64,000 nucleotides of DNA, taken from the NCBI GenBank assembly GCA_030429345.1, contig JAUIFJ010000021.1:1-64000 (forward strand), written 5' to 3'. Each line of letters begins with the position of its first letter. The stretch's first letter is position 1. Below the pieces are notes generated by a model. The model did no database searches. It was not told the origin of the DNA and worked only from the letters and a program-made list of their open reading frames with translations. The position numbers were made by a program, and so were the translations under genes. Source of the DNA: a bacterium (GTDB taxonomy: Bacteria > CAIWAD01). Shown here in pieces: positions 1 through 64,000 of the stretch.

Positions 1-288
1 GTCCTTGGCACCGTCCTTGGCACCGTCCTTGGCACCGTCCTTGGCACCGTCCCTGGCACCGTCCCTGGCACCGTCCCTGGCACCGTCCCTGGCACCGTCC
101 TTGGCACCGTCCTTGGCACCGTCCTTGGCACTGTCCCTGGCACCGTCCCTGGCACCGTCCTTGGCACTGTCCTTGGCACCGTCCCTGGCACCGTCCCTGG
201 CACCGTCCCTGGCACCGTCCCTGGCACCGTCCTTGGCACTGTCCCTGGCACCGTTCCTGACACTGTCCCTGGCACCGTTCCGAGAGCG
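1..288. repeat. 12-bp tandem minisatellite, 24 units
   Basis: Twenty-three near-perfect 12-bp units plus one degenerate last unit run from the window edge, so the array may extend further left. Units alternate between gtccttggcacc and gtccctggcacc, with a few ending in cact. The period is a multiple of three. Read on the minus strand it would encode Gly-Ala-Lys/Arg-Asp; on the plus strand one frame gives Ala-Pro-Ser-Leu with the T/C variation synonymous. It lies just past the terminator of the neighbouring minus-strand gene and has no clear start codon or ribosome site, so coding status is unresolved. It is not a CRISPR array because there are no spacers. Confidence 0.9.
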
Positions 289-298
289 GAAACGAAAA

Positions 299-331
299 CA
301 GGCCCTCTGCCGGCGAAGGGCAGAGGGCCTG
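299..331 (-). terminator. Rho-independent terminator
   Basis: A perfect 12-bp stem (300-311 with 319-330) with a 7-nt loop is followed on the minus strand by a T-rich run (tgttttcgttt). It lies 25 bases past the stop of the secreted-protein gene at 356-1249. Confidence 0.85.
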
Positions 332-355
332 TGTCGATTCCTGCTGGCTCTCAGA

Positions 356-1249
356 TCACTTCAGCAGCAGCATCTTCCGGCTTTCGCGAAAGCCCTCGCT
401 GCTCAGGGTATACACGTAGACTCCGCTGGCCAGGCCGCTGGCGTCGAAGACCAGCTCGTGGCTGCCGCGCTGCAGCAGGCCGTCGACCAGGGTCGCCACC
501 TGGCGGCCGTCCATGGCGTATACGCCCAGGGTCGCGGGCGCCGTGCGCGCCATCTCGAAGGACAGGGTCGTGGTCGGATTGAAGGGATTGGGATGATTGG
601 CCCGCAGCTCGAAAGCGCCCGGCAGGTCTTCGCTGTCCGAGGTCATTCCGGGCTCGATCTCGATGGTGGCGCTGAAGAGGCTGCCGCCAGGACCGCCGTA
701 GTCGGACCCGAGAATGTACAGCCAGTTGATGCCGTTGTGCAGCATGCCCGTGATATCCGCGCTCAGGCTGTACTGCGCGCCGAAGCTGCCTCCCGTAGTG
801 CCCGGCACCTGCATGCCGTTGACGTGCACGCCCTGGTTGGGACCGCCGCCAAGGAAATTGTCAATGGCGTAATACAAGGTCAGCGTGGCGTCTCCGGGAA
901 CCGGGGTCGTCACCTCGAAGGGCATGGCGAAAAGCGCTGTTCCACCTTCGCCCGCTCCCCCGAAACCCGTCGAAATCCAGCGCGCGGCGGGATCCGATGG
1001 CAGGGAGCCGATCCAGGCGCCATGATTGTTGATGATCGGGGCATGCGCGCCCTCGCGGGCAGCCTGGTAGTCGGCGGCCGTAAAAGCCGCGCCAAAGTGG
1101 GTATTGGCCGGTCCCACCAGCATGGTGATGTAACTGTCCGTGGAACCGATGCTGCCGTTGCCGCTGCGCAACTGGATGGTCTCCGTGGCCTGCGCAGCGA
1201 GGCTGCCGAAAGCCAGGGCCAGGCAGATGGAGAGTGGTCGTTTGAGCAT
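356..1249 (-). CDS. Secreted protein with C-terminal PNPFNP/LLLK domain
   Basis: 297 residues. The first 22 residues ([21 protein letters not shown]) form a signal peptide, so the protein is exported. Residues about 25-205 form an unrecognised beta-rich domain. The last 85 residues are an immunoglobulin-like C-terminal domain of the FlgD/type-A sorting kind, with [14 protein letters not shown] near its start, [10 protein letters not shown] near its end and the terminal residues MLLLK. The same domain ends several other proteins in this window. In Bacteroidetes such domains direct export by the type IX system; here that role is inferred. The start is supported by an aagggggaaacc ribosome site. 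The gene stands alone with its own terminator. The function of the main domain is unknown. Confidence 0.85.
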
Positions 1250-1380
1250 GGTTTCCCCCTTGCTGTATGCTCGTACAATAGGAATTGCTGCATGAAGGCA
1301 GATTTTGCTTCGGTCGGGAAGATCCCGTAGTCAGCCATGAATGGCAAGAAAAAACAGCTTGCCTGAATTTCTCCCAAAGA

Positions 1381-1412
1381 GAAAGCCCCCCGCCGGATCG
1401 GCAGGGGGCCTG
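1381..1412 (-). terminator. Rho-independent terminator of clpC
   Basis: A GC-rich stem (1385-1395 with 1399-1409, one mismatch) is followed on the minus strand by tttctcttt. It lies about 30 bases beyond the clpC stop codon and ends the housekeeping run. Confidence 0.8.
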
Positions 1413-1436
1413 GTGTGTTCCATTGCGGCCTTGAGA

Positions 1437-3971
1437 CTAGTCCGCGCGCTTCCCTTCGCCGGCTTCGGCCGGGGCCTTCTCTTCCACGTCGCTGCCTTCC
1501 GGCAGTTCGGGCAGGGCCGTTTGCGGCTTCTCGATGCGGAAGTCCAGTTCCTGGTCCTTGATGTCGACGAAGACCTGGCAGCCGGCGAAGAGTTCGCCCT
1601 GCAGGATGCGTTCGGCAATCGGGTCCTCGATCATCCGCTCCAGGGTACGCCGCAGGGGCCGCACGCCGGTCGCCGGATCATAGCCCTTGGCGATCAGTTC
1701 GCTGCGTACGCCTTCGGTGATCTGCACCTCGATCTGGCGCTCGGCCAGGCGGGCAAAGGTCTCGGCGGCGATCAGCTGGACAATGTGATCCAGGTCTTCC
1801 CCGCCCAGCATGTTGAAGACGATCACGTCGTCCAGGCGGTTGACGAACTCGGGACGGAAGTGCTTCTTCACGTTGCGCATGATCTCGGTCTGCATGCTGG
1901 CGTAGCTCGGCATGTCCTTGCCGCGGCTGCCGAACCCGATCACGCTGTCCTTGACCAGCTCGCGTGTGCCCAGGTTGCTGGTCATGATGATGATCGTGTT
2001 GCGGAAGTTGATCTTGCGCCCGCTGGAATCGGTCAGCTGGCCCTCGTCGAAGACCTGCAGCAGCAGATTGAAGACTTCCGGGTGCGCCTTTTCGACCTCG
2101 TCGAGCAGGATGATGGCGTAGGGCTTGCGGCGCACCTTCTCGGTCAGCTGCCCGCCCTCCTCGAAACCGACATAGCCCGGAGGCGCGCCGATCAGGCGGC
2201 TGACGGCGAACTTCTCCATGTATTCGCTCATGTCGACGCGGATCAACGCGTCGGCGTCGCTGAAGAGGTGCGCGGCCATCACCTTGGCCAGCTCGGTCTT
2301 GCCCACGCCCGTCGGGCCCAGGAAGAGGTAGCTGCCAATGGGACGGTCCGGGCTCTTGAAGCCGGCGCGGCTGCGGCGGATGCTGCGGCAAAGAGTCTCG
2401 ATGGCCTCGTCCTGTCCAACGATGCGCTCCTTGAGGATCTCCTGCATCTTCAGCAGGCGCTCGCTCTCGTCCAGGGTCACCTTCTGCACGGGAATGCCCG
2501 TCATCTGGCTGACGACTTCGGCAATGTGTTCGGCGTTGACCTCGACGCTGTTCTCGTCGCTGTCCCGTTCCCACTTCTCGCGCTCGAGGGCCAGCTCGCT
2601 TTCCAGCTTGAGCTTCTGGTCGCGGTATTCGGCGGCCTGCTCGTAGTTCTGCTGCTCGACCATCGCCTCCTTGGAGTTCTTCAGCTCCTCGATGCGTGAT
2701 TCAAGCTCGACGATGGCATCGGGCACGATGATCGTCGACAGATGGATACGGCTGCCGGTCTCGTCGATCACGTCGATGGCCTTGTCCGGCAGCTGGCGGT
2801 CGGTGATGTAGCGATCGGAAAGCAGCACGGCCTGGCGGATCGCCTCCGCCGTGTAGCGAATGCCGTGATGCTCCTCGTACTTGGGCTTGAGGCCATCCAG
2901 GATCTGGATCGTCTCGTCGACGCTGGGAGCATCGACGGTGATCTTCTGGAAGCGGCGTTCCAGGGCGCCGTCCTTCTCGATGTACTGGCGGTATTCGTCC
3001 AGGGTCGTCGCGCCGATGCACTGCAGCTCGCCGCGCGCCAGGGCAGGCTTGAACATGTTGCTGGCGTCGAGGCTGCCGCTGGCGCTGCCCGCGCCGACAA
3101 TGGTGTGCAGCTCGTCAAGGAAGAGAATGATGTTGGTGTGCTTCTCCAGCTCGCTCATCACGCTCTTGATGCGCTCCTCGAACTGGCCGCGGTACTTGGT
3201 GCCGGCGACAATGGCGCCCAGGTCGAGGGCGATCACGCGCTTGTCGTGCAGCACGCGGCTGACCTTGTGCTCGACAATGCGCAGGGCCAGGCCCTCGGCG
3301 ATTGCGGTCTTGCCCACGCCGGGTTCGCCGATCAGCACCGGATTGTTCTTCTTGCGGCGGCTCAGCACCTGGGCCACTCGTTCGATTTCCTCGTCGCGGC
3401 CGATGATCGGGTCCAGCCGCCCTTCGCGGGCCATCTGGGTCAGGTCGCGCCCGAAATGGTCGAGAGCCGGCGTCGCAGACTTGCCCTGGCCGCCGGGCTT
3501 GCCCTGGCCCTTTCCCGGCGTGGCGGCTTCTCCGCCTTCGGAAAGCATGGACTCGAGCTGCTCGCGCACCGCCTCATAGCTCAGGTTGAACTGGCTGAGT
3601 ACCTGGCGGGCAATGCCGTCGTCCTCCTTGATGATCGCCAACAGCAGGTGCTCGGTGCCGATCTGCTCGGCGTTATAGTTGCGGCCTTCCATATAGGTGA
3701 CCTTGAGCACGCGTTCCGCCTTCTTGGTGAAGGGGATGTTGCCGATCTTCATCACGGCGTCGCTGGATTCGACGATCTCCTCGATCATCTCGCGAACGGC
3801 GTCCAGTTCCACATCCAGGGACTGGATGATCTTGCAGGCTTGCCCTTCGCCCAGCTTGACGATTCCCAGGAGCAGGTGCTCCGTGCCGATGAAGTCGTGC
3901 CCCAGGCGGAGCGCTTCCTCGCGGGAAAACTGGATCACTTTCTGGACGCGGGCGGAAAACTTGCTGTGCAT
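1437..3971 (-). CDS. clpC: ATP-dependent Clp protease ATPase ClpC
   Basis: 844 residues, the normal length for ClpC. Two Clp N-terminal repeats occupy residues 1-145. The first AAA domain has Walker A GEPGVGKT near residue 215 and Walker B LFLDELH. A UvrB/UvrC-type middle segment lies near residue 440, which separates ClpC from ClpA and ClpB. The second AAA domain has Walker A GPTGVGKT near residue 553. ClpC hexamers unfold proteins, including arginine-phosphorylated ones in Firmicutes, and feed them to ClpP; no clpP is in this window. It is the last gene after mcsA and the mcsB-like gene, 376 bases downstream of the latter. The start follows a gtgaggaacg ribosome site. The C-terminal tail is acidic and alanine-rich. 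Identification is secure. Confidence 0.97.
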
Positions 3972-4347
3972 CGTTCCTCACGTTGCTTGCGCCGGCGGGG
4001 TCCGGCAGGCTGGTTGTGGCGATTTCCCCGCGCCAGGCGCGGCGGAATGCCCTTGCCACGAGACAGGGGCAGGCTCCATCCATTCCCTGGCCGGCTGACA
4101 GTGCCGTGATACGAACTAGTCGGATCGGGTCCGATTTGTTCCTGCATGGCAGGCGGGCGCGCGCAAAGGAGGAATCCTTCGAGCGCCCTTTCGCAATGTA
4201 GTATCGGCCTCTACCAGACCAAACCTAAGAAGGAGTGTCCCTTGTTTCCGTGTCGGGGAGCACCTTGGCGGCTCTGCCTGGGTGTGGCTGTTTCAGTCTG
4301 CGACGTGGAAAAGGATCCCGCGGTCAAGCTGAGGGATGACCCTGCGG
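3972..4347. other. 376-bp gap between mcsB-like gene and clpC
   Basis: No open reading frame here looks real on either strand, and no ctsR repressor gene is present, unlike the Firmicutes ctsR-mcsA-mcsB-clpC locus. The gap is long enough to hold a clpC promoter. The best match on the minus strand is a weak TTAGGT-17-GATACT pair near 4200-4228, which is not convincing. No clear terminator was seen. Confidence 0.5.
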
Positions 4348-5388
4348 CTACCCTGGCACGCAGGCCGCCGAGCCCAGCACTTCGCGCAGGCGATCGGCGC
4401 GCAGGCGGGCCTGGCGGCGGCTTTCCTGGAACTCCTCCGTCGACCAGCCCAAATGCCCCGGCGCCAGGTCGACCAGCAGGGGACTGACCGGTCCCGGCAG
4501 GGGCAGGCCCAGCTGCCGCCCCAGGCGCAGCATGCTCAGGTGCTCGACCAGCTCCGCGTAGCCCATCAGGCGACTGCCCGAGCAAAGGGCCCAGGCCCGG
4601 TGGATGCGATCCTGCAGATCCAGCTGGCGGTGATCCTGCAGCTCCCGCCGGGCTTCCTTTTCCGCCTCCTCCAGTTCAGAAATGATCTGCGCCGCCTGGG
4701 CCAGGGTCTCCCCGGCGCTGCCGCGCAGGCCGTCCAGGTTCTCCAGCAGCACAAAATCGCCCAGGCCTTCCTGCCAGGTGCGATAGCAGAATCCGCGCAC
4801 GAAGAGCGGATCCAGCTGCGCCTCCAGTCCTCCCCACCAGGCCAGCCCTGGCAGATGCAGCACCATGCCCAGGCGCAGGCCGTTGCCGCAGAGAAAGGGT
4901 GAACTGGTTACCAGCCCTCCCGTCGGATCCAGGGCCAGCCCCGGATTCCGCTGCAGCTTCTCCTGTCCTGCATGAAAATCGGCCAGCGCCACCTCCAGGT
5001 CTCCCAGTCCGCCCAGGGCATGGAAGCGCAGGTGGTCTTCAGCGCCGATCAGCAGGCCGCGGCTTTCGTCCTCGGCCAGCAGAAGCTGGGCATCGCCATT
5101 GCCCTGGCTCTCGGGTTCGACCAGCCAGCGCTCGGCGAGCCACTCGATGGTTTCCGGGCGATTGTCGTCCAGGCTTGCCTGCAGCGGAAAATCCGACAAC
5201 AGATCCGCCCGGCTTCTCATGTAGTCCAGCAGGGCCTTGCGCTCGGCCCTTCCCAGGCGGGAAGGAAAGGGCAGGCCGTTGACGTTCATCTGCAGGCGCA
5301 GGCTGGCCAGGCAGAGAATGCCTTCATCCCGCGGGGTCCACGAGGGGCGGCGCGAGAGGAGGGTCGGAAGCAGTTCAGTGGGGGTCAT
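4348..5388 (-). CDS. McsB-like ATP:guanido phosphotransferase homologue, divergent active site
   Basis: 346 residues; McsB is usually about 350-365. McsB proteins phosphorylate arginine residues to mark proteins for ClpCP. Family motifs are recognisable: LxxLRLQMN near residue 30 (for SSRIRLARN), GAEDHLRF near residue 116 (for NEEDHLR) and TSSPFLCGNGLRL near residue 160 (for TSCPTNVGTGLR). The first and third arginines of the first motif are gone, and the cysteine of the TSCP motif is serine. The C-terminal ClpC-docking and pArg-binding half is weakly conserved. The start overlaps the mcsA stop by 14 bases, so translation is coupled. Context makes an McsA/ClpC partner very likely, but catalytic activity is doubtful. 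It could be a scaffold or pArg-reading adaptor. Confidence 0.8.
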   Translation of the reverse strand: MTPTELLPTLLSRRPSWTPRDEGILCLASLRLQMNVNGLPFPSRLGRAERKALLDYMRSRADLLSDFPLQASLDDNRPETIEWLAERWLVEPESQGNGDAQLLLAEDESRGLLIGAEDHLRFHALGGLGDLEVALADFHAGQEKLQRNPGLALDPTGGLVTSSPFLCGNGLRLGMVLHLPGLAWWGGLEAQLDPLFVRGFCYRTWQEGLGDFVLLENLDGLRGSAGETLAQAAQIISELEEAEKEARRELQDHRQLDLQDRIHRAWALCSGSRLMGYAELVEHLSMLRLGRQLGLPLPGPVSPLLVDLAPGHLGWSTEEFQESRRQARLRADRLREVLGSAACVPG

Positions 5389-5770
5389 GGTCTATCTCGT
5401 CGCGTAGGCGCGCCGCCAGTTCGTAGTCCTCGATCAGCAGCGCAAGGTTCAATTCCACTTCACGGCTCTCGCGGCTTTTGGGCAGCGTAGCAAGGCCGGG
5501 TTGTTGCAGGTTCTCGAGCAGGGGCTTGAGCAGGGGGGCGAAGGTCGTGCGGCAGTCGGGACAGCCATAGCGCACCTGGCGGCTGAACTCGCGCCAGCCC
5601 AGGTAACAGGTGGGACAGCGCGTTTCCTCCGCCGCTTCGACGATCAGGCTCCACCCTTTCAAGTGGTGCAGCCCGGCCGCCGCCAGGCAGTCCATGCATA
5701 GAAGAATGTTGTGCGGACTGCGTCCCTTCTGGACAACAGCCTCTTTGTCATTGCAACACTGGCAAATCAT
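5375..5770 (-). CDS. mcsA: McsA-type zinc-binding activator
   Basis: 131 residues from the chosen start MICQCCNDK, which follows a tggaggtgtcc ribosome site seven bases upstream. An in-frame ATG seven codons earlier is less well supported. Four paired-cysteine motifs (CxxC/CC) at about residues 3-6, 26-29, 53-56 and 70-73 should bind two zinc ions. The C-terminal segment LALLIEDYELAARLRDEI is a UVR motif, the same kind found in the middle domain of ClpC. In Firmicutes McsA activates the arginine kinase McsB. Its stop overlaps the start of the mcsB-like gene, and lolD ends 67 bases upstream, so all may be co-transcribed. Confidence 0.9.
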   Translation of the reverse strand: MICQCCNDKEAVVQKGRSPHNILLCMDCLAAAGLHHLKGWSLIVEAAEETRCPTCYLGWREFSRQVRYGCPDCRTTFAPLLKPLLENLQQPGLATLPKSRESREVELNLALLIEDYELAARLRDEIDHDPH

Positions 5771-5837
5771 CGGACACCTCCACAGTGTCACGCGCCGAAT
5801 CCTTCGACGCGCAGCGTAGCCGTTGATCAGCCCCTGG

Positions 5838-6503
5838 TCAACCGAGTGGAATCACCCGGTCGGCCACTCCCGTCACGCGCGGATCGTGTGTCACGATCAG
5901 CACGCTGCCGCCGCTCTCACGGACGACGGCTGTCAGGGAGTCCAGCACCTGTTCCGCGTTCTGCAGATCCAGGTTGCCGGTCGGTTCATCGGCGAACACC
6001 ATGGAAGGTCGATTGATCAGCGCGCGGGCCAGCGCAACACGCTGGCACTCGCCGCCGGAAAGCTCGGTGGGTCGGTGGTCGTGGCGGCCGGACAGCCCGA
6101 AGCGGTCCAGCAGCTCGCGGGCCCGTTCCTCGGATTCCGTGCGCCCCTGCCCCGCGATGCGCGAGGCCAGCAGCACGTTCTCCAGCGCTCCGAATCCGGG
6201 CAGCAGGTGATGCGCCTGGAAGACGAAGCCGAAACTCCGGCTGCGAATGCGCGCCCTGCGCGCCTGGGCCACCGAATAGAGGTCCTCGTCCTGCAGCAGC
6301 ACGCGGCCCTCGCTGGGGGCCTGCAGCCCGCCCAGGATATGCAGCAGGGTCGACTTGCCGGCTCCGCTGCGTCCCGTGATCGCCACCACTTCGCCCGGTG
6401 ATACACACACATCCAGGTCCTGCAGCACGCGCAGCTCGCCGCCGGTCGGCAGCTTGAAGGCCATGCCCAGGCCTTCTCCCCGAAGGATTCCCTCACTCGC
6501 CAT
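5838..6503 (-). CDS. lolD: Lipoprotein-releasing ABC transporter ATPase LolD
   Basis: 221 residues. Walker A GRSGAGKST is near residue 44, signature LSGGECQRVALARAL near 148, and Walker B VFADEPTGNLD near 170, the MacB/LolD-type pattern. The enzyme energises extraction of lipoproteins from the inner membrane for delivery to the outer membrane. The start codon lies inside the last codons of the permease gene (11-base overlap), so the pair is translationally coupled. The many lipoproteins predicted in the window are its likely substrates. Confidence 0.93.
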   Translation of the reverse strand: MASEGILRGEGLGMAFKLPTGGELRVLQDLDVCVSPGEVVAITGRSGAGKSTLLHILGGLQAPSEGRVLLQDEDLYSVAQARRARIRSRSFGFVFQAHHLLPGFGALENVLLASRIAGQGRTESEERARELLDRFGLSGRHDHRPTELSGGECQRVALARALINRPSMVFADEPTGNLDLQNAEQVLDSLTAVVRESGGSVLIVTHDPRVTGVADRVIPLG

Positions 6504-7719
6504 GGCGGATCGCCTCCACGGGGTGCAGGGCCGCCGCGCGGACGGCGGGGTACAGAGCCGCGGCCAGGCTCAAGAGCAGGGCGCTGGCAACGACCAGTCC
6601 CAGGTCCAGCGGGCGGAACTCGACGGGCAGGGCGCTGATGAAGTAGACGTCCGGGGGCAGGGCCAGCAGGCGGAAGCGCAGCTGGAGCCAGCAGAGCAGC
6701 AGGCCGATGCTGCTGCCGATCACGGTGCCTCCTCCGCCGAGCAGGATGCCCTGCCAGAGGAAGATGCGCCGGATCGAGGCCCGCTCGGCTCCCATGGCCA
6801 GCAGGATGCCGATCTCGCGGCGCCGCTCCATGGCCATCATCGTCAGGGTGGCGATGATGTTGAAAGCGGCCACCAGCACGATCAACAGCAGCATGAGGAA
6901 CATCATCCACTTCTCCAGCTTCATCATGCTGAAGAGGTTCTTGTGCATCTCGAACCAGGTCCAGGCGCCCAGAGGATAGTCGAGCTTCTCCTCGATCCTC
7001 TGCTTGACGCGCTCGGCGTGATCCAGGTTCGCCACGCGGCACTCGATGCCGCTCACCTTTTCCCCCATGCGGAACAGGCTCTGGGCCTCCTCCAGCGGGA
7101 TCATGGCAATGGCGTCGTCGAACTCGTAGATGCCCAGCTCGAAGAGCGCCGCCACCTGGAAACGTCTCACGACCGGCTGGCTGAAAGCGCTTGTGATACC
7201 GGAAGGGGAGATCATCAGCAGGGTGTCTCCGGGCAGGGCGCCCAGGCTCGAGGCCAGGTAGCGGCCGAGGATCGCCGGGGGCAGCTGCCCCTCGCGGCCT
7301 TGCAGGTCCGCTTCGCCGGCGAGCACATGCTGCTTCAGGTCCATCACTCCGGCCACGCCCTCCGGCGGCAGCCCGCGCACGACCACGCCTTCCGTGACAC
7401 CTTTGCGGCTCAGCATGCCCTTCTCGATGATGTAGGGGCTGGCCGCCGTGACACCTTCCACCGCGCGGATGCTGTCCAGCACGGCCCGGTAGTCCTGGAT
7501 GCCCTGGTCATGGAAGGCGCGCACGCGGATATGCGCGTCCAGTCCGATGATGCGGTCACGGACCTCGGTCTCGAAACCGGACATCACGCTGATCACGATA
7601 ATCAGCGCCGCGGTGCCGATGGTGATGCCCACCACGGAGAACCAGGTGATCACCGAAATGAAGCCCAGGCTGTGGCGGGAGCGCAGGTTGCGCAGCGCGA
7701 CGAAGAGTTCCCAGCTCAT
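6493..7719 (-). CDS. lolC: Lipoprotein-releasing ABC permease LolC/LolE
   Basis: 408 residues, the usual length. One N-terminal membrane helix (about residues 18-45, SLGFISVITWFSVVGITIG region) precedes a large periplasmic domain (about 46-265). Three C-terminal helices lie near 268-300, 315-350 and 370-395, the MacB/LolC/LolE topology. The motif VISVMSGFE just after the first helix is typical of LolC/E. Only one permease gene is present, so the complex may be a homodimer, as in LolF-type systems. Seven bases separate it from lysS upstream. No strong ribosome site is seen, which suggests coupling. Confidence 0.92.
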   Translation of the reverse strand: MSWELFVALRNLRSRHSLGFISVITWFSVVGITIGTAALIIVISVMSGFETEVRDRIIGLDAHIRVRAFHDQGIQDYRAVLDSIRAVEGVTAASPYIIEKGMLSRKGVTEGVVVRGLPPEGVAGVMDLKQHVLAGEADLQGREGQLPPAILGRYLASSLGALPGDTLLMISPSGITSAFSQPVVRRFQVAALFELGIYEFDDAIAMIPLEEAQSLFRMGEKVSGIECRVANLDHAERVKQRIEEKLDYPLGAWTWFEMHKNLFSMMKLEKWMMFLMLLLIVLVAAFNIIATLTMMAMERRREIGILLAMGAERASIRRIFLWQGILLGGGGTVIGSSIGLLLCWLQLRFRLLALPPDVYFISALPVEFRPLDLGLVVASALLLSLAAALYPAVRAAALHPVEAIRHGE

Positions 7720-7726
7720 GAGGGGA

Positions 7727-9274
7727 TCAGGCCCCGTCCTCCTTCTTGGCCGCGTCCTTGTCCTTTTTCCGGGAGCCGTCCACGGGCCGCATGGTCGGGA
7801 AGAAGATCACGTCGCGAATGCTCTCCGCGCCGGTGATCAGCATGGTCAGGCGGTCGATGCCCAGGCCCAGTCCGGCGGTCGGCGGCATGCCGACCTCCAG
7901 GGCCTTGACGAAGTCCTCGTCGAAGGGCTGGGCCTCCTCGTCGCCGCGCTGGATCGCCTCGTCCTGGTCCATGAAGCGCTGCTTCTGGTCGAAGGGGTCG
8001 GACAATTCGCTGAAGGCGTTGCAGATCTCCTTGCCGCCCACCACCGCCTCGAAGCGCTCCACCAGCCGTGGATCACGTCGGTGCCGCTTGGCCAGGGGAC
8101 TCATCTCGACGGGGTGATCCATCACGAAGGTCGGTTGCACCAGGTCGGGCTCGACGGTCTCTCCGAAGATGCCGTCCAGCAGGGTGGCATCGCTCATCGA
8201 GGCCTCGACCTCGACCCCGTGCTTCTTCGCGCAGGCCTCGAGGGTCGCGCGATCGGCGCCGAGCAGGTCCTCCCCGGTGGCTTCCCGGATCAGGTCCATC
8301 ATCGGGGCGCGCCGCCAGGGGCGCTTCAGGTCGATCTCGTGTCCGTTCCAGCACACCTTCGTGTGGCCGTTGATTTCCTGCGCGATGCCGCTCACCAGCT
8401 CCTCGGTCAGGTCCATCATGTACTGGTAGTCCTTGAAGGCGGCGTAGAGCTCGACCTGGGTGAATTCGGGATTGTGCGTCCGGTCGATGCCTTCGTTGCG
8501 GAAATCCCGCGAGAACTCGAAGACGCGGTCGAAACCGCCGACAATGAGACGCTTCAGGTAGAGCTCGTTGGCGATGCGCAGGTAGAGCCGCATGTCCAGG
8601 GTGTTGTGATGCGTCACAAAGGGCCGCGCCGCGGCTCCGCCGTATACGGGCTGCAGGACGGGCGTTTCCACCTCCAGGTAGTCCCGCTCTTCCAGGTAGC
8701 GCCGAATGGCGTTGACGATGCGCGTCCTCTTGACGAAGACCTCCCGGACTTCCGGGTTGACGATCAGGTCGAGGTAGCGCTGGCGATAGCGCTGGTCCTT
8801 GTCGCTGAACTCGTCGAAGACCTGCCCGTCCTTCTCCTTGAGCGAGGGCAAGGGGTATACATTCTTGGCGAGCAGAACGGCTTCTTCCACGGAAAGGGTC
8901 GCCTCACCGGTCTTGGTGCGGAAGGCCTTCCCGCTCACTCCCACGATGTCGCCGATGTCAAAGAGCTTGATTACGTCAAAGCTATCGGCACCCACCTTCT
9001 CGCTCTGGAAGAAAAGCTGGAGCTTTCCCGAGAAATCCTGCAGCTGGGCAAAACTTACCTTGCCCATGCGGCGCACGGCGGTCAGCCGGCCGGCGATGCG
9101 CAGGCTCTCTTTGGAAGTTTCGAAGTCCTCGAAGGCATCGGCCACCTGGCCGACCGTGTGGCTGCGCTCGTAGCTCCAGGGCCAGGGCTCGACGCCCATC
9201 GCGCGCAGCTTGTCCACCTTCTCGTGGCGTTGTCGAATGACAGGGGGCAGCTTCCGGCCCCGGTTCGGCTTCAT
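7727..9274 (-). CDS. lysS: Lysyl-tRNA synthetase, class II
   Basis: 515 residues from MKPNRGRKLPP, chosen because a gggagggacac ribosome site lies directly upstream; the open frame extends 243 bases further but overlaps prfB. An N-terminal OB-fold anticodon-binding domain (about 60-175) is followed by the class II catalytic core. That core has motif 2 (FRNEGIDRTHNPEFT near 275) and motif 3 (GLGLGIDRLTML near 470). The protein charges tRNA-Lys. It sits 16 bases after prfB, the same prfB-lysS order found in many bacteria. The C-terminus is lysine-rich. Confidence 0.97.
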   Translation of the reverse strand: MKPNRGRKLPPVIRQRHEKVDKLRAMGVEPWPWSYERSHTVGQVADAFEDFETSKESLRIAGRLTAVRRMGKVSFAQLQDFSGKLQLFFQSEKVGADSFDVIKLFDIGDIVGVSGKAFRTKTGEATLSVEEAVLLAKNVYPLPSLKEKDGQVFDEFSDKDQRYRQRYLDLIVNPEVREVFVKRTRIVNAIRRYLEERDYLEVETPVLQPVYGGAAARPFVTHHNTLDMRLYLRIANELYLKRLIVGGFDRVFEFSRDFRNEGIDRTHNPEFTQVELYAAFKDYQYMMDLTEELVSGIAQEINGHTKVCWNGHEIDLKRPWRRAPMMDLIREATGEDLLGADRATLEACAKKHGVEVEASMSDATLLDGIFGETVEPDLVQPTFVMDHPVEMSPLAKRHRRDPRLVERFEAVVGGKEICNAFSELSDPFDQKQRFMDQDEAIQRGDEEAQPFDEDFVKALEVGMPPTAGLGLGIDRLTMLITGAESIRDVIFFPTMRPVDGSRKKDKDAAKKEDGA

Positions 9275-9290
9275 GTGTCCCTCCCGGGCA

Positions 9291-10392
9291 TCAGGCGATA
9301 TTGTGATCCGGATCCAGCAGGAAGGCCCTGACGAAGGGCAGCAGGTTGCCGCCCAGCACGCCGGTGGTGTCGCTGGTCTGCTCGCTGGTCCGGTGATCCT
9401 TGACCATATTGTAGGGGTGGAGCACATAGCTGCGGATCTGGCTGCCGAAGGCGTTGTCCATCTTCTTGCCTTCCAGCTCGGCCAGCCGCTGGCGCTCCTC
9501 CTCCCGCTTCTGGGCATAGAGCCGCGAGGCCAGCATCTTCATCGCCGCCTGGCGATTGCGGATCTGGCTGCGCTCGTTCTGGCACTGTACGACAATCCCC
9601 GTGGGCATGTGCGTGATACGGATCGCCGAGTCGGTCTTGTTGACGTGCTGGCCGCCGGCGCCGGAGGCGCGGTAGGTGTCGACGCGCAGGTCCTTCTCGT
9701 CGATCACGATCTCGGCGTCGTCCTCGATTTCCGGATAGAGGAAGACGGAGGCGAAACTGGTGTGGCGGCGCCCCTGGCTGTCGAAGGGGCTGATGCGCAC
9801 CAGGCGGTGCACGCCGATCTCCGAGCGCAGAGTGCCGTATACATTGGTGCCGGAGATGCCCAGGGAAGCCAGCTTGATGCCGCTGATCTCGCCGGGCTGC
9901 TCGTCGAGGGTCTCGACCTTGAAGCCCTGCTGCTGGCAGAAGGCGCGGTACATGCGCAACAGCATGCCGGCCCAGTCCTCGGATTCCGTGCCGCCGGCCC
10001 CGGGGTTGACCGTCAGAATGGCGTGGCGCGCGTCGTCGGCGCCGCAGAGCATGGTTTCCATCTCGACCGTGTCGATCACATCGCGAATGCGCTCGGCCAG
10101 TTCGACCAGTTCGTCCAGCTCGCCTTCTTCGCCCATCTCGACGAACTCGGCGAGGGTCTCGTTGTCGGCCAGCACCGTGTCCATGCCTTCGATGCTCTGC
10201 TTGAGGGCGCTGGACTGCTTGAGCACTTCGCGAGCGGTTTCCGGCTGGTCCCAGAAATCCGGTTCCAGGCTCTGCTCTTCCAGTTCTTTCAACCTGCTGC
10301 GCTTGCTGTCCAGGTCAAAGACTCCTCCGGAGATGGACCAGGCGGCGGGCGTTCTCTTCCTGCAGGCGTCGGATTTCACTGAGGGTCATCAT
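9291..10392 (-). CDS. prfB: Peptide chain release factor 2, +1 programmed frameshift
   Basis: Full-length RF2 needs a +1 shift: codons from 10392 to 10318 (25 codons beginning MMTLSEIRRLQEENARRL) reach CTT followed by TGA. Skipping base 10317 continues from GAC at 10316 to the stop at 9291, giving about 366 residues. RF2 releases peptides at UGA and UAA. The SPF codon-recognition motif (RISPFDSQG) and catalytic GGQ (GAGGQHVNKTDS) are both present. A continuous frame entirely downstream exists but lacks the conserved N-terminus. It lies between the SpoIID-like gene (51 bases upstream) and lysS (16 bases downstream). Confidence 0.95.
10314..10328 (-). promoter_or_regulatory. prfB autoregulatory frameshift site
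   Basis: On the minus strand an internal Shine-Dalgarno GGAGG (10328-10324) lies three bases before CTT TGA C, the classic RF2 shift site. Low RF2 lets the ribosome pause at UGA and slip from CUU to UUU, restoring RF2 synthesis. The zero-frame peptide ends ...RRSL at the UGA. Confidence 0.93.
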
Positions 10393-10443
10393 GGCGGTTT
10401 CCAGGATTAAAGGCGGACGGCGAATCAGGCGGGAGGGCGCGGG

Positions 10444-12096
10444 TCAGCCCTGGTAGAAGACCTGGATCCGCATGCCGGGAAAGTAGTGTTTCAGGATCTC
10501 GGGACAGTGCTTGCCACGCAGGGCCATGCCGGCCGCGCCGAGCTGGCAAAGGCCCACTCCGTGCCCGCGTCCGGCGCCGATGAATCGGAAGGCGTGGGGG
10601 ACGCCGCGGTCGCCGGCGATTTTCTCAATGAGAAAGGCGCTCGAGAACAAGGCCGTCGGCGAGAGTGCCTCGCGAATCTTCAGTTCCTTCTGCAGGCGCA
10701 GGTTGCGGCGGCTGCCGATCAGCTCGATCTCCATCAACCGGCCGCTACGGCCGCGCTGCAAGGGCACGATCTCGTAGAGCGTGCCCACGTCGACACCGGT
10801 CTTGCGGTGGATGATCTCTTCCAGTTCCTGCCGGCTGAGCTCCTCCTGCCAGCGGTAGTAGCGGCGGGCGCGGTCGTCCAGGCCCCGAATGCCGGACAGC
10901 TGCAGGTTGCAATAGGTCTTCAGGGGCTTGCGGATCCACTGCTCGAACTCGGCCGGATTGCTGAGGTCGGGCTGGTGCCGGCGCTGCGAGCTTTCGGACA
11001 TGTCCAGCTGGCCGCTCAGCATTTCCTCCGGCGGCGTGTTCCAGACATTCTCCTTGCTTTCGCCATAGCCGCCGCAACAGGCGGTCGTCACACCATCGAC
11101 GACCCGGTCCTTCCAGACCATGACCTGTCCGGCCGTTTCTTCGACAGCGCGGTCGCTGTGCTCGCTGGGATCCGTGCGGCCGCTGTACTGCTGGCAGTGG
11201 CCGAAGGCGCAGAAGTCGAAGGGATCATAGGCGTGCTTCAGGCCCAGCATGCAGAGCACATTGCTCCGCGCCGCGATGGCCTGGGCCTTTTGGCACTCGA
11301 GCGGAAAGTCCCTGTCGAGCTCGGCGGGAAGAACGCCCTTGAGATAGGTGTCCAGGTGGACTTCGTTGACCACGCAGAGCATGCCGCCGTTGTCGACGCG
11401 GAACTCCAGCACTCCGTTGAAGCTGCGGTCGCGGAGGAATTCGTCCAGGTCCCCCTTGACTGTCGGCAGGCTGAAAAGGGTGACCAGTCCCGCATCCTCG
11501 TGTGGCACCAGGCGCAGGCCGTCGGGCAGTTCGCGATGCTCCTTCAGATCCGCGTCCATGTACTCGACGCGGCCCTTCGGGTCCTCGACGCGTTCGCGCA
11601 CCAGGCGCGGACGATAGTCGTTGTTGAGCAGCTCCTGCACACGACGGGCCTCGGCGGGATCCCCGTAGCGCCCGACCAGGACGCGGTAGCGGCTCGATCC
11701 CTGGTGCAGGGTTTCGTCGACCTGCAGGTGGACGCCGTCGTGACGGATCCAGCAGGGCCAGCCCTGAGCCTGCAAGGTACGGGCCAGGGCCAGGGCATCT
11801 TCGCGGCTGTGGAAGGAATCGACGAGCACGCTGCTGCTGAACAGCGCTTCCGAACCCTCCAGCACGCGGGCGCGCCAGCGCAGGTCGGAGCCCTTGCTGT
11901 CATGGAGCACCTCGCCCTTGAGGGTCTCCAGACGGAAGCCGCCTTCGACGCGGAAGTCGATCTTTTCCAGGCCCATGGCCAGTCCTACGCGCAAGAGTGG
12001 CCTGCGCGGAAGCTGGAGGACGCCCTGCGGGTCCTCGACGACCTGAATATCCGTGCTGGGGGGAGTGCTCACTGCGTTGTCGGCTTCCGGTTCCAC
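10444..12096 (-). CDS. SpoIID/LytB-domain protein, probable peptidoglycan-acting
   Basis: 550 residues starting at a GTG. The C-terminal half (about 215-550) is a SpoIID domain: YLKGVLPAEL near 230 carries the conserved glutamate, YDPFDFCAFGHCQQY near 285 has the paired cysteines that hold zinc in SpoIID, and GHGVGLCQLGAAGMA near 515 is the family signature. In sporulators SpoIID is a lytic transglycosylase that trims denuded glycan strands; in other bacteria its role is cell-wall or cell-separation related. Residues about 95-155 resemble a SPOR-like fold. No signal peptide is visible, so the start is uncertain and an upstream or alternative initiation is possible. It may head the prfB-lysS-lolCD-mcsAB-clpC run. 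Confidence 0.85.
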   Translation of the reverse strand: MEPEADNAVSTPPSTDIQVVEDPQGVLQLPRRPLLRVGLAMGLEKIDFRVEGGFRLETLKGEVLHDSKGSDLRWRARVLEGSEALFSSSVLVDSFHSREDALALARTLQAQGWPCWIRHDGVHLQVDETLHQGSSRYRVLVGRYGDPAEARRVQELLNNDYRPRLVRERVEDPKGRVEYMDADLKEHRELPDGLRLVPHEDAGLVTLFSLPTVKGDLDEFLRDRSFNGVLEFRVDNGGMLCVVNEVHLDTYLKGVLPAELDRDFPLECQKAQAIAARSNVLCMLGLKHAYDPFDFCAFGHCQQYSGRTDPSEHSDRAVEETAGQVMVWKDRVVDGVTTACCGGYGESKENVWNTPPEEMLSGQLDMSESSQRRHQPDLSNPAEFEQWIRKPLKTYCNLQLSGIRGLDDRARRYYRWQEELSRQELEEIIHRKTGVDVGTLYEIVPLQRGRSGRLMEIELIGSRRNLRLQKELKIREALSPTALFSSAFLIEKIAGDRGVPHAFRFIGAGRGHGVGLCQLGAAGMALRGKHCPEILKHYFPGMRIQVFYQG

Positions 12097-12451
12097 ATCC
12101 TTGCTGCCTGTCGCCCATGGACCGCCTGGCGGAACCTTATGAAGGGCTCCCTAAACTATTGTTCCCTGCTTGATAGAGCAAGATGGGCCCCTTTCCGGCC
12201 TCCACCTTTCAGGAAGGAATTTCCAGCCTCCGGGAGAAATTTTCCCCACTCCGACTGGCCAGGGGAGGAACGACGCAAGTTGCAGACTTCGGAATCGCGG
12301 AAGATCATCGCGTGCCTGCTTTGGCGGCAGCTTCCGGGCCGCGGAACGATCTTCTGGTTCGTTTTGGCATGCACATTGCCCTATACCTCTACGCGAGGCA
12401 CTTCACGGTGTTGTGGACCATCCTCCTGGACCCCATGACCCAAGAAGCTGC
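12097..12451 (+). ncRNA. Candidate non-coding RNA upstream of an orphan terminator
   Basis: This stretch holds no convincing protein gene on either strand, yet it ends in a very strong plus-strand terminator at 12452-12490. Something on the plus strand is probably transcribed here. It does not match the signatures of tmRNA, RNase P RNA or SRP RNA that I can recognise. Its 5' end is not defined; AT-rich sequence near 12150-12180 could hold a promoter. Confidence 0.35.
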
Positions 12452-12490
12452 AGGCGCTTCTTCGACGGAAGAAGCGCCTTTCTCTTTTTC
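12452..12490 (+). terminator. Strong Rho-independent terminator without an upstream gene
   Basis: A perfect 12-bp stem (aggcgcttcttc, 12452-12463, with 12468-12479) closes a 4-nt loop and is followed by ttctcttttt on the plus strand. On the minus strand the following bases are not T-rich, so it acts in the plus direction. Confidence 0.85.
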
Positions 12491-12516
12491 AATCGATGTG
12501 GATCACGATTTAAAGT

Positions 12517-12594
12517 GTCCGCCGCATTCTGCGGCGGCTCTATGCAGCGACCCCTTCGGGGTCGGTGCACCGACCGCGTAGCGGTCGCTGCGTA
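12517..12594. repeat. 78-bp hairpin repeat, copy 1
   Basis: This copy is 77/78 identical to the second at 12646-12723. It contains stem-loops ccgccgcattctgcggcgg, cgaccccttcggggtcg and cgaccgcgtagcggtcg, the last two also nested within a gcagcgacc/ggtcgctgc pairing. It resembles a small REP/BIME-type element. Confidence 0.9.
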
Positions 12595-12645
12595 TGGAAT
12601 TGACACGTCCCAATCGCGTCATCCGTCTTTTCCGCTCTTTTAGTT

Positions 12646-12746
12646 GTCCGCCGCATTCTGCGGCGGCTCCATGCAGCGACCCCTTCGGGGTCGGTGCACC
12701 GACCGCGTAGCGGTCGCTGCGTAAGGCCGTCGCAGAATGCGGCGGA
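12646..12746. repeat. 78-bp hairpin repeat, copy 2, with terminal inverted repeat
   Basis: Copy 2 spans 12646-12723. It is followed by an inverted copy of its own first bases: tccgccgcattctgcg at 12647-12662 pairs with 12731-12746. This gives a 100-bp element bounded by 16-bp perfect inverted repeats, whereas copy 1 lacks the closing arm. Confidence 0.9.
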
Positions 12747-12803
12747 TGATTAGAACGAATTCATAGCTTGGCATGAATCAATCCAAGCCAAGGAAAGCGC
12801 CCC

Positions 12804-13037
12804 ATGTGGATCCAGACCAGCCCGACCCATGTCTTCAGTTGTGATGCATCGCGCATCGAGTCGATCAGCGTGCGGCCGATCATGCATTCGGAGAACTTCG
12901 GGCTCTTCTTCAAGGGCAAGGACGAGATGCCGCTGGACTGCGGCGACATGGAGGGTGCCCGCGAGATCCTGGCCATTGTCTGCCAGGCGCTCAAGAAGGG
13001 CGAAGGCTACCTGGACCTGTCGGACAAGCTGCCCTAG
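12804..13037 (+). CDS. Small conserved-looking protein of unknown function
   Basis: 77 residues, MWIQTSPTHVFSCDASRIES onward. The ATG follows an aaggaaagcgcccc ribosome site. The protein has no signal peptide or membrane helix. It has one cysteine in the first third and a second in a DCGDM motif, with a predicted helix near the C-terminus (AREILAIVCQALKKG). It is convergent with the FG-GAP gene, with 18 bases between stop codons. Codon use matches its neighbours, which supports a real gene. I do not recognise the family. Confidence 0.65.
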   Translation: MWIQTSPTHVFSCDASRIESISVRPIMHSENFGLFFKGKDEMPLDCGDMEGAREILAIVCQALKKGEGYLDLSDKLP

Positions 13038-13055
13038 CGGCAACAGGCAGGCCAC

Positions 13056-15503
13056 CTAGGGCAAAGCGTCCTCGCTCTCCACGAGCCTGTAGAAGCGCCG
13101 GCCCAGGCGGCGCTCATCGCGCAATAGCAGGCTGCCGCCGCTGACGCTGCGAATGCGGCTGCTCTCAGCAGCCAGTTCCGGCAGGGATGCGGCGGCGTGC
13201 AGGTGATACACCTGTTCCGGAGAGCCGTCCCACTCCAGGAGCACATCGTTGCCAATGATGCTCAGGCCCAGGCCCGGTCCATGGCGGGAGGTCTTCGGCA
13301 GCCATGCCTTGTCGATGCCGTATCCGCCGACGACCGCCTCCGGAAGTCCGTCCCCGTCCTTGTCCAGCGCTTCCAGTTCCCGGATCGTGAAGGGCAGGCC
13401 CGCGAGGGAATGCCTTTGCCACTCGCTCCCGTCTCCCAGGGCATTCTCGTAGACGATCAGCGAATCACGGTCGCTGGTGGATGCCAGAAGATCCAGGTCG
13501 CCGTCCCCGTCGAAGTCGCAGGGACGGACAAGGTCGACCTCGTCCGGTTCCGTGATCGGCGTATAGTCCTCTTCTCCCAGCGACAGGAAGCCGACACGCA
13601 ATCCCAGGTCTTTCAGCAGGACATCCGGCGTGGTGTCCCCGTCCAGGTCGACGGGCGGGAACAGGCAGGATTCGATGGCACCGAACAGCCACTGCTCGGC
13701 GCTGAAGGATCCCTGGCCATCCAGGTTGTGTCGTATGCTCAGGTAGCGTGGATCGCCATAATAGGCCAGAATGTCCAGGTCCCCATCCTGGTCCGCGTCG
13801 CACAAGGCCGGCCTTCGCGCATCGAGGAATCCGAAGGACAGCGAGTGCGCCAGCCAGTTCGTCCCGCTGCCGTCGCCATTCTCGTACCACAACAGTTGCC
13901 AATTCTGCCAGTTGTCTTCCGCTGTCATGCTGCAGACAAGGTCCATGTCCCCGTCTCCATCCAGATCGCCCGCCTGCGGATACAGCAGCCGGGTATAGTC
14001 CTCGACCACGGGCATGGCCTCGCAGGCATAGCCGCCCTGGCCGTCCAGGTTGCGGATCCAGACCGGACGGCGCCATTCGTTCGCGCGATTGTCCGTCAGC
14101 AGCAGATCCGACAGGCCGTCCCCGTCCATGTCTGCCCAGGCGGGCCCCCGGGAAACTTCCAGGTTCACGGCGAGCGCCTGGCCCGTGCTCCAGCCCATTT
14201 CCGAGAGCAGGTTCTCCAGCCAGAGCAGTTCGTCGGAATGGGTGTCGTACACCATCAGATCCGCGTCCCCGTCGCCGTCTACGTCGCCCGTCCGCAGGGT
14301 GTCGAAGCGGATGCTCCTCAGGACCCAGTTCACCCAGGCCCTTTCCCAGGTCGACCGTCCGCGGCCATCTTGCCAGCAGACGCCCTCCTCAAGTGCAAGG
14401 GCCACGTCGATTACAGAGTCACCGTTGAGATCACCCAGGGCCATGTCCAGGCCCGGCGAGCCAAGCATCCAGTGCGCCTCTTCCTCCTCCCAGCCCACTC
14501 CCGTGCCGTTCACGTTGCGATACCAATGGCTCAGGCCATCCTCGTGCGACAGGGCGGCCACGTCCAGGTCGCCGTCGCCGTCCAGGTCGGCGGCCTGAGC
14601 CGTGATCGGCTGCACCAGGCCAGCCGCAATGGGGCCCCCCGCGAACTGGCCCGGCTGGCCGGCGTCGTTGAGCAACAGGTAGACGGCGCCGGCATTGTAG
14701 CCCGCCACGAGCAGGTCCGGGAGCTCATCCCCGCTCAGATCCGCACAGCGGACGGACACGGCTCCTCCCACCTGCGCATCGACCAGATGCTCGCTGAAGG
14801 CCGTCGCGCTGCCCAGGTTCTCCAGCCAGCGCACGGAGTTGTCGTGGTGCGAGGCCACGGCCAGGTCCAGATCGCCGTCGCCATCCAGATCGGCGCTGTC
14901 CAGGCCGTGCGGAGCGTCGGGCGCAACAGCCAGCAGCTGCAGTGCGGAAAAGGATCCCGCCCCGTCCAGGTTCTGGAACCAGCCCACCTGGTCGCCTTCG
15001 TAGCCCAGGCAGACCACGTCCACATCGCCGTCCCCGTCCAGGTCGGCAGCGTGCACGGCGCGTGCGCCGTTGACTGCCAGGGACAACACCTGTTCCGGGC
15101 CGAAACTTCCCTGGCCGTCCGTGTTCTCGAACCAGGCGACCTTGTCTACATCCGTCGAGGCCTTGAGCACGTCCAGGTCCCCGTCTCCGTCCAGATCGGC
15201 GACGGCGAGAGCGTATACTTCTTCCCCGCTGGCCTCGATCAGGCGTGGTTCGCCGAAACAGCCCGCCCCGCCGCCGTCTTCGATCCAGTGAATCGTTCCC
15301 CCTAAGCGGTCAGCGATCAGCAGATTCGGAGTGCTGTCACCGTCCAGATCCTCCAGCAGAATCGTGGACGGCGCGATCCCCGGTTCCGGAAAAGAACGGG
15401 CTTCCCCGAGCGACAGGCTGCGTGCCTCGGCGCAGGAGAGGAAAAGGGGAATCAGCAGGAGAAGGAAATGCACGGATCCTCCGATCGGGCGCTTGCTCAA
15501 CAT
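13056..15503 (-). CDS. Secreted FG-GAP/VCBS repeat protein
   Basis: 815 residues from MLSKRPIGGSVHF, the start giving a proper signal peptide (cleavage near SCAEA); the open frame continues 90 bases upstream to a TTG. About 14 calcium-loop motifs of the form DxDGDGDxD are spread from residue 30 to 740, each followed by a hydrophobic strand and by recurring WFENxDGxGSF segments. This is the FG-GAP/VCBS beta-propeller type seen in integrin-like surface proteins, which bind calcium and ligands. Unlike other secreted proteins here it lacks the PNPFNP/LLLK C-terminal domain. The ligand is unknown. It follows the RpiB-like gene on the same strand. Confidence 0.88.
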   Translation of the reverse strand: MLSKRPIGGSVHFLLLLIPLFLSCAEARSLSLGEARSFPEPGIAPSTILLEDLDGDSTPNLLIADRLGGTIHWIEDGGGAGCFGEPRLIEASGEEVYALAVADLDGDGDLDVLKASTDVDKVAWFENTDGQGSFGPEQVLSLAVNGARAVHAADLDGDGDVDVVCLGYEGDQVGWFQNLDGAGSFSALQLLAVAPDAPHGLDSADLDGDGDLDLAVASHHDNSVRWLENLGSATAFSEHLVDAQVGGAVSVRCADLSGDELPDLLVAGYNAGAVYLLLNDAGQPGQFAGGPIAAGLVQPITAQAADLDGDGDLDVAALSHEDGLSHWYRNVNGTGVGWEEEEAHWMLGSPGLDMALGDLNGDSVIDVALALEEGVCWQDGRGRSTWERAWVNWVLRSIRFDTLRTGDVDGDGDADLMVYDTHSDELLWLENLLSEMGWSTGQALAVNLEVSRGPAWADMDGDGLSDLLLTDNRANEWRRPVWIRNLDGQGGYACEAMPVVEDYTRLLYPQAGDLDGDGDMDLVCSMTAEDNWQNWQLLWYENGDGSGTNWLAHSLSFGFLDARRPALCDADQDGDLDILAYYGDPRYLSIRHNLDGQGSFSAEQWLFGAIESCLFPPVDLDGDTTPDVLLKDLGLRVGFLSLGEEDYTPITEPDEVDLVRPCDFDGDGDLDLLASTSDRDSLIVYENALGDGSEWQRHSLAGLPFTIRELEALDKDGDGLPEAVVGGYGIDKAWLPKTSRHGPGLGLSIIGNDVLLEWDGSPEQVYHLHAAASLPELAAESSRIRSVSGGSLLLRDERRLGRRFYRLVESEDALP

Positions 15504-15597
15504 GCAGGGTGCAACTCGTGCAGAAAGGCAAAAGAAAGGAGGATCGGCAACGGGAAAACGAAGGCGAAGCAGTGGAAGACCTGAGAGCGCCAAACGC

Positions 15598-16251
15598 TCA
15601 GGGAGCCCCCTGGCCCCGCCGGCGATCCAGGGCCATCATCTTCTCCACCCGGCGCTGGTGGCGGCCGCCTTCGTAGTCCTCGCGCAGCCAGGCCTCGATC
15701 ATTTCGAGGGCCTTCTCGAAGGGGACACGGGCCGCGCCCAGGGTGAGGATGTTGGCGTCGTTGTGGCGGCGGCTGGAAAGGGCCGCTTCGAGGGATTCGC
15801 AGGCCGCGGCGCGGCAGCCGGGGACCTTGTTGCAGACCATGGCCGAGGCCACGCCCACCGTGTCGATCATCGCGCCACGCGAGGCATCCCCGCCGGCGAC
15901 GGCCTGCGCGACACGCAGGGCGAAGTCGGGGTAATCAACGCTTTCCTTTCCCTCGCAGCCCAGGTCCGCCAGGACCCAACCGCGGGCGCGCAGCGCGCCG
16001 ACCAGGCGGCTCTTCAGTTCGTAGCCCCCGTGATCCGCGGCGATCGCCAGCTGGACCCTTTGTCCGGAAGCGGAGGGAGCCGGCGGCGCCTCGACCGGCC
16101 CCTCCTGCTGCTCGATCTTCACGCCCAGCCGCTGGACCAGGTCGCGCGCCTCGTCGGTCATCCGCAGGGGACCGCGGCCGGTGCGCAGGACCCCGTCCCC
16201 GGCGGCGGCGCGGCGGACCTTCTCGGCGGTGATCAGGCGCGGGCTGGACAT
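15598..16251 (-). CDS. RpiB/LacAB-family protein with N-terminal extension, altered active site
   Basis: 217 residues. The C-terminal domain (about 67-210) is RpiB-like, with AADHGGYELK near 73, SVDYPDFA near 105, NKVPGCRAA near 140 and RRHNDANILTLGA near 160. RpiB interconverts ribose-5- and ribulose-5-phosphate. The position that carries the catalytic base cysteine in RpiB (ICGTG) reads MIDTVG near residue 130, so normal isomerase activity is uncertain. The first 50 residues (ITAEKVRRA...ARDLVQRLG) resemble a segment found on enzymes of bacterial microcompartment loci, but no shell proteins are in the window. Ten bases separate it from the GH2-like gene upstream. Confidence 0.75.
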   Translation of the reverse strand: MSSPRLITAEKVRRAAAGDGVLRTGRGPLRMTDEARDLVQRLGVKIEQQEGPVEAPPAPSASGQRVQLAIAADHGGYELKSRLVGALRARGWVLADLGCEGKESVDYPDFALRVAQAVAGGDASRGAMIDTVGVASAMVCNKVPGCRAAACESLEAALSSRRHNDANILTLGAARVPFEKALEMIEAWLREDYEGGRHQRRVEKMMALDRRRGQGAP

Positions 16252-16260
16252 GCGACACTC

Positions 16261-18789
16261 CTAGAGTTGGTATACGCTCAGATAATACTGCAGGTAGTCG
16301 AGAATGCTGTGGTTGTTCTCGTAATAGGCGAAAAGCAGGCCGACAGCCACGGTCAGGATGACGAGCAGCAGCAGCAGGGCCGGCAGGAAGGCCCCGGCAA
16401 AGGCAATCCGCATGCTGCGCAACAGGCGCAATCCGGTCCAGAACAGCAGGAAGCCGACCAGCGCCGCCAGCGGAATCAACAGATTGCCGAACTGCAGCAG
16501 CCGGTAGAGCACGCTGCCCAGCAGAATGAAGAAGAGCAGCGGCGCGCCGCTGAAGGCCAGGAAGGTCAGGCACTGGGCCAAGCTGAAACGCGCGTTGAAG
16601 AGCAGCCCCAGAATGCGCAGTCCGACCGCCAGGGCCAGGGCCAGGGCCATGCAGAGCGTGCCCAGGTAGAGCATGGAAAGCAGCGGCTGCCAGGCCAGCG
16701 CGGCCAGGTTCTCCTTCAGCAGGTCGAGCACGAAGAACTGGCTCAGCAGGTGGTCGAAGAGCAGGTTCTTCCGCAGGTAGAAGAACAGGCTGGAGAGCAG
16801 GATGCCCGAGGAATAGCAAACCAGGAAACCGATGAAGAGACTTTGCCCGAACTGGTAGATGCGGTTGTTCTGGATATCGCTGAAGAAGCCGTGGCTGTGC
16901 ACGAAGCTGCGCTTCAGGTTCTGGGCGAAGACCTTGTTCTGCTTGAGGCCGACCAGCATCAGGATCAGCAGCAGGAAGCCCGCCATGGGGTATTCCAGCG
17001 GATTGACCGGGGAATGCTCGCCCTGGGTCAGGGTGGCGCCGGGCGCGCTGCCGAAGATGCTCTGGACTTCGTGATAAGCGGCGCGTGTGGCCCGTTCGGC
17101 GGTCATCAGGCCCATGGGACACAGCAAGCGGTCCGAACCCGGAGGCGGCCAGAGCAGCGGCCGTCCGCCGCGCCAGTCGGCCAGGGCGCGGATCGCGCTC
17201 CCGTCCAGCCCCGCCTGTTCGCGGACCAGCAGCAGGCGCTGCTGGACATGGCGCGCCTGGCGCAGGGCGCTCCAGGGGTTGGCGTAGCCTTCCTGGTTGC
17301 CGTCTTCCACTGGCAGGCCGATTCCCCGGACGACGACGGGCACCGTGCCGGGATCCATCGGAATCGGCTCGCCGGGCCGGTCCTCGTGCAGCAGCAGGTC
17401 CAGGCCGCGCAGCCCTTCCCCCCCTTCCAGCAGGCCCGCCGTCAGCAGCAGCTGGGGCGCCAGCTGGCGCAGGGGCATCAGGCTGTCGATGAAGGCCTGG
17501 GTCTCGGGCAGGCTGCCCATGTAGCCGCTGCCCAGGCTGATCGCCAGCAGGCTCGGCTCCTGCCGGTCGCGCAGCAGCATTTCCTTCAGGTAGGATCCGG
17601 CCAGCTGCTGGAACTCGCCCTTCGCCAGCAGGGTGCGCGGCACGTGATGCGCGGGCATTTCCTGGATCAGCAGCATGCCGTTGCGGTTGCAGTATTCGAT
17701 CAGCTGCGGATGCACGGCGCCCTGCGTGGCCAGCAGCAGGTTCGCGCCCAGGTTCTTGACGTACTCCAGGTCCCGCGCCATCTGCCGGGGACTCAGGGCG
17801 ATGCCGCTTGCCGGGTGTTCGGCGACCCATTCGACCCCCTGCAGGCGCAGCCGCTCCCCATTGAGGCGCAACTCCCCGCCATAAAGTCCCAGCCTGCGGA
17901 AGGCCAGCGGGCGTGTGACACGGTGGCGCAACAGGTCGCCCTCGTAGAGTTCGGCCTGCAGTTCGTAGCGCACCGGATCCTCCGGCGACCAGGGCAGGGC
18001 CTCCTTCAGCCTGGCCGTCAGCTCGACCGCATTGCTGCCGCGGCGCGGCACATCAGCCCGGGTCTCCGCCTCGCCGACCACTTCGCCCAGGCCGTCGAGC
18101 AGCCTCAGCTGCAGGCGGACCCGGGAAGGGCCGGCCAGCGAATCCTCGCCGATGCGGACCAGTTCCGTGTTACGCAGCAGGGCGCGCAGCCGCAATTCGG
18201 GGCGCCGCCCTTCCTCCAGCCGCCAGTTCAGGTCCTCGACGCGCAGGCGCGGGCGCTGCACCAGGTATAGTTCGCGGTAGATGCCGCCGTAGTTCAGCGG
18301 ATCCCAGTTCTGCACTTTCAGCGGAATCGTGCTCTTCGGCGAGAGGCGGCGGTCGACTCGAATGCGAATGCGGTTGTCTTCCTGCAGCAGGCCGTGCGGA
18401 ATCGGGAGTTCGAGGCTGGTGGAGCCGTTGGCGTGGGCGCCGATGAACTTGCCGTTGATCTCGACCCGGCAGCTGTGATTGACCCCGCCCAGCAGCAGGC
18501 TGGTTTCCAGGTCCGCGCCGCCGGGAGGCAGGCGGAAGCTGCGCTCGAAGACCAGCGGGGTATTGGTGCCGCTGTAGCACGAAGGCACGCGGCAGCTGCC
18601 CTGGCCGGTGCCGTCGATCTCGCTCCAGTTCCAGGTGCCGTTCAGGTCCACCAGCTGGCAGGTGGCGCTGTCCAGGGGCGGCCGCCAGAGGGCATCCTCG
18701 AGCGGCGGAGTCAGGAACTCCGGCGCCGCCGGGAGCGCGCGCAGCAGGCAGAACAGGCTCAGGATGAGGGGCAGAAAAGTACGCGTCAA
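16261..18789 (-). CDS. GH2-like ectodomain fused to polytopic membrane domain
   Basis: 842 residues from a TTG (18789) that gives a clean signal peptide (TFLPLILSLFCLLRALPAAP); the open frame runs further upstream through repeat-like sequence that is probably not coding. Residues about 40-200 are a glycoside-hydrolase-family-2 sugar-binding jelly roll (NYGGIYRELYLV). About 215-330 is an immunoglobulin-like domain, and about 330-560 is a TIM-barrel-like region (LRLQGVEWVAEHP). Where GH2 enzymes carry the acid/base Asn-Glu (SLGNE), this protein reads SLGSG. The last 230 residues contain about six hydrophobic helices. The fusion may sense or bind glycans in the periplasm rather than cleave them. 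The substrate is unknown. Confidence 0.75.
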   Translation of the reverse strand: MTRTFLPLILSLFCLLRALPAAPEFLTPPLEDALWRPPLDSATCQLVDLNGTWNWSEIDGTGQGSCRVPSCYSGTNTPLVFERSFRLPPGGADLETSLLLGGVNHSCRVEINGKFIGAHANGSTSLELPIPHGLLQEDNRIRIRVDRRLSPKSTIPLKVQNWDPLNYGGIYRELYLVQRPRLRVEDLNWRLEEGRRPELRLRALLRNTELVRIGEDSLAGPSRVRLQLRLLDGLGEVVGEAETRADVPRRGSNAVELTARLKEALPWSPEDPVRYELQAELYEGDLLRHRVTRPLAFRRLGLYGGELRLNGERLRLQGVEWVAEHPASGIALSPRQMARDLEYVKNLGANLLLATQGAVHPQLIEYCNRNGMLLIQEMPAHHVPRTLLAKGEFQQLAGSYLKEMLLRDRQEPSLLAISLGSGYMGSLPETQAFIDSLMPLRQLAPQLLLTAGLLEGGEGLRGLDLLLHEDRPGEPIPMDPGTVPVVVRGIGLPVEDGNQEGYANPWSALRQARHVQQRLLLVREQAGLDGSAIRALADWRGGRPLLWPPPGSDRLLCPMGLMTAERATRAAYHEVQSIFGSAPGATLTQGEHSPVNPLEYPMAGFLLLILMLVGLKQNKVFAQNLKRSFVHSHGFFSDIQNNRIYQFGQSLFIGFLVCYSSGILLSSLFFYLRKNLLFDHLLSQFFVLDLLKENLAALAWQPLLSMLYLGTLCMALALALAVGLRILGLLFNARFSLAQCLTFLAFSGAPLLFFILLGSVLYRLLQFGNLLIPLAALVGFLLFWTGLRLLRSMRIAFAGAFLPALLLLLVILTVAVGLLFAYYENNHSILDYLQYYLSVYQL

Positions 18790-19239
18790 GGCGGTCCGGC
18801 TCCCGAAAAGGCTTGCAAACCCGGAAGATAGCGGATTGGACGCGGATTGGCAGGTTGTGGAAGAACTCGCAGGGAGGGCACGGTGATGAAGTGAGGCCAG
18901 GGAGGGTGGGAACGGATGTTGAAGAAAGATCTCGCGCAGAGACGCGGAGACGCAGAAAGGGAAGGGAGAGTTGGCAAGGTGCTGCGCCCCTTCGGCCTGC
19001 GGCGCGAAACGGGATCCCCGCTTTTGCGGGAATGACGCTGAGCATCGTGCACTTGTTGGAAAGGGTGAAGCGCAGGCGAGGCCCCCACTCATCCGACGCA
19101 TGGGAACCGCCTTGGCAGTTGGACAGCGAATGGGACACACTGTGCCGCATGCGGTTGCATCCCTTGAAGGGATTCCAGGCGGTTGCCTTGCGTCGGCACC
19201 GCTTCGTCAACGCGAAGCGGGCTGGGTACTAGTACCCTG
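18790..19239. other. Gene-free stretch with dispersed REP-like repeat
   Basis: 450 bases with no convincing gene. Bases 18981-19036 match 26242-26296 at roughly 85% and end in a small palindrome (gatccccgc...gcgggaatgac) typical of REP-like elements. A perfect 14-bp palindrome gggtactagtaccc lies at 19225-19238 directly after the stop of the beta-helix gene, followed by a cgcttcgcgttgacgaagcg hairpin. Neither is followed by a T run. Confidence 0.6.
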
Positions 19240-21702
19240 TCATTTCAACAACAACACTTTCCGCACCGCCTGTTCCCGGCCGACATCCAGCTGTACGACA
19301 TAGACCCCGCTCGCCAACTCGCCCGCGTGGAACTCGACCTCGTGTCCGCCCGCAGGCAAGCGGGCATCGACCAGCGTACGGACCTGCTGTCCGCGCAGAT
19401 TGTAGACGGCAAGCTTCGCCTTGCCCGCGCGAGGCAGGATAAAGCGCAGGCGCGTGGTCGGGTTGAAGGGATTGGGCCTGGCCGGCAATAGCTGAAGGCT
19501 TTGGGGAAGTATGGCTTCTTCGCTCTCGCGCTCCTCGATGGTGGTCCAGTTCTCCAGCGGGAAATAGCCCGGCCCGCCGGTATAGCCCATGTCATTTCGC
19601 AGCTCCCCGCGCGCCGGCCAAAGGGGTTCGCCGGGCAGGGCGGGATCCTCGATGTCGTTGTACTCCAGGCCCGGATGCCCCCCGTCCACCAGGTCGCTGC
19701 CCAGGGCAGGGACGAAGCCGCCCTCGATCTCGGGCTCGAAAGGACGAGCCTCGTCCACGACGATGCCGGGGCCAGCGTTTTGGGGAAGCTCGGGGAGGTA
19801 GCTGTACTCCCACTCGGCCCAGACCTGATCCTCCGGGTCTTCCTGCACCTTTTCCAGGAAATCATACTCGCAATCCGACACGACGACATTGCGAATCTGT
19901 GTGGCAGGGTTCTCGCCGTAGGAGGTATGCAGCAGCACAGGCAACTGGCTGTCGACGATCGTGCAATTGCGGATCTCGCTGGCTACATAGCCATTGGTGA
20001 AGATTGCGTTCTGCCAGCTCTCGGCCGGATCGGCGTATACATCCTGCGCTTCCTGTCCGCTGATGAGGATATTTTCCAGGGTCCAGGAATGCGCCGCCGC
20101 AAAGAGACCCATGCGGCGATTGTCGTACAGCCGGATGTTGCGCATCCGGCCGCGGCTGTCGTAGCCAGCCGTCAGCGTTCCGTCGTCGTTGTTCCGGAAT
20201 GTCAGGTTCTCGAAATGGCTGCCTGTCAGCCCATCGTTGTACTCGTAAAGAAAGAAGACGGAACCCAGGCTTGAATAGCCGTTCTCAGGGCAGTGATTAG
20301 GCTGCAGATTGCCCTCGAACACGCAATTGCTGACGCGCAGTCCCATGCCGCCGTGCTGCTCGAAATAGATTACACGCCCCTGATTGGCGATGCGGGCATG
20401 GCTGCTGTAGTCGTCCGGGTCGATGAGCAGGTTGTCCTGGAAGAGGCAGTTCTCGATGATCGTGCTGTCCGTTTCCAGGCTCTGTGAATACTGAATCAAG
20501 GCACCGTGAATACCGACAGAGGACTCCGGATCGTCCGGATCGTGGGCCAACTGGGTCACATTCCCAATGAAGCGTGAATCTGAAAGATTCGTGTTCGACA
20601 GCCTGACCTGCTGCCCTTGAAGGTGCGGGGGGTTTCCTGGCCAAGTGCCATTGCCAGACTGGTTGCTCTCGTAGATCAGGTTTCGAATCTCGGCAGATTG
20701 TACCGCGCCATCTCCTGGAGCCGCAATCTGCAGGATCGGACGCAATGGCTGAGCAAAATTTCCTGTAACAATCAGGCTGTCAACGGCGATCGAGTCGCCG
20801 ACAAACAGCAGGTTTGCCACGCTCGGCTGGATCTCCGGACTGTGGTCTTGATTGTTTCTGTACTGGAAATTTCGAATGCTGGGCTTGTACTGTTCCGAGT
20901 TGATGTAAACGCGAATGGATTCTGTTGACCGATTGTCTTCAATAAAGACATCTTCCATCAAGAGCCGTCCGATAGAATAGATTCCTACACGAAACTCGTA
21001 GTCGCTGTTGAAGTCGAATACGTGAATTCCGTTGATCACTGTTGGATCGCCTGTCAACCTCAGCGCTTTGCCGTTGCTGTTCTGACCATTAATCCACAGG
21101 TTCTCGATTTCCAACCTGCGCAGTATCGTTAACGAAACCAATTCATCTGTATCCTGCATCAGGGAGTCATTGCGCACAACGACGTTCTTGACTGAAATGG
21201 ATATCTCATATCCCGAACTGGCCAATGCTTTGCCTGTTGACAGCCCGGACGCCATGTCGTTGTTTTGAAGGATTAAATGTTCGCAGGAAACATGGATACT
21301 GTCACGAATCGTCAATCCGCCGGCGCGTACTTCGCCATCCCAATATCCCACGCCATTCTCGATGACGAATCCGGAAATGCAAACCGAATCACCGGGCGAG
21401 TGTGAGGTCGTCAGCACGGAGCCCATTCCATTCCCGTTCAGGCGGCAATTCATCCAATCCAGGCTGTCGCCCGACAGGCCAAATTCGGACATCAGCGTGA
21501 AGGTCTTTGCGGGGAGAATGAAATTCCCGGTGTATAGGCCTTGGGCCACCAGGACCGTATCACGAACTCCGCAGCTGTCCAGGGCCGCCTGCAGATCGCC
21601 AATGTCCTGGGGTACCCTCACCCTGTCGGCCAGTGCGAAAGTCTGCAGGCCGCCGAACAGGACGGCCTGCAGAACGAAGAACCATGTTCTGGATCCAATC
21701 AC
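19240..21702 (-). CDS. Secreted right-handed beta-helix protein with C-terminal sorting-type domain
   Basis: 820 residues. A GTG start overlaps the stop of the upstream beta-helix gene as GTGA, so translation is coupled. The signal peptide (WFFVLQAVLFGGLQTFALA) is followed by DIGDLQAALDSC, a common opening of parallel beta-helix proteins. Repeated short strands rich in Asn and Ser (NLxxxNN, IRNxxxxxN) follow to about residue 700. The last 85 residues are the [12 protein letters not shown]...LASGVYVVQL...LLLK domain shared with other secreted proteins here. Such proteins are surface-exposed carbohydrate-binding or lyase-like folds; no catalytic site is evident. GC content is lower than in the housekeeping genes. 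Confidence 0.85.
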   Translation of the reverse strand: MIGSRTWFFVLQAVLFGGLQTFALADRVRVPQDIGDLQAALDSCGVRDTVLVAQGLYTGNFILPAKTFTLMSEFGLSGDSLDWMNCRLNGNGMGSVLTTSHSPGDSVCISGFVIENGVGYWDGEVRAGGLTIRDSIHVSCEHLILQNNDMASGLSTGKALASSGYEISISVKNVVVRNDSLMQDTDELVSLTILRRLEIENLWINGQNSNGKALRLTGDPTVINGIHVFDFNSDYEFRVGIYSIGRLLMEDVFIEDNRSTESIRVYINSEQYKPSIRNFQYRNNQDHSPEIQPSVANLLFVGDSIAVDSLIVTGNFAQPLRPILQIAAPGDGAVQSAEIRNLIYESNQSGNGTWPGNPPHLQGQQVRLSNTNLSDSRFIGNVTQLAHDPDDPESSVGIHGALIQYSQSLETDSTIIENCLFQDNLLIDPDDYSSHARIANQGRVIYFEQHGGMGLRVSNCVFEGNLQPNHCPENGYSSLGSVFFLYEYNDGLTGSHFENLTFRNNDDGTLTAGYDSRGRMRNIRLYDNRRMGLFAAAHSWTLENILISGQEAQDVYADPAESWQNAIFTNGYVASEIRNCTIVDSQLPVLLHTSYGENPATQIRNVVVSDCEYDFLEKVQEDPEDQVWAEWEYSYLPELPQNAGPGIVVDEARPFEPEIEGGFVPALGSDLVDGGHPGLEYNDIEDPALPGEPLWPARGELRNDMGYTGGPGYFPLENWTTIEERESEEAILPQSLQLLPARPNPFNPTTRLRFILPRAGKAKLAVYNLRGQQVRTLVDARLPAGGHEVEFHAGELASGVYVVQLDVGREQAVRKVLLLK

Positions 21703-24700
21703 TTCAGCAGCAGAAGTTTGGCCGTCTGCGGAGCACCGTTCTGCGGTGCCACATGCAGAAAGTACACACCGCTGGCAAGGTGCGACCCGTCCACGCGAAA
21801 GCGATGCGACCCCGCCGGAAGTGTCTGGTCGACCACCGTCCTCACGCGCGCACCGCTGATGTCATACAGCGCGGCCTTGATGTATGAATCCTGAGTGAGT
21901 ACCACAGGCACGTGAGTCACAGGATTGAAAGGATTGGGAACTGCCAGCCCCAACTGGAAGGAAGTCGCTCGAGTTGCAGGTGCAAGGCTCTCTTCCGTTT
22001 CAGCTGCTTCACCGGCAGCGAGCAGGGCCATGGCCCGGTGCGCCTGTGCCTGGTTCGTGATCCTGTTTCGCGAGGACGCGAAGGAAGACGACTGCCCAAC
22101 CGGCGGGTAGGTTCCCACTTCCGCGATCAGGATGTTGATCACCAGCTGATCCGTTGGATCTGTATACGTGGTCAGCATGCCGCTGAGTGCTGCCAGAGCT
22201 ACTGTGCGATCTCCCCACCGGGCTTCGATGACCCAGGCATAGGCTTCCTGCTCCACGCCCAGGTGTGGATTGTGTGCCAGTGTATTCTGGGACACGCTGA
22301 ACATTTGCGAGTGCAGGGCAGCCGCGTTCTGCCGACCCCAGGTTGTGTGCACGGCGCTGCTCTTCAGGCTCTTGGACGCGCTTGTGGAATAGCTGCTCTT
22401 CGGGTAGGTCTCAAGGAGCTGGAACCAGTGCGAACTGGCACCCGAGTAGTTGCCGATCAAGTAGGCTGCCTCCCCATCGAGGAACATGATTTTGTCCGAA
22501 GTGGACGGAGGAATCATCCCCTGGCCGAATTCGCCGCATTCATCCAGAAAATCCGCAGGAACCATGGCATTCACCCATTGTGGTACGTGCAACCAAAGAT
22601 CTTCCCAGAGTGCTATGCCATTCGACTCTGAGGCGCCCCAATAGTTTCCCGACCAGATGACTCCATCTGCTGGCGGATTTTGTGATCCTAGATTACTAGT
22701 AATAAAGCCATCGAAGGGATCATGGGAATACTGTGGGTGAATGAAACAGTTCTCACCCGCTTCGAGAATCAACTCACCATTGATCAGATCAATCAAGGGA
22801 GCTTGTATATCATCTTCCCTGGATATCGTGTTCCAACCATGGTCGAAGCCCATGTCGGTCCGGCTATTAATGGCCTGGATCGCATAATCCTCCACCACAT
22901 CCAGGAGTTGACAACCCGAGAGGTTAACACTTGTCAATCCCAAGACCAGCTGGGTATGCTGCTGCGGACCAACACCTCTGAACCAGCAGTGATCCAGTAC
23001 TGCCGCAGTCGCCCCGGCAGACGGCACGCCCAGTATCTGCAGATCGAAGTAGGCTTCTTGACTGGCAACGCCGAAGTGGCAGCCGCTGAACTCAGCGTAA
23101 GAGTCACTGACCTGGAAACTCCCGAGTCCGGCTTCCGGATTCGTGATCTCCCACTGGGTGGTCCCCACTCCATCGAAGCGAATGCCGTCGAACTTCCCCT
23201 GGCAGCCCGAGTAGATCTGCATGTACTGCTTCGCGCTGTTCAGGATCTCGAAGTTCTGCTCCTCCAGCGATTCGCTGCCCACAAGATTCAGATCAATGTT
23301 CTTGAAGGAGAGACCATACTCAAGAGGCAGATTCACAGTCAAGCCATGGGTAATCAGTTCAGCGGGTTCTTCTTCGGATCCACCATAGAAGTGGAACTGA
23401 TTCCCGGAAAGGCGCCCGTCCACTTGAATCCGATCCGCTCCGACAAAGACGACTCGCCCTTTCCGCTCGGCGTCACCGATGGTAATGGACTCACAGGCTT
23501 CGAGCATCAAGGTTCCGTCATTGATCACACGAATGACGACGCCAGGTTCGATGACGATTTTCTCGCTCGCCAGGTGGATGAACTCATCATCGATTTCATA
23601 CCAGCCCTCCTTGATTGTGGCTGTTCCATCAATGACTGTGACAGGAATCGATGACTGCTCCGGCAGGGTTGGAGTCCAGCCGATGTTTCGACATGTCAGG
23701 TCCCAATCCAGATCCTGCAGATTCTGCTGTCCCTTGTCCTGCAGTCGACCGACAAATTGAGGGCGATAGTCGTTCTGGCCTTGGCTCACCAAAGCAGGCG
23801 TGGCGGGCACTTCCGTGATGAAGTAGTATGAATCCGCAACCGGGGGCGTCCCGATGCCGCCGTCGCAGTATATGCTTCCCAGCGGAAACTGGGACATTCC
23901 CTGAATGAAGGTGTTCTTCATCGCCAGATCGGCAGTTCCCGTCACATCTCTGAAATCCGGGGATGCGACCTCGACCGTCAAACCTTCATAGCTGGCATTG
24001 TTCACGAAGGTGCAGTTCTTGATATCGTAGGCGTTTCCACCTCCGTCGCACTCGTGCAACACAAGACCCTCTGCAAAGAGATCGAGGACCGGAGCCGTCG
24101 GCTCATGTGTACGGTTGTCTGCAATCAGGGTATTGTCCAGAAGAAAATCATCTACGTAATCGAGATAAACTGCTGCACCCATTCGATCGGCATCATCTGC
24201 GATGGTCCATGTGGCGGTGTCCATCGGTCCGATCCAGTTGGTCCCGATTTCAGAATTTCTAAGAGTGAATTCACCGCCTGGAGCCGGATCATCTTCAGAT
24301 GTTTGTCCGCCCATACCAATTGCCGATCCACAAATTATTGTCCCTTCGTTCGGATCAAGGAACTGATCTGGGAGCAGTTGATTGTATTCAAATCTTACGT
24401 TCTCAAGTGCAACAGAGGCTGCGCTAAAATCGCAGTTCTCGAAGTCCTCTCCGGCCTTGGAGAAAAAGTTGAAGTGTTCATAGTATGTTCGTGCGCCGAT
24501 TCCTGCACCGGTCGCCAGGCCACAAGCTCCAGTTATCTTGTTGCTATTGAAACTGCCGCCCTGAATCGCTACAGCGGCCCCGAACACCCCTACTCCACCT
24601 CCAACCTTGATAAGTGAACCGCCTAAAATCTCATTCGCCTCCACAAGTGTATTCGTCATCTGGAGGCCCGTCATCACTGCAGCGACGCCACCGCCAAATG

Positions 24701-25864
24701 AAACTTCGCCTCCATTCGTAACTCTGTTCAAACGAATCACGGATGCTGCACTCTCATCTGTCCAGTGTAGACTCAAACCCCCAAAAATGCATGATCCCGC
24801 AAAGATTCCACCTCCTGAATATAGAGCTGAGTTGCTTTCGATCGCGCAACCATCAAAACGAACTACAGTTTGATACGAAGTCTCTTCCTCTTCGAAGCGT
24901 GATACCACTGCCATGCCTCCACCAACTCCGTCTTCCACTTGATTGAGCTGTAGTGCCACTTCCGTGAAGTCTGCATTGCAGTTCTTCAGGAAAATCCCTC
25001 CGCCCGATGAGTTCGCGTTATTTGCTATAAACTCTGCCGGTTGTACAGAACTTGCGAACTTCGAATAGCGAGTCCATGTTCAAGGTAGTACCCGTGCAAA
25101 GCGCCACCAAAGGCGGCAGCATTCGCTTCGAATCGGCAGTCTTCAAGAATCGCCTGAGAATCGAGAAAATCAAGTTTCATCGCGCCACCGGCTCCCGCCA
25201 GTCCCTCTAGAATCATGTTTCCAAAAAAGAAAGATTCGTAACACTGAAGATCGCCATACTTTGCGTAGATGGCTCCTCCCCAGGGTCCACCCTCCTGAGG
25301 AATCCCTTCAACAATCGAGTTGCCAATAAAGTCGCAGTCGAAAAGAAACGAGCTTGTCTCTTTCGCATACAGTGCGCCTCCCTGGCCGACGACTGAATTG
25401 CCTTCAAAGACGGTTCGACTCAAAGTTACATTCCCGTCAATGGCGAAGATTGCTCCACCCTGGCTTGTTTCAGACTGCCCATTACTCCTAAACTGAACAT
25501 CCTCGCAATACAAGAAGGCGTGATCCAGGAAAATCGAACCGCCAAAAGGAGTTCCTTCGCCACCAGTTAACTCGAAACCGATCAATTGAACGATTTCTGA
25601 GTTCAGGATCAGGTTGAAATGTCTCGAGTTCTGTGCAGCGACAATCTCTACAGCAATCTGTTCATCCGCTGAGAGAGTAAACCCGTTCGGAAGGGGATAC
25701 TCTTGGTCCAGATTGTAAGTACCACCGGCCGTGATTCGGACCTCCGTCAGTGGCTGCGCTACGGAGAGTGCCTGATTCAACTCGGCAGGCGTAGCAACAT
25801 AGGTGATCTGGGCAATGGCCAATCGGGCAATGATGAGGGAGAGAAGAAAAATGAAGGAAGGCAT
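21699..25864 (-). pseudogene. Large secreted beta-helix protein split by a frameshift near 25030-25060
   Basis: Two open frames belong to one gene. The 5' part starts at 25864 (MPSFIFLLSLIIARLAIAQ, signal peptide; ribosome site cggagacaccccg) and stops at 25025. The 3' part is open upstream of 24959 and runs to 21699. Just before the 5' stop, reading shifted by one base continues the repeat as AEFIANNANSSGGGIFLKN, matching the GGGIF/GGALY pattern on both sides. Joined, it would be roughly 1,390 residues: signal peptide, beta-helix repeats (GGAIFA, GGGIFAG, GGGVAAV), then the PNPFNP...LLLK C-terminal domain. It may be a recent mutation, a phase-variable site or an assembly error. GC content is visibly lower than the rest of the window. 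Confidence 0.8.
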
Positions 25865-25957
25865 CGGGGTGTCTCCGAAGGAAGAGATGGAACCCGCCAT
25901 GCAACGATCGAGTAGCGCAGCATCCAGCGCAGATCGTTTTGGCGAGCGACTGTCCCG

Positions 25958-25986
25958 AGTATACCCCCCCCTAAGGCAGATTGTCA
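25958..25986 (-). promoter_or_regulatory. Near-consensus sigma70-type promoter for the beta-helix pair
   Basis: On the minus strand a perfect -35 TTGACA (25986-25981) and a -10 TATACT (25963-25958) are separated by exactly 17 bases that include a run of seven G. Transcription should start near 25951, leaving an 85-base leader before the ATG at 25864. Confidence 0.8.
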
Positions 25987-26376
25987 AGAGCGTAGACATT
26001 ATTCTAGCAGGATCTACGCTTGAAATATGTCAAGTACTGAATTTCGAATGCGCTTGTTCTGTAGGACATTTTCTGGAACCGCGTCACAAACAGGCTGCAG
26101 TCCTATTGCTCCGTACCGGCGGTTGCCTTGCGTCGTGAGTGGCATGTCCAAGTGATTGAAACAGCCGCTAGCGGAAGATGGGCCCCCGCCTTCGCGGGGG
26201 CGACGGAATAGGGCATAGGCATCCGTGCGATGGCGTGAAGGGCTGCAGCCCTTCGGCCTGCGGCGCGGGCCGGATCCCCGCCTGCGCGGGGATGACTGGA
26301 TGGCGCGTTGGCACGGGTGCGTCAACACCAGGTGGGGCGTCGGCACAGGTATACAAAATGGAAGTGCATAGAGAGA
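25987..26376. other. Gene-free stretch with REP-like palindromes
   Basis: No convincing gene. AT-rich sequence near 25987-26060 includes another TTGACA on the minus strand. Bases 26179-26207 hold a palindrome gcccccgccttcgcgggggc. Bases 26242-26296 repeat 18981-19036 and end in ggatccccgcctgcgcgggg. These are small dispersed REP-like elements. Confidence 0.6.
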
Positions 26377-26406
26377 AAAGGCCCGCTTCCTTCGAAGCGA
26401 GCCTTT
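26377..26406 (-). terminator. Rho-independent terminator of the ExbB/ExbD/TPR operon
   Basis: The stem aaaggcccgcttc / gaagcgagccttt has one mismatch and a 4-nt loop, and is followed on the minus strand by ttctctct. It lies 26 bases past the stop of the AgmX-like gene. Confidence 0.85.
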
Positions 26407-26431
26407 GTGATACGCAATCGCAGACGGAAGA

Positions 26432-27457
26432 CTAGGAGCCGAAGGTGAACTTCTGCCCCATCTTGAAATCGCCCAGGCTGTCGTCGATGGGATCGAAGCG
26501 CCAGCTCTGGATCTTGCGCTGCATGCAGCGTTCGACGCGGGAGCCCGTTCGCTCGTCGCTCCAGCGGCTCTGGCTGAAGCTGATGTCCTTGGTCGTGCCG
26601 TCCGGCGCGATGGTGAAGCGCGCCAGCACGCTGCCGGAAAGGTCCGCGCTTCTGCGCAGCTGCTGCTCGTAGCAGTCCTTGAGGCCCGGTGTGTAGCCGC
26701 TGATCTTGTCGCGCAGGGCATTGGGGCTGCGGGCCGCCTCTGCGCTGAACTTGCCGCTGCGGTCGTAGCTCTCCACGTCGCCGATCACCAGATCGCCCAC
26801 CGTGCCGCCGGCCACGCCGGCGTCGACGGCCGAGATGGCGTCGCCGATGTCCACGCCGCCGCTGCCGCCGCCGCTGGGGGCGTCGGTGCGCAGGCGGCGC
26901 ACGCCTTCGGCCTCGCTGCCGCGGACCAGGTTGCCCACGCCGCTAAGGCCAATGCCCTCGCCGGCCTGCACGCGGTCCTCGTCCACCAGGTCTGAGGCTC
27001 CGCCCCCTTCGCCCAGCACGAGCCCGATGCCGCCGGAGTTGTTGATCACCTGCTGCTCCAGTTCGGCGCTGCGGGCCTGCCGGCTGGCGCGGTCCTCGCG
27101 GCGGCGCGCCTGGCGCTCCTGCACGTTCTCCTGCTGGCGCTCTTCGGGCTGCTCCAGCACTTCCCTGGCCTCTTCCTGGCGCTCGACCACCGCTTCGGGC
27201 AGATCGGCCACTTCGGCAATCTCGGGGACTTCCTCTTCCACGGGCGGTTCTTCCACCTGGGTGATGTTCTCGAAGCGGCGCGCGAAGAATTCCCGCACTT
27301 CCTCCTCGGACATCGTCGGCAGATCCCGTCCCATGCCCCAGAGAATGATCAGCAGTTCGACGGTTCCCATGACAGCGATGATGATCGCCAGGGTCCAGTC
27401 GAAATCCTTCAGGGGCTTTCGCTTGTATGCCGACAGGGCGGCAGTCTGAACAGCCAT
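26432..27457 (-). CDS. AgmX/PglI-type TonB-like energy transducer
   Basis: 341 residues. A single membrane helix (about 22-42, TLAIIIAVMGTVELLIILWG) anchors the protein. It is followed by an acidic proline/glutamate-rich and coiled-coil spacer (about 55-155) and a glycine-rich segment. The C-terminal domain (about 245-341) has the AgmX/PglI signature: LKDCYEQQLRR, GSVLARFTIAPDGT and VERCMQRKIQSWRF, with two conserved cysteines. The fold is related to TonB and should contact an outer-membrane or periplasmic partner, driven by the ExbB/ExbD motor encoded upstream. The start follows an aggaggggccga ribosome site overlapping the end of the preceding gene. It is the last gene of the operon, before a terminator. 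Confidence 0.85.
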   Translation of the reverse strand: MAVQTAALSAYKRKPLKDFDWTLAIIIAVMGTVELLIILWGMGRDLPTMSEEEVREFFARRFENITQVEEPPVEEEVPEIAEVADLPEAVVERQEEAREVLEQPEERQQENVQERQARRREDRASRQARSAELEQQVINNSGGIGLVLGEGGGASDLVDEDRVQAGEGIGLSGVGNLVRGSEAEGVRRLRTDAPSGGGSGGVDIGDAISAVDAGVAGGTVGDLVIGDVESYDRSGKFSAEAARSPNALRDKISGYTPGLKDCYEQQLRRSADLSGSVLARFTIAPDGTTKDISFSQSRWSDERTGSRVERCMQRKIQSWRFDPIDDSLGDFKMGQKFTFGS

Positions 27458-27467
27458 TCGGCCCCTC

Positions 27468-27995
27468 CTATTCGGCTTTGATGATCACGAACTCGGTCTG
27501 CCGGTAGCCTGCGTCCGCGCAGGTCTGCAGCACCTTGAGCACCGAGTTGTAATTGACTGCCTTGTCCGCCTGGATCGTGATCTCGCCCTTGAACTCGATC
27601 CCGAAGCGCTCTTCGAGCTCCCGGGCCTCGCTGGCGTTCTCCTGCAGGTAGGACTTCAGCCCCGGCAGTTCCATGCTGGTCGTCGCGGTGGCGCTCAGCA
27701 GCTCGCCGCCGTCCAGCATTTCCAGCCGTTCGCCTTCGCGCTCGACGTAGACTCCGGGCAGGCTTCCCCCGCGCCCCGCGTCGATCACGATCGACAACAC
27801 GGACTTGGGATTCTCGTCGATCGTAGACGACGGCAGTTCCAGCTTGTCGACCTGTGTCACAAGAGCACCGGTCGCGCTGTAGCTCTTCAGGAGGAAGAGC
27901 AGGATGATTGTCATCAGATCCATCATCGAGGCCAGCGGCATCCCCTCTTCGGGTTGCGGCCGGTGTTTCCTCATGAAGGATGGGGCGGCAGCCAT
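27468..27995 (-). CDS. ExbD/TolR-type biopolymer transport protein, second copy
   Basis: 175 residues from MAAAPSFMRKHRPQ; the ATG follows two overlapping taggag ribosome sites, making it a better start than the in-frame TTG 27 bases upstream inside the previous gene. One membrane helix lies near residues 20-42 (MPLASMMDLMTIILLFLLKSY) with the conserved aspartate of ExbD/TolR (MMDLM) that carries protons. The periplasmic domain ends TCADAGYRQTEFVIIKAE, a typical ExbD terminus. It works with ExbB to convert proton-motive force into motion. Ten bases separate it from the upstream ExbD. Confidence 0.9.
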   Translation of the reverse strand: MAAAPSFMRKHRPQPEEGMPLASMMDLMTIILLFLLKSYSATGALVTQVDKLELPSSTIDENPKSVLSIVIDAGRGGSLPGVYVEREGERLEMLDGGELLSATATTSMELPGLKSYLQENASEARELEERFGIEFKGEITIQADKAVNYNSVLKVLQTCADAGYRQTEFVIIKAE

Positions 27996-28005
27996 ACTCC
28001 TACTC

Positions 28006-28638
28006 CTATTGGACTTTGCCAAGCAACGGCGAGGGGAACATCATCGTCTCCTGCTTGGAGGCAGGATCCACGTAGCTCCGGGCCCGATCCATGAGATTGA
28101 CCAGATCCTGGAACTCCATCGCGTTGGGTGCGGCGATGACGATCTTTTCCGCGTCGCTGTACTTGTAGTCGTTGACCATCTGGGGCGTGCCGTCCGGGTT
28201 GAAGATCGGCTTTCCCTTCTCGTCCTTGTTCTGCACTTCGCCCAGCAGGGCCGGTGTGACAACCTGGCTGTGCACGTCGTACAGGTGCTCGCCCAGGGCG
28301 TCGAAGTCCAGGCTGCCGTCTCCCAGCCGCGGAATGCGGTTGTAGTACAGCGTGTTTTCCGTTTCCGCGGTCTGGTTGAAGCAGGAAACGGAAATGCCCA
28401 GACTGTCCACGGCGACCACCAGGTTCATCTTCTCCTTGGGGGTCTCCTGGTCGGGCAGGCTGGCGGCGCTGGCTCCTCCCGCCGAGGGCAGGCGGGTCTC
28501 CAGCAGGCCGAGCTTGACGAACTCCGCCGTCGCCAGTAGAAGGGGAATCAGCACCACCACGAGGTTCATGATGGGCGTCAGGTCGAGCTCATCCGAGCCG
28601 GGTTCGACCTTTCGCTTCTGACTGGGTTTGAAGGCCAC
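28006..28638 (-). CDS. ExbD/TolR-type biopolymer transport protein, first copy
   Basis: 210 residues, longer than the usual 135-150 because of an insertion in the periplasmic domain (about 95-165). The N-terminal segment DELDLTPIMNLVVVLIPLLL (about 16-35) contains the conserved aspartate LTPIMN-type motif before the single membrane helix. The start is GTG, directly after the TAA stop of exbB (TAAGTG), so the two are coupled. Two different ExbD proteins with one ExbB suggests a heteromeric motor. Confidence 0.88.
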   Translation of the reverse strand: MAFKPSQKRKVEPGSDELDLTPIMNLVVVLIPLLLATAEFVKLGLLETRLPSAGGASAASLPDQETPKEKMNLVVAVDSLGISVSCFNQTAETENTLYYNRIPRLGDGSLDFDALGEHLYDVHSQVVTPALLGEVQNKDEKGKPIFNPDGTPQMVNDYKYSDAEKIVIAAPNAMEFQDLVNLMDRARSYVDPASKQETMMFPSPLLGKVQ

Positions 28639-29292
28639 TTATTTGCTCCCGGTGATCTGGTTGATCAGCTTGACCGCGTGCTCATCGATGTCGGCGAGAA
28701 TCTGGTTGGTCTTGTCGTTGATCAGCGAGAAGCCGAACATGGAGGGAATGGCCACGAAGAGGCCGCAGAGCGTGGTCAGCATAGCGGTGGAAATACCCAT
28801 GGCCAAGCCTTCGCTGCCGCTGGCGCCGCCGACGGCAAGGGCCTCGAAGGAGAGGATCAGACCGAAAATCGTACCGGTCAGACCCAGCAGGGTCGAGACA
28901 TTGGCGAAGAACTGCAGCCAGCTGGTGCGCTTGGTCAGCTTGGGAATGATCTCGAGGCTGGCCTCGTCGACCGCGTTCTGGATGTTGCGGTAGTCGATGT
29001 ACTCCATGCCGACGGCCACCTTGAGCGCGCGCCCGAAGACATAGGCCACGGCCTTGTCGCTCAGGTCGTCGGCCAGCTTGTGGGCGCTCTTCAGATCGCC
29101 CTTCTTGATCAGCGCGATCACGTCCGAAGAGAACTTCTCGGCATCGATGTTGGCCTTGAGATACACCGTCAGGAAGCGCTCCACGAAGAGGGCCGTGGAG
29201 ATCAGGCCGACGAGTGCCAGAGCCCAGAAGAAGAACCAGCCGTCTCCGCTCGAGGGGTTGAACTGGTTCAGCAGTTTGATGATAACGGTCAT
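28639..29292 (-). CDS. MotA/TolQ/ExbB proton channel family protein
   Basis: 217 residues. Three membrane helices are evident: about 20-42 (GWFFFWALALVGLISTALFV), about 125-150 (FFANVSTLLGLTGTIFGLIL) and about 168-192 (LTTLCGLFVAIPSMFGFSLI). The LLGLTGTVxGL-like motif at the second helix and the third-helix pattern are diagnostic. ExbB forms a pentameric proton channel around ExbD. It is followed without a gap by the first exbD and preceded by a small unknown gene. Confidence 0.92.
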   Translation of the reverse strand: MTVIIKLLNQFNPSSGDGWFFFWALALVGLISTALFVERFLTVYLKANIDAEKFSSDVIALIKKGDLKSAHKLADDLSDKAVAYVFGRALKVAVGMEYIDYRNIQNAVDEASLEIIPKLTKRTSWLQFFANVSTLLGLTGTIFGLILSFEALAVGGASGSEGLAMGISTAMLTTLCGLFVAIPSMFGFSLINDKTNQILADIDEHAVKLINQITGSK

Positions 29293-29334
29293 TGGGGGAT
29301 TCCTCCGGTCGTGCGTTGCGTATAGCTGTTTGTC

Positions 29335-29724
29335 TTATTCAGGGGTCAGGGTGCCGTCCAGCAGGTCCACCACCACCAGACGCAGGTTCTCGATCACGCC
29401 CTTGAGCTTGGTCGAGGCGCAATTGGGATTGGTGAACACGCAGATATTGGCGCGGCAGTAGTCCTGGCGCTCGTTGCATCCGACGCTGTGCTGGTAGCTG
29501 GCCGTCGGGCGCATGTCGCGCGTGATGCGACGGCGGGTCAATTCGACGCCACGCTGCTCGGCCAGCTTGTGGCAGAAGTCCCACAGGAAGGTCTGCAACT
29601 CGAGGATCTCCATGGGCTTGAGGCGGTCGAGCTCCTGGTGAAAGGCCTTGCGGTCCTTGCTGAGCTCGACCATCCGTGTGCCCAGAGAAGTGTTCCTGGA
29701 GCGGGCGTCTTCATTCGGTTGCAT
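29335..29724 (-). CDS. Small cytoplasmic protein of unknown function in ExbB operon
   Basis: 129 residues from MQPNEDARSRN. The start overlaps the end of the upstream gene by 14 bases. No signal peptide or membrane helix is present. The middle is helical (LSKDRKAFHQELDRLKPMEILE). The C-terminal half has cysteines in a pattern suggesting metal binding or disulphides (GCNERQDYC, ICVFTNPNC). The family is not recognised. Its position inside the operon suggests a role in assembling or regulating the motor. Confidence 0.75.
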   Translation of the reverse strand: MQPNEDARSRNTSLGTRMVELSKDRKAFHQELDRLKPMEILELQTFLWDFCHKLAEQRGVELTRRRITRDMRPTASYQHSVGCNERQDYCRANICVFTNPNCASTKLKGVIENLRLVVVDLLDGTLTPE

Positions 29725-30067
29725 CGCGGTTCTCCTCTTTGGCCGGCGGCGCTTCCAGGGACAGCGGGGCCACGCTGCGTCGGCGCTCGAGCAGCGGGGC
29801 GGGATCACTGATCTTCATCTCCAGGCGAATGCCCGGGTTCAGGTTCACGATCCGCGGATCCGGACGGCGCAGCTTGTCCAGAAAGCTCTTCTCCAGCTTG
29901 AAGGTGCTGAGCTCCGGCTGGATACGCGCGCTGATGATGGCCACGGCCGGTTCGCGCACCTCGCCCTCGATGGTCACTTCATCGAGAATCAGGTACTCGC
30001 CCTCCTGGGCCGGCAGCAGGCGCGCCAGCAGGAGCAGCAGCAGGCTAGTCCACGCGGTTCTTGTCAT
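29711..30067 (-). CDS. Small secreted protein of unknown function
   Basis: 118 residues. The signal peptide MTRTAWTSLLLLLLARLLPAQ is cleaved near residue 21, leaving a periplasmic domain of about 97 residues. That domain begins GEYLILDEVTIEGEVREPAV, resembling a short beta-rich segment of TonB-plug or secretin-associated proteins, but I cannot assign a family. The gene overlaps the large TPR gene by 23 bases and the next gene by 14, so it is firmly inside the operon. Confidence 0.8.
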   Translation of the reverse strand: MTRTAWTSLLLLLLARLLPAQEGEYLILDEVTIEGEVREPAVAIISARIQPELSTFKLEKSFLDKLRRPDPRIVNLNPGIRLEMKISDPAPLLERRRSVAPLSLEAPPAKEENRDATE

Positions 30068-33000
30068 GGATCCGGTTCTTTTCTCTTGTCAGGCGTTGTA
30101 CTTCACGGGCCTCGCGTTCCTGCTGGATCTGGGCCTCGAAGAGCTCATCGGTCAGCTGCGGCATTTCGCGCAGCAGCAGTTCGGCGACCAGGCCGCCTCC
30201 GCTGCCGTCGGCATCCTCCACTTCGACGGCAATGGCGTTGACCCCTTCCTGCAGGAATTCGCTCAGGTTGTAGCTGCGCAGCTCGCTGACCTGGCCCTCG
30301 GGGGCGCGCACTTCATCAATGTACTCACCATTGAAGAAGAGATAGAAGGTATCATCGCCGGCGATCTTGATTTCCGCTCCGATGGGCGTGCCGTCCAGGC
30401 GGAAGTTGTGCCGGAAGTAGGCCGTGTCCGCCTCGGCGCTTTCGGCCTGGGCGAAACTCAGCACGCGCAGGCGGGGCGCGGCCAGACTGTCGGCGGCCGC
30501 CAGGGTGTCCAGCACGACTGCCCCCTCGGGAAGCGGGGCGTCCAGGGCCACCACGCTGGTGTCCGCTGCCGTCAGGGCCGATGCGCTGCCGCCATGCCAG
30601 AGCACGCTCGCCTCCGGCAGCAAAGCGGAAAGGCGAGGACGGGCGACCAGGGCTACGGGATCCCAGTTGGCGCTGCTGTCCAGCGAAATGCTACTGAAAC
30701 CTTCCTGGTACTCTTCGGCCACCAGCCAGTCGCTTCCGCTGAGCAGGCTGCGTTCGGTCTCCTGCAGGCCGAAGCGGTCGCCGAACTGTTCGGGATCGAT
30801 CTTGGCCAGCTGGTAGAGCAGCTTGCGTCCTTCCAGGCCGTCCGGATTGTAGGCGCTGACGACGGGTTCGCACTCCAGCAGCGCGTCCTCGCCGCTCAGG
30901 CTCAGGCTGTAGATGGCGTCCTCGTAGGTATTGTGGGCATCCTCGAAGACATAGCTCGCCGACTCGGTGAACTGCTGCCAGTAGACTTCCTTGCCCGCCG
31001 TCAAGGTGTCGATCCGCGCCTGAATGCGGTCCCGCAGGCGGAAGGCGCGGAAGACCATGCTGTCCGCCAGACTGGCAGGAATACCGCCGGAGAAATCGTT
31101 GGCGGCCAGCATGTCGGCGATGCTGCCGTGCACCTTCAGGCTGTTCATGGCGTAGGCCTGGTTGAACTCGGTCATGTCCAGCAGGTCGTTGCCGTAGTCC
31201 ACCTGGTCGCGGTCGCGCTCGTCGTAGTAGCCTTCGCCGCGGGCAATGATCTCGTCAAAGGCCAGCCGCGCCGCTTCCTCGTCGCGCGCGTTGGCCCGAA
31301 TGAACTGCTCGTAGGCATCGGGCACCTTGTGCGCCACGTCCTGGACACGCGCCAGGACGCGCGGACGCCAGTTGCGGGCCAGGCCCACCTGGGCAATGGT
31401 CTGCAGGCCCTGGTTCCAGGCCTCGATGACGCCCTGGGTCGCCTGCAGCGCCGCGCCGCCCAGGTAGTTGATGTCCAGGTCCTTGGCCCTCAGGAAGACG
31501 TCCCGCTGGCGGCTGGGAACATCCAGGATCTGCATGACGCGGCTCTCGTAGAGCTCCATGTCGGCGAAGACGATCTCCGGGACGCGTTCGCGGCTGCGCG
31601 TGGTCCAGGTCTGGCTTTCGTGGACCGTGTTCTCCAGTTCGTCGAAGGCCTTCTGCAGGCTGAGCTGCCGGTCGAGACTGTCCTGGGGAGCTCCGCCGCT
31701 GGTATCCGCGGCCGCGATGAAGGCCGCCAGCTCGTCCTGGCGCCGGCGCAGGTCCTCCAGCTGTTCCTGCAGGTCCTCGATGCCCCCTTCCAGCTGTTCA
31801 GTCGTGCTGATGAAGGAGGTCAGCGCCACCTGGGCCAGCTCGTGGGCCGTGTTCTGAATGCGGATTTCTTCCTTGACGCGCTCTTCCGGCGAACTGTAGT
31901 CCAGCCGTTCCTGCTCGCGGTAGGCGCGGGCGAATTCGGCATGGATCTCGGCCATCAGGTAGCGGGCGCGGAAGATGTCCAGCGAGCCATAGCCCAGCAG
32001 TTCGGTCAGATCATCATAGAGACGGTCGCGGAAGGCGCGCTTCGAGGCCAGTTCCGATTCCAGCAGGTTGGCCGGCAGGTGGAGTTCCATGGCGCGGTAC
32101 TCGTCGAACTCCCATTCGACGATCTGCCGCAGGGCCTTGCTGGCATAGAAGGGATTGCCCTCGCCGCCGGTGGCCACCAGGTCGCGGTTGCGGGCGACGG
32201 CATTCTGGTATTCCGTGCGGGCCTCGGCCTCGCGCTCGTTCTCCAGGAACCAGTTGCCGCGTTCCGTAAAGGCCTGGACCGTGCGGGGGTCTCCGGGAAA
32301 GCGCGCCGCGAAATCGGCGTAGATGCGGTTGGCGCTTTCGATGTCGTCCAGTTTCAGGTACAGGCCCGCGTTGGCGAAGAGAATCGCGTTGGCGTCCTCC
32401 GCGTCCGGATAGCGGTCCACGTAGAGCTGGTTCATGCGGATTGTCGCCACCCATTCCTCTTCCTGTTCATAGGAATAGGAGGCGTTGAGGATCGAGCTGC
32501 GCGCGAACTCCGACTCCGGGTACTCCATGGCCAGGCGCTCGAAATTCTGCGCCGCCATCAGGCGCTGGTCCAGTTCCTGCATGAAGAGGAAGGCGGCCAG
32601 CGAGAGGCTCTTGTCGGCGAATTCACTGGCCGGGTAGTTGTCGGCCAGGTAGAGATAGGTGTCGGCGCTTTCCTGGAACTCGCCGGCCAGCTTGAACTCG
32701 TCGGCAGCATCGAAGAGGCTGGCATCGGCAAAGGCGGCGTCCGGCACTTCCAGGGCCACGCGCTTGAACTCGCGGGCCGCGGCCAGGTGGTCCTCGCCCT
32801 TGCGGAAACCTTCGGCGGCGGCGTAGACGCTTTCCGCCTGGCGTGTGCGCGCCTTGCTCAGCGTCTCCTCGCTCAGGCCCAGGTCCTGGATGGTCTTGGC
32901 CGTCTCCTCGGCGGCGGTGAACTCGCGGCGGGCGAACTGGCCCTCGAGCTTCAGGGCATAGGCCTCTTCCAGCTCGGCGCTTTCCGGATACTCGCCGATC

Positions 33001-34940
33001 ACGCGGTCGAAGAGCTCCGCGGCGGCGAGGAAATCGGAACGGTTGTAATACATCTTGCCGGCGACCATCAGGTAGCCCGCGGCCGCCTCGTCGGCGGGGA
33101 AGAGCTCGACGAAGCCGCTCAGCGCGGCCAGCTTCTGCTCCTCGCGGGGGCTGAGGGAGGTCGTGGTGTACTCCACTCCTTCCGGCTGATCCCCGATCAC
33201 CTCGGTCTCGACCTCGCCTTCGCCGGCGACCAGGGTCTCGCTCATCACGATGGCGTTGTAGGCCGCGTCACGCACATTGCGCTCCGGGTATCCCGCGGCG
33301 ATGGTCATGTACTCGTCGTAGGCCTTCTCCGGGTCCTTGATCTCCGTTTCCAGGACCTTGGCCAGGTTCCAGTGGATGTTGAAGGAGCTGGTGTCCTCCG
33401 GGAAGGTCTTGAGGTACTTGCGGCTCAGATCGACGAACTCGTCGAACTTCTCCCGCTGCCGGGAGTCATAGGCCAGGTTGAGGGCAATGCGCACGTTCTG
33501 CCGCAGGTTCTGGTTGATCAGCTCCGGCAGGCGGGCGTCGGCTTCGCGCCCTTCCGCCCAGTCGCTTTCCGGATTGTAGACATCGAAGAGCTCGTTCTTT
33601 TCGACATAGGCGGAGGCGGGATCGTTGAGTCCCTCCGGGCCGTAGCAGGCAATGATCTTCTCCTGGATGAAGGGCGCCTCGTCGCTGTCCGGATAGAGCA
33701 CGAGCAGGCTGTCATAGGCCGCCACCGCCTTGGCGAAATCCTGCACCTGGGTAAACCAGATGTCGCCGTAGGTCTCCATGAGCTGCAGGCCGTAGCCTTC
33801 GTATACGGCGGGGTTGTCGCGCACGAAGCCGGTCAGCGGACCGATGCTGGCCGCTTCCCAGTCGGGATCCGCGTAGTTGACGGCAATGTAGGTCACACTC
33901 TCGTCGCGCAGGTCCGAGGCCTCGGCCTCCGGCCCGGCGCCGTGCAGGGCGGCCTGGGAGAAGTACTCCACCGACTGCGTGTTGTCGCCGCTGCGGTAGT
34001 AGCACCAGCCCAGCTTGTAGAGCGCCTTCTCGCGGGCATCGTATTCCGTGTACTCGAGCACCTTGCCGTAGCAGTCGACGGCCGTGGCGATCGACTCCTC
34101 GAAGTCGCCCTGGGCCGCGCGGTTGAACCAGTATTCGCCCAGGCGCATCCAGGCTTCCGGGGCGTAGCTCGACTGGGAGAAGTCGCGGACCAGCTGCTCG
34201 TAGAGGCGGCGGCTGGCTTCGCGCTCGACCTCGTCCAGGCTGTTCTCGCGAATGTAGGCCAGGTTGTAGAGCGCGTCGTCCATGTACTCCGAGTAGGGGA
34301 ATTCGTCGACGATGCGCTGGTACTTGTTGACCGCGTCGTAGAAGTCGCGCACCGGCTCCATGCCGGCGGGCAAGCCCTGATCGAAGGCTTCCGCCTGGCG
34401 ATCCAGCTCGTCGAAGTACTCGTCCTGGGTCTGTTCGTAATACAACTCGGCCAGCTGCAGGCAGAGTTTGGCCACCACGTCCCGTTGGCGGAATTTCTGC
34501 AGGCTGCGCTTGCGGCGATACTCGCTCAGGAAGCCTTCGCCCTGCTGCAGGATGTCCGCGCGCAGGGCATTGCGCTGGCGCAGCAGCTCCTCCAGCTCGG
34601 CCTGGTAGCGGGCCTGCAGGTCCAGCAGCTGGGGCCGGTCCATTTCCAGCAGGGCCTGCTCCTCGATGGTGCGCAGCAGACCCAGCAGCTTCAGCTTGAG
34701 CTTGGCCACCTCGATGGTGATCTCGCCCTGCTGCGTGCTGTCCGCGCCGGCTTCCAGGGACTGCAGTTCCCCGTAGCGGGCAAGGATGCGGTCGCCTTCC
34801 TCGATGTAGGCGCGGGTGCGCTCGCTGACCTGGAGCTGGGAAACCTCTGCCCAGCGGTCCAGCACGGCTTCCTCGATGCCGGACTCCCCGGCTGCCCAGA
34901 TGGGGGAACAGGCGAGCAGAAGCAGGATCAGGGCCTTCAT
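30045..34940 (-). CDS. Very large periplasmic TPR-repeat protein
   Basis: 1,631 residues. The signal peptide is MKALILLLLACSPIWA; the ATG overlaps the upstream stop as ATGA and follows ggagggcgctc. A coiled-coil section (about 60-160) is followed by many tetratricopeptide-type helix pairs (for example YNLAYIRENSL, YKLGWCYYRSGD, AEELFDRVIGEYPES) up to about residue 950. A further helical and coiled-coil region follows. A C-terminal beta jelly-roll-like domain lies near 1500-1600 (GDDTFYLFFNGEYIDE, GVNAIAVEVED), similar in style to galactose-binding folds. TPR arrays bind partner proteins. In an ExbB/ExbD operon it probably forms the periplasmic scaffold. No enzyme motif is seen. Confidence 0.88.
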   Translation of the reverse strand: MKALILLLLACSPIWAAGESGIEEAVLDRWAEVSQLQVSERTRAYIEEGDRILARYGELQSLEAGADSTQQGEITIEVAKLKLKLLGLLRTIEEQALLEMDRPQLLDLQARYQAELEELLRQRNALRADILQQGEGFLSEYRRKRSLQKFRQRDVVAKLCLQLAELYYEQTQDEYFDELDRQAEAFDQGLPAGMEPVRDFYDAVNKYQRIVDEFPYSEYMDDALYNLAYIRENSLDEVEREASRRLYEQLVRDFSQSSYAPEAWMRLGEYWFNRAAQGDFEESIATAVDCYGKVLEYTEYDAREKALYKLGWCYYRSGDNTQSVEYFSQAALHGAGPEAEASDLRDESVTYIAVNYADPDWEAASIGPLTGFVRDNPAVYEGYGLQLMETYGDIWFTQVQDFAKAVAAYDSLLVLYPDSDEAPFIQEKIIACYGPEGLNDPASAYVEKNELFDVYNPESDWAEGREADARLPELINQNLRQNVRIALNLAYDSRQREKFDEFVDLSRKYLKTFPEDTSSFNIHWNLAKVLETEIKDPEKAYDEYMTIAAGYPERNVRDAAYNAIVMSETLVAGEGEVETEVIGDQPEGVEYTTTSLSPREEQKLAALSGFVELFPADEAAAGYLMVAGKMYYNRSDFLAAAELFDRVIGEYPESAELEEAYALKLEGQFARREFTAAEETAKTIQDLGLSEETLSKARTRQAESVYAAAEGFRKGEDHLAAAREFKRVALEVPDAAFADASLFDAADEFKLAGEFQESADTYLYLADNYPASEFADKSLSLAAFLFMQELDQRLMAAQNFERLAMEYPESEFARSSILNASYSYEQEEEWVATIRMNQLYVDRYPDAEDANAILFANAGLYLKLDDIESANRIYADFAARFPGDPRTVQAFTERGNWFLENEREAEARTEYQNAVARNRDLVATGGEGNPFYASKALRQIVEWEFDEYRAMELHLPANLLESELASKRAFRDRLYDDLTELLGYGSLDIFRARYLMAEIHAEFARAYREQERLDYSSPEERVKEEIRIQNTAHELAQVALTSFISTTEQLEGGIEDLQEQLEDLRRRQDELAAFIAAADTSGGAPQDSLDRQLSLQKAFDELENTVHESQTWTTRSRERVPEIVFADMELYESRVMQILDVPSRQRDVFLRAKDLDINYLGGAALQATQGVIEAWNQGLQTIAQVGLARNWRPRVLARVQDVAHKVPDAYEQFIRANARDEEAARLAFDEIIARGEGYYDERDRDQVDYGNDLLDMTEFNQAYAMNSLKVHGSIADMLAANDFSGGIPASLADSMVFRAFRLRDRIQARIDTLTAGKEVYWQQFTESASYVFEDAHNTYEDAIYSLSLSGEDALLECEPVVSAYNPDGLEGRKLLYQLAKIDPEQFGDRFGLQETERSLLSGSDWLVAEEYQEGFSSISLDSSANWDPVALVARPRLSALLPEASVLWHGGSASALTAADTSVVALDAPLPEGAVVLDTLAAADSLAAPRLRVLSFAQAESAEADTAYFRHNFRLDGTPIGAEIKIAGDDTFYLFFNGEYIDEVRAPEGQVSELRSYNLSEFLQEGVNAIAVEVEDADGSGGGLVAELLLREMPQLTDELFEAQIQQEREAREVQRLTREKNRIHDKNRVD

Positions 34941-37162
34941 GAGCGCCCTCCTTGGCCTTCTTCTCCCTGTGGCGTCTCTTCAGGAGGCGCGCTTTCCTGC
35001 GGCTCGTCGCCGGCAGGATCCTGCGGCTCGTTTCCGGCGGGGGCCTGCTCGAAGGGCGTTTCCTGCCCCGGGGGCGTCACTTCGCCGCTCAGCAGGCCGT
35101 GAATCTGATCCAGGTAGTTCTCGAGTTCCTTGATCCGCTCGTCCAGGTCTTCCAGTTCCTCGAAACGGATCTCGCCCAGCACGAGGCGCGAAAAGGCCAG
35201 GTTCGACCAATGCGGCAGGTCGCTGCTGAAGGGCGCCTGGCGGCGGGCTTCCGTGCCGACGCGCCAGCGGTCCATCCGGTTCTGCAGCCGGCTGAAACGC
35301 TGGGCCAGCACCTGTTCGTCGAGGCCGGTGCTGTTTTGCGGCTCCTCGTCCAGCGAGCTACGCGTCTCCACGATCTGCCCGAGCTCGACCTGGGTGCCGA
35401 AAATCAGGCTGTCGATGGTGGCCTTGGCCATCTGGTGCTTATTCTCGCGCAGCACCACCGGGTTGCGGCGGATCTCGATCAATCCGGCGACGCGGATCTT
35501 GCCCATCAGGCTCTGGACCTGGTCGCGCAGGTTGAGGTAGTTCAGCTCGGTTTCGGCGGACCAGTTCTCCCGGGGGCCCGAGAAGCGGTCCATCTGCTCG
35601 CGCAGCTGCAGGATCAGCTTGCGCTCGTCGATGTAGTCGCCCATGCTCTGGTTGGCCGTGGCCAGTTCCGCGTACTGCACCCGGCGGAAGACCTGCCGCG
35701 TCTGGTTGCGCAGGTCCAGGTAGTCGCTGTAGAGACTGCGGTCGCCGTCGACGAAGACCTGCTCCTCCATGCGCGAGAGCTGGCGGATCAGGCCGTGCAC
35801 CTGGGCCTGCTCGTTCATCAGCACGCGCAGGTTCTCGCCGCGCTCGGCGTGATCCAGCACGATGCCGTACTGCTCGGCGCTGTTCTCAACGTCTTCCATC
35901 TTCTCGCTGGCATAGCCGGCCAGGGTCTTGGCTTCGTAGAGGTACTCGCTGTCCGGCATGTGATTCGCCAGTTCCAGGCTGCGGCGGTAGGCGTTGGCGT
36001 AGTCGCTCAGGCTGAGATCCGACCAGGCCTGGCCGATGAGGGCGTCGTCGTACCATTCGCTGCCCAGCTCGATCGAGTCGAACATGGCGGCGGCTTCCTC
36101 GAAGCGCCCTTCCTCGAAGTAGAGGTGTCCCAGCTTGACGTGCACATCCTCCTTCAGATAGCCCACGTCGCTGAAGCCTTCGCCTTCCAGGGACTGCTCG
36201 AGCAGGCCCTCGAACAAGGCAATGGCCTTGGAATACTCCGTGTTGAGAATGAAGCACGTACCCAGCAGGTGGCGCGAGCGATAGTAGTAGTCCGAGCCCG
36301 GCGGCAGCTGCGAAAGAATCGCGATGGCGTCCTCGATGCGATCCAGCTGGAAGTGGACGATGCCCATCATGTAGGCCGTCTCCCAGTCGCGCCCGGCCTC
36401 TCCGCGCTCATGCTCGTTGAAGTCGTTGAGCGCCGTCTGGAACTGGCCGAAATAGGTGTCCACGTAAATAAGGTGGCGCAGGGCGGTCTCGCGGTACTCG
36501 CTGTCCGGATGATTGCGCAGCAGGCGACGGTAGAGCAGCGCGGCCTGGTGATACAGGTTCTCCGCGAAGCAGCTTTCGGCCTCGAAGAACAGCAGGTCGT
36601 CCACGTTGCGGTAGGGGTAGGACTGGCGGATCTTGCCCAGCAGGCGGGCGCTCAGTTCGTAGTCGCTGTGGGCGTACTGCAGCACGGCCTGGCGCAGTTC
36701 CCATGAGAACTGGCGCGCCTCTTCCTCGTCGGAAAGGGCGGCCAGCAGGCCCTCGCGCAGCTGGCCGGCGAGCATCAGCCGGTAGACCAGGTCGGCGCGC
36801 TGGCTGTGGATCCAGTAGTGCACGCGTTCGCCGGGTTCCGCGTCCTCGGGCAGTTCGGGCAGGCCTTCCAGCACCTGTTCCTGCAGCAGGTCGCGGATTG
36901 CCTGGGCATCGAAGGCGCCGGCGGCTCCGGGAAACTCCAGGCAATGGTGAATGCTGCGAAGTTCCCAGGTCAGCTGCTTCTCGAGCAGCAGCAGTTCCCG
37001 GTTGAAACGCTGCACCGCTTCGGCCAGGTAGGCGCGACGGGCCTCGTCGAAGTCGGGATCCGTGAGAGCGGCCGCTTCCAGGCGGAGTGGCACAAAGCCA
37101 ATCCACCCGAACAGACACAACAGGCCGATGCGGGAAAGGATCGAAATGGAGCTGCGCTTCAT
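34937..37162 (-). CDS. Periplasmic TPR-repeat protein, first gene of ExbB operon
   Basis: 741 residues from MKRSSISILSRIGLL, chosen for its gaaggaaacg ribosome site and signal peptide (cleavage near LRLEAAA). The frame continues 210 bases upstream without supporting signals. Tetratricopeptide-like repeats run from about 160 to 460 (YPYRNVDDLLFFEAESCF, KLGHLYFEEGRFEEAAAMF). A coiled-coil region (about 500-690) follows, and then a low-complexity tail rich in Pro, Glu and Gln. It probably assembles with the larger TPR protein encoded next, with which it shares a 4-base overlap. Confidence 0.87.
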   Translation of the reverse strand: MKRSSISILSRIGLLCLFGWIGFVPLRLEAAALTDPDFDEARRAYLAEAVQRFNRELLLLEKQLTWELRSIHHCLEFPGAAGAFDAQAIRDLLQEQVLEGLPELPEDAEPGERVHYWIHSQRADLVYRLMLAGQLREGLLAALSDEEEARQFSWELRQAVLQYAHSDYELSARLLGKIRQSYPYRNVDDLLFFEAESCFAENLYHQAALLYRRLLRNHPDSEYRETALRHLIYVDTYFGQFQTALNDFNEHERGEAGRDWETAYMMGIVHFQLDRIEDAIAILSQLPPGSDYYYRSRHLLGTCFILNTEYSKAIALFEGLLEQSLEGEGFSDVGYLKEDVHVKLGHLYFEEGRFEEAAAMFDSIELGSEWYDDALIGQAWSDLSLSDYANAYRRSLELANHMPDSEYLYEAKTLAGYASEKMEDVENSAEQYGIVLDHAERGENLRVLMNEQAQVHGLIRQLSRMEEQVFVDGDRSLYSDYLDLRNQTRQVFRRVQYAELATANQSMGDYIDERKLILQLREQMDRFSGPRENWSAETELNYLNLRDQVQSLMGKIRVAGLIEIRRNPVVLRENKHQMAKATIDSLIFGTQVELGQIVETRSSLDEEPQNSTGLDEQVLAQRFSRLQNRMDRWRVGTEARRQAPFSSDLPHWSNLAFSRLVLGEIRFEELEDLDERIKELENYLDQIHGLLSGEVTPPGQETPFEQAPAGNEPQDPAGDEPQESAPPEETPQGEEGQGGRS

Positions 37163-37776
37163 CGTTTCCTTCGTTCCTGGACTGCTCAACGCGCTGAAAG
37201 GACGCAAAAGGAGTGCGCCTCTTTCAATGCCTGCGCCGGTCTGCGAAGACCGGTCGGCTCGAATCGAAACGGGGATCCGGAATGTTCGGAACTCACGGCC
37301 TCCCCTTCCTGGACAAGAATCGCTGTGTCTCCTGAAGGCCGTCCTCGGTGTCTTCCGCTTTCCTTGCGGCAAAACGGAATAACGAGTGTATCGTCAGACC
37401 GACACCGGGACTGAAGACGGACTACCTGCCGCGACCCGGAACCGAAAACGCCACTTCTGTCAGGATATGGCGCAATCTGTCAAGCGGCACTCGCACCAAC
37501 GCGGAAGCGGCAGTCGAAGCTGCGCTTCGGTCGACGAATCAGCCTTGCACAAGGGGGAGCACCCCCAGGAAACCGGGCTCTTCCGGAAGCCCAGCCTCCG
37601 GGATTCGGTGAATCTACTGATTTTAATGCTGTTGCAGGAAGGGTCTCATCGGCCCCGATCGGGTTTTTCTTGGGAATCCTCTCCCATGCCGCATCGAACA
37701 CGAATTGAACACGAGTCGAATCGCAGTCCAACACCTGTAGGGGACATTCGGGTCTTGTTTCCGAACAGGATCCTTC
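37163..37776. other. 614-bp divergent intergenic region
   Basis: This region lies between the minus-strand TPR/ExbB operon and the plus-strand porin operon, so both promoters should lie here. A perfect TTGACA occurs on the minus strand near 37483-37488, but no matching -10 box is evident at 17 bases. A short ccgatcgg palindrome followed by gtttttctt (37657-37672) could be a weak plus-strand terminator. No convincing gene was found. Confidence 0.5.
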
Positions 37777-38925
37777 ATGCAGCTACTTCCCCTCATCCTG
37801 GCCCTTTTGCTCTGCGCGACAGCGAGCAAGGCCCAGTACAGCATCGCCTACCCGGATGGACGGCTGGAACTCGAAGGCCGGCTGCGCCTGGGCTGGCATC
37901 ATCGCTTCCTCTTTGAAGGGGACGAGGATGGCAACAAGAACCGCTTCTATGTGCAACAGGCGCGGCTCAAGTTTTCCGGCACTCTCTACGACAGTCGCAT
38001 GGCCTGGGAGACCCAGTTCGAGCTGCGAGGCTACAACGGCCTCGAGCGGGAAGAGGACCACGAGGACGACTACCAGGGATTCGAGGCCAAGGACCTGCAT
38101 CTTTCCTGGCGGCCCAGCAACCAGGTCACCTTGCGCCTGGGACAGCAGAAGATCCCCTACGGCCGCAAGCAGATGGTTCCCCAGCATGCTCACTCGATGG
38201 TCAAGCGTGCGGACATCGTCGACGGTTTCCTGCCGGGGCGGGACCGCGGCCTGATGCTGCGCGCGCGCACCCCAGGAAGAGACTTCCTGCTCTTTGCCGG
38301 CCTGTTCACCGGCAACGGCGAGAACCTGAAGTACAACGATCCGGCCGGCCGCTACCTGGGCAGCCTGCGCCTCGAGTGGCAACCCCTGGGCGAGATCGGC
38401 AAGAGCGAGGGCGATTACGGGCGCAGCCCGCGGCCCCTGCTGCTGGCGGGGGTAAACGTGGCGCGCAGCCATGACTCCGTGATCCGCGGCAGCGAAGAGC
38501 GCGAGTACCAGCGCGGCATCGACGGCAGGAAACTGCTCTACGGCGCGGACCTCAGCCTCAAGTGGCGCGGCCTCTTCCTGCTCTTCGAGGCCGACCGGGC
38601 GCGCATGAGCCCCGCGGCCGGCGTGGAGTACCTGGCGGGAGGCATTGTCGCCCAGGCCTCGTACTACATGGAACCGGCCCTTCTTCCAGGCGATACGGGA
38701 ATCGAGTTCGTGATCCAGTACGACGAGTTCAACCCGAGCGACCAGACCGACGGGCCCCTCAAGGACACGCAGCGCACGGTCACGACCGGCATCAACCTCC
38801 TGCCTGACGGACACGACCTCAAGGTGATGCTCGACTACTTCCACCGGCTGAAGATCCGTGACGAGGATCCCAATCCCTGGAAGGAGAACGAGGTGCGGCT
38901 GATCGTGCAGTTGAGGATCAAGTAG
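37777..38925 (+). CDS. OprO/OprP-type porin
   Basis: 382 residues. The signal peptide MQLLPLILALLLCATASKA ends near residue 19. The mature protein has alternating beta strands typical of outer-membrane barrels (RLELEGRLRLGWHHRFLF, RFYVQQARLKFSG, VTLRLGQQKIPYGRKQ) and ends with a C-terminal strand EVRLIVQLRIK. The RxxxxxxG...D pattern and the KIPYG motif are those of the phosphate/polyphosphate-selective porin O and P family. Substrate specificity cannot be read from sequence. It is followed two bases later by a lamin-tail lipoprotein and is the first gene of a plus-strand run to 45143. Confidence 0.88.
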   Translation: MQLLPLILALLLCATASKAQYSIAYPDGRLELEGRLRLGWHHRFLFEGDEDGNKNRFYVQQARLKFSGTLYDSRMAWETQFELRGYNGLEREEDHEDDYQGFEAKDLHLSWRPSNQVTLRLGQQKIPYGRKQMVPQHAHSMVKRADIVDGFLPGRDRGLMLRARTPGRDFLLFAGLFTGNGENLKYNDPAGRYLGSLRLEWQPLGEIGKSEGDYGRSPRPLLLAGVNVARSHDSVIRGSEEREYQRGIDGRKLLYGADLSLKWRGLFLLFEADRARMSPAAGVEYLAGGIVAQASYYMEPALLPGDTGIEFVIQYDEFNPSDQTDGPLKDTQRTVTTGINLLPDGHDLKVMLDYFHRLKIRDEDPNPWKENEVRLIVQLRIK

Positions 38926-38927
38926 CC

Positions 38928-40325
38928 ATGAGAACCGCTTGCTGTCTCCCCCTGTTGCTGCTGCTGGGATGCGTGGCCGACGACGCCGACGAGACCGCGC
39001 TGGGCACCAGCCTGGTGATCAACGAGTTCCTGGCCAGCAACGATTCGCAGGGCAGCGACGAGCAGGGCGAGTTCGACGACTGGGCCGAACTCTACAATGC
39101 CGGCGACGAGCCCTTCGAGCTGCACGGACTGTACTTCAGCGACAACCTGGGCGACCCGCGCAAACACCAGATCATCGACCCGGGGGCCGTGCTGATGCCT
39201 GGGGAGTACGTGCTGATCTGGTGCGACAGCCAGCCCGAGCAGGGACCGTATCACACGTCCTTCAACCTGAGCGCCTCCGGGGAGGACATTGTGATCACCA
39301 GCGCCGGGGGACAGGCCCTGGACGCGATCACCTTCGGGGCGCAGACCACGGATGTCTCGCTGGGACGCTCCCCCGACGGAAGCGGCAACTGGATCGAGTT
39401 CGCCCTGCCGACACCCGGAGCGAGCAACGAGGAGGCGGAGCCGGTCTTCGAGGCGAGACTGGTGCTCAACGAGATCCTTGCCGACAACGGCGGCTGCTGC
39501 CCCGACGAACACGGCGATTTCGACGATTACATCGAGCTGCGCAACATCGGCAACGCCCCGGCGCTGCTCAACGGCCTGGCCCTGAGCGACGATGCCGCCC
39601 TGCCGGAGCTCTTCCTGTTGAGCCTGCCCGCCGACAGCAGCCTCCCGCCCGGCGAACGCTGTGTCTTTTGGTGTGACGACCAGGGCGAGCAGGGGCCGTT
39701 CCACACGCCCTTCGGCCTCTCGCGCAACGGCGAGAGCCTCTGGCTGCGACACGGCAGCCAGGCGGATTCGGTGGTCTTCCCCGCCCTGGCCGCGGACGAG
39801 GCCTGGGGCCGTCACCCGGCCACCCATTCCTGGATGGCCATGCAGTCGCCGACCCCCGGGCAGGAGAACCTCCCTGCGGCGGGCAGCACGCCCGGGGGAC
39901 TGCTGATCAACGAGTACCTCGCTTCCAACGATTTCTGCTGCAGCGACGAGAACGGCGAATTCGACGACTGGATCGAGGTATACAACAGCGGAAACGCGCC
40001 TGTCCCGCTGAACGGCCTCTTCCTGAGCGACGACGGCGCGGAACCGCTCAAGCACCAGGTGGAGATTCCCGGCGACAGCCTGCTGCCTCCCGGAGGCCAT
40101 GCGGTCTTCTGGTGTGATTCACAGGTCAGCCAGGGGCCCTTCCACTGCGGCTTCGCCCTGAGCGCCGGAGGCGAGCAGATCCGCCTGAGCGCGGCGGACG
40201 GCACCCTGCTCGACAGCCGCGACTACGATACCCAGACCACGGATGTCAGCGAGGGGCGCAGCCCCGACGGGAGCGACAGCTGGACGAACTTTGTCACACC
40301 GACACCGGGAGCAGCGAACGAATGA
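38928..40325 (+). CDS. Lipoprotein with three lamin-tail domains
   Basis: 465 residues. The signal sequence has a lipobox LLLLGC (lipidated cysteine near residue 15). Three lamin-tail (LTD) domains follow at about 28-165, 178-310 and 320-465. Each starts with a VINEFLASN-like strand and an acidic EFDDWAELYN segment, and carries a QTTDVSxGRSPDGS turn. LTD domains are immunoglobulin-like folds, often on surface-associated or DNA-related secreted proteins in bacteria. Paired cysteines (GCCPDE, FCCSDE) may form disulphides. It overlaps the next gene by ATGA. No enzymatic domain is visible. Confidence 0.88.
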   Translation: MRTACCLPLLLLLGCVADDADETALGTSLVINEFLASNDSQGSDEQGEFDDWAELYNAGDEPFELHGLYFSDNLGDPRKHQIIDPGAVLMPGEYVLIWCDSQPEQGPYHTSFNLSASGEDIVITSAGGQALDAITFGAQTTDVSLGRSPDGSGNWIEFALPTPGASNEEAEPVFEARLVLNEILADNGGCCPDEHGDFDDYIELRNIGNAPALLNGLALSDDAALPELFLLSLPADSSLPPGERCVFWCDDQGEQGPFHTPFGLSRNGESLWLRHGSQADSVVFPALAADEAWGRHPATHSWMAMQSPTPGQENLPAAGSTPGGLLINEYLASNDFCCSDENGEFDDWIEVYNSGNAPVPLNGLFLSDDGAEPLKHQVEIPGDSLLPPGGHAVFWCDSQVSQGPFHCGFALSAGGEQIRLSAADGTLLDSRDYDTQTTDVSEGRSPDGSDSWTNFVTPTPGAANE

Positions 40326-41056
40326 GCCGATACTGGATCCCCCTTCTCCTGCTGGCCCTGTCGGCCTGCCGCGACGGGCATCAGGAACCGGGCAGCGCGG
40401 CCTGGGAACTGCTGGCCCAGTACCCGCTGAGCGTGCCCGAGCCTTCGGGCCTCTGCCTGGACCGGGAAAGCGGGTCCCTGTATACGGTGAGCGACGAGAC
40501 CGGGCTGGTCTACCGCATGGACCTGGAAGGCCATGTGCTCCAGACCCTCTCCTGGACCGGCGACGATCCGGAAGGCATCTGCATCGATCCCCGCGACGGC
40601 AGCCTCTGGGTGGTCGTCGAAAGGCGGCGGCAGCTGGTGCGCCTCAGCCGGGCCGGCAGCGAACTGGAGCGCTGGAACATGGACCTGCCGGGTGCCGCCA
40701 ACAGCGGCCTGGAAGGGGTCGCTGTCGAACCGGATGGCCACGCCCTTGTGGTACAGGAGAAGGACCCCGGCCAGCTGCTGCGCTGGCTGCCGGGCGAGGC
40801 CGAGCTGGAAGTGCATCCGCTCGACTTTGCCAGGGACTACTCGGGACTGTGCCACGACCCGGAGCGGAACCGGCTCTATGTGCTTTCCGACGAGAGCGAG
40901 ATCCTGGTCCGCCTGGACGCCGGGGGCATCGAGAAGCGCTGGGACCTGGGCCTGCGCCGCCTGGAAGGCGTCGCCATCGACGGAGACATCGCCTACCTGG
41001 TCAGCGACGCCCTGGCGCGTCTCTTCGTGATCCAACTGCACGAACACACGGAATAA
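40322..41056 (+). CDS. SdiA-regulated-type beta-propeller lipoprotein
   Basis: 244 residues. A lipoprotein signal with lipobox LALSAC (cysteine 16) is followed by a beta-propeller of the SdiA-regulated/YjiK and SMP-30-like kind. Repeated blades have the pattern PSGLCLDRESGSLYTVSDE, PEGICIDPRDGSLWVVVE and LEGVAVEPDGHALVV. Proteins of this group are periplasmic or outer-membrane bound, with suggested calcium-dependent phosphoesterase or ligand-binding roles. The start codon overlaps the stop of the LTD lipoprotein by four bases. The precise function is unknown. Confidence 0.85.
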   Translation: MSRYWIPLLLLALSACRDGHQEPGSAAWELLAQYPLSVPEPSGLCLDRESGSLYTVSDETGLVYRMDLEGHVLQTLSWTGDDPEGICIDPRDGSLWVVVERRRQLVRLSRAGSELERWNMDLPGAANSGLEGVAVEPDGHALVVQEKDPGQLLRWLPGEAELEVHPLDFARDYSGLCHDPERNRLYVLSDESEILVRLDAGGIEKRWDLGLRRLEGVAIDGDIAYLVSDALARLFVIQLHEHTE

Positions 41057-41100
41057 ACAATACAGCACCATCCTGGATGCTGGACAGAGTGGAGACGCAG

Positions 41101-42777
41101 ATGCGCGGAATGTTATTCCTGCTGCTGGGCCTGGCGTACTCGGCCGCGGCGCAGACCCTCGTGATCAACGAGTTCCTGGCTTCCAATTCGGCCCACGGCG
41201 CCGACGAGGCCGGCGAGTACGACGACTGGGTCGAGATCTATAATCCCGGCAGCGAGGCCGTCGACCTGGCCGGCCTCTGGTTCTCCGACACGGAAGGGAT
41301 TGCCGGCACGCAGATTCCCTTCGGCCAGCCCGAGCTGACGACGGTTCCCGCCGGCGGCTTCAAACTGGTCTGGTTCGACGAGGACCTGGACCAGGGCCCG
41401 CTGCACGTGGACGACAAGCTGAGCGCCGGCGGCGAGGCGATCGTGATGCTCGCCGAGGACAGCCTGACCGTGATCGACAGCTATGTCTTCGAGGAACAGG
41501 ACACGGACATCAGCGAGGGACGCAGCACGGACGGCGGCGAGACCTGGGACTTCTTCAACCTGCCGACCCCGGGCATCAGCAATACGGAATCACCATTGCC
41601 CGAGCTGAAGATCAACGAGTTCCTGGCTTCCAATGTCAGCGGCATCCAGGACGACGACGAGGAATACGAGGACTGGCTGGAGATCTACAACGCCGGCGCA
41701 TGGGCGGTGGACCTGGCGGGGTATCACGTCTCGACCAGCATGGGCAATACCGGCACGATGGTGCCTTCCGGCCAGCCCCTGCTGACGACCGTACCCGCCG
41801 GCGGCTTCCTGCTGCTCTGGATGGACGGGGAAACGGAGGAAGGCCTGACCCACATGGGGAACACGCTGAGCAGCGCCGGCGGCAGCATCGTGCTCTGGGC
41901 GCCCGACGGCGAGACCGTCATCGACAGCTACAGCTACGAGGACCAGGACAACGACGTCAGCGAGGGACGGAGCAGCGACGGGGGAGCCGACTGGACCTTC
42001 TTCAGCTCTCCCACGCCCGGCGAATCCAATGGCGGCCCGCTCATGCAGACGCTCTGGATCAATGAGTACCTGGCCTCCAATGACTTCTGCTGCACGGACG
42101 AGAATGGTGAATATGACGACTGGGCCGAGGTCTACAATCCCGGTCCCGACCCGGTCGACATGGCCGGCCTCTGGTTCAGCGACGACGCCAGCGAGCCGGC
42201 AACCCAGATTCCGGAGGGTTTTCCCGAGCTGACCGTCGTGCCGCCCGGAGGCTTCGCCGTGCTCTGGTTCGACGAGCAGCCCGAACAGGGGCCCTTGCAC
42301 ATCGACTCCAAACTGAGCGGGGACGGTGAGACCGTGGCCATGTTCCACCCGAACGGCGTGATCATGGAGGCCGTCGACTACGGCCCGCAGGTGACCGACC
42401 AGAGCGAGGGCCGTGAGACAGACGGCGGCGAGAGCTGGGTCTTCTTCCCCATGCCGACGCCCGGCGCCAGCAACCAGGCCACGGCCATCCACGCCGCTCC
42501 GGCGAGGCCGCAGGCCTTCGGCCTGGGCGCGGCCTATCCCAATCCCTTCAATCCCGCGACGACCGTGCGCTTCCGCCTGGCGGAAGCCGGCATGAGCGCT
42601 CTCCGCGTATACGACCTGCAGGGAGCCCTGGTGCAGCGGATCGAGCTGGGTCCGCTCCCCGTCGGCGAGCACCGGCAGACACTGACCCTGCCGGCGGCGG
42701 CCGCTTCCGGACTGTACCTGCTCGAGCTGCACAGCGGACAGATGCGTGATACGCAAAAGATCCTGTTGCTGAAATAG
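41101..42777 (+). CDS. Secreted lamin-tail protein with C-terminal sorting-type domain
   Basis: 558 residues from MRGMLFLLLGLAYSAAAQ, a signal peptide; the ATG follows ggagacgcag. Three lamin-tail domains (about 20-160, 165-310, 315-460) begin with VINEFLASN/KINEFLASN/WINEYLASN. The last 85 residues are the YPNPFNPATTVRF...LLLK domain shared with other secreted proteins here. The domain architecture parallels the lipoprotein at 38928, which lacks this terminus and is instead lipid-anchored. Both therefore probably reach the cell surface by different routes. Confidence 0.88.
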   Translation: MRGMLFLLLGLAYSAAAQTLVINEFLASNSAHGADEAGEYDDWVEIYNPGSEAVDLAGLWFSDTEGIAGTQIPFGQPELTTVPAGGFKLVWFDEDLDQGPLHVDDKLSAGGEAIVMLAEDSLTVIDSYVFEEQDTDISEGRSTDGGETWDFFNLPTPGISNTESPLPELKINEFLASNVSGIQDDDEEYEDWLEIYNAGAWAVDLAGYHVSTSMGNTGTMVPSGQPLLTTVPAGGFLLLWMDGETEEGLTHMGNTLSSAGGSIVLWAPDGETVIDSYSYEDQDNDVSEGRSSDGGADWTFFSSPTPGESNGGPLMQTLWINEYLASNDFCCTDENGEYDDWAEVYNPGPDPVDMAGLWFSDDASEPATQIPEGFPELTVVPPGGFAVLWFDEQPEQGPLHIDSKLSGDGETVAMFHPNGVIMEAVDYGPQVTDQSEGRETDGGESWVFFPMPTPGASNQATAIHAAPARPQAFGLGAAYPNPFNPATTVRFRLAEAGMSALRVYDLQGALVQRIELGPLPVGEHRQTLTLPAAAASGLYLLELHSGQMRDTQKILLLK

Positions 42778-42791
42778 AAAAAGGGGACACA

Positions 42792-45143
42792 ATGAAAGGA
42801 CATGGAATGAAGCATTTGCTTTGCCTGACCGCCCTGGTCGCGGCCTCGACGGTCCGTGCCGATGTGGTGATCAACGAGATCCACTACAATCCCGGCGCCG
42901 GCCTGGATGACGCGAACTACGAGTGGTTCGAGCTGCACAACACCGGCGGAAGCTCCGTCGACCTGAGCGGCTGGAGCATCACCGACGACGTGCCCGCCGG
43001 CCACAGCGCCGTGACACACACCTTCGCCGGCGGCACTACGATCGCCGCGGGCGGCTACCTGGTGGTCGGCAGCAATCCTTCCGCCGTCGAGAGCTTCTAC
43101 GGCATCAGCGGCGTGATCCTCTGGGACAGCGGCGCGCTGGACAATGGCGACGACCCGATCGTGCTGCGCGACGCCGCGACGACCATCGTCGACCAGGTCT
43201 ACTACCTGGACGACAGCGGCTGGCCCACGGCCTGCGACGGCGACGGCCCGAGCCTCGAACTGATCAACCCCGAGCTGGACAACGACAACTTCGCCGCCTG
43301 GGATGCCAGCGCCGTGGATCACGGCACACCCGGCGCCGCCAACAGCGTCTACACCAGCGACGCCGAGCCCGTCGCCGGCAACCTCTTCCACAGCCCGCAG
43401 AACCCGGGCACGGGCCAGATCGTCACGATCAACGTCGATGTCACCGACGACCAGGGCGTGAGCCAGGTGCTGTTGCGCTTCAATCCCGGCACGAGCGACC
43501 AGGCCGTGCTGATGTCGAACGGCGGCAGCGGTGACACTTGGACCGGCTTCATCGGCCCCTTCGCCGAGGGCAGCCTGGTCAGCGTGGCCATCGAGGTCAC
43601 CGACAGCGGCAACCAGACGGTGACCTACCCCGGCCAGCTCAACACGGACGACTCCTACTTCTTCTACGTGACCGACAGTCCGCTGGCGGACGGCGACCTG
43701 GTCTTCAGCGAGTTCCAGTATACGGACGCCTGCTTCGGCAACCTGGACTGGGTCGAGCTCTACAACAACACGGCGGCCGCCATCGAGCTGGGCAGCTTCC
43801 AGTTCAAGGACGACCAGGACGATCACATCTTCGAGATTCCCGGCGGCACGACGATCGACGCCGGAGCCTACCTGGTGCTCGCCCAGGACGCGGCCCAGCT
43901 GACGCTGGACTACGGGGTCACGAACGTGGTCGGGGACATCGAGAACGGCCTGGGCAGCGGCGGCGACGCCCTGCGCCTCTTCGACATCAACGGCAACCTG
44001 CTGGACGCCGTGTACTACGAGGTCGGCGTTAACGACTGGCCCGACGGCACGGTCGGCAACAGCGTGAGCCTGATCGACGTCAGCAGCGACAACAGCCTGG
44101 GCGCTTCCTGGGAACTGAGCACCGCTCCCTGCGGCAGCCCCGGCGTGGCCAATGATGTAGACATCTTCGCCCCCTCCGTGCTCAGCGCCGGCGTGATCAA
44201 CGACACCACCATCGAGCTCAGCTTCGACGAGGAGATGGATCCGGTCACCGCCGAGACCCTTTCCAACTACTCGCTGAGCGGCAATGCCTGCACCTCGGCC
44301 AGCCTGGTCGACCCGATGACCGTCGAGCTGCAGTTCGGCATCCCCATCGGCCTGGGCTACTATGTGCTGCATGTGGAAAATGTCGAGGACCTGGCGGGCA
44401 ATGCCGTTCCGGCCAGCGACATCTCCATCGCCTACGCCACGGCGGACGCCGTCGTGATCACCGAGATCCTGCAGAATCCCAGCGTCGACGACGACTTCGG
44501 CGAGTGGTTCGAGCTCTACAATCCCGGTGCGAGCCCGGTCAACCTGCGCGGCTGGATTCTCAGGGACTACGACACGGACAGCCACGTGATCAGTCCCGAC
44601 GCCGACCTCTTCGTGATGCCCGGCGAGTTCTTCGTGCTCGGCCGCAGCGGGGATACGACCTTCAACGGCGACTACGCGCCGGACTATGTCTACGGCGACG
44701 AGTTCCAGCTGGCGAATGGTGCCGACGAGATCCAGCTGCTGGCAGGCCTGACCGTGATCGACGAATGCGCCTACGACGGCGGCAGCGAGTGGCCCGATCC
44801 CAACGGCATCTCCATGGAGCTGATGGCCATTGGCCTGGACAACAATGTGGGCGCCAACTGGGGCGAAGCGACGACCGCCTTCGGCCTGGGCGACCTGGGC
44901 ACGCCCGGTGCCTTCAACAGCATCTGGAGCCTGGAGGCTCCCGTGCTGACGATCACCTTCAGCGATCCCGACATCGAGCTCGACTGGAACGCCGTGCCTT
45001 TCGCCGCCGACTACCAGGTGCTGGTCTCCGATGGCCTGGGCCTGCCCTTCAGCGAGCTGGCCGTGACCACGGACACCTTCTACAGCTTCCCCGCCGGTCC
45101 TGCCGGCAGCGTCAAGCTCTACCAGGTGCTGCCGCGGCAGTAG
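42792..45143 (+). CDS. Secreted lamin-tail/Ig-like multidomain protein
   Basis: 783 residues. The first ATG follows aaggggacaca, but MKHLLCLTALVAASTVRA (42807, after aaggacatgga) is an equally good start with a cleaner signal peptide. Lamin-tail domains lie near 20-160 (VINEIHYNPG), 240-360 (VFSEFQYTDACFGNLDWVELYN) and 550-690 (VITEILQNPSVDDDFGEWFELYN). An SbsA-type Ig-like domain near 455-545 (TTIELSFDEEMDPVTAETLSNY) precedes the last. The C-terminal 50 residues resemble a fibronectin-type strand pair; the LLLK terminus is absent. The gene ends the plus-strand run and is followed by a terminator. Confidence 0.88.
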   Translation: MKGHGMKHLLCLTALVAASTVRADVVINEIHYNPGAGLDDANYEWFELHNTGGSSVDLSGWSITDDVPAGHSAVTHTFAGGTTIAAGGYLVVGSNPSAVESFYGISGVILWDSGALDNGDDPIVLRDAATTIVDQVYYLDDSGWPTACDGDGPSLELINPELDNDNFAAWDASAVDHGTPGAANSVYTSDAEPVAGNLFHSPQNPGTGQIVTINVDVTDDQGVSQVLLRFNPGTSDQAVLMSNGGSGDTWTGFIGPFAEGSLVSVAIEVTDSGNQTVTYPGQLNTDDSYFFYVTDSPLADGDLVFSEFQYTDACFGNLDWVELYNNTAAAIELGSFQFKDDQDDHIFEIPGGTTIDAGAYLVLAQDAAQLTLDYGVTNVVGDIENGLGSGGDALRLFDINGNLLDAVYYEVGVNDWPDGTVGNSVSLIDVSSDNSLGASWELSTAPCGSPGVANDVDIFAPSVLSAGVINDTTIELSFDEEMDPVTAETLSNYSLSGNACTSASLVDPMTVELQFGIPIGLGYYVLHVENVEDLAGNAVPASDISIAYATADAVVITEILQNPSVDDDFGEWFELYNPGASPVNLRGWILRDYDTDSHVISPDADLFVMPGEFFVLGRSGDTTFNGDYAPDYVYGDEFQLANGADEIQLLAGLTVIDECAYDGGSEWPDPNGISMELMAIGLDNNVGANWGEATTAFGLGDLGTPGAFNSIWSLEAPVLTITFSDPDIELDWNAVPFAADYQVLVSDGLGLPFSELAVTTDTFYSFPAGPAGSVKLYQVLPRQ

Positions 45144-45178
45144 ACCGACGCTTCATTCCCCTTCCGGGGAAATCGACC

Positions 45179-45214
45179 ACAAAGCCCCCGTTGCGTCGCC
45201 GCGGCGGGGGCTTT
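45179..45214 (+). terminator. Bidirectional Rho-independent terminator
   Basis: The stem aaagcccccg / cgggggcttt sits between the convergent lamin-tail gene (stop 45143) and the cupin gene (stop 45254). Short T runs follow on both strands. Confidence 0.75.
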
Positions 45215-45253
45215 GCATTCCAGTCGTGTACCAGCCTGGGGGGGGAGCGGGCC

Positions 45254-45727
45254 TTATCCGTCCGTCGCCGGGCGGATGAATCGCTCCAGCTCCGGATCCA
45301 TTTTCCGCAGGCGCTGCGCCTCCGGCCCTTCCGGATCGATCAGTTCGAAATCGGCGAAATCGAAGCCCGGTCCGACGCTGCAGCCGACCAGGGCTTCCGG
45401 CGCGGCGATGACTTCGGCGGCTTGCCAATAGCCGGCGGGCACCACGTGGCAGAAGCGCTCCTCGTTGCGCGAAAGCTCGACGCAGTCGATCTCATCCCCC
45501 CGACCGTCCCACTGGTAAAGGCGCAGGCCGCGCCCGCAGTAGAGACTCCAGACCTCGTCGGAACCCACCCGGTGGAAACGGCTGACTTCCCCGGGCGACA
45601 GTTCGAAGTAGATGTGCGTCAGCGCGTCGCGCGCCCGCCCGTTGTCGGCGAGTACCTTGCGCGGCGAGCGGAAGACTTCCTGGAAGCGGCCGCCTTCCGG
45701 ATGGGGAAGCAGGTTGTCGGGGCGCAT
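45254..45727 (-). CDS. Cupin, DUF985 family
   Basis: 157 residues from MRPDNLLPHPEGGRFQEVF, chosen for the aaaggagcccccc ribosome site; the longer frame overlaps the divergent gene. The sequence HPEGGxFxExxRS near the N-terminus, IYFELSPGEVSRFHRV near 45 and VWSLYCG are typical of DUF985, a cupin family that adopts a beta-barrel and resembles sugar-processing cupins. The biochemical role is unknown. It is divergent from the VOC-family gene, with 80 bases between start codons. Confidence 0.85.
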   Translation of the reverse strand: MRPDNLLPHPEGGRFQEVFRSPRKVLADNGRARDALTHIYFELSPGEVSRFHRVGSDEVWSLYCGRGLRLYQWDGRGDEIDCVELSRNEERFCHVVPAGYWQAAEVIAAPEALVGCSVGPGFDFADFELIDPEGPEAQRLRKMDPELERFIRPATDG

Positions 45728-45807
45728 GGGGGGCTCCTTTCCTAGCTTGCTCTGCGAGTACAGGCCAACTTGCCACTCCCCGCAGGATTTCCTTAGAGGA
45801 GAACACC

Positions 45808-46179
45808 GTGACTGAAAACTCCTGGTACGCGCGCCCGGTCTTCTTCGTGAAGGACTGCGAGGCTGCAAGGGCCTTCTACTCGAAGCTCGGATTCGCCGAA
45901 GAGTGGCGTTTCGAGGAGGATGGAACAGTCGTGGCCCTGCAGGTTCAGCGCGCGGGCGCGGAACTGATTCTCAACCGCAACCCGGAGCGCGCCGGCGGCG
46001 GGCGGCTCTTCCTCTCGCTGGAAGCGGGCGAAGCATCACGCTGCGAGAAGGAATTCGCGGCGAAGGATGTTCGCGTGTCACACGGGCACTGGGGCATGCC
46101 GGTCCTTGTGATCCAGGATCCGGACGGCAACGAGCTGCTGCTGACGGATGATGCCTGGCAGGAGGAACGCCCGGTGTGA
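45808..46179 (+). CDS. VOC-family glyoxalase/bleomycin-resistance-like protein
   Basis: 123 residues, GTG start after agaggagaacacc. It has the beta-alpha-beta-beta-beta modules of the vicinal-oxygen-chelate fold: PVFFVKDCEAARAFYSKLGF at the N-terminus and VLVIQDPDGNELLL near the C-terminus. The metal-ligand pattern is incomplete, resembling bleomycin-resistance-type binding proteins more than glyoxalase I. Its substrate is unknown. Confidence 0.85.
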   Translation: MTENSWYARPVFFVKDCEAARAFYSKLGFAEEWRFEEDGTVVALQVQRAGAELILNRNPERAGGGRLFLSLEAGEASRCEKEFAAKDVRVSHGHWGMPVLVIQDPDGNELLLTDDAWQEERPV

Positions 46180-46435
46180 TACTCGCCGGGTAGCGACAGG
46201 GTGTGGGTGAAACCTGCGGGCGCCTTGGGAACGGGTGGGGGTTTGCTTGCCGTCTCCGCGGGTTGGCATGCGCATTGACGCGTGTTGGAGGGTGCCACCG
46301 TCTCCGCGGGGTGGCACCCGCGGCTACGATTCTGTCGCCGCTTCGCGGCTTTTCTGGAAGACGTTGATTTGCAGGGTGTGGAACACGCCAGGCTCTCCTG
46401 GAGAGGGTTGGCGTGTTCCACACCACATTTTGATT
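46180..46435. repeat. Intergenic region with two long inverted repeats
   Basis: Two hairpins occupy this gap. Bases 46290-46298 (gggtgccac) pair with 46311-46319. A perfect 16-bp pair, 46375-46390 with 46409-46424, encloses an 18-nt loop next to the stop of the dehydrogenase gene at 46436. Neither is followed by a T run, so a Rho-independent role is not clear. The clause gtctccgcggg occurs twice. Confidence 0.7.
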
Positions 46436-47596
46436 CTACGTTCCGCTTCCCATGCCCAGCCAGGCGGCGACGATGTTGATCATCATTTCGCTTGTGCCGG
46501 AATAGATCTTGCCGCCGATGGCGTCGCGCAGGACGCGCTCGACCTTGTACTCGGTGGTGAAGCCGTAGCCGCCGTGGATCTGGATGCAGCGCTCGGCGGC
46601 GTCGACGAAGGCTTCGCTGACGAAGAGCTTGGACAAGGCGGCGTCCTGTGAGACGCTGCGGCTCTTCTCCAGCCGGTCCGCGCTGCGGTAGACCATCAGG
46701 CGGCTGCTTTCCAGGTGCGCCTTGATGCGTGCCACATGCTCGCGGATCGCCGGGTAGCGCTCGATGGGGCGGCCGAACTGGCTGCGCGTGCGGGCGTAAG
46801 TCGTCGCCGTTTCCAGCAGGCGCTCCATGGCGCCCACGTGGATCGCCGAGAGCAGGGCCCGCTCCCAGTCCATGCTGTGGGTGAACATCGTCGCGCCGGC
46901 GCCTTCGCCACCCAGCATGTTCGCCGCGGGCACGCGGGCCTCCTGGAAACTGATCTCCCCGAAGGGCGAGGTGCGAATGCCCATCTTCTCGATCTTGCGG
47001 CTGCAGCTCACGCCGGGGGTGTCCATTTCGACGATGAAACAGCTCACGCCGCCGTGAAAGCCCTTCTCCGCGTCGGTCAACGCGAAGGCGACGAAGAGGT
47101 CGGCCACCGGCGCGTTGGTGATGAAGATCTTGTTCCCGGTCAGGACATAGTGCTCGCCGTCCTTCTCGGCCTTCGTCGTCATGGCGAAGGCGTCGGAACC
47201 CGTATTCGCCTCGGTCATGGCGTTGGAGGCGATCAGCGATCCGTCACACAGGCCGGGCAGGTATTTCCGCTTCTGCTCCTCCGTGCCGAACTTGTCAATG
47301 GGCACGGCGCAAGGCAGCATGTGGGCGCAGAGGCTGAAGAGCAGCCCGCCGTCCCAGCAGCCCTGGCCCAGGGCCTCCAGGGCGATCGCCGTCGACAGAG
47401 GGTCCAGTCCCCCGCCGCCGTACTCCTCGCTGACGGCGAGTCCGGGAATGCCCATCTCGCCCATCTTCTTCCACAGGTCGGCGGCGAAGACCTGCTCGCG
47501 GTCGCGGCTCTCCAGGTCGTCGTTCAGCTCCTGGCGCGCGAACTTGAGCAATGTCTCACGCAGGCTCTTCTGTTCTTCGGTGTACTCCAGGATCAT
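46436..47596 (-). CDS. Acyl-CoA dehydrogenase-like flavoenzyme, probable aminoacyl-carrier oxidase
   Basis: 386 residues from MILEYTEEQKSLRETLLKFA, start after aaggagagacttgc. It has the full acyl-CoA dehydrogenase fold: NAMTEANTGSDA near 125, ITNAPVADLFVAFA near 155, RTRSQFGRPI near 265 and GGYGFTTEY near 350. A glutamate in SMDWERALLS near 244 matches the alternative catalytic-base position used by isovaleryl-CoA dehydrogenase and, as I recall, prolyl-carrier dehydrogenases. The start overlaps the adenylation-enzyme stop as ATGA. Next to an amino-acid adenylating enzyme and a carrier protein it most likely oxidises a carrier-bound amino acid rather than a fatty acyl-CoA. The substrate is inferred, not shown. 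Confidence 0.85.
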   Translation of the reverse strand: MILEYTEEQKSLRETLLKFARQELNDDLESRDREQVFAADLWKKMGEMGIPGLAVSEEYGGGGLDPLSTAIALEALGQGCWDGGLLFSLCAHMLPCAVPIDKFGTEEQKRKYLPGLCDGSLIASNAMTEANTGSDAFAMTTKAEKDGEHYVLTGNKIFITNAPVADLFVAFALTDAEKGFHGGVSCFIVEMDTPGVSCSRKIEKMGIRTSPFGEISFQEARVPAANMLGGEGAGATMFTHSMDWERALLSAIHVGAMERLLETATTYARTRSQFGRPIERYPAIREHVARIKAHLESSRLMVYRSADRLEKSRSVSQDAALSKLFVSEAFVDAAERCIQIHGGYGFTTEYKVERVLRDAIGGKIYSGTSEMMINIVAAWLGMGSGT

Positions 47597-49161
47597 GCAA
47601 GTCTCTCCTTCAGGCCCTGGTAATCGGTCTTGTCGGTGGAGGTCTTCGGCAGGCTGTCGAAGAAATGGAAGTCGTCGGGGATCATGTAGGACAGCAGGTT
47701 CTTCGCGCACCATCCCTTGAGGGCGATGATCGAGAGCCTCTCTCCGCTGCGGGTCGCCAGGCAGGCGCTGATGCGCACCTCGCCCTGGTCATTGGTCCGC
47801 GCCAGCACGGCGACCTCGCGCAGGTCCTCGTGCCGGTGCAGGGTGGCCTCGATCTCGCCCAGCTCGACCCGGTAGCCGCGCTTCTTGACCATGCGGTCGC
47901 GCCGGCCGGCGAAGAGCAGTTCGCCGTCCCCCGGATCACGAACCACGTCGCCCGTGTTGTACCAGCGTCGGCCGTCGATCTCGACGAAGGCCTGCGCGTC
48001 CAGCTGCGGCGCTTTCCAGTAGCCGCTCATCACGCCGGGTCCGTCGATCAGCAGCAGGCCCTCCTCCCCGGGCGTCACGGGGCGGTTGTCGTGATCCACG
48101 ATCAGCGAGTCGTAGTGGGCGCAGACCCCACCGATCGGGTAGGGCGTATCACGGCTGTCGCCCTCCGGCCCCGGCAGGCGGTGCGCCGTGCAGACATTGG
48201 TCTCCGTCGGCCCGTAGAGATTCCAGTACTCCGGCTTCGGCAGCAGCTCGCGCAGCCGGCGCAGCTGCTGGATCGGGAAGACCTCGCCGGCGAAATTGAC
48301 CAGGCGCAGCGCGCTGGTGTCCTGCTCGGCCAGGTTGCCGTAGTCCAGCATCAGGCTGAGGATCGAGGGAGTCGAATACCAGCAGGTAATGCCCTCGTCC
48401 TCCAGCAGCTCGCAGAGGCGGATCGGGTTCTTGCCGTCCTCCTCGCCGATCAGGTGCAGGCTGGCTCCGTGCAGCAGGGGCACATAGATGTCCAGGATGC
48501 TGAGGTCGAAATGAAAGGGCGCGTGGGAACTGAAACGGTCCTTCGGCGTCGGCGCGAAGGTCCGCGCGCACCAGTCGATGAAGGCCAATGCGGCCTGCTG
48601 GCTCACCTGGACGCCCTTGGGGTCCCCCGTGCTGCCGGAGGTATACAGGATGTAGGCCAGGTCCTGCGGATCCCGCGGCGTGGCAGGCTCCGTGCGCCCC
48701 CGCGGCGTGACACGGTGATCCGTCAGCAACTGCGGCAGGCTGGTCTCGCTGTCGGGGTTGACGCCGATGATCCGTGCGCGGTGTCCCAGTTCCTCGAGAG
48801 CCAGGCGCAGGTCCTCGACCCGGTGGGTCTGGCAGATGATCGTGTGGACCTCGCAATCACGGAAGATCCAGGCGGCGCGCTCGATCGGTCCGCCGGCGTC
48901 GACGGGCACATGGACCGCCCCCAGCTTCTGCGCCGCGAAGAGGAAGGCCAGCGACTCCAGGGACTTGGGCAGGCAGATGCCCAGCCGTTCCCCGTTGAGC
49001 AGGCCGCCCTTGTAGAGCAGTTCCGCGCAGCGATCGACTCCGAGCACGAACTCGGCGTAGTTGGCTTCCCGGTCGCGGGCCGTGTCCCGAACGGCCAGCT
49101 CGTGGGGTGAAAGACGGCCGCCCGCCTCGAGGCAGGCGTGCAGGGTGGCGGGTGCAGCCAT
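47593..49161 (-). CDS. Stand-alone amino-acid adenylation enzyme
   Basis: 522 residues. Adenylation core motifs are clear: LAYILYTSGSTGDPKG near 172, HFDLSILD near 219 with the aspartate that normally binds an alpha-amino group, NLYGPTE near 318, YNTGDVV near 402, GYRVELGEIE near 430 and the catalytic lysine near 511 (STDKTDY). It should activate an amino acid with ATP and load it on the carrier protein encoded just upstream. Related stand-alone enzymes are DltA (D-alanine) and prolyl-activating enzymes such as PltF/RedM. The dehydrogenase next door favours the latter type. It starts two bases after the carrier-protein stop. Confidence 0.9.
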   Translation of the reverse strand: MAAPATLHACLEAGGRLSPHELAVRDTARDREANYAEFVLGVDRCAELLYKGGLLNGERLGICLPKSLESLAFLFAAQKLGAVHVPVDAGGPIERAAWIFRDCEVHTIICQTHRVEDLRLALEELGHRARIIGVNPDSETSLPQLLTDHRVTPRGRTEPATPRDPQDLAYILYTSGSTGDPKGVQVSQQAALAFIDWCARTFAPTPKDRFSSHAPFHFDLSILDIYVPLLHGASLHLIGEEDGKNPIRLCELLEDEGITCWYSTPSILSLMLDYGNLAEQDTSALRLVNFAGEVFPIQQLRRLRELLPKPEYWNLYGPTETNVCTAHRLPGPEGDSRDTPYPIGGVCAHYDSLIVDHDNRPVTPGEEGLLLIDGPGVMSGYWKAPQLDAQAFVEIDGRRWYNTGDVVRDPGDGELLFAGRRDRMVKKRGYRVELGEIEATLHRHEDLREVAVLARTNDQGEVRISACLATRSGERLSIIALKGWCAKNLLSYMIPDDFHFFDSLPKTSTDKTDYQGLKERLA

Positions 49162-49163
49162 GG

Positions 49164-49412
49164 CTAGCCCTTTCGGGATTCGACGAAGGCAACGATCCGG
49201 TCAATGGTGTCCAGGTGCTCGGCGCCGACCTCGTGGGCGGCGAACTCGACTCCGTAGCTGTCCTCCAGGAAGGTGACCAGCTTCAGGGTCGCCAGCGAAT
49301 CGAGGATCCGGCTGCTGACCAGCTCGACATCATCGGTCAGCGATTCGGCGGGCTCTCCGGGCAGGAATTCCTTGAGGATGAATTCGCGGATCTCTTCACG
49401 CATCTCGGCCAT
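49164..49412 (-). CDS. Acyl/peptidyl carrier protein
   Basis: 82 residues from MAEMREEIREFILKEF; the ATG overlaps the upstream stop (TGATG) after a ggagag site. An in-frame ATG 12 bases upstream is also possible. The motif ILDSLATLKL near residue 38 carries the serine for 4'-phosphopantetheine. Four-helix carrier-protein architecture is consistent with the acidic composition. It is the probable thioester shuttle between the adenylating enzyme, the dehydrogenase and the MBOAT transferase. Confidence 0.9.
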   Translation of the reverse strand: MAEMREEIREFILKEFLPGEPAESLTDDVELVSSRILDSLATLKLVTFLEDSYGVEFAAHEVGAEHLDTIDRIVAFVESRKG

Positions 49413-51922
49413 CAGTCTCTCCATATCTTGTTTGCATCACGTCTGAATTCGTCGTACAGGCGCTCGGCGACCATGCGGTGGCCTACCGCCGAGGGATGGT
49501 CGTCCCAGGGCTTGACCCACAGCTCTTCCGGCTCCGGTCCGGCGTATACGCCGGCCAGGTCGATCACCGGGCGACCCGTGGCGCGGGCCGTGGCGACGAC
49601 CTCTTCCCAGCTCATCTGCAGCTTGTGCTCCAGCAGCAGGGGCACGAAGAGGAAGACCAGCTTCTGCTCCCTTTCGGCGCAGAGCTCGCTCATGCGGCCG
49701 AAGATCCAGCCAAGCAGTTCCTGCTCGAAGGGCCGCAGGTGGCGGATCGCGGCGCTCTCCTCCATGCCTGGCCGGGCTCCGGCCCGTTCGACCAGTTCGT
49801 CCAGCCAGGGGTGGGGCAGCGGGACTTCGCGCTCGAGCAGCCAGGCCAGGCGATCGACGCCGTGCTTGCCGTCGATGATGTGTCCCACGTAGACCACGTT
49901 GTCGGCGTGGAAGCGGGGCACCTGGTCCTCGAGCACGGCCAGGATGTCGAGGGGCGTATAGCCCTCGACGCCGAAATTGAGGATCTCGAAGGGGGTACCG
50001 CTCTCGTTGACCTTCTTCTCCAGCAGGGACTCGAAGTCGTCTTCCTGTGCCACACCGCTGCCGTAGAGGTGGGAGGCGCCGATCCAGGCCGAGCGCCGGG
50101 TTCCCTCCGCCGGTCGCGCGGCATAGTCCAGGTCCCGCAGTCCCTCGCTGTTGACGCGCACCTGGACGCCCTTGTGGCGCTGTTCCGTGTTCGGCACCAG
50201 CTTGAGGAAGGGCAGGCCGTCGACCGGCTCGGACAGAATGCTCTTCTTCAGCGAGACCCAGTCGGCGGGCTTCTGCTGGAAGACCTCGTTCAGCTGGGGA
50301 TTGTCCCAGCCCACATCGTTCAGCTTCTCGTAGTAGTCCCTCTGGCGGCGCATCTTGTCGCGGTCGTTGAGCACCGGGCTCTTCACCTGGTGGACCAGGT
50401 CGCGCGCCTCCTGGGGAAAGCGGTTGTATACGGCCGGGTAGCCGATGGCGAAGAGCAGCGCCAGCATGCCGCCCGTGCGCAGCGCTTCCTGCCAGAAGGG
50501 GCGATGGGGCGGCTTGTTGTAGAGGAAGTAGAGGCCGGCCAGGAAATGGATCACGATGCCCGCGGCGACCAGGGCGACGATGCCTCCCCCGCCGGGCTCG
50601 ATCCGTCCGGCCATGCTGAAGAGGCTGGCCCACTCGCGCACCGAATCCGTGATCCACATGGACCACAGCACGCAGATCGTCAGGAAGACGCCCGTGGTCT
50701 TCACCGCGATGCGCGCCTTGACCTTCAGGCCGCCGCGGCTTTCCTGCAGCCGCTGCAGCGGGGTCTTCTTCTCCTCGAGCACCACGTTGACCGCGACCAG
50801 GGCGCAGAGCACGACCCAGAAAAGGATGTCGTGCGTCGCCAGCAGGAATTCGCCGCGGATCCAGAACCAGAGCCAGGCGTGGAAGAACCAGGTGGCGAAG
50901 AAGACCCAGACCGTTCCCAGGACCAGCGCCTGGGTATTGCCGTACTTGCGCAGGCGGAAAAAGGCCGGATAATAGAAGACCTTCAGCATGAAGTCCTTCC
51001 AGTAGATGTTGATCCGGCGCCAGAAATCGGTGAAGCTGCTGGCCAGGTAGAAGAGATGATGCGTTTCCGGCAGGTTGTAGCCGAAGATGCGCACAAGGCC
51101 GATCACCAGGTGGAACTGCCCGCTGACATTCAGGTAGAGCAGGAAGGGCCAGCTCAGGTAGCGCAGCAGGCTGCCCAGGCCGATCACGTCCGTGGTGTCG
51201 ATGGGCGCGTGCTGATAGATCAATCGATACAGAATGAGCTGCAAGACGCCGCGGGCGATCCAGGACATGCCTTCCTGGACGTCGCGGGCCTTCTTCTCCG
51301 GCTTGCCCTGGCTGCGGACGAAGGTCTGGTAGTCCACGGAGGGAAAGAGCGGGAAGACCACATTGGGCACCATGAAGAAGTAGGCCAGTCGGTTGGGCCA
51401 GGTCACCGGCGCCGTCTTGTGGGATTGATCATAGAGGAAAATGATCATCCGGATCGAGAAGAGGGAGCCCAGGATCGGCCAGATCGCCCCCGACCAGGGG
51501 TGCTCGATGGCTCCGCCGCGCATGAAGGCCAGCAGCGTGATCGCCGCGCCGAGAATGCCCCAGCGCAGCAGGGCCGGGCCGGGGATGGCTGTCAAGGCGA
51601 TCAGCCCGACTCCCAGTCCGAGCAGCCAGCCGCCGTGCAGCCAGCCGAAGACCAGCGGAAAACTGCCCATGGACAGCAGCACGAAGAGCCAGTGCTTGTA
51701 GCGTGGCGGGGTGAAATAATGCAGGGCGAAACCGCCGAGCAGGTAGAAACTGAAGTGGTGGAAGATCTGCCCCTGCAGCTGGAAACTCCAGCCGGTCAGG
51801 TAGAGGGCAAGCGCCAGCTGGAACCAGAGAGCGCCGAATTTCAGCAGCTCCCCGATGCCGGGAAAGGCGTAAGAAGGGCGGTCGCCGCTTGCGGGCGGCG
51901 CCTGAGTGGGATTCGTGCTCAT
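49412..51922 (-). CDS. MBOAT acyltransferase fused to SGNH domain
   Basis: 836 residues. The N-terminal half has about 11-12 membrane helices of the MBOAT family: FWRRINIYWKDFMLKVFYYP near 298 and the conserved histidine in TWFFHAWLWFW near 346, as in DltB and alginate O-acetyltransferases. After a soluble linker, residues about 600-830 form an SGNH-hydrolase-like domain: WIGASHLYGSGV near 612 (the usual GDS reads GAS, keeping the serine) and WDDHPSAVGH near 811 with the Asp/His pair. In the dlt system these parts are the separate DltB and DltD. Here they are one polypeptide. It should move a carrier-bound acyl group across the membrane and onto an exported acceptor. Confidence 0.9.
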   Translation of the reverse strand: MSTNPTQAPPASGDRPSYAFPGIGELLKFGALWFQLALALYLTGWSFQLQGQIFHHFSFYLLGGFALHYFTPPRYKHWLFVLLSMGSFPLVFGWLHGGWLLGLGVGLIALTAIPGPALLRWGILGAAITLLAFMRGGAIEHPWSGAIWPILGSLFSIRMIIFLYDQSHKTAPVTWPNRLAYFFMVPNVVFPLFPSVDYQTFVRSQGKPEKKARDVQEGMSWIARGVLQLILYRLIYQHAPIDTTDVIGLGSLLRYLSWPFLLYLNVSGQFHLVIGLVRIFGYNLPETHHLFYLASSFTDFWRRINIYWKDFMLKVFYYPAFFRLRKYGNTQALVLGTVWVFFATWFFHAWLWFWIRGEFLLATHDILFWVVLCALVAVNVVLEEKKTPLQRLQESRGGLKVKARIAVKTTGVFLTICVLWSMWITDSVREWASLFSMAGRIEPGGGGIVALVAAGIVIHFLAGLYFLYNKPPHRPFWQEALRTGGMLALLFAIGYPAVYNRFPQEARDLVHQVKSPVLNDRDKMRRQRDYYEKLNDVGWDNPQLNEVFQQKPADWVSLKKSILSEPVDGLPFLKLVPNTEQRHKGVQVRVNSEGLRDLDYAARPAEGTRRSAWIGASHLYGSGVAQEDDFESLLEKKVNESGTPFEILNFGVEGYTPLDILAVLEDQVPRFHADNVVYVGHIIDGKHGVDRLAWLLEREVPLPHPWLDELVERAGARPGMEESAAIRHLRPFEQELLGWIFGRMSELCAEREQKLVFLFVPLLLEHKLQMSWEEVVATARATGRPVIDLAGVYAGPEPEELWVKPWDDHPSAVGHRMVAERLYDEFRRDANKIWRD

Positions 51923-51994
51923 GGGTCCAGGAACTGTGAGTTGCCGAAACTCTGAATAAAGCAGGTTGCTCGGAGTTGTGCAATTCCAGCGAGG

Positions 51995-52250
51995 TTAGAA
52001 ATACGCACCCTCTTCTGATTCTTCTGCCAGCGTGAACCATTCAGGCCCGATCAGGCCTCGTCCTCCGATTTCCGCGTCCTCCAGTGTGCGGCAGATCTCT
52101 TGCTCCCGCCCTTGCAATGCCGCAGCCTGCCGCTGGATGCCCTTGGATGCCGTTGCCAGCAATGAAGGCTGCCGGTGTGCACAGGGTCTGCACTCCGATC
52201 CGCAGGCCGATCCCGATGCCGGGAACCAGCAGCAGGTTGAATCGGTGCAT
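51995..52250 (-). pseudogene. Small gene apparently broken by a 10-bp duplication
   Basis: An ATG at 52250 follows a ggagcgcgaca site and opens MHRFNLLLVPGIGIGLRIGV, a plausible membrane-associated start. At 52132-52151 the sequence tggatgccct/tggatgccgt is a near-perfect 10-bp tandem duplication. Removing one copy joins the first frame to a second that continues QRQAAALQGREQEICRTLED and stops at 51995, giving about 81 residues. As it stands the first frame stops at 52041. It lies downstream of the flavodoxin gene on the same strand. The family is unknown. Confidence 0.45.
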
Positions 52251-52351
52251 TGTCGCGCTCCGTTCATGGAGAGACGGCGCTCCGACACCCTTCCCGCGAT
52301 TGCGCGCCGCGAATGCCTCCGGCAGTTGTATACGACCCATGGCAGGCCTGT

Positions 52352-53029
52352 TCAGGCGCCCTGCGCAAGGACCCCGCTGCCGTGTCCGCTGCTCCAGGCC
52401 TGGATGCGCTCCCAGTCGCGGTAGTCTCCTTCCGCCACGCCCATCAGGTTCATGATCCCCCGGATCAGCAGCCGGGTCGGGAGTCCCATGCGGGAGGTAT
52501 CCAGCACGCCGGCAAAGGCCCCCACCTCTTCGGCCTTCACCCCGGGCAGTTGGTCGGCAATGTGGCCGGCGTAGCTCTCCGCTTTCCTCTGCGCGGCCGG
52601 TCCCTTGTGCGACAAGGTCAGGCAACTGAAGAATCCGGCCACATGACGCTCCTGCAAGGCCTCCCGGTGCCTGTGGGCAAAGACGCGCGCCTCTTTCATC
52701 CAGCGGTCGTATTGAATCGGAGCCCCCAGCACGACGCAGGAGTAGGCATCGATGCTGTCGATTTCGGTCATGGGCGCCGTATGAACGATTCGCCCGGCAT
52801 TGCGCAGGGTCAGCGCGATTCTCAAGGCGATTTCTTCGGTCGATCCGAAGGCGCTGGCCCAGGTCACCAGCCAGGAGTTTTCGGCAACCGCCTGGCGATC
52901 GACGGGGCCGGTCTCCAGGACTTCGGCGATTCCAGGCGCAAGCCCGGGAAAGGACAAGCCGGCCAGCCAGGCCGCCGCAGAGACCTGGAGGCTTCGGCCG
53001 ATGAACTGGCGGCGGGAGAGACGTTGCAT
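52352..53029 (-). CDS. Tat-exported flavodoxin-domain protein
   Basis: 225 residues. The N-terminus RLSRRQFIGRSLQVSAAAWL is a twin-arginine signal, so the protein is folded with its cofactor before export. The remainder is a flavodoxin fold of the HemG-like group: WASAFGSTEEIALRIALTL is the FMN phosphate loop (degenerate), and IDAYSCVVLGAPIQYDRWM is the second flavin loop. It may act as a periplasmic electron carrier or oxidoreductase. It is divergently transcribed from a TetR regulator across two operators, which probably control it. A small disrupted gene follows. Confidence 0.85.
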   Translation of the reverse strand: MQRLSRRQFIGRSLQVSAAAWLAGLSFPGLAPGIAEVLETGPVDRQAVAENSWLVTWASAFGSTEEIALRIALTLRNAGRIVHTAPMTEIDSIDAYSCVVLGAPIQYDRWMKEARVFAHRHREALQERHVAGFFSCLTLSHKGPAAQRKAESYAGHIADQLPGVKAEEVGAFAGVLDTSRMGLPTRLLIRGIMNLMGVAEGDYRDWERIQAWSSGHGSGVLAQGA

Positions 53030-53057
53030 GGCCGGGGACCCTTTCAGCGATAAGAAC

Positions 53058-53072
53058 TTGACACAGTGTCAA
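53058..53072. promoter_or_regulatory. Palindromic operator 1 of the TetR regulator
   Basis: TTGACACAGTGTCAA is a perfect 7-1-7 inverted repeat between the divergent flavodoxin and TetR genes. It lies 42 bp (four helical turns) from operator 2. Confidence 0.75.
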
Positions 53073-53101
53073 TTGAACGGGCGCAAACATGGCGCTATCT
53101 T
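53073..53101 (+). promoter_or_regulatory. Putative promoter of tetR, leaderless transcript likely
   Basis: TTGAAC (53073-53078) and TATCTT (53096-53101) are separated by 17 bases. Transcription would start about seven bases later, at or next to the tetR ATG at 53108, implying a leaderless mRNA. It lies between the two operators and would be blocked by repressor bound at either. Confidence 0.5.
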
Positions 53102-53114
53102 GACACCATGTCAA
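53100..53114. promoter_or_regulatory. Palindromic operator 2, overlapping the tetR start codon
   Basis: TTGACACCATGTCAA is a 6-3-6 inverted repeat that shares its half-site with operator 1. It covers the ATG of the TetR gene, fitting autorepression. Confidence 0.7.
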
Positions 53115-53704
53115 GTCGAAATATTTCCACACGCGAAACAATCCTGCGGGCCGCCTGGCAGCTGCTGGAAGCCAACAGTGGCCAGGCGGTCCAGATGAAG
53201 GATATCGCCAGGCAGGCGGGTATCTCCCGTCAAGCCATGTACCTGCACTTCGCCTCAAGGCTGGAGCTGCTGAAGGCCACCCTGGCCTATATCGATCAGG
53301 AAAAGGGCCTGGAGCAAAGGCTGCGCCCCTTCGAGCAAGCCGGCAGCGGACGGGATCGGCTGCGCCTGGCGGTGGAGGTCTGGGGCAACTACATTCCCGA
53401 GATCCATGGAGTCGCCCGCGCCCTGGTCGACAGGCAGCCGGAGGACCAGGCGGCCCGCGCCGCCTTCGACGACTGCATGGCCTGCCTGCGGGAGGCCTGC
53501 ATCACGACGATCGGCGACCTGCAGAACGAGCAGGCACTGCTTCCCGAATGGAACACGAGGCAGGCGGTAGATATCATGTATACACTGTTGTCCATCCGCA
53601 ACTGGGAAATGCTGCGTCTGGAGTGCGGCTGGTCGCAGGAGCGCTATGTGCGGGGGCTTCTGCACACGCTGCAGCGAAGCCTACTGGTGGATCCCGCATC
53701 GTAG
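53108..53704 (+). CDS. TetR-family transcriptional regulator
   Basis: 198 residues from MSSRNISTRETILRAAWQLL; an earlier in-frame ATG exists, but this start matches the family and the operator layout. The N-terminal helix-turn-helix (AVQMKDIARQAGISRQAMYLHF, about 30-50) is the standard TetR DNA-binding domain. The C-terminal domain (about 60-195) is helical and ligand-binding; its inducer is unknown. It probably represses itself and the divergent flavodoxin gene through the two TTGACAC palindromes. Confidence 0.92.
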   Translation: MSSRNISTRETILRAAWQLLEANSGQAVQMKDIARQAGISRQAMYLHFASRLELLKATLAYIDQEKGLEQRLRPFEQAGSGRDRLRLAVEVWGNYIPEIHGVARALVDRQPEDQAARAAFDDCMACLREACITTIGDLQNEQALLPEWNTRQAVDIMYTLLSIRNWEMLRLECGWSQERYVRGLLHTLQRSLLVDPAS

Positions 53705-53777
53705 ACCGGTTCCCATGTCCATGCGCCTGTCGGACCGCTGACCGCTCCAGGCGCGCAGAGCTGCTGGAGGTGTCACC

Positions 53778-54371
53778 ATGTTCGAACAGCCGCGGGAAGT
53801 CCGGTTCACCCTGCCCGGGTGGCTGCTGTCCTACGCCGGTACCCACGAAACGACGACCGATCGGAAGCAGCGCATGCGCTTCGTCATCGAGGCCGCGCGA
53901 CAGAATGTGCTCCGCGACGGAGGCGCCCCCTTCGCCGCCGCGGTCTACGAAATGGAAAGCGGCCGCCTGGTCTCCCTGGGCGTCAATCGGGTCACTGCGC
54001 AGGACTGCTCCCTTCTCCACGCGGAGATGGTCGCCATCGCCCTGGCCCAGCGCCAGCGGGAGACCTTCGACCTGGCAGCCCCCGGGCAGCCACCTTTCGA
54101 ATTGTATACCAGCACCGAACCCTGCGCCATGTGCTACGGCGCCATTCCCTGGTCCGGCCTGCGCCGCATCGTCTGCGCCGCCCGCGAGGAGGACGCCCGC
54201 GAAATCGGCTTCGACGAGGGGCCGAAACCGGAGGACTGGATCGGGGGACTTCAGAAGCGGGGCATCGAGGTCGTTACCGGCGTGGAACGCGAGGCGGCGC
54301 GGAAGGTGCTTCAGCTCTACGTGGAGTCGGGGGGCGTGGTCTACAACGGAGGGAGAAAGCAATCACCGTGA
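53778..54371 (+). CDS. Nucleoside/guanine deaminase-type zinc enzyme
   Basis: 197 residues. The cytidine-deaminase-like zinc site is complete: LLHAEMVAI near residue 80 (His ligand and catalytic Glu) and TEPCAMCYGAIPWSG near 112 (two Cys ligands). The extended N-terminus and C-terminal EDWIGGLQKRG region resemble guanine deaminase-like proteins more than the tRNA adenosine deaminase TadA. It hydrolytically removes an amino group from a purine or nucleoside. The start follows ggaggtgtcacc. Neighbours do not indicate a pathway. Confidence 0.88.
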   Translation: MFEQPREVRFTLPGWLLSYAGTHETTTDRKQRMRFVIEAARQNVLRDGGAPFAAAVYEMESGRLVSLGVNRVTAQDCSLLHAEMVAIALAQRQRETFDLAAPGQPPFELYTSTEPCAMCYGAIPWSGLRRIVCAAREEDAREIGFDEGPKPEDWIGGLQKRGIEVVTGVEREAARKVLQLYVESGGVVYNGGRKQSP

Positions 54372-54511
54372 ATGCACAATTCTCAATTGGAGCGCTGAGG
54401 ATGCCAAAGGGCTCCGCGCCAGCGAGGCACCCGTTGGCTCAGCAACTAAGGAACCAGTCCCGGATCAGGAGTTTGCAAATACCTCAATCCGGCGAAACCG
54501 GCATCCCAGGA

Positions 54512-55945
54512 ATGCTCATGCTGGTCCTTCTGCTTCCCTTTGCCGCCCAGGCACAGCACCTGACCTTCAGCGATCCCGTTCTACTAGTTGCACCTGCAGA
54601 GTATTTCTTCGACGGCCTTCTCGTTGCGGACCTGAATCAGGATGGCCTGCAGGATATCCTGTACAAAATTGGAAGCCTTGAAGCGATCTGGCATGCGCAA
54701 CAGGATTCCATGCAATTCTCGGCAGCGCTTTCGATCCCAGGCACGGCGGAATTTTCAGCAACCATCGATGCCGAGAGTGCAGATGTGGATCTGGATGGGG
54801 TTCCGGACCTGATCATGGCCAGATCGCCCCTTGATTCCTTGTCGTACAGCGTACTCAAGTATTCGGAGCAAGCAGGAACCCTTGGGATCACGGATTCCCT
54901 GGGGCCACAGGGAGGGCCCGCATCACGCTTTTCCATGGTGGACCTGGATGGAGATCTCGATCCTGATCTGTTGAAATGGAGCACATTGCCTTCCCGCCCA
55001 CTCGGCTGGTATGAAAATACAGGACCTGCAGGTTTGTCGGCGTATCATCTGATCGATTCTCTTGAGGTGTTCACTGTGCTCTCAGGTGACGTGGACAACG
55101 ATGGCGACCTGGACATTTGCCTGGACGTGGGGAACGCAGGATTGTACTGGCTGGAGAACATGGATGGATCGGCAAGCCAGTTTACGCTTCATGCCATTAC
55201 GGAGAGCGGAAGACTGCAGGGCATTGCGGATGTGGATTCCGATGGCGATCCGGACCTTCTGGCCTGGGACTACTGGAACAATTTTCCATTCCCCGATTCT
55301 CTCGCCCTGCACCTGTACAGGAATACTGCTGGCACTGGAGTATTCACTGAAGCACAGACCCTCTATGCCGGCATAGCCAGATCGGATATCTATCGTTCAC
55401 AATTCGTCGACCTGGATGAAGACGGTGATGTAGACATTCTCGTGGCTGCCACAGCAGTGTACTGGTACGAGAACCTGGATGGCCAAGGAAACTACTCTGA
55501 GCTGCAAACACTGAAAGAGCCCTTCTGGCCTGACTATGCATCCATCCTGTACAATGTCGTGGACCTGGACACGGATGGGTTGCCCGACCTGGTTGTCCAT
55601 GACTGGCGCTTCGGCGTGGCCTGGATGCGGAACATGGGGATGACCGGTATCGCCGGGAATCCCTTGCCGGCGACACCGGAACTTCACCCCCGGATCCAGC
55701 TTGTTTCTCCCAACCCATTCAATGCCCAGCTGCGCATCGACCTTCAGGTGCCCCACGCGCAGAGCATCCAGCTGGCCCTCTACAACGTGGCGGGGCAAAG
55801 GGTATTATCATGGCCTTTACACTACTATCCCCCCGGAGCGCACACGGTGAGAATCGACGAATTCCAGGGAAGCAGCGGCAAGTACTTCCTGCACTTGCAG
55901 GCAGAATCCAGTTTCGACACACGCGGTATCACCTTGATCAAGTAG
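54512..55945 (+). CDS. Secreted FG-GAP/VCBS protein with C-terminal sorting-type domain
   Basis: 477 residues from MLMLVLLLPFAAQAQH, a signal peptide; the second ATG at 54518 is better spaced from an agga site, so the exact start is open. About seven calcium-loop motifs (DVDNDGDLDICL, DVDSDGDPDLLA, DLDEDGDVDILV) mark FG-GAP/VCBS propeller blades. The last 85 residues (VSPNPFNAQLRIDLQV...ITLIK) are a diverged version of the PNPFNP/LLLK C-terminal domain. It resembles the 13056-15503 protein in its repeats but keeps the sorting-type terminus. Surface display is likely; the ligand is unknown. GC content is slightly lower than in neighbours. Confidence 0.85.
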   Translation: MLMLVLLLPFAAQAQHLTFSDPVLLVAPAEYFFDGLLVADLNQDGLQDILYKIGSLEAIWHAQQDSMQFSAALSIPGTAEFSATIDAESADVDLDGVPDLIMARSPLDSLSYSVLKYSEQAGTLGITDSLGPQGGPASRFSMVDLDGDLDPDLLKWSTLPSRPLGWYENTGPAGLSAYHLIDSLEVFTVLSGDVDNDGDLDICLDVGNAGLYWLENMDGSASQFTLHAITESGRLQGIADVDSDGDPDLLAWDYWNNFPFPDSLALHLYRNTAGTGVFTEAQTLYAGIARSDIYRSQFVDLDEDGDVDILVAATAVYWYENLDGQGNYSELQTLKEPFWPDYASILYNVVDLDTDGLPDLVVHDWRFGVAWMRNMGMTGIAGNPLPATPELHPRIQLVSPNPFNAQLRIDLQVPHAQSIQLALYNVAGQRVLSWPLHYYPPGAHTVRIDEFQGSSGKYFLHLQAESSFDTRGITLIK

Positions 55946-56023
55946 CTCTACGGGGAGAGTTTCTATGGCACACGATTCCGCACTGTCCTACTCAGCCAAT
56001 TTTTCCCTTGTATTCCGCCCGGA

Positions 56024-56090
56024 CGCAAAAAGAATACCCAGCCTGCCATAGCACGCGGGGTTTCGTGTTCATTCTCACAACCGTCGATCC
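56024..56090. repeat. Degenerate duplicate of the atp terminator region, copy A
   Basis: This stretch resembles 56462-56527, sharing the core gcctgcc-tagca-gcggggtttcgtg and ending gtcgatc. The stem is weaker than in copy B. The two copies flank the BrnA-type antitoxin gene, as if that gene had been inserted with duplication of the terminator. Confidence 0.75.
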
Positions 56091-56098
56091 TGATCCGT

Positions 56099-56317
56099 CT
56101 ACGAGGCCCAGTTCAGATTCAGCTTCCGCTTGTGTTCCACACAATCGCGCAGATAGAGATTGATCAGGGTCTGGTATGGAATGCCGCTCTCCTCGGCCAG
56201 CTCGCGGAAGTAGTCGATGATGTCCGTACCCATGCGAATCGTCACCTGCTTCTTCAGCTTGGCGGCGTAAGGATTGCGCCGGCTCTTCATGGTTGCCAGG
56301 TCATATTCCTTTTTCAT
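56099..56317 (-). CDS. BrnA-type antitoxin, orphan
   Basis: 72 residues. The basic N-terminal part (SRRNPYAAKLKKQVTIRMGTD) and DYFRELAEESGIPYQTLINL match the BrnA family of ribbon-helix-helix antitoxins, which bind DNA and neutralise the BrnT ribonuclease. Intact brnT normally lies directly upstream. Here only a possible remnant is seen at about 56320-56400, reading HFEWGRASQRERRQ in one frame, resembling the BrnT start. The antitoxin is therefore probably an orphan. It lies between two copies of an atp-terminator-like sequence. Confidence 0.8.
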   Translation of the reverse strand: MKKEYDLATMKSRRNPYAAKLKKQVTIRMGTDIIDYFRELAEESGIPYQTLINLYLRDCVEHKRKLNLNWAS

Positions 56318-56461
56318 GGATTTCCCCAGGGATAAAGTTTATGCTCCTTGGCTGTCGCCTTTCGCGCTGACTGGCTCTACCCCATTCAAAGTGCTGCTCG
56401 TTCATACATGCACTATACATACACTGTAGGTTGCGTGCAATCAGGGTCTACCGCAAGTCTA

Positions 56462-56527
56462 TACAAAAGAAAAACCCCGCCTGCCGTAGCAAGCGGGGTT
56501 TCGTGATTGTTCGTGTAGGGGTCGATC
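56462..56527. repeat. atp terminator region, copy B of flanking repeat
   Basis: This is the intact copy, including the functional terminator at 56466-56501. See copy A at 56024-56090. Confidence 0.75.
56466..56501 (-). terminator. Rho-independent terminator of the ATP synthase operon
   Basis: The stem aaccccgc / gcggggtt is followed on the minus strand by tttttcttttgt. Between it and the atpC stop lies another hairpin, 56521-56557 (gtcgatcgc / gcgatcgac), REP-like in style. Confidence 0.88.
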
Positions 56528-56577
56528 GCGCAGCCTTGGCTGCGCGCTGCGATCGACCCTTACACTCCCGTGTACAC

Positions 56578-59373
<2,796 letters not shown>

Positions 59374-59376
59374 CGA

Positions 59377-60918
<1,542 letters not shown>

Positions 60919-60960
60919 TGTTCTCCCTAAGGGTTCAGGCCGTTGTTCGCGGCCGGGCCG

Positions 60961-61506
60961 CTAGCTCTGTGTGACAGCGGCCGCCTTCATGTGCTTGCGC
61001 AGGGCTTCGAGTCGGGTCCGCAGGCTGGCGTCCAGCAGGCGACCGGCGGCACGCACCCGGAAGCCGCCGAGCAGCTCCGGACGGGTCCGCGTCTCCAGCT
61101 GGACCGTCTTGCCGAAGGTCTTCGAAATGCTGTCCGCCAGCTCCCCGCGCAGGTCCTCGTCTACATCGACGGCGCTTTCCAGCAGGCCGTGGATGCGGCC
61201 CTGGCTGGCTTCCACCCGCAGGCGGAAGTCCTCGGCCATTTCCGCCAGCAGTCCGGCGCGGCCCTTGCGGACCACCAGCTGCAGGAAGGCGAGAAAACGC
61301 GGATGCGCCTGCGCGAAGAGCTCGTCCAGCACCGCCTGGCGCCTGGCCAGGGGGACCTTGGGGCTCAGCAGGAAGCTTTCCAGTTCCCCGGGCAGCGCCT
61401 GTGAAAGCGCCTCCAGGTCCTTGAGCAGCGCTTCGACGATTCCCTCTTCCGCAGCCAGCTCGTAGAGAGCTCCGGCGTAGGTCCGGCTGATCGGCGAGAC
61501 GCTCAT
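60961..61506 (-). CDS. atpH: ATP synthase delta subunit
   Basis: 181 residues from MSVSPISRTYAGALYELAAE; the start overlaps atpF as ATGA. The helical N-terminal domain begins ISRTYAGALYELA, and the C-terminal signature GGFRVRAAGRLLDASLRTRL is diagnostic. It holds the peripheral stalk to the top of F1. Confidence 0.95.
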   Translation of the reverse strand: MSVSPISRTYAGALYELAAEEGIVEALLKDLEALSQALPGELESFLLSPKVPLARRQAVLDELFAQAHPRFLAFLQLVVRKGRAGLLAEMAEDFRLRVEASQGRIHGLLESAVDVDEDLRGELADSISKTFGKTVQLETRTRPELLGGFRVRAAGRLLDASLRTRLEALRKHMKAAAVTQS

Positions 61507-62003
61507 GCCTGGCTCCCGCTCTTCAGCGAGCTGCGGATCAGGTCCTCGTGGGCCGCCCGATCCAGGCTCTTCTGCAGCAGGGTCTCGGCGGCGGAAAGGC
61601 TCAGGTCCACCAGCTCGTCCTGGGCATTCTGCAGCACCTTCTGGCGCTCCAGCTCCAGCTCGCGGCGGGCCTTCTCCTTTTCCGCCTGGGCCTCGGCCTT
61701 GGCGGCTTCCATCTGGTCGGCCTCGAAGCGCTTGGCGCGCTCGCGGCTTTCTGCCAGCATCTTCTGGGACTCGGCGCGCGCCTCGTTCAGATTGGCCTCG
61801 TAGCCCTTGCGGGCATCCTCGGCTGCCTGACGATCGCTGGCCGCCTGTTCCAGGTCCTGGCGGATCCCGTCTTCGCGGTTCTTCAGTCCCTGCAGAATGG
61901 GACCCCAGGCAAACTTGCCCAGAATCACCAGCAGCAGGATGAAGGTGAGCAGGGTCCACAGGACCGAGCCCGGATCCACGGAGAAGATCTGGTTGAGAGT
62001 CAT
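61503..62003 (-). CDS. atpF: ATP synthase b subunit
   Basis: 166 residues. One N-terminal membrane helix (about 12-32, SVLWTLLTFILLLVILGKFA) leads into a long charged coiled coil, the peripheral stalk. The start is separated by 37 bases from the stop of atpE. Only one b gene is present, so the stalk should be a homodimer. Confidence 0.95.
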   Translation of the reverse strand: MTLNQIFSVDPGSVLWTLLTFILLLVILGKFAWGPILQGLKNREDGIRQDLEQAASDRQAAEDARKGYEANLNEARAESQKMLAESRERAKRFEADQMEAAKAEAQAEKEKARRELELERQKVLQNAQDELVDLSLSAAETLLQKSLDRAAHEDLIRSSLKSGSQA

Positions 62004-62040
62004 TGTGGTCCTTCCTTCCGAAAAGGTCCCGGACGCTTGT

Positions 62041-62262
62041 CTAGCCCAGGGCGATCAGCAGGCAGATCACGGCGGCGAAGAAGGCCACACCCTCGATCAG
62101 GGCGGCGGAAATGATCATGGCCGTCTGGATCTTGGCCGTCGCTTCCGGCTGACGGGAAATGCCGTCCATCGCGCTGCCGCCGATTCGACCGATGCCCAGG
62201 CCCGCGCCCAGAGCCACCAGACCCGCACCGATGCCCGCGCCCATGATTCCGATTGTTTCCAT
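62041..62262 (-). CDS. atpE: ATP synthase c subunit
   Basis: 73 residues forming two hydrophobic helices joined by the polar loop SRQPEA. The ion-carrying glutamate is in SAALIEGVAFF near 57. The residue after it is glycine and the first helix lacks the glutamine of sodium-type rings, so a proton-driven ring is more likely. The first helix is glycine-rich (GAGIGAGLVALGAGLGIG). Confidence 0.95.
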   Translation of the reverse strand: METIGIMGAGIGAGLVALGAGLGIGRIGGSAMDGISRQPEATAKIQTAMIISAALIEGVAFFAAVICLLIALG

Positions 62263-62304
62263 CTGTCTGTGTCTCCCGAAAAGGATTGAAGGTTGTTGTG
62301 TGAT

Positions 62305-63324
62305 TCAGTGTTGATGGATGCTGCCGCCGACGAAGATCGAGGTCAACATCACGAAAACGTAGGCCTGCAGGAAGGCCACGAAGAGTTCCAGAATGCTGAA
62401 GAGGGCCGCGAAGGGCACGATGCCCAGGGCCAGCAGCGGCACCAGGATCAGGCCCATGAAGGCCGCCAGCACGGCGTGGCCCGCCATCAGGTTGGCGAAG
62501 AGGCGCACGCAAAGCGCGAAGGGCTTGGTGAACATGCCCAGGAACTCGATCGGCAGCAGGATCGGCGCGACGAGGATCGGCACGCCGTGGGGCATCAGGC
62601 CCTTGAAGTGGCCGATGACGCCATGCTCGCGAATGCCGGCCCACTGGATCAGCACGAAGGCCATCAGGGCCAGGCCAAGGGTGATGCTCAGGTTGCCCGT
62701 CGCGCTGGAGCCGAAGGGCACCATGCCCAACAGGTTCATGGTCAGAATGAAGAAGAACAGGGTCAGGAAGAAGGGCATGTACTTCACGCCGTCGTCGCCC
62801 GCTGTAGGACGGACCACCTCGTCGCGGAAGTAGACGATCAGCACCTCGACCAGGTTGCCCAGGCCGCGGGGATTGCGGCTGCCGGCGCTTCGGCGGGCCA
62901 GCATCAGCACCACGAAGAGCAGCACCCCTGCGAAGAACATGTAGACGATGTGCTTGCTGACCGGGATCCAGGCCTCGCCGGGCTTGCTCGGCACGCGCCA
63001 CTTGATGATGGGGTTTCCTTCGGCGGTGGCGGCGTGCATGCCGTCCAGGAAGGGAGCGCGGATCTTCCAGTCCTTGGTATAGATCTTGGCGCCGGGGAGC
63101 TCGAGCTTCTGCAGGTCGACCAGGTGGTGCTCGATGTTGTGCTTGATCTTCTCGCCGCTGGACATCTCTCCGTGCCCACCGTGGGCATCGCCGTGATGCG
63201 CGTCGGCGGTGGTGGCGGCCTTGCCGTGATCGTGGCCGCCGTGGTCGTGATCGCCGGCGGCGAAGAGGGTGCCGGACCAGGCCAGGCAGAGCAGCAACAG
63301 AGCCAGGTGGGACAAGCGCTTCAT
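62305..63324 (-). CDS. atpB: ATP synthase a subunit with His-rich periplasmic extension
   Basis: 339 residues, about 80-100 longer than E. coli AtpB at the N-terminus. A cleavable-looking signal (LALLLLCLAWSGTLFAAG) is followed by a histidine-rich stretch (GDHDHGGHDHGK and DAHHGDAHGGHG, about residues 25-52) and a further soluble segment before the first conserved membrane helix near 122. The proton-channel arginine is present in CVRLFANLMAGH near 270. Longer a subunits with signal sequences occur in Bacteroidetes-related lineages. The function of the histidines is unknown. Confidence 0.95.
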   Translation of the reverse strand: MKRLSHLALLLLCLAWSGTLFAAGDHDHGGHDHGKAATTADAHHGDAHGGHGEMSSGEKIKHNIEHHLVDLQKLELPGAKIYTKDWKIRAPFLDGMHAATAEGNPIIKWRVPSKPGEAWIPVSKHIVYMFFAGVLLFVVLMLARRSAGSRNPRGLGNLVEVLIVYFRDEVVRPTAGDDGVKYMPFFLTLFFFILTMNLLGMVPFGSSATGNLSITLGLALMAFVLIQWAGIREHGVIGHFKGLMPHGVPILVAPILLPIEFLGMFTKPFALCVRLFANLMAGHAVLAAFMGLILVPLLALGIVPFAALFSILELFVAFLQAYVFVMLTSIFVGGSIHQH

Positions 63325-63644
63325 TCGGTCTTCGTTCCCCGTGTATGCGGCCCGGACTCCGGTCCGCGTCGCAGTTTCATTGTATACAGCGCCAACTGGG
63401 CGCCGATGCCAAGCATGTAGACTGCCAGCAGCGAGACCGCGAAACGGACCAGCTGCTCCTTCTCCAGGCTCCTCGAGAGCAGGATCAGGCTCAAGGTGAC
63501 CAGCATGAGCTTCAACAGGAACGCGCCCGTGAAGCGTGCCAGGTACTGCAGCGGTTCGCGGCCGACCGCGCCCCGTGTGATCAGCCAGCCCAGCAGGGCC
63601 AGACCCAGGCCGGCGAGCACTCCGCCGGTGATCTCAGGAGGCAT
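63321..63644 (-). CDS. atpI: ATP synthase-associated AtpI-like membrane protein
   Basis: 107 residues with four hydrophobic segments (GGVLAGLGLALLGWLI; FLLKLMLVTLSLILL; VRFAVSLLAVYMLGIGAQLA). Size and position before atpB match AtpI, which helps assemble the c-ring or supply magnesium. It overlaps atpB by four bases and the next gene by eleven. Confidence 0.8.
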   Translation of the reverse strand: MPPEITGGVLAGLGLALLGWLITRGAVGREPLQYLARFTGAFLLKLMLVTLSLILLSRSLEKEQLVRFAVSLLAVYMLGIGAQLALYTMKLRRGPESGPHTRGTKTE

Positions 63645-63885
63645 GATCCTGCCTTTCCTCCTCCTCCGCCCGGCGCTGCAGGTCTTTCAGACGCAGCAGC
63701 AGCCAGTAGAATGCCGCTGCGAAACTGAGGATCAGCAGCAGCAGCATCATCCAGGGCTTCGTGCCCCAGCGGGCATCCAGCTTCCAGCCGCCCCAGGCGC
63801 CCAGGGCAATGGCCAGGCCGAAACGCAGGCCCAGTTCCAGGAACTGGCCGGCGCGGCCATAGCCTTCGCCAATGCCCGAACTCAC
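63634..63885 (-). CDS. AtpZ/AtpI-family small membrane protein
   Basis: 83 residues, GTG start overlapping the upstream stop as GTGA. Two membrane helices with the conserved glycine-rich GLAIALGAWGGWKLDARWGT and a second helix LLLLILSFAAAFYWLL match the AtpZ family, which forms a small channel with AtpI. The charged C-terminus ends EEEERQDHAS. Confidence 0.8.
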   Translation of the reverse strand: MSSGIGEGYGRAGQFLELGLRFGLAIALGAWGGWKLDARWGTKPWMMLLLLILSFAAAFYWLLLRLKDLQRRAEEEERQDHAS

Positions 63886-64000
63886 CCCTTCTTGCTGTCC
63901 GCGCCGAAGAGACCACTCTTCGGGCTATCGGAAGCGGGGGTCGCGGCAGGCTGCGTCGCCTTCGTGCCGCTGTCGGCGGGAGAACCGCCTTCGGGCTTGC
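63882..64000 (-). CDS. C-terminal end of an unidentified gene, cut by window edge
   Basis: The last 39 codons read a Pro/Ala/Ser/Thr-rich tail ending SGLFGADSKKG. The stop overlaps the AtpZ start by four bases, so it belongs to the same operon. A bactofilin gene often precedes the atp operon in related phyla and can have such a tail, but too little is visible to identify it. Confidence 0.55.
   Translation of the reverse strand, partial: KPEGGSPADSGTKATQPAATPASDSPKSGLFGADSKKG

Follow-up and report, generated by a model that had tools for sequence, protein, structure and literature searches.

The window, the whole 64,000-nucleotide stretch of DNA that was analysed, holds at 46436-51922 four tightly packed genes on the minus strand, here called M, C, A and D (Table 1). 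An earlier note had placed four genes here, and all of them were found, as were the motifs that it quoted (TNAPVADLFV, MDWERA and FDLS). M and C overlap by 13 bp, C and A are separated by 2 bp, and A and D overlap by 4 bp, so the four were taken as one operon. The most likely start of D is the ATG at 47596 (MILEYTEEQ...) rather than the ORF start at 47713, because the alignment of its relatives begins there. A promoter and terminator scan gave nothing above chance.

Table 1. Positions of the operon genes and of their predicted functional parts within the window
Feature	Position	Strand	Basis
M, MBOAT-SGNH fusion, 836 aa, first operon gene	49412..51922	-	predicted fold and Foldseek
MBOAT part of M, residues about 23-423	50654..51856	-	helical membrane domain in model
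MBOAT catalytic His H348, predicted	50879..50881	-	invariant 69/69; role by analogy
Y530-Y531, candidate acyl-shuttle tyrosines, between membrane part and SGNH domain	50330..50335	-	invariant 69/69
SGNH acyl-transfer domain of M, predicted, residues about 604-830	49433..50113	-	Foldseek, motifs
SGNH catalytic Ser S617, predicted	50072..50074	-	invariant 69/69
SGNH Asp807/His809	49496..49504	-	H809 69/69, D807 66/69
C, carrier protein, 86 aa	49164..49424	-	NCBIfam and PDB matches
Phosphopantetheine Ser S43 of C, predicted	49296..49298	-	DS motif invariant in 36/36 carriers
A, predicted L-proline adenylating enzyme, 522 aa	47593..49161	-	PltF likeness
Specificity region of A, code DLLYNALVCK (last K further C-terminal)	48190..48507	-	code comparison
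D, predicted prolyl-carrier dehydrogenase, FAD enzyme, 386 aa	46436..47596	-	profiles, tree, fold
Catalytic Glu of D (MDWER), predicted	46862..46864	-	invariant 32/32
Ser of YSGT in D	46499..46501	-	Ser in 31/32 D sequences

Neither Pfam nor NCBIfam profiles assigned M to an MBOAT or SGNH family above cut-off, so its fold was predicted instead. When the AlphaFold2 model (pLDDT 89.2, pTM 0.88) was compared with the PDB by Foldseek, the matches were HHAT (1e-6) and DltB (3e-6), then GDSL/SGNH esterases; the predicted fold thus favours the original view of M as an MBOAT joined to an SGNH domain, despite the lack of a Pfam match. Relatives of M were found at 79 loci, and residue conservation was counted over 69 sequences, in which H348 and the segment NIYWKDFM (305-312) are invariant or nearly so. 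The role of H348 is predicted by analogy with the universal MBOAT histidine (PMC12148441). The SGNH domain, matched in Foldseek by TesA and acetyl-xylan esterases, bears GxS at 615-617 and DxH(P) at 807-809. M thus has both sets of characters of an MBOAT-SGNH protein, i.e. the MBOAT fold with its invariant His and the SGNH fold with Ser, Asp and His. Y530 and Y531 precede a low-confidence loop of the model (533-540); both are invariant, but the surrounding motif is not the FXYXXF of the DltX and PatA acyl shuttle (PMC12148441), and it is by likeness to those proteins that we infer a shuttle role for the pair.

The best single-domain PDB match of A is PltF (6o6e). Its specificity code agrees with that of the prolyl-activating PltF (DLLYLALVCK) at nine of ten residues, the single mismatch being Asn in place of Leu; the exact PltF code occurs in 25 of 44 A sequences, and nearly all the others are one residue off. 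The comparison with PltF and DltA that had been proposed for A therefore came out for the proline code: that of DltA, DLMTMCTVA, is very unlike it, and the DltA model of NCBIfam gives A 256 bits, below its curated cut-off of 560. The same comparison bears on whether this could be an ordinary D-alanylation (dlt/dra-type) operon joined by chance to an unrelated dehydrogenase. The Dlt functions are indeed all present (an MBOAT, an SGNH domain, a carrier and an enzyme that adenylates an amino acid), and the DltA and DltC models match weakly; however, the specificity code contradicts this reading, and D is kept with M in nine phyla and also where the two are unlinked. We rejected it as scarcely credible.

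Among the PDB matches of C are two carriers of pyrrole pathways, Bmp1 (6cxt_A) and PltL, as well as DltC. Its best NCBIfam model is NF052616, with DltC and ACP models weaker, and the name of that model would make C the carrier of ornithine-lipid synthesis (OlsHI); moreover, a GH3 (olsH-type) gene is found in Isosphaeraceae no more than about 20 kb from the carrier and D. Against this, C reaches only 97 bits where the model requires 130, and the carrier directly adjoins A and D both in the window and in non-planctomycete cassettes. In addition, only a single carrier of this kind, which A would require, is present in each of three planctomycete genomes tested, and the OlsH paper names no carrier (PMC12493201). 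We rejected a role in ornithine-lipid synthesis, which we judge very improbable.

The NCBIfam models best matching D are PigA (418 bits) and RedW (383 bits), the next scoring 321, and both scores are under the curated cut-offs (500 and 650 bits); judged by sequence, D is of the same subfamily as PigA and RedW and an equivalog of neither. Its best PDB matches by sequence and by fold alike are AnaB, PigA and Bmp3, AnaB being first. With these three as references (PigA as 5zw0; no PltE sequence in the set) and only four ordinary acyl-CoA dehydrogenases as comparison, D falls in a clade with the references, at support 100/100, apart from the ordinary enzymes. A first tree that included very divergent dehydrogenases from the same genome did not resolve the window D, which was resolved once those long branches were removed. 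The TNAPVADLFV segment reads TNGTIADLFI in AnaB and TNAPIADVFI in PigA. The Glu of MDWER lies at the position that is Ala in PigA variant 6af6, and the role of the catalytic Glu is known from AnaB and Bmp3 (PMC10849742). The Ser of YSGT is shared with AnaB, PigA and Bmp3, whereas the ordinary acyl-CoA dehydrogenase 5lnx has Glu there (YEGT). D thus shows the residues of prolyl-carrier dehydrogenases, a Glu at WE[RK] and none at YxGT; on the question of placement that the earlier note had raised, tree, NCBIfam and fold all side with these enzymes and not with fatty acyl-CoA dehydrogenases. Grouping with fatty acyl-CoA dehydrogenases, or an A for D-alanine or a non-amino acid with no oxidation of the substrate on the carrier, had been set beforehand as grounds for abandoning the proposal, and neither was found in silico.

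The same export route might carry a partly oxidised cargo (1-pyrroline-5-carboxyl, as formed by AnaB) or proline itself. AnaB is a two-electron oxidase whose product is a pyrroline, and besides its standing as the best PDB match of D, it groups in the tree with three cassette D enzymes, from Myxococcota. The window D does not group with AnaB there, NCBIfam puts the pyrrole-forming PigA and RedW first for it, the halogenase-like partners at some loci need an electron-rich ring, and an ester of pyrroline or proline would be labile. We consider such a cargo unlikely; pyrrole-2-carboxyl is the most likely one.

Genes of the relative loci were called by codon usage, longest-ORF calling being misled by long antisense ORFs. 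M, C, A and D occur together at 34 loci besides the window, in nine phyla and in cultured Gram-negative bacteria among others, with the order M-C-A-D in 26; the search for the four-gene set in other phyla, suggested earlier, thus succeeded, and this recurrence excludes a chance origin of the operon. Cultured bacteria with these genes include Pseudothauera rhizosphaerae, Microvirga sp. VF16 and Methylomonas. Where M has no D nearby, D is found elsewhere in the genome in 12 of 14 cases. Among planctomycetes, D is present in 23/28 with M vs 0/71 without (Fisher 5e-18, not corrected for kinship); the figures are 3/3 vs 2/271 for gammaproteobacterial genomes and 2/2 vs 0/5 for genomes of a third group. 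Five planctomycetes have M and lack D: G152 and G159 are fragmented assemblies, and G094, G107 and G135 have a full-length M, so that the cargo of some M proteins may be a different acyl group. In genome G061 an unlinked D lies beside an A and two carriers (locus L126), a set that may serve another pathway in at least this one genome.

No conserved neighbour beyond the four genes, an acceptor gene included, was found across the loci. Halogenase-like enzymes adjoin some of them (six of seven with WxWxIP, one encoded between D and M), which fits an aromatic pyrrole as cargo. The tailoring genes differ by locus, halogenases in some and a Rieske oxygenase with a B12-radical-SAM protein elsewhere, and at one locus an amine-oxidase-like protein is accompanied by two GT2 enzymes. 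Perhaps what M acylates is not a surface polymer but a small molecule, either secreted or held in the membrane, such as a specialised metabolite resembling a glycolipid or carotenoid. Yet most cassettes are isolated, without adjoining genes for scaffold synthesis, as would be expected were a housekeeping component of the envelope the acceptor, and polysaccharide-type genes are present at some loci (L094, L058); we regard a small-molecule product as a rather doubtful possibility.

Among the papers searched for the four-gene combination, none describes it; its parts have several known counterparts. The Dlt system of teichoic-acid D-alanylation (DltA, DltB, DltC, DltD and DltX) has in common the adenylating enzyme, carrier, MBOAT and SGNH, and its logic, in which the carrier hands its aminoacyl group to the MBOAT and the SGNH protein passes it to an external acceptor, is paralleled here in folds and genes. 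Unlike Dlt, the operon has a proline rather than a D-alanine code and a prolyl-carrier dehydrogenase; MBOAT and SGNH are fused in most members of its family; no separate DltX was seen, the invariant Tyr pair lying inside M; and the four-gene set is mostly found in Gram-negative phyla. Carrier-dependent aminoacylation of the Gram-negative envelope, with D-alanine or glycine, is carried out by the Bordetella dra locus and Vibrio AlmEFG; these lack the oxidation, and AlmG is not an MBOAT-SGNH protein. The pyrrole-2-carboxyl cassettes (PltF/PltL/PltE, PigI/PigG/PigA, RedM/RedO/RedW, Bmp1/Bmp3/Bmp4) likewise combine a proline adenylating enzyme, a carrier and a flavin dehydrogenase, with the proline code, the catalytic Glu and in some an FAD halogenase nearby, but they deliver the pyrrolyl group to polyketide, peptide or halopyrrole products, and the operon instead has a transmembrane MBOAT-SGNH transferase. 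AnaB/AnaC/AnaD of anatoxin synthesis likewise load and oxidise proline on a carrier, with D resembling AnaB, but with two-electron oxidation, a polyketide product and no MBOAT. The O-acetylation systems PatA/PatB, WssH/WssI and AlgI/AlgJ/AlgX share the MBOAT and SGNH, the conserved His and the acyl-transfer logic; they use acetyl-CoA and separate polypeptides (PMC12148441 for PatA/PatB), without carrier, adenylating enzyme or dehydrogenase.

Sequence or model supports the gene set, the folds, the catalytic residues, the code of A for proline, the subfamily of D and the co-occurrence, and we think it likely that the operon serves to acylate an extracytoplasmic acceptor with an oxidised amino acid, as a Dlt-like export route for oxidised proline. 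A would activate L-proline with ATP and load it onto the phosphopantetheine arm of C, where D would oxidise it, in what is most likely a four-electron reaction yielding pyrrole-2-carboxyl-S-C. The acyl group would then pass from C to the MBOAT part of M at the inner membrane face, probably onto an internal shuttle tyrosine (Y530 or Y531), and the fused SGNH domain would hand it via Ser617 to a hydroxyl of the external acceptor, which is probably a glycan or glycolipid, presumably as an ester.

The operon joins a natural-product pyrrole cassette and Dlt-type transmembrane acylation, known separately, in at least nine phyla. With somewhat better than even confidence, we propose a widespread, undescribed modification of envelope or exopolymer, in which an MBOAT-SGNH transferase made of a single protein places pyrrole-2-carboxylic esters, derived from carrier-bound proline, on the cell exterior; in some lineages these would probably be halogenated or otherwise tailored. 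If true, bacterial surfaces or exopolymers would bear an aromatic N-heterocyclic ester, possibly halogenated, that envelope analyses may have missed. This reading yields a directly testable chemical prediction, and would give a function to many genes annotated merely as acyl-CoA dehydrogenase, AMP-binding enzyme or hypothetical membrane protein.

The four genes encoding the MBOAT-SGNH fusion (M), the carrier protein (C), the adenylating enzyme (A) and the acyl-CoA-dehydrogenase-like flavoenzyme (D) form one operon, being on the same strand with M and C overlapping by 13 bp, C and A 2 bp apart, and A and D overlapping by 4 bp (see table). The D reading frame is open upstream to 47713, and alignment with relatives begins at the ATG at 47596. 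The set is bordered by ordinary genes that have no relation to it, those for a DUF985 cupin and a glyoxalase at one end and those for a flavodoxin-domain protein and a TetR regulator at the other.

The earlier note read D as a possible oxidase of carrier-bound proline, and its phylogenetic placement agrees. In a tree that leaves out long branches, D and 30 cassette relatives stand with AnaB, PigA and Bmp3 (PDB 6cxt; PMC10849742), all from known proline-oxidising carrier pathways, and this side parts with 100/100 branch support from an ordinary side of 5lnx and three dehydrogenases of the window's own genome. The leading NCBIfam models for D are PigA (418 bits) and RedW (383 bits), the next scoring 321; a profile from 32 D sequences scores AnaB at 516, PigA at 431 and Bmp3 at 428 bits and ordinary enzymes at no more than 373, and the first seven matches in a fold search are all AnaB, PigA or Bmp3. 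The glutamate of the MDWER motif is invariant in D, is the residue replaced by Ala in PigA entry 6af6, and occupies the position of the base that AnaB and Bmp3 require (PMC10849742), while the ordinary-enzyme glutamate (YEGT) is Ser in D, as in AnaB, PigA and Bmp3.

Among single-domain PDB entries, A matches PltF (6o6e) best. At columns aligned with PltF (DLLYLALVC), the predicted specificity code of A reads DLLYNALVCK and is PltF-like, unlike that of DltA (D-L-M-T-M-C-T-V-A). The code DLLYLALVCK occurs in 25 of 44 sequences, almost all others differing at a single position; Asn at position 5 recurs in two more cassettes (L088, L092), both with D.

The carrier keeps its DS motif. Among the PDB structures that it matches are PltL, DltC and Bmp1, the carrier of the bromopyrrole pathway; its best NCBIfam model, scoring under the cut-off, would make it the carrier of ornithine-lipid synthesis (OlsHI), an unlikely reading. 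That model, NF052616, is named ornithine lipid biosynthesis acyl carrier protein and seems to describe the same family as C; in Isosphaeraceae a GH3 (olsH-type) gene lies no more than about 20 kb from such a carrier and D. The model's name may be based on neighbourhood only, or the ornithine-lipid and cassette pathways may be linked.

M contains no domain that Pfam recognises. Its AlphaFold2 model (alignment with 68 relatives; pLDDT 89.2, pTM 0.88) supports the proposed MBOAT-SGNH composition at the level of predicted fold, Foldseek matching the MBOATs hedgehog acyltransferase (1e-6) and DltB (3e-6) and also SGNH/GDSL esterases. H348, Y530, Y531, S617 and H809 are invariant over 69 sequences, and D807 nearly so. 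In described bacterial MBOAT-SGNH systems the two parts are separate proteins and the acyl group passes via a tyrosine to the SGNH serine (PMC12148441), whereas M holds both in one protein; in Isosphaeraceae M is divided into separate genes. The Y530-Y531 pair, with a flexible loop (533-540) just after it, is a candidate acyl shuttle, a role we infer since the FXYXXF motif itself is absent from M.

Coordinates of the cassette genes and associated features
Feature	Location	Strand	Remark
M	window 49412-51922	-	ORF
C	window 49164-49424	-	ORF
A	window 47593-49161	-	ORF
D	window 46436-47596	-	ORF, start set by relatives
All four genes	L198 11248-17439		Microvirga sp. VF16 plasmid pMVF16-2 (1.39 Mb), named isolate
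Carrier/D/GH3 neighbourhood	G066 contig C1 1996632-2014259		Singulisphaera acidiphila
Carrier/D/GH3 neighbourhood	G067 contig C271 60887-68990		
Halogenase-like genes	L191 9660-10970; L067 10374-11789; L071 5109-7864; L082 2980-4293; L036 4873-6099		WxWxIP
Rieske ring-hydroxylating oxygenase and B12-binding radical SAM protein (TIGR04190-like)	L036 10847-14387; L045 4318-7875		beside cassette
Gammaproteobacterial cluster	L190 4113-19177		

A neighbourhood search, as the earlier note had advised, returned the four-gene set from other phyla: scanning with M gave 79 loci, 34 of them complete and spanning nine phyla, with the order M-C-A-D in 26 of the 34. The Microvirga set lies on a megaplasmid, C-A-D being divergent from M. 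No further conserved neighbour was found at the loci compared. Several M loci that lack D lie at a contig end; of 14 genomes tested, 12 have D elsewhere, scoring 474-695 bits where ordinary dehydrogenases reach no more than 375. In a sample of 99 planctomycetes (E <= 1e-60 for M, <= 1e-120 for D), M occurs in 28 and D in 23, all within those 28 (Fisher 5e-18, kinship ignored). In some planctomycetes, Singulisphaera acidiphila among them (9.42 and 2.00 Mb), a long distance separates M from D, and the two are therefore co-inherited there without neighbourhood. Among 274 gammaproteobacteria, M occurs in three, one being the genome on which the sample was centred, all with D; D without M occurs in two, adjoining peptide-synthetase genes. 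In a third group of seven genomes, both occur in the same two. The distribution is patchy, since three other genomes of the window's family that were examined have no close M. Three planctomycetes (G094, G107, G135) have a full-length M and no D found in the genome; their M may move a different acyl group. More than one nearby M copy occurs at L042, L057, L060, L062, L075, L083 and L093, possibly for several acceptors or acyl groups.

FAD enzymes with CmlS halogenase as best NCBIfam model and a PF04820 match lie near M at L036, L067, L071 (two), L074 and L082, and at L191 a PF04820 enzyme sits directly between D and M; six of these seven carry the flavin-halogenase motif WxWxIP, the exception being L074. 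A PF04820 fragment follows D at L190. The neighbours with WxWxIP suggest halogenated pyrrole forms. Flavin halogenases of this class take electron-rich rings as substrates, so such genes, in relatives rather than in the window itself, fit pyrrole rather than pyrroline. The Rieske oxygenase and B12-radical-SAM protein are additions at two loci, one of which (L036) also has an ETF-quinone oxidoreductase. The L190 cluster (C, A, D, the halogenase fragment, two GT2 enzymes, an amine-oxidase-like protein and a divergent M) has the look of a pathway for a specialised lipid or pigment.

We propose that A would load L-proline on C and D would oxidise it there, for which the sequence evidence is specific; M would then take the acyl group through the membrane, and its SGNH domain would esterify an external acceptor, a transfer proposed from fold, conserved residues and gene association. 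Polysaccharide-type genes adjoin the set only at some loci (L094, L058, L190); most sets stand alone, which would suit a housekeeping envelope acceptor. No description of MBOAT-SGNH proteins with a proline cassette was found in the literature searched, outside which most subscription journals lie. The parts are of known kinds; that literature gives no account of their combination, of how broadly it occurs or of the surface chemistry predicted from it. We rate the general kind as carrier-dependent extracytoplasmic acylation, and Microvirga sp. VF16, a named isolate with a plasmid-borne set, is a convenient organism for tests.
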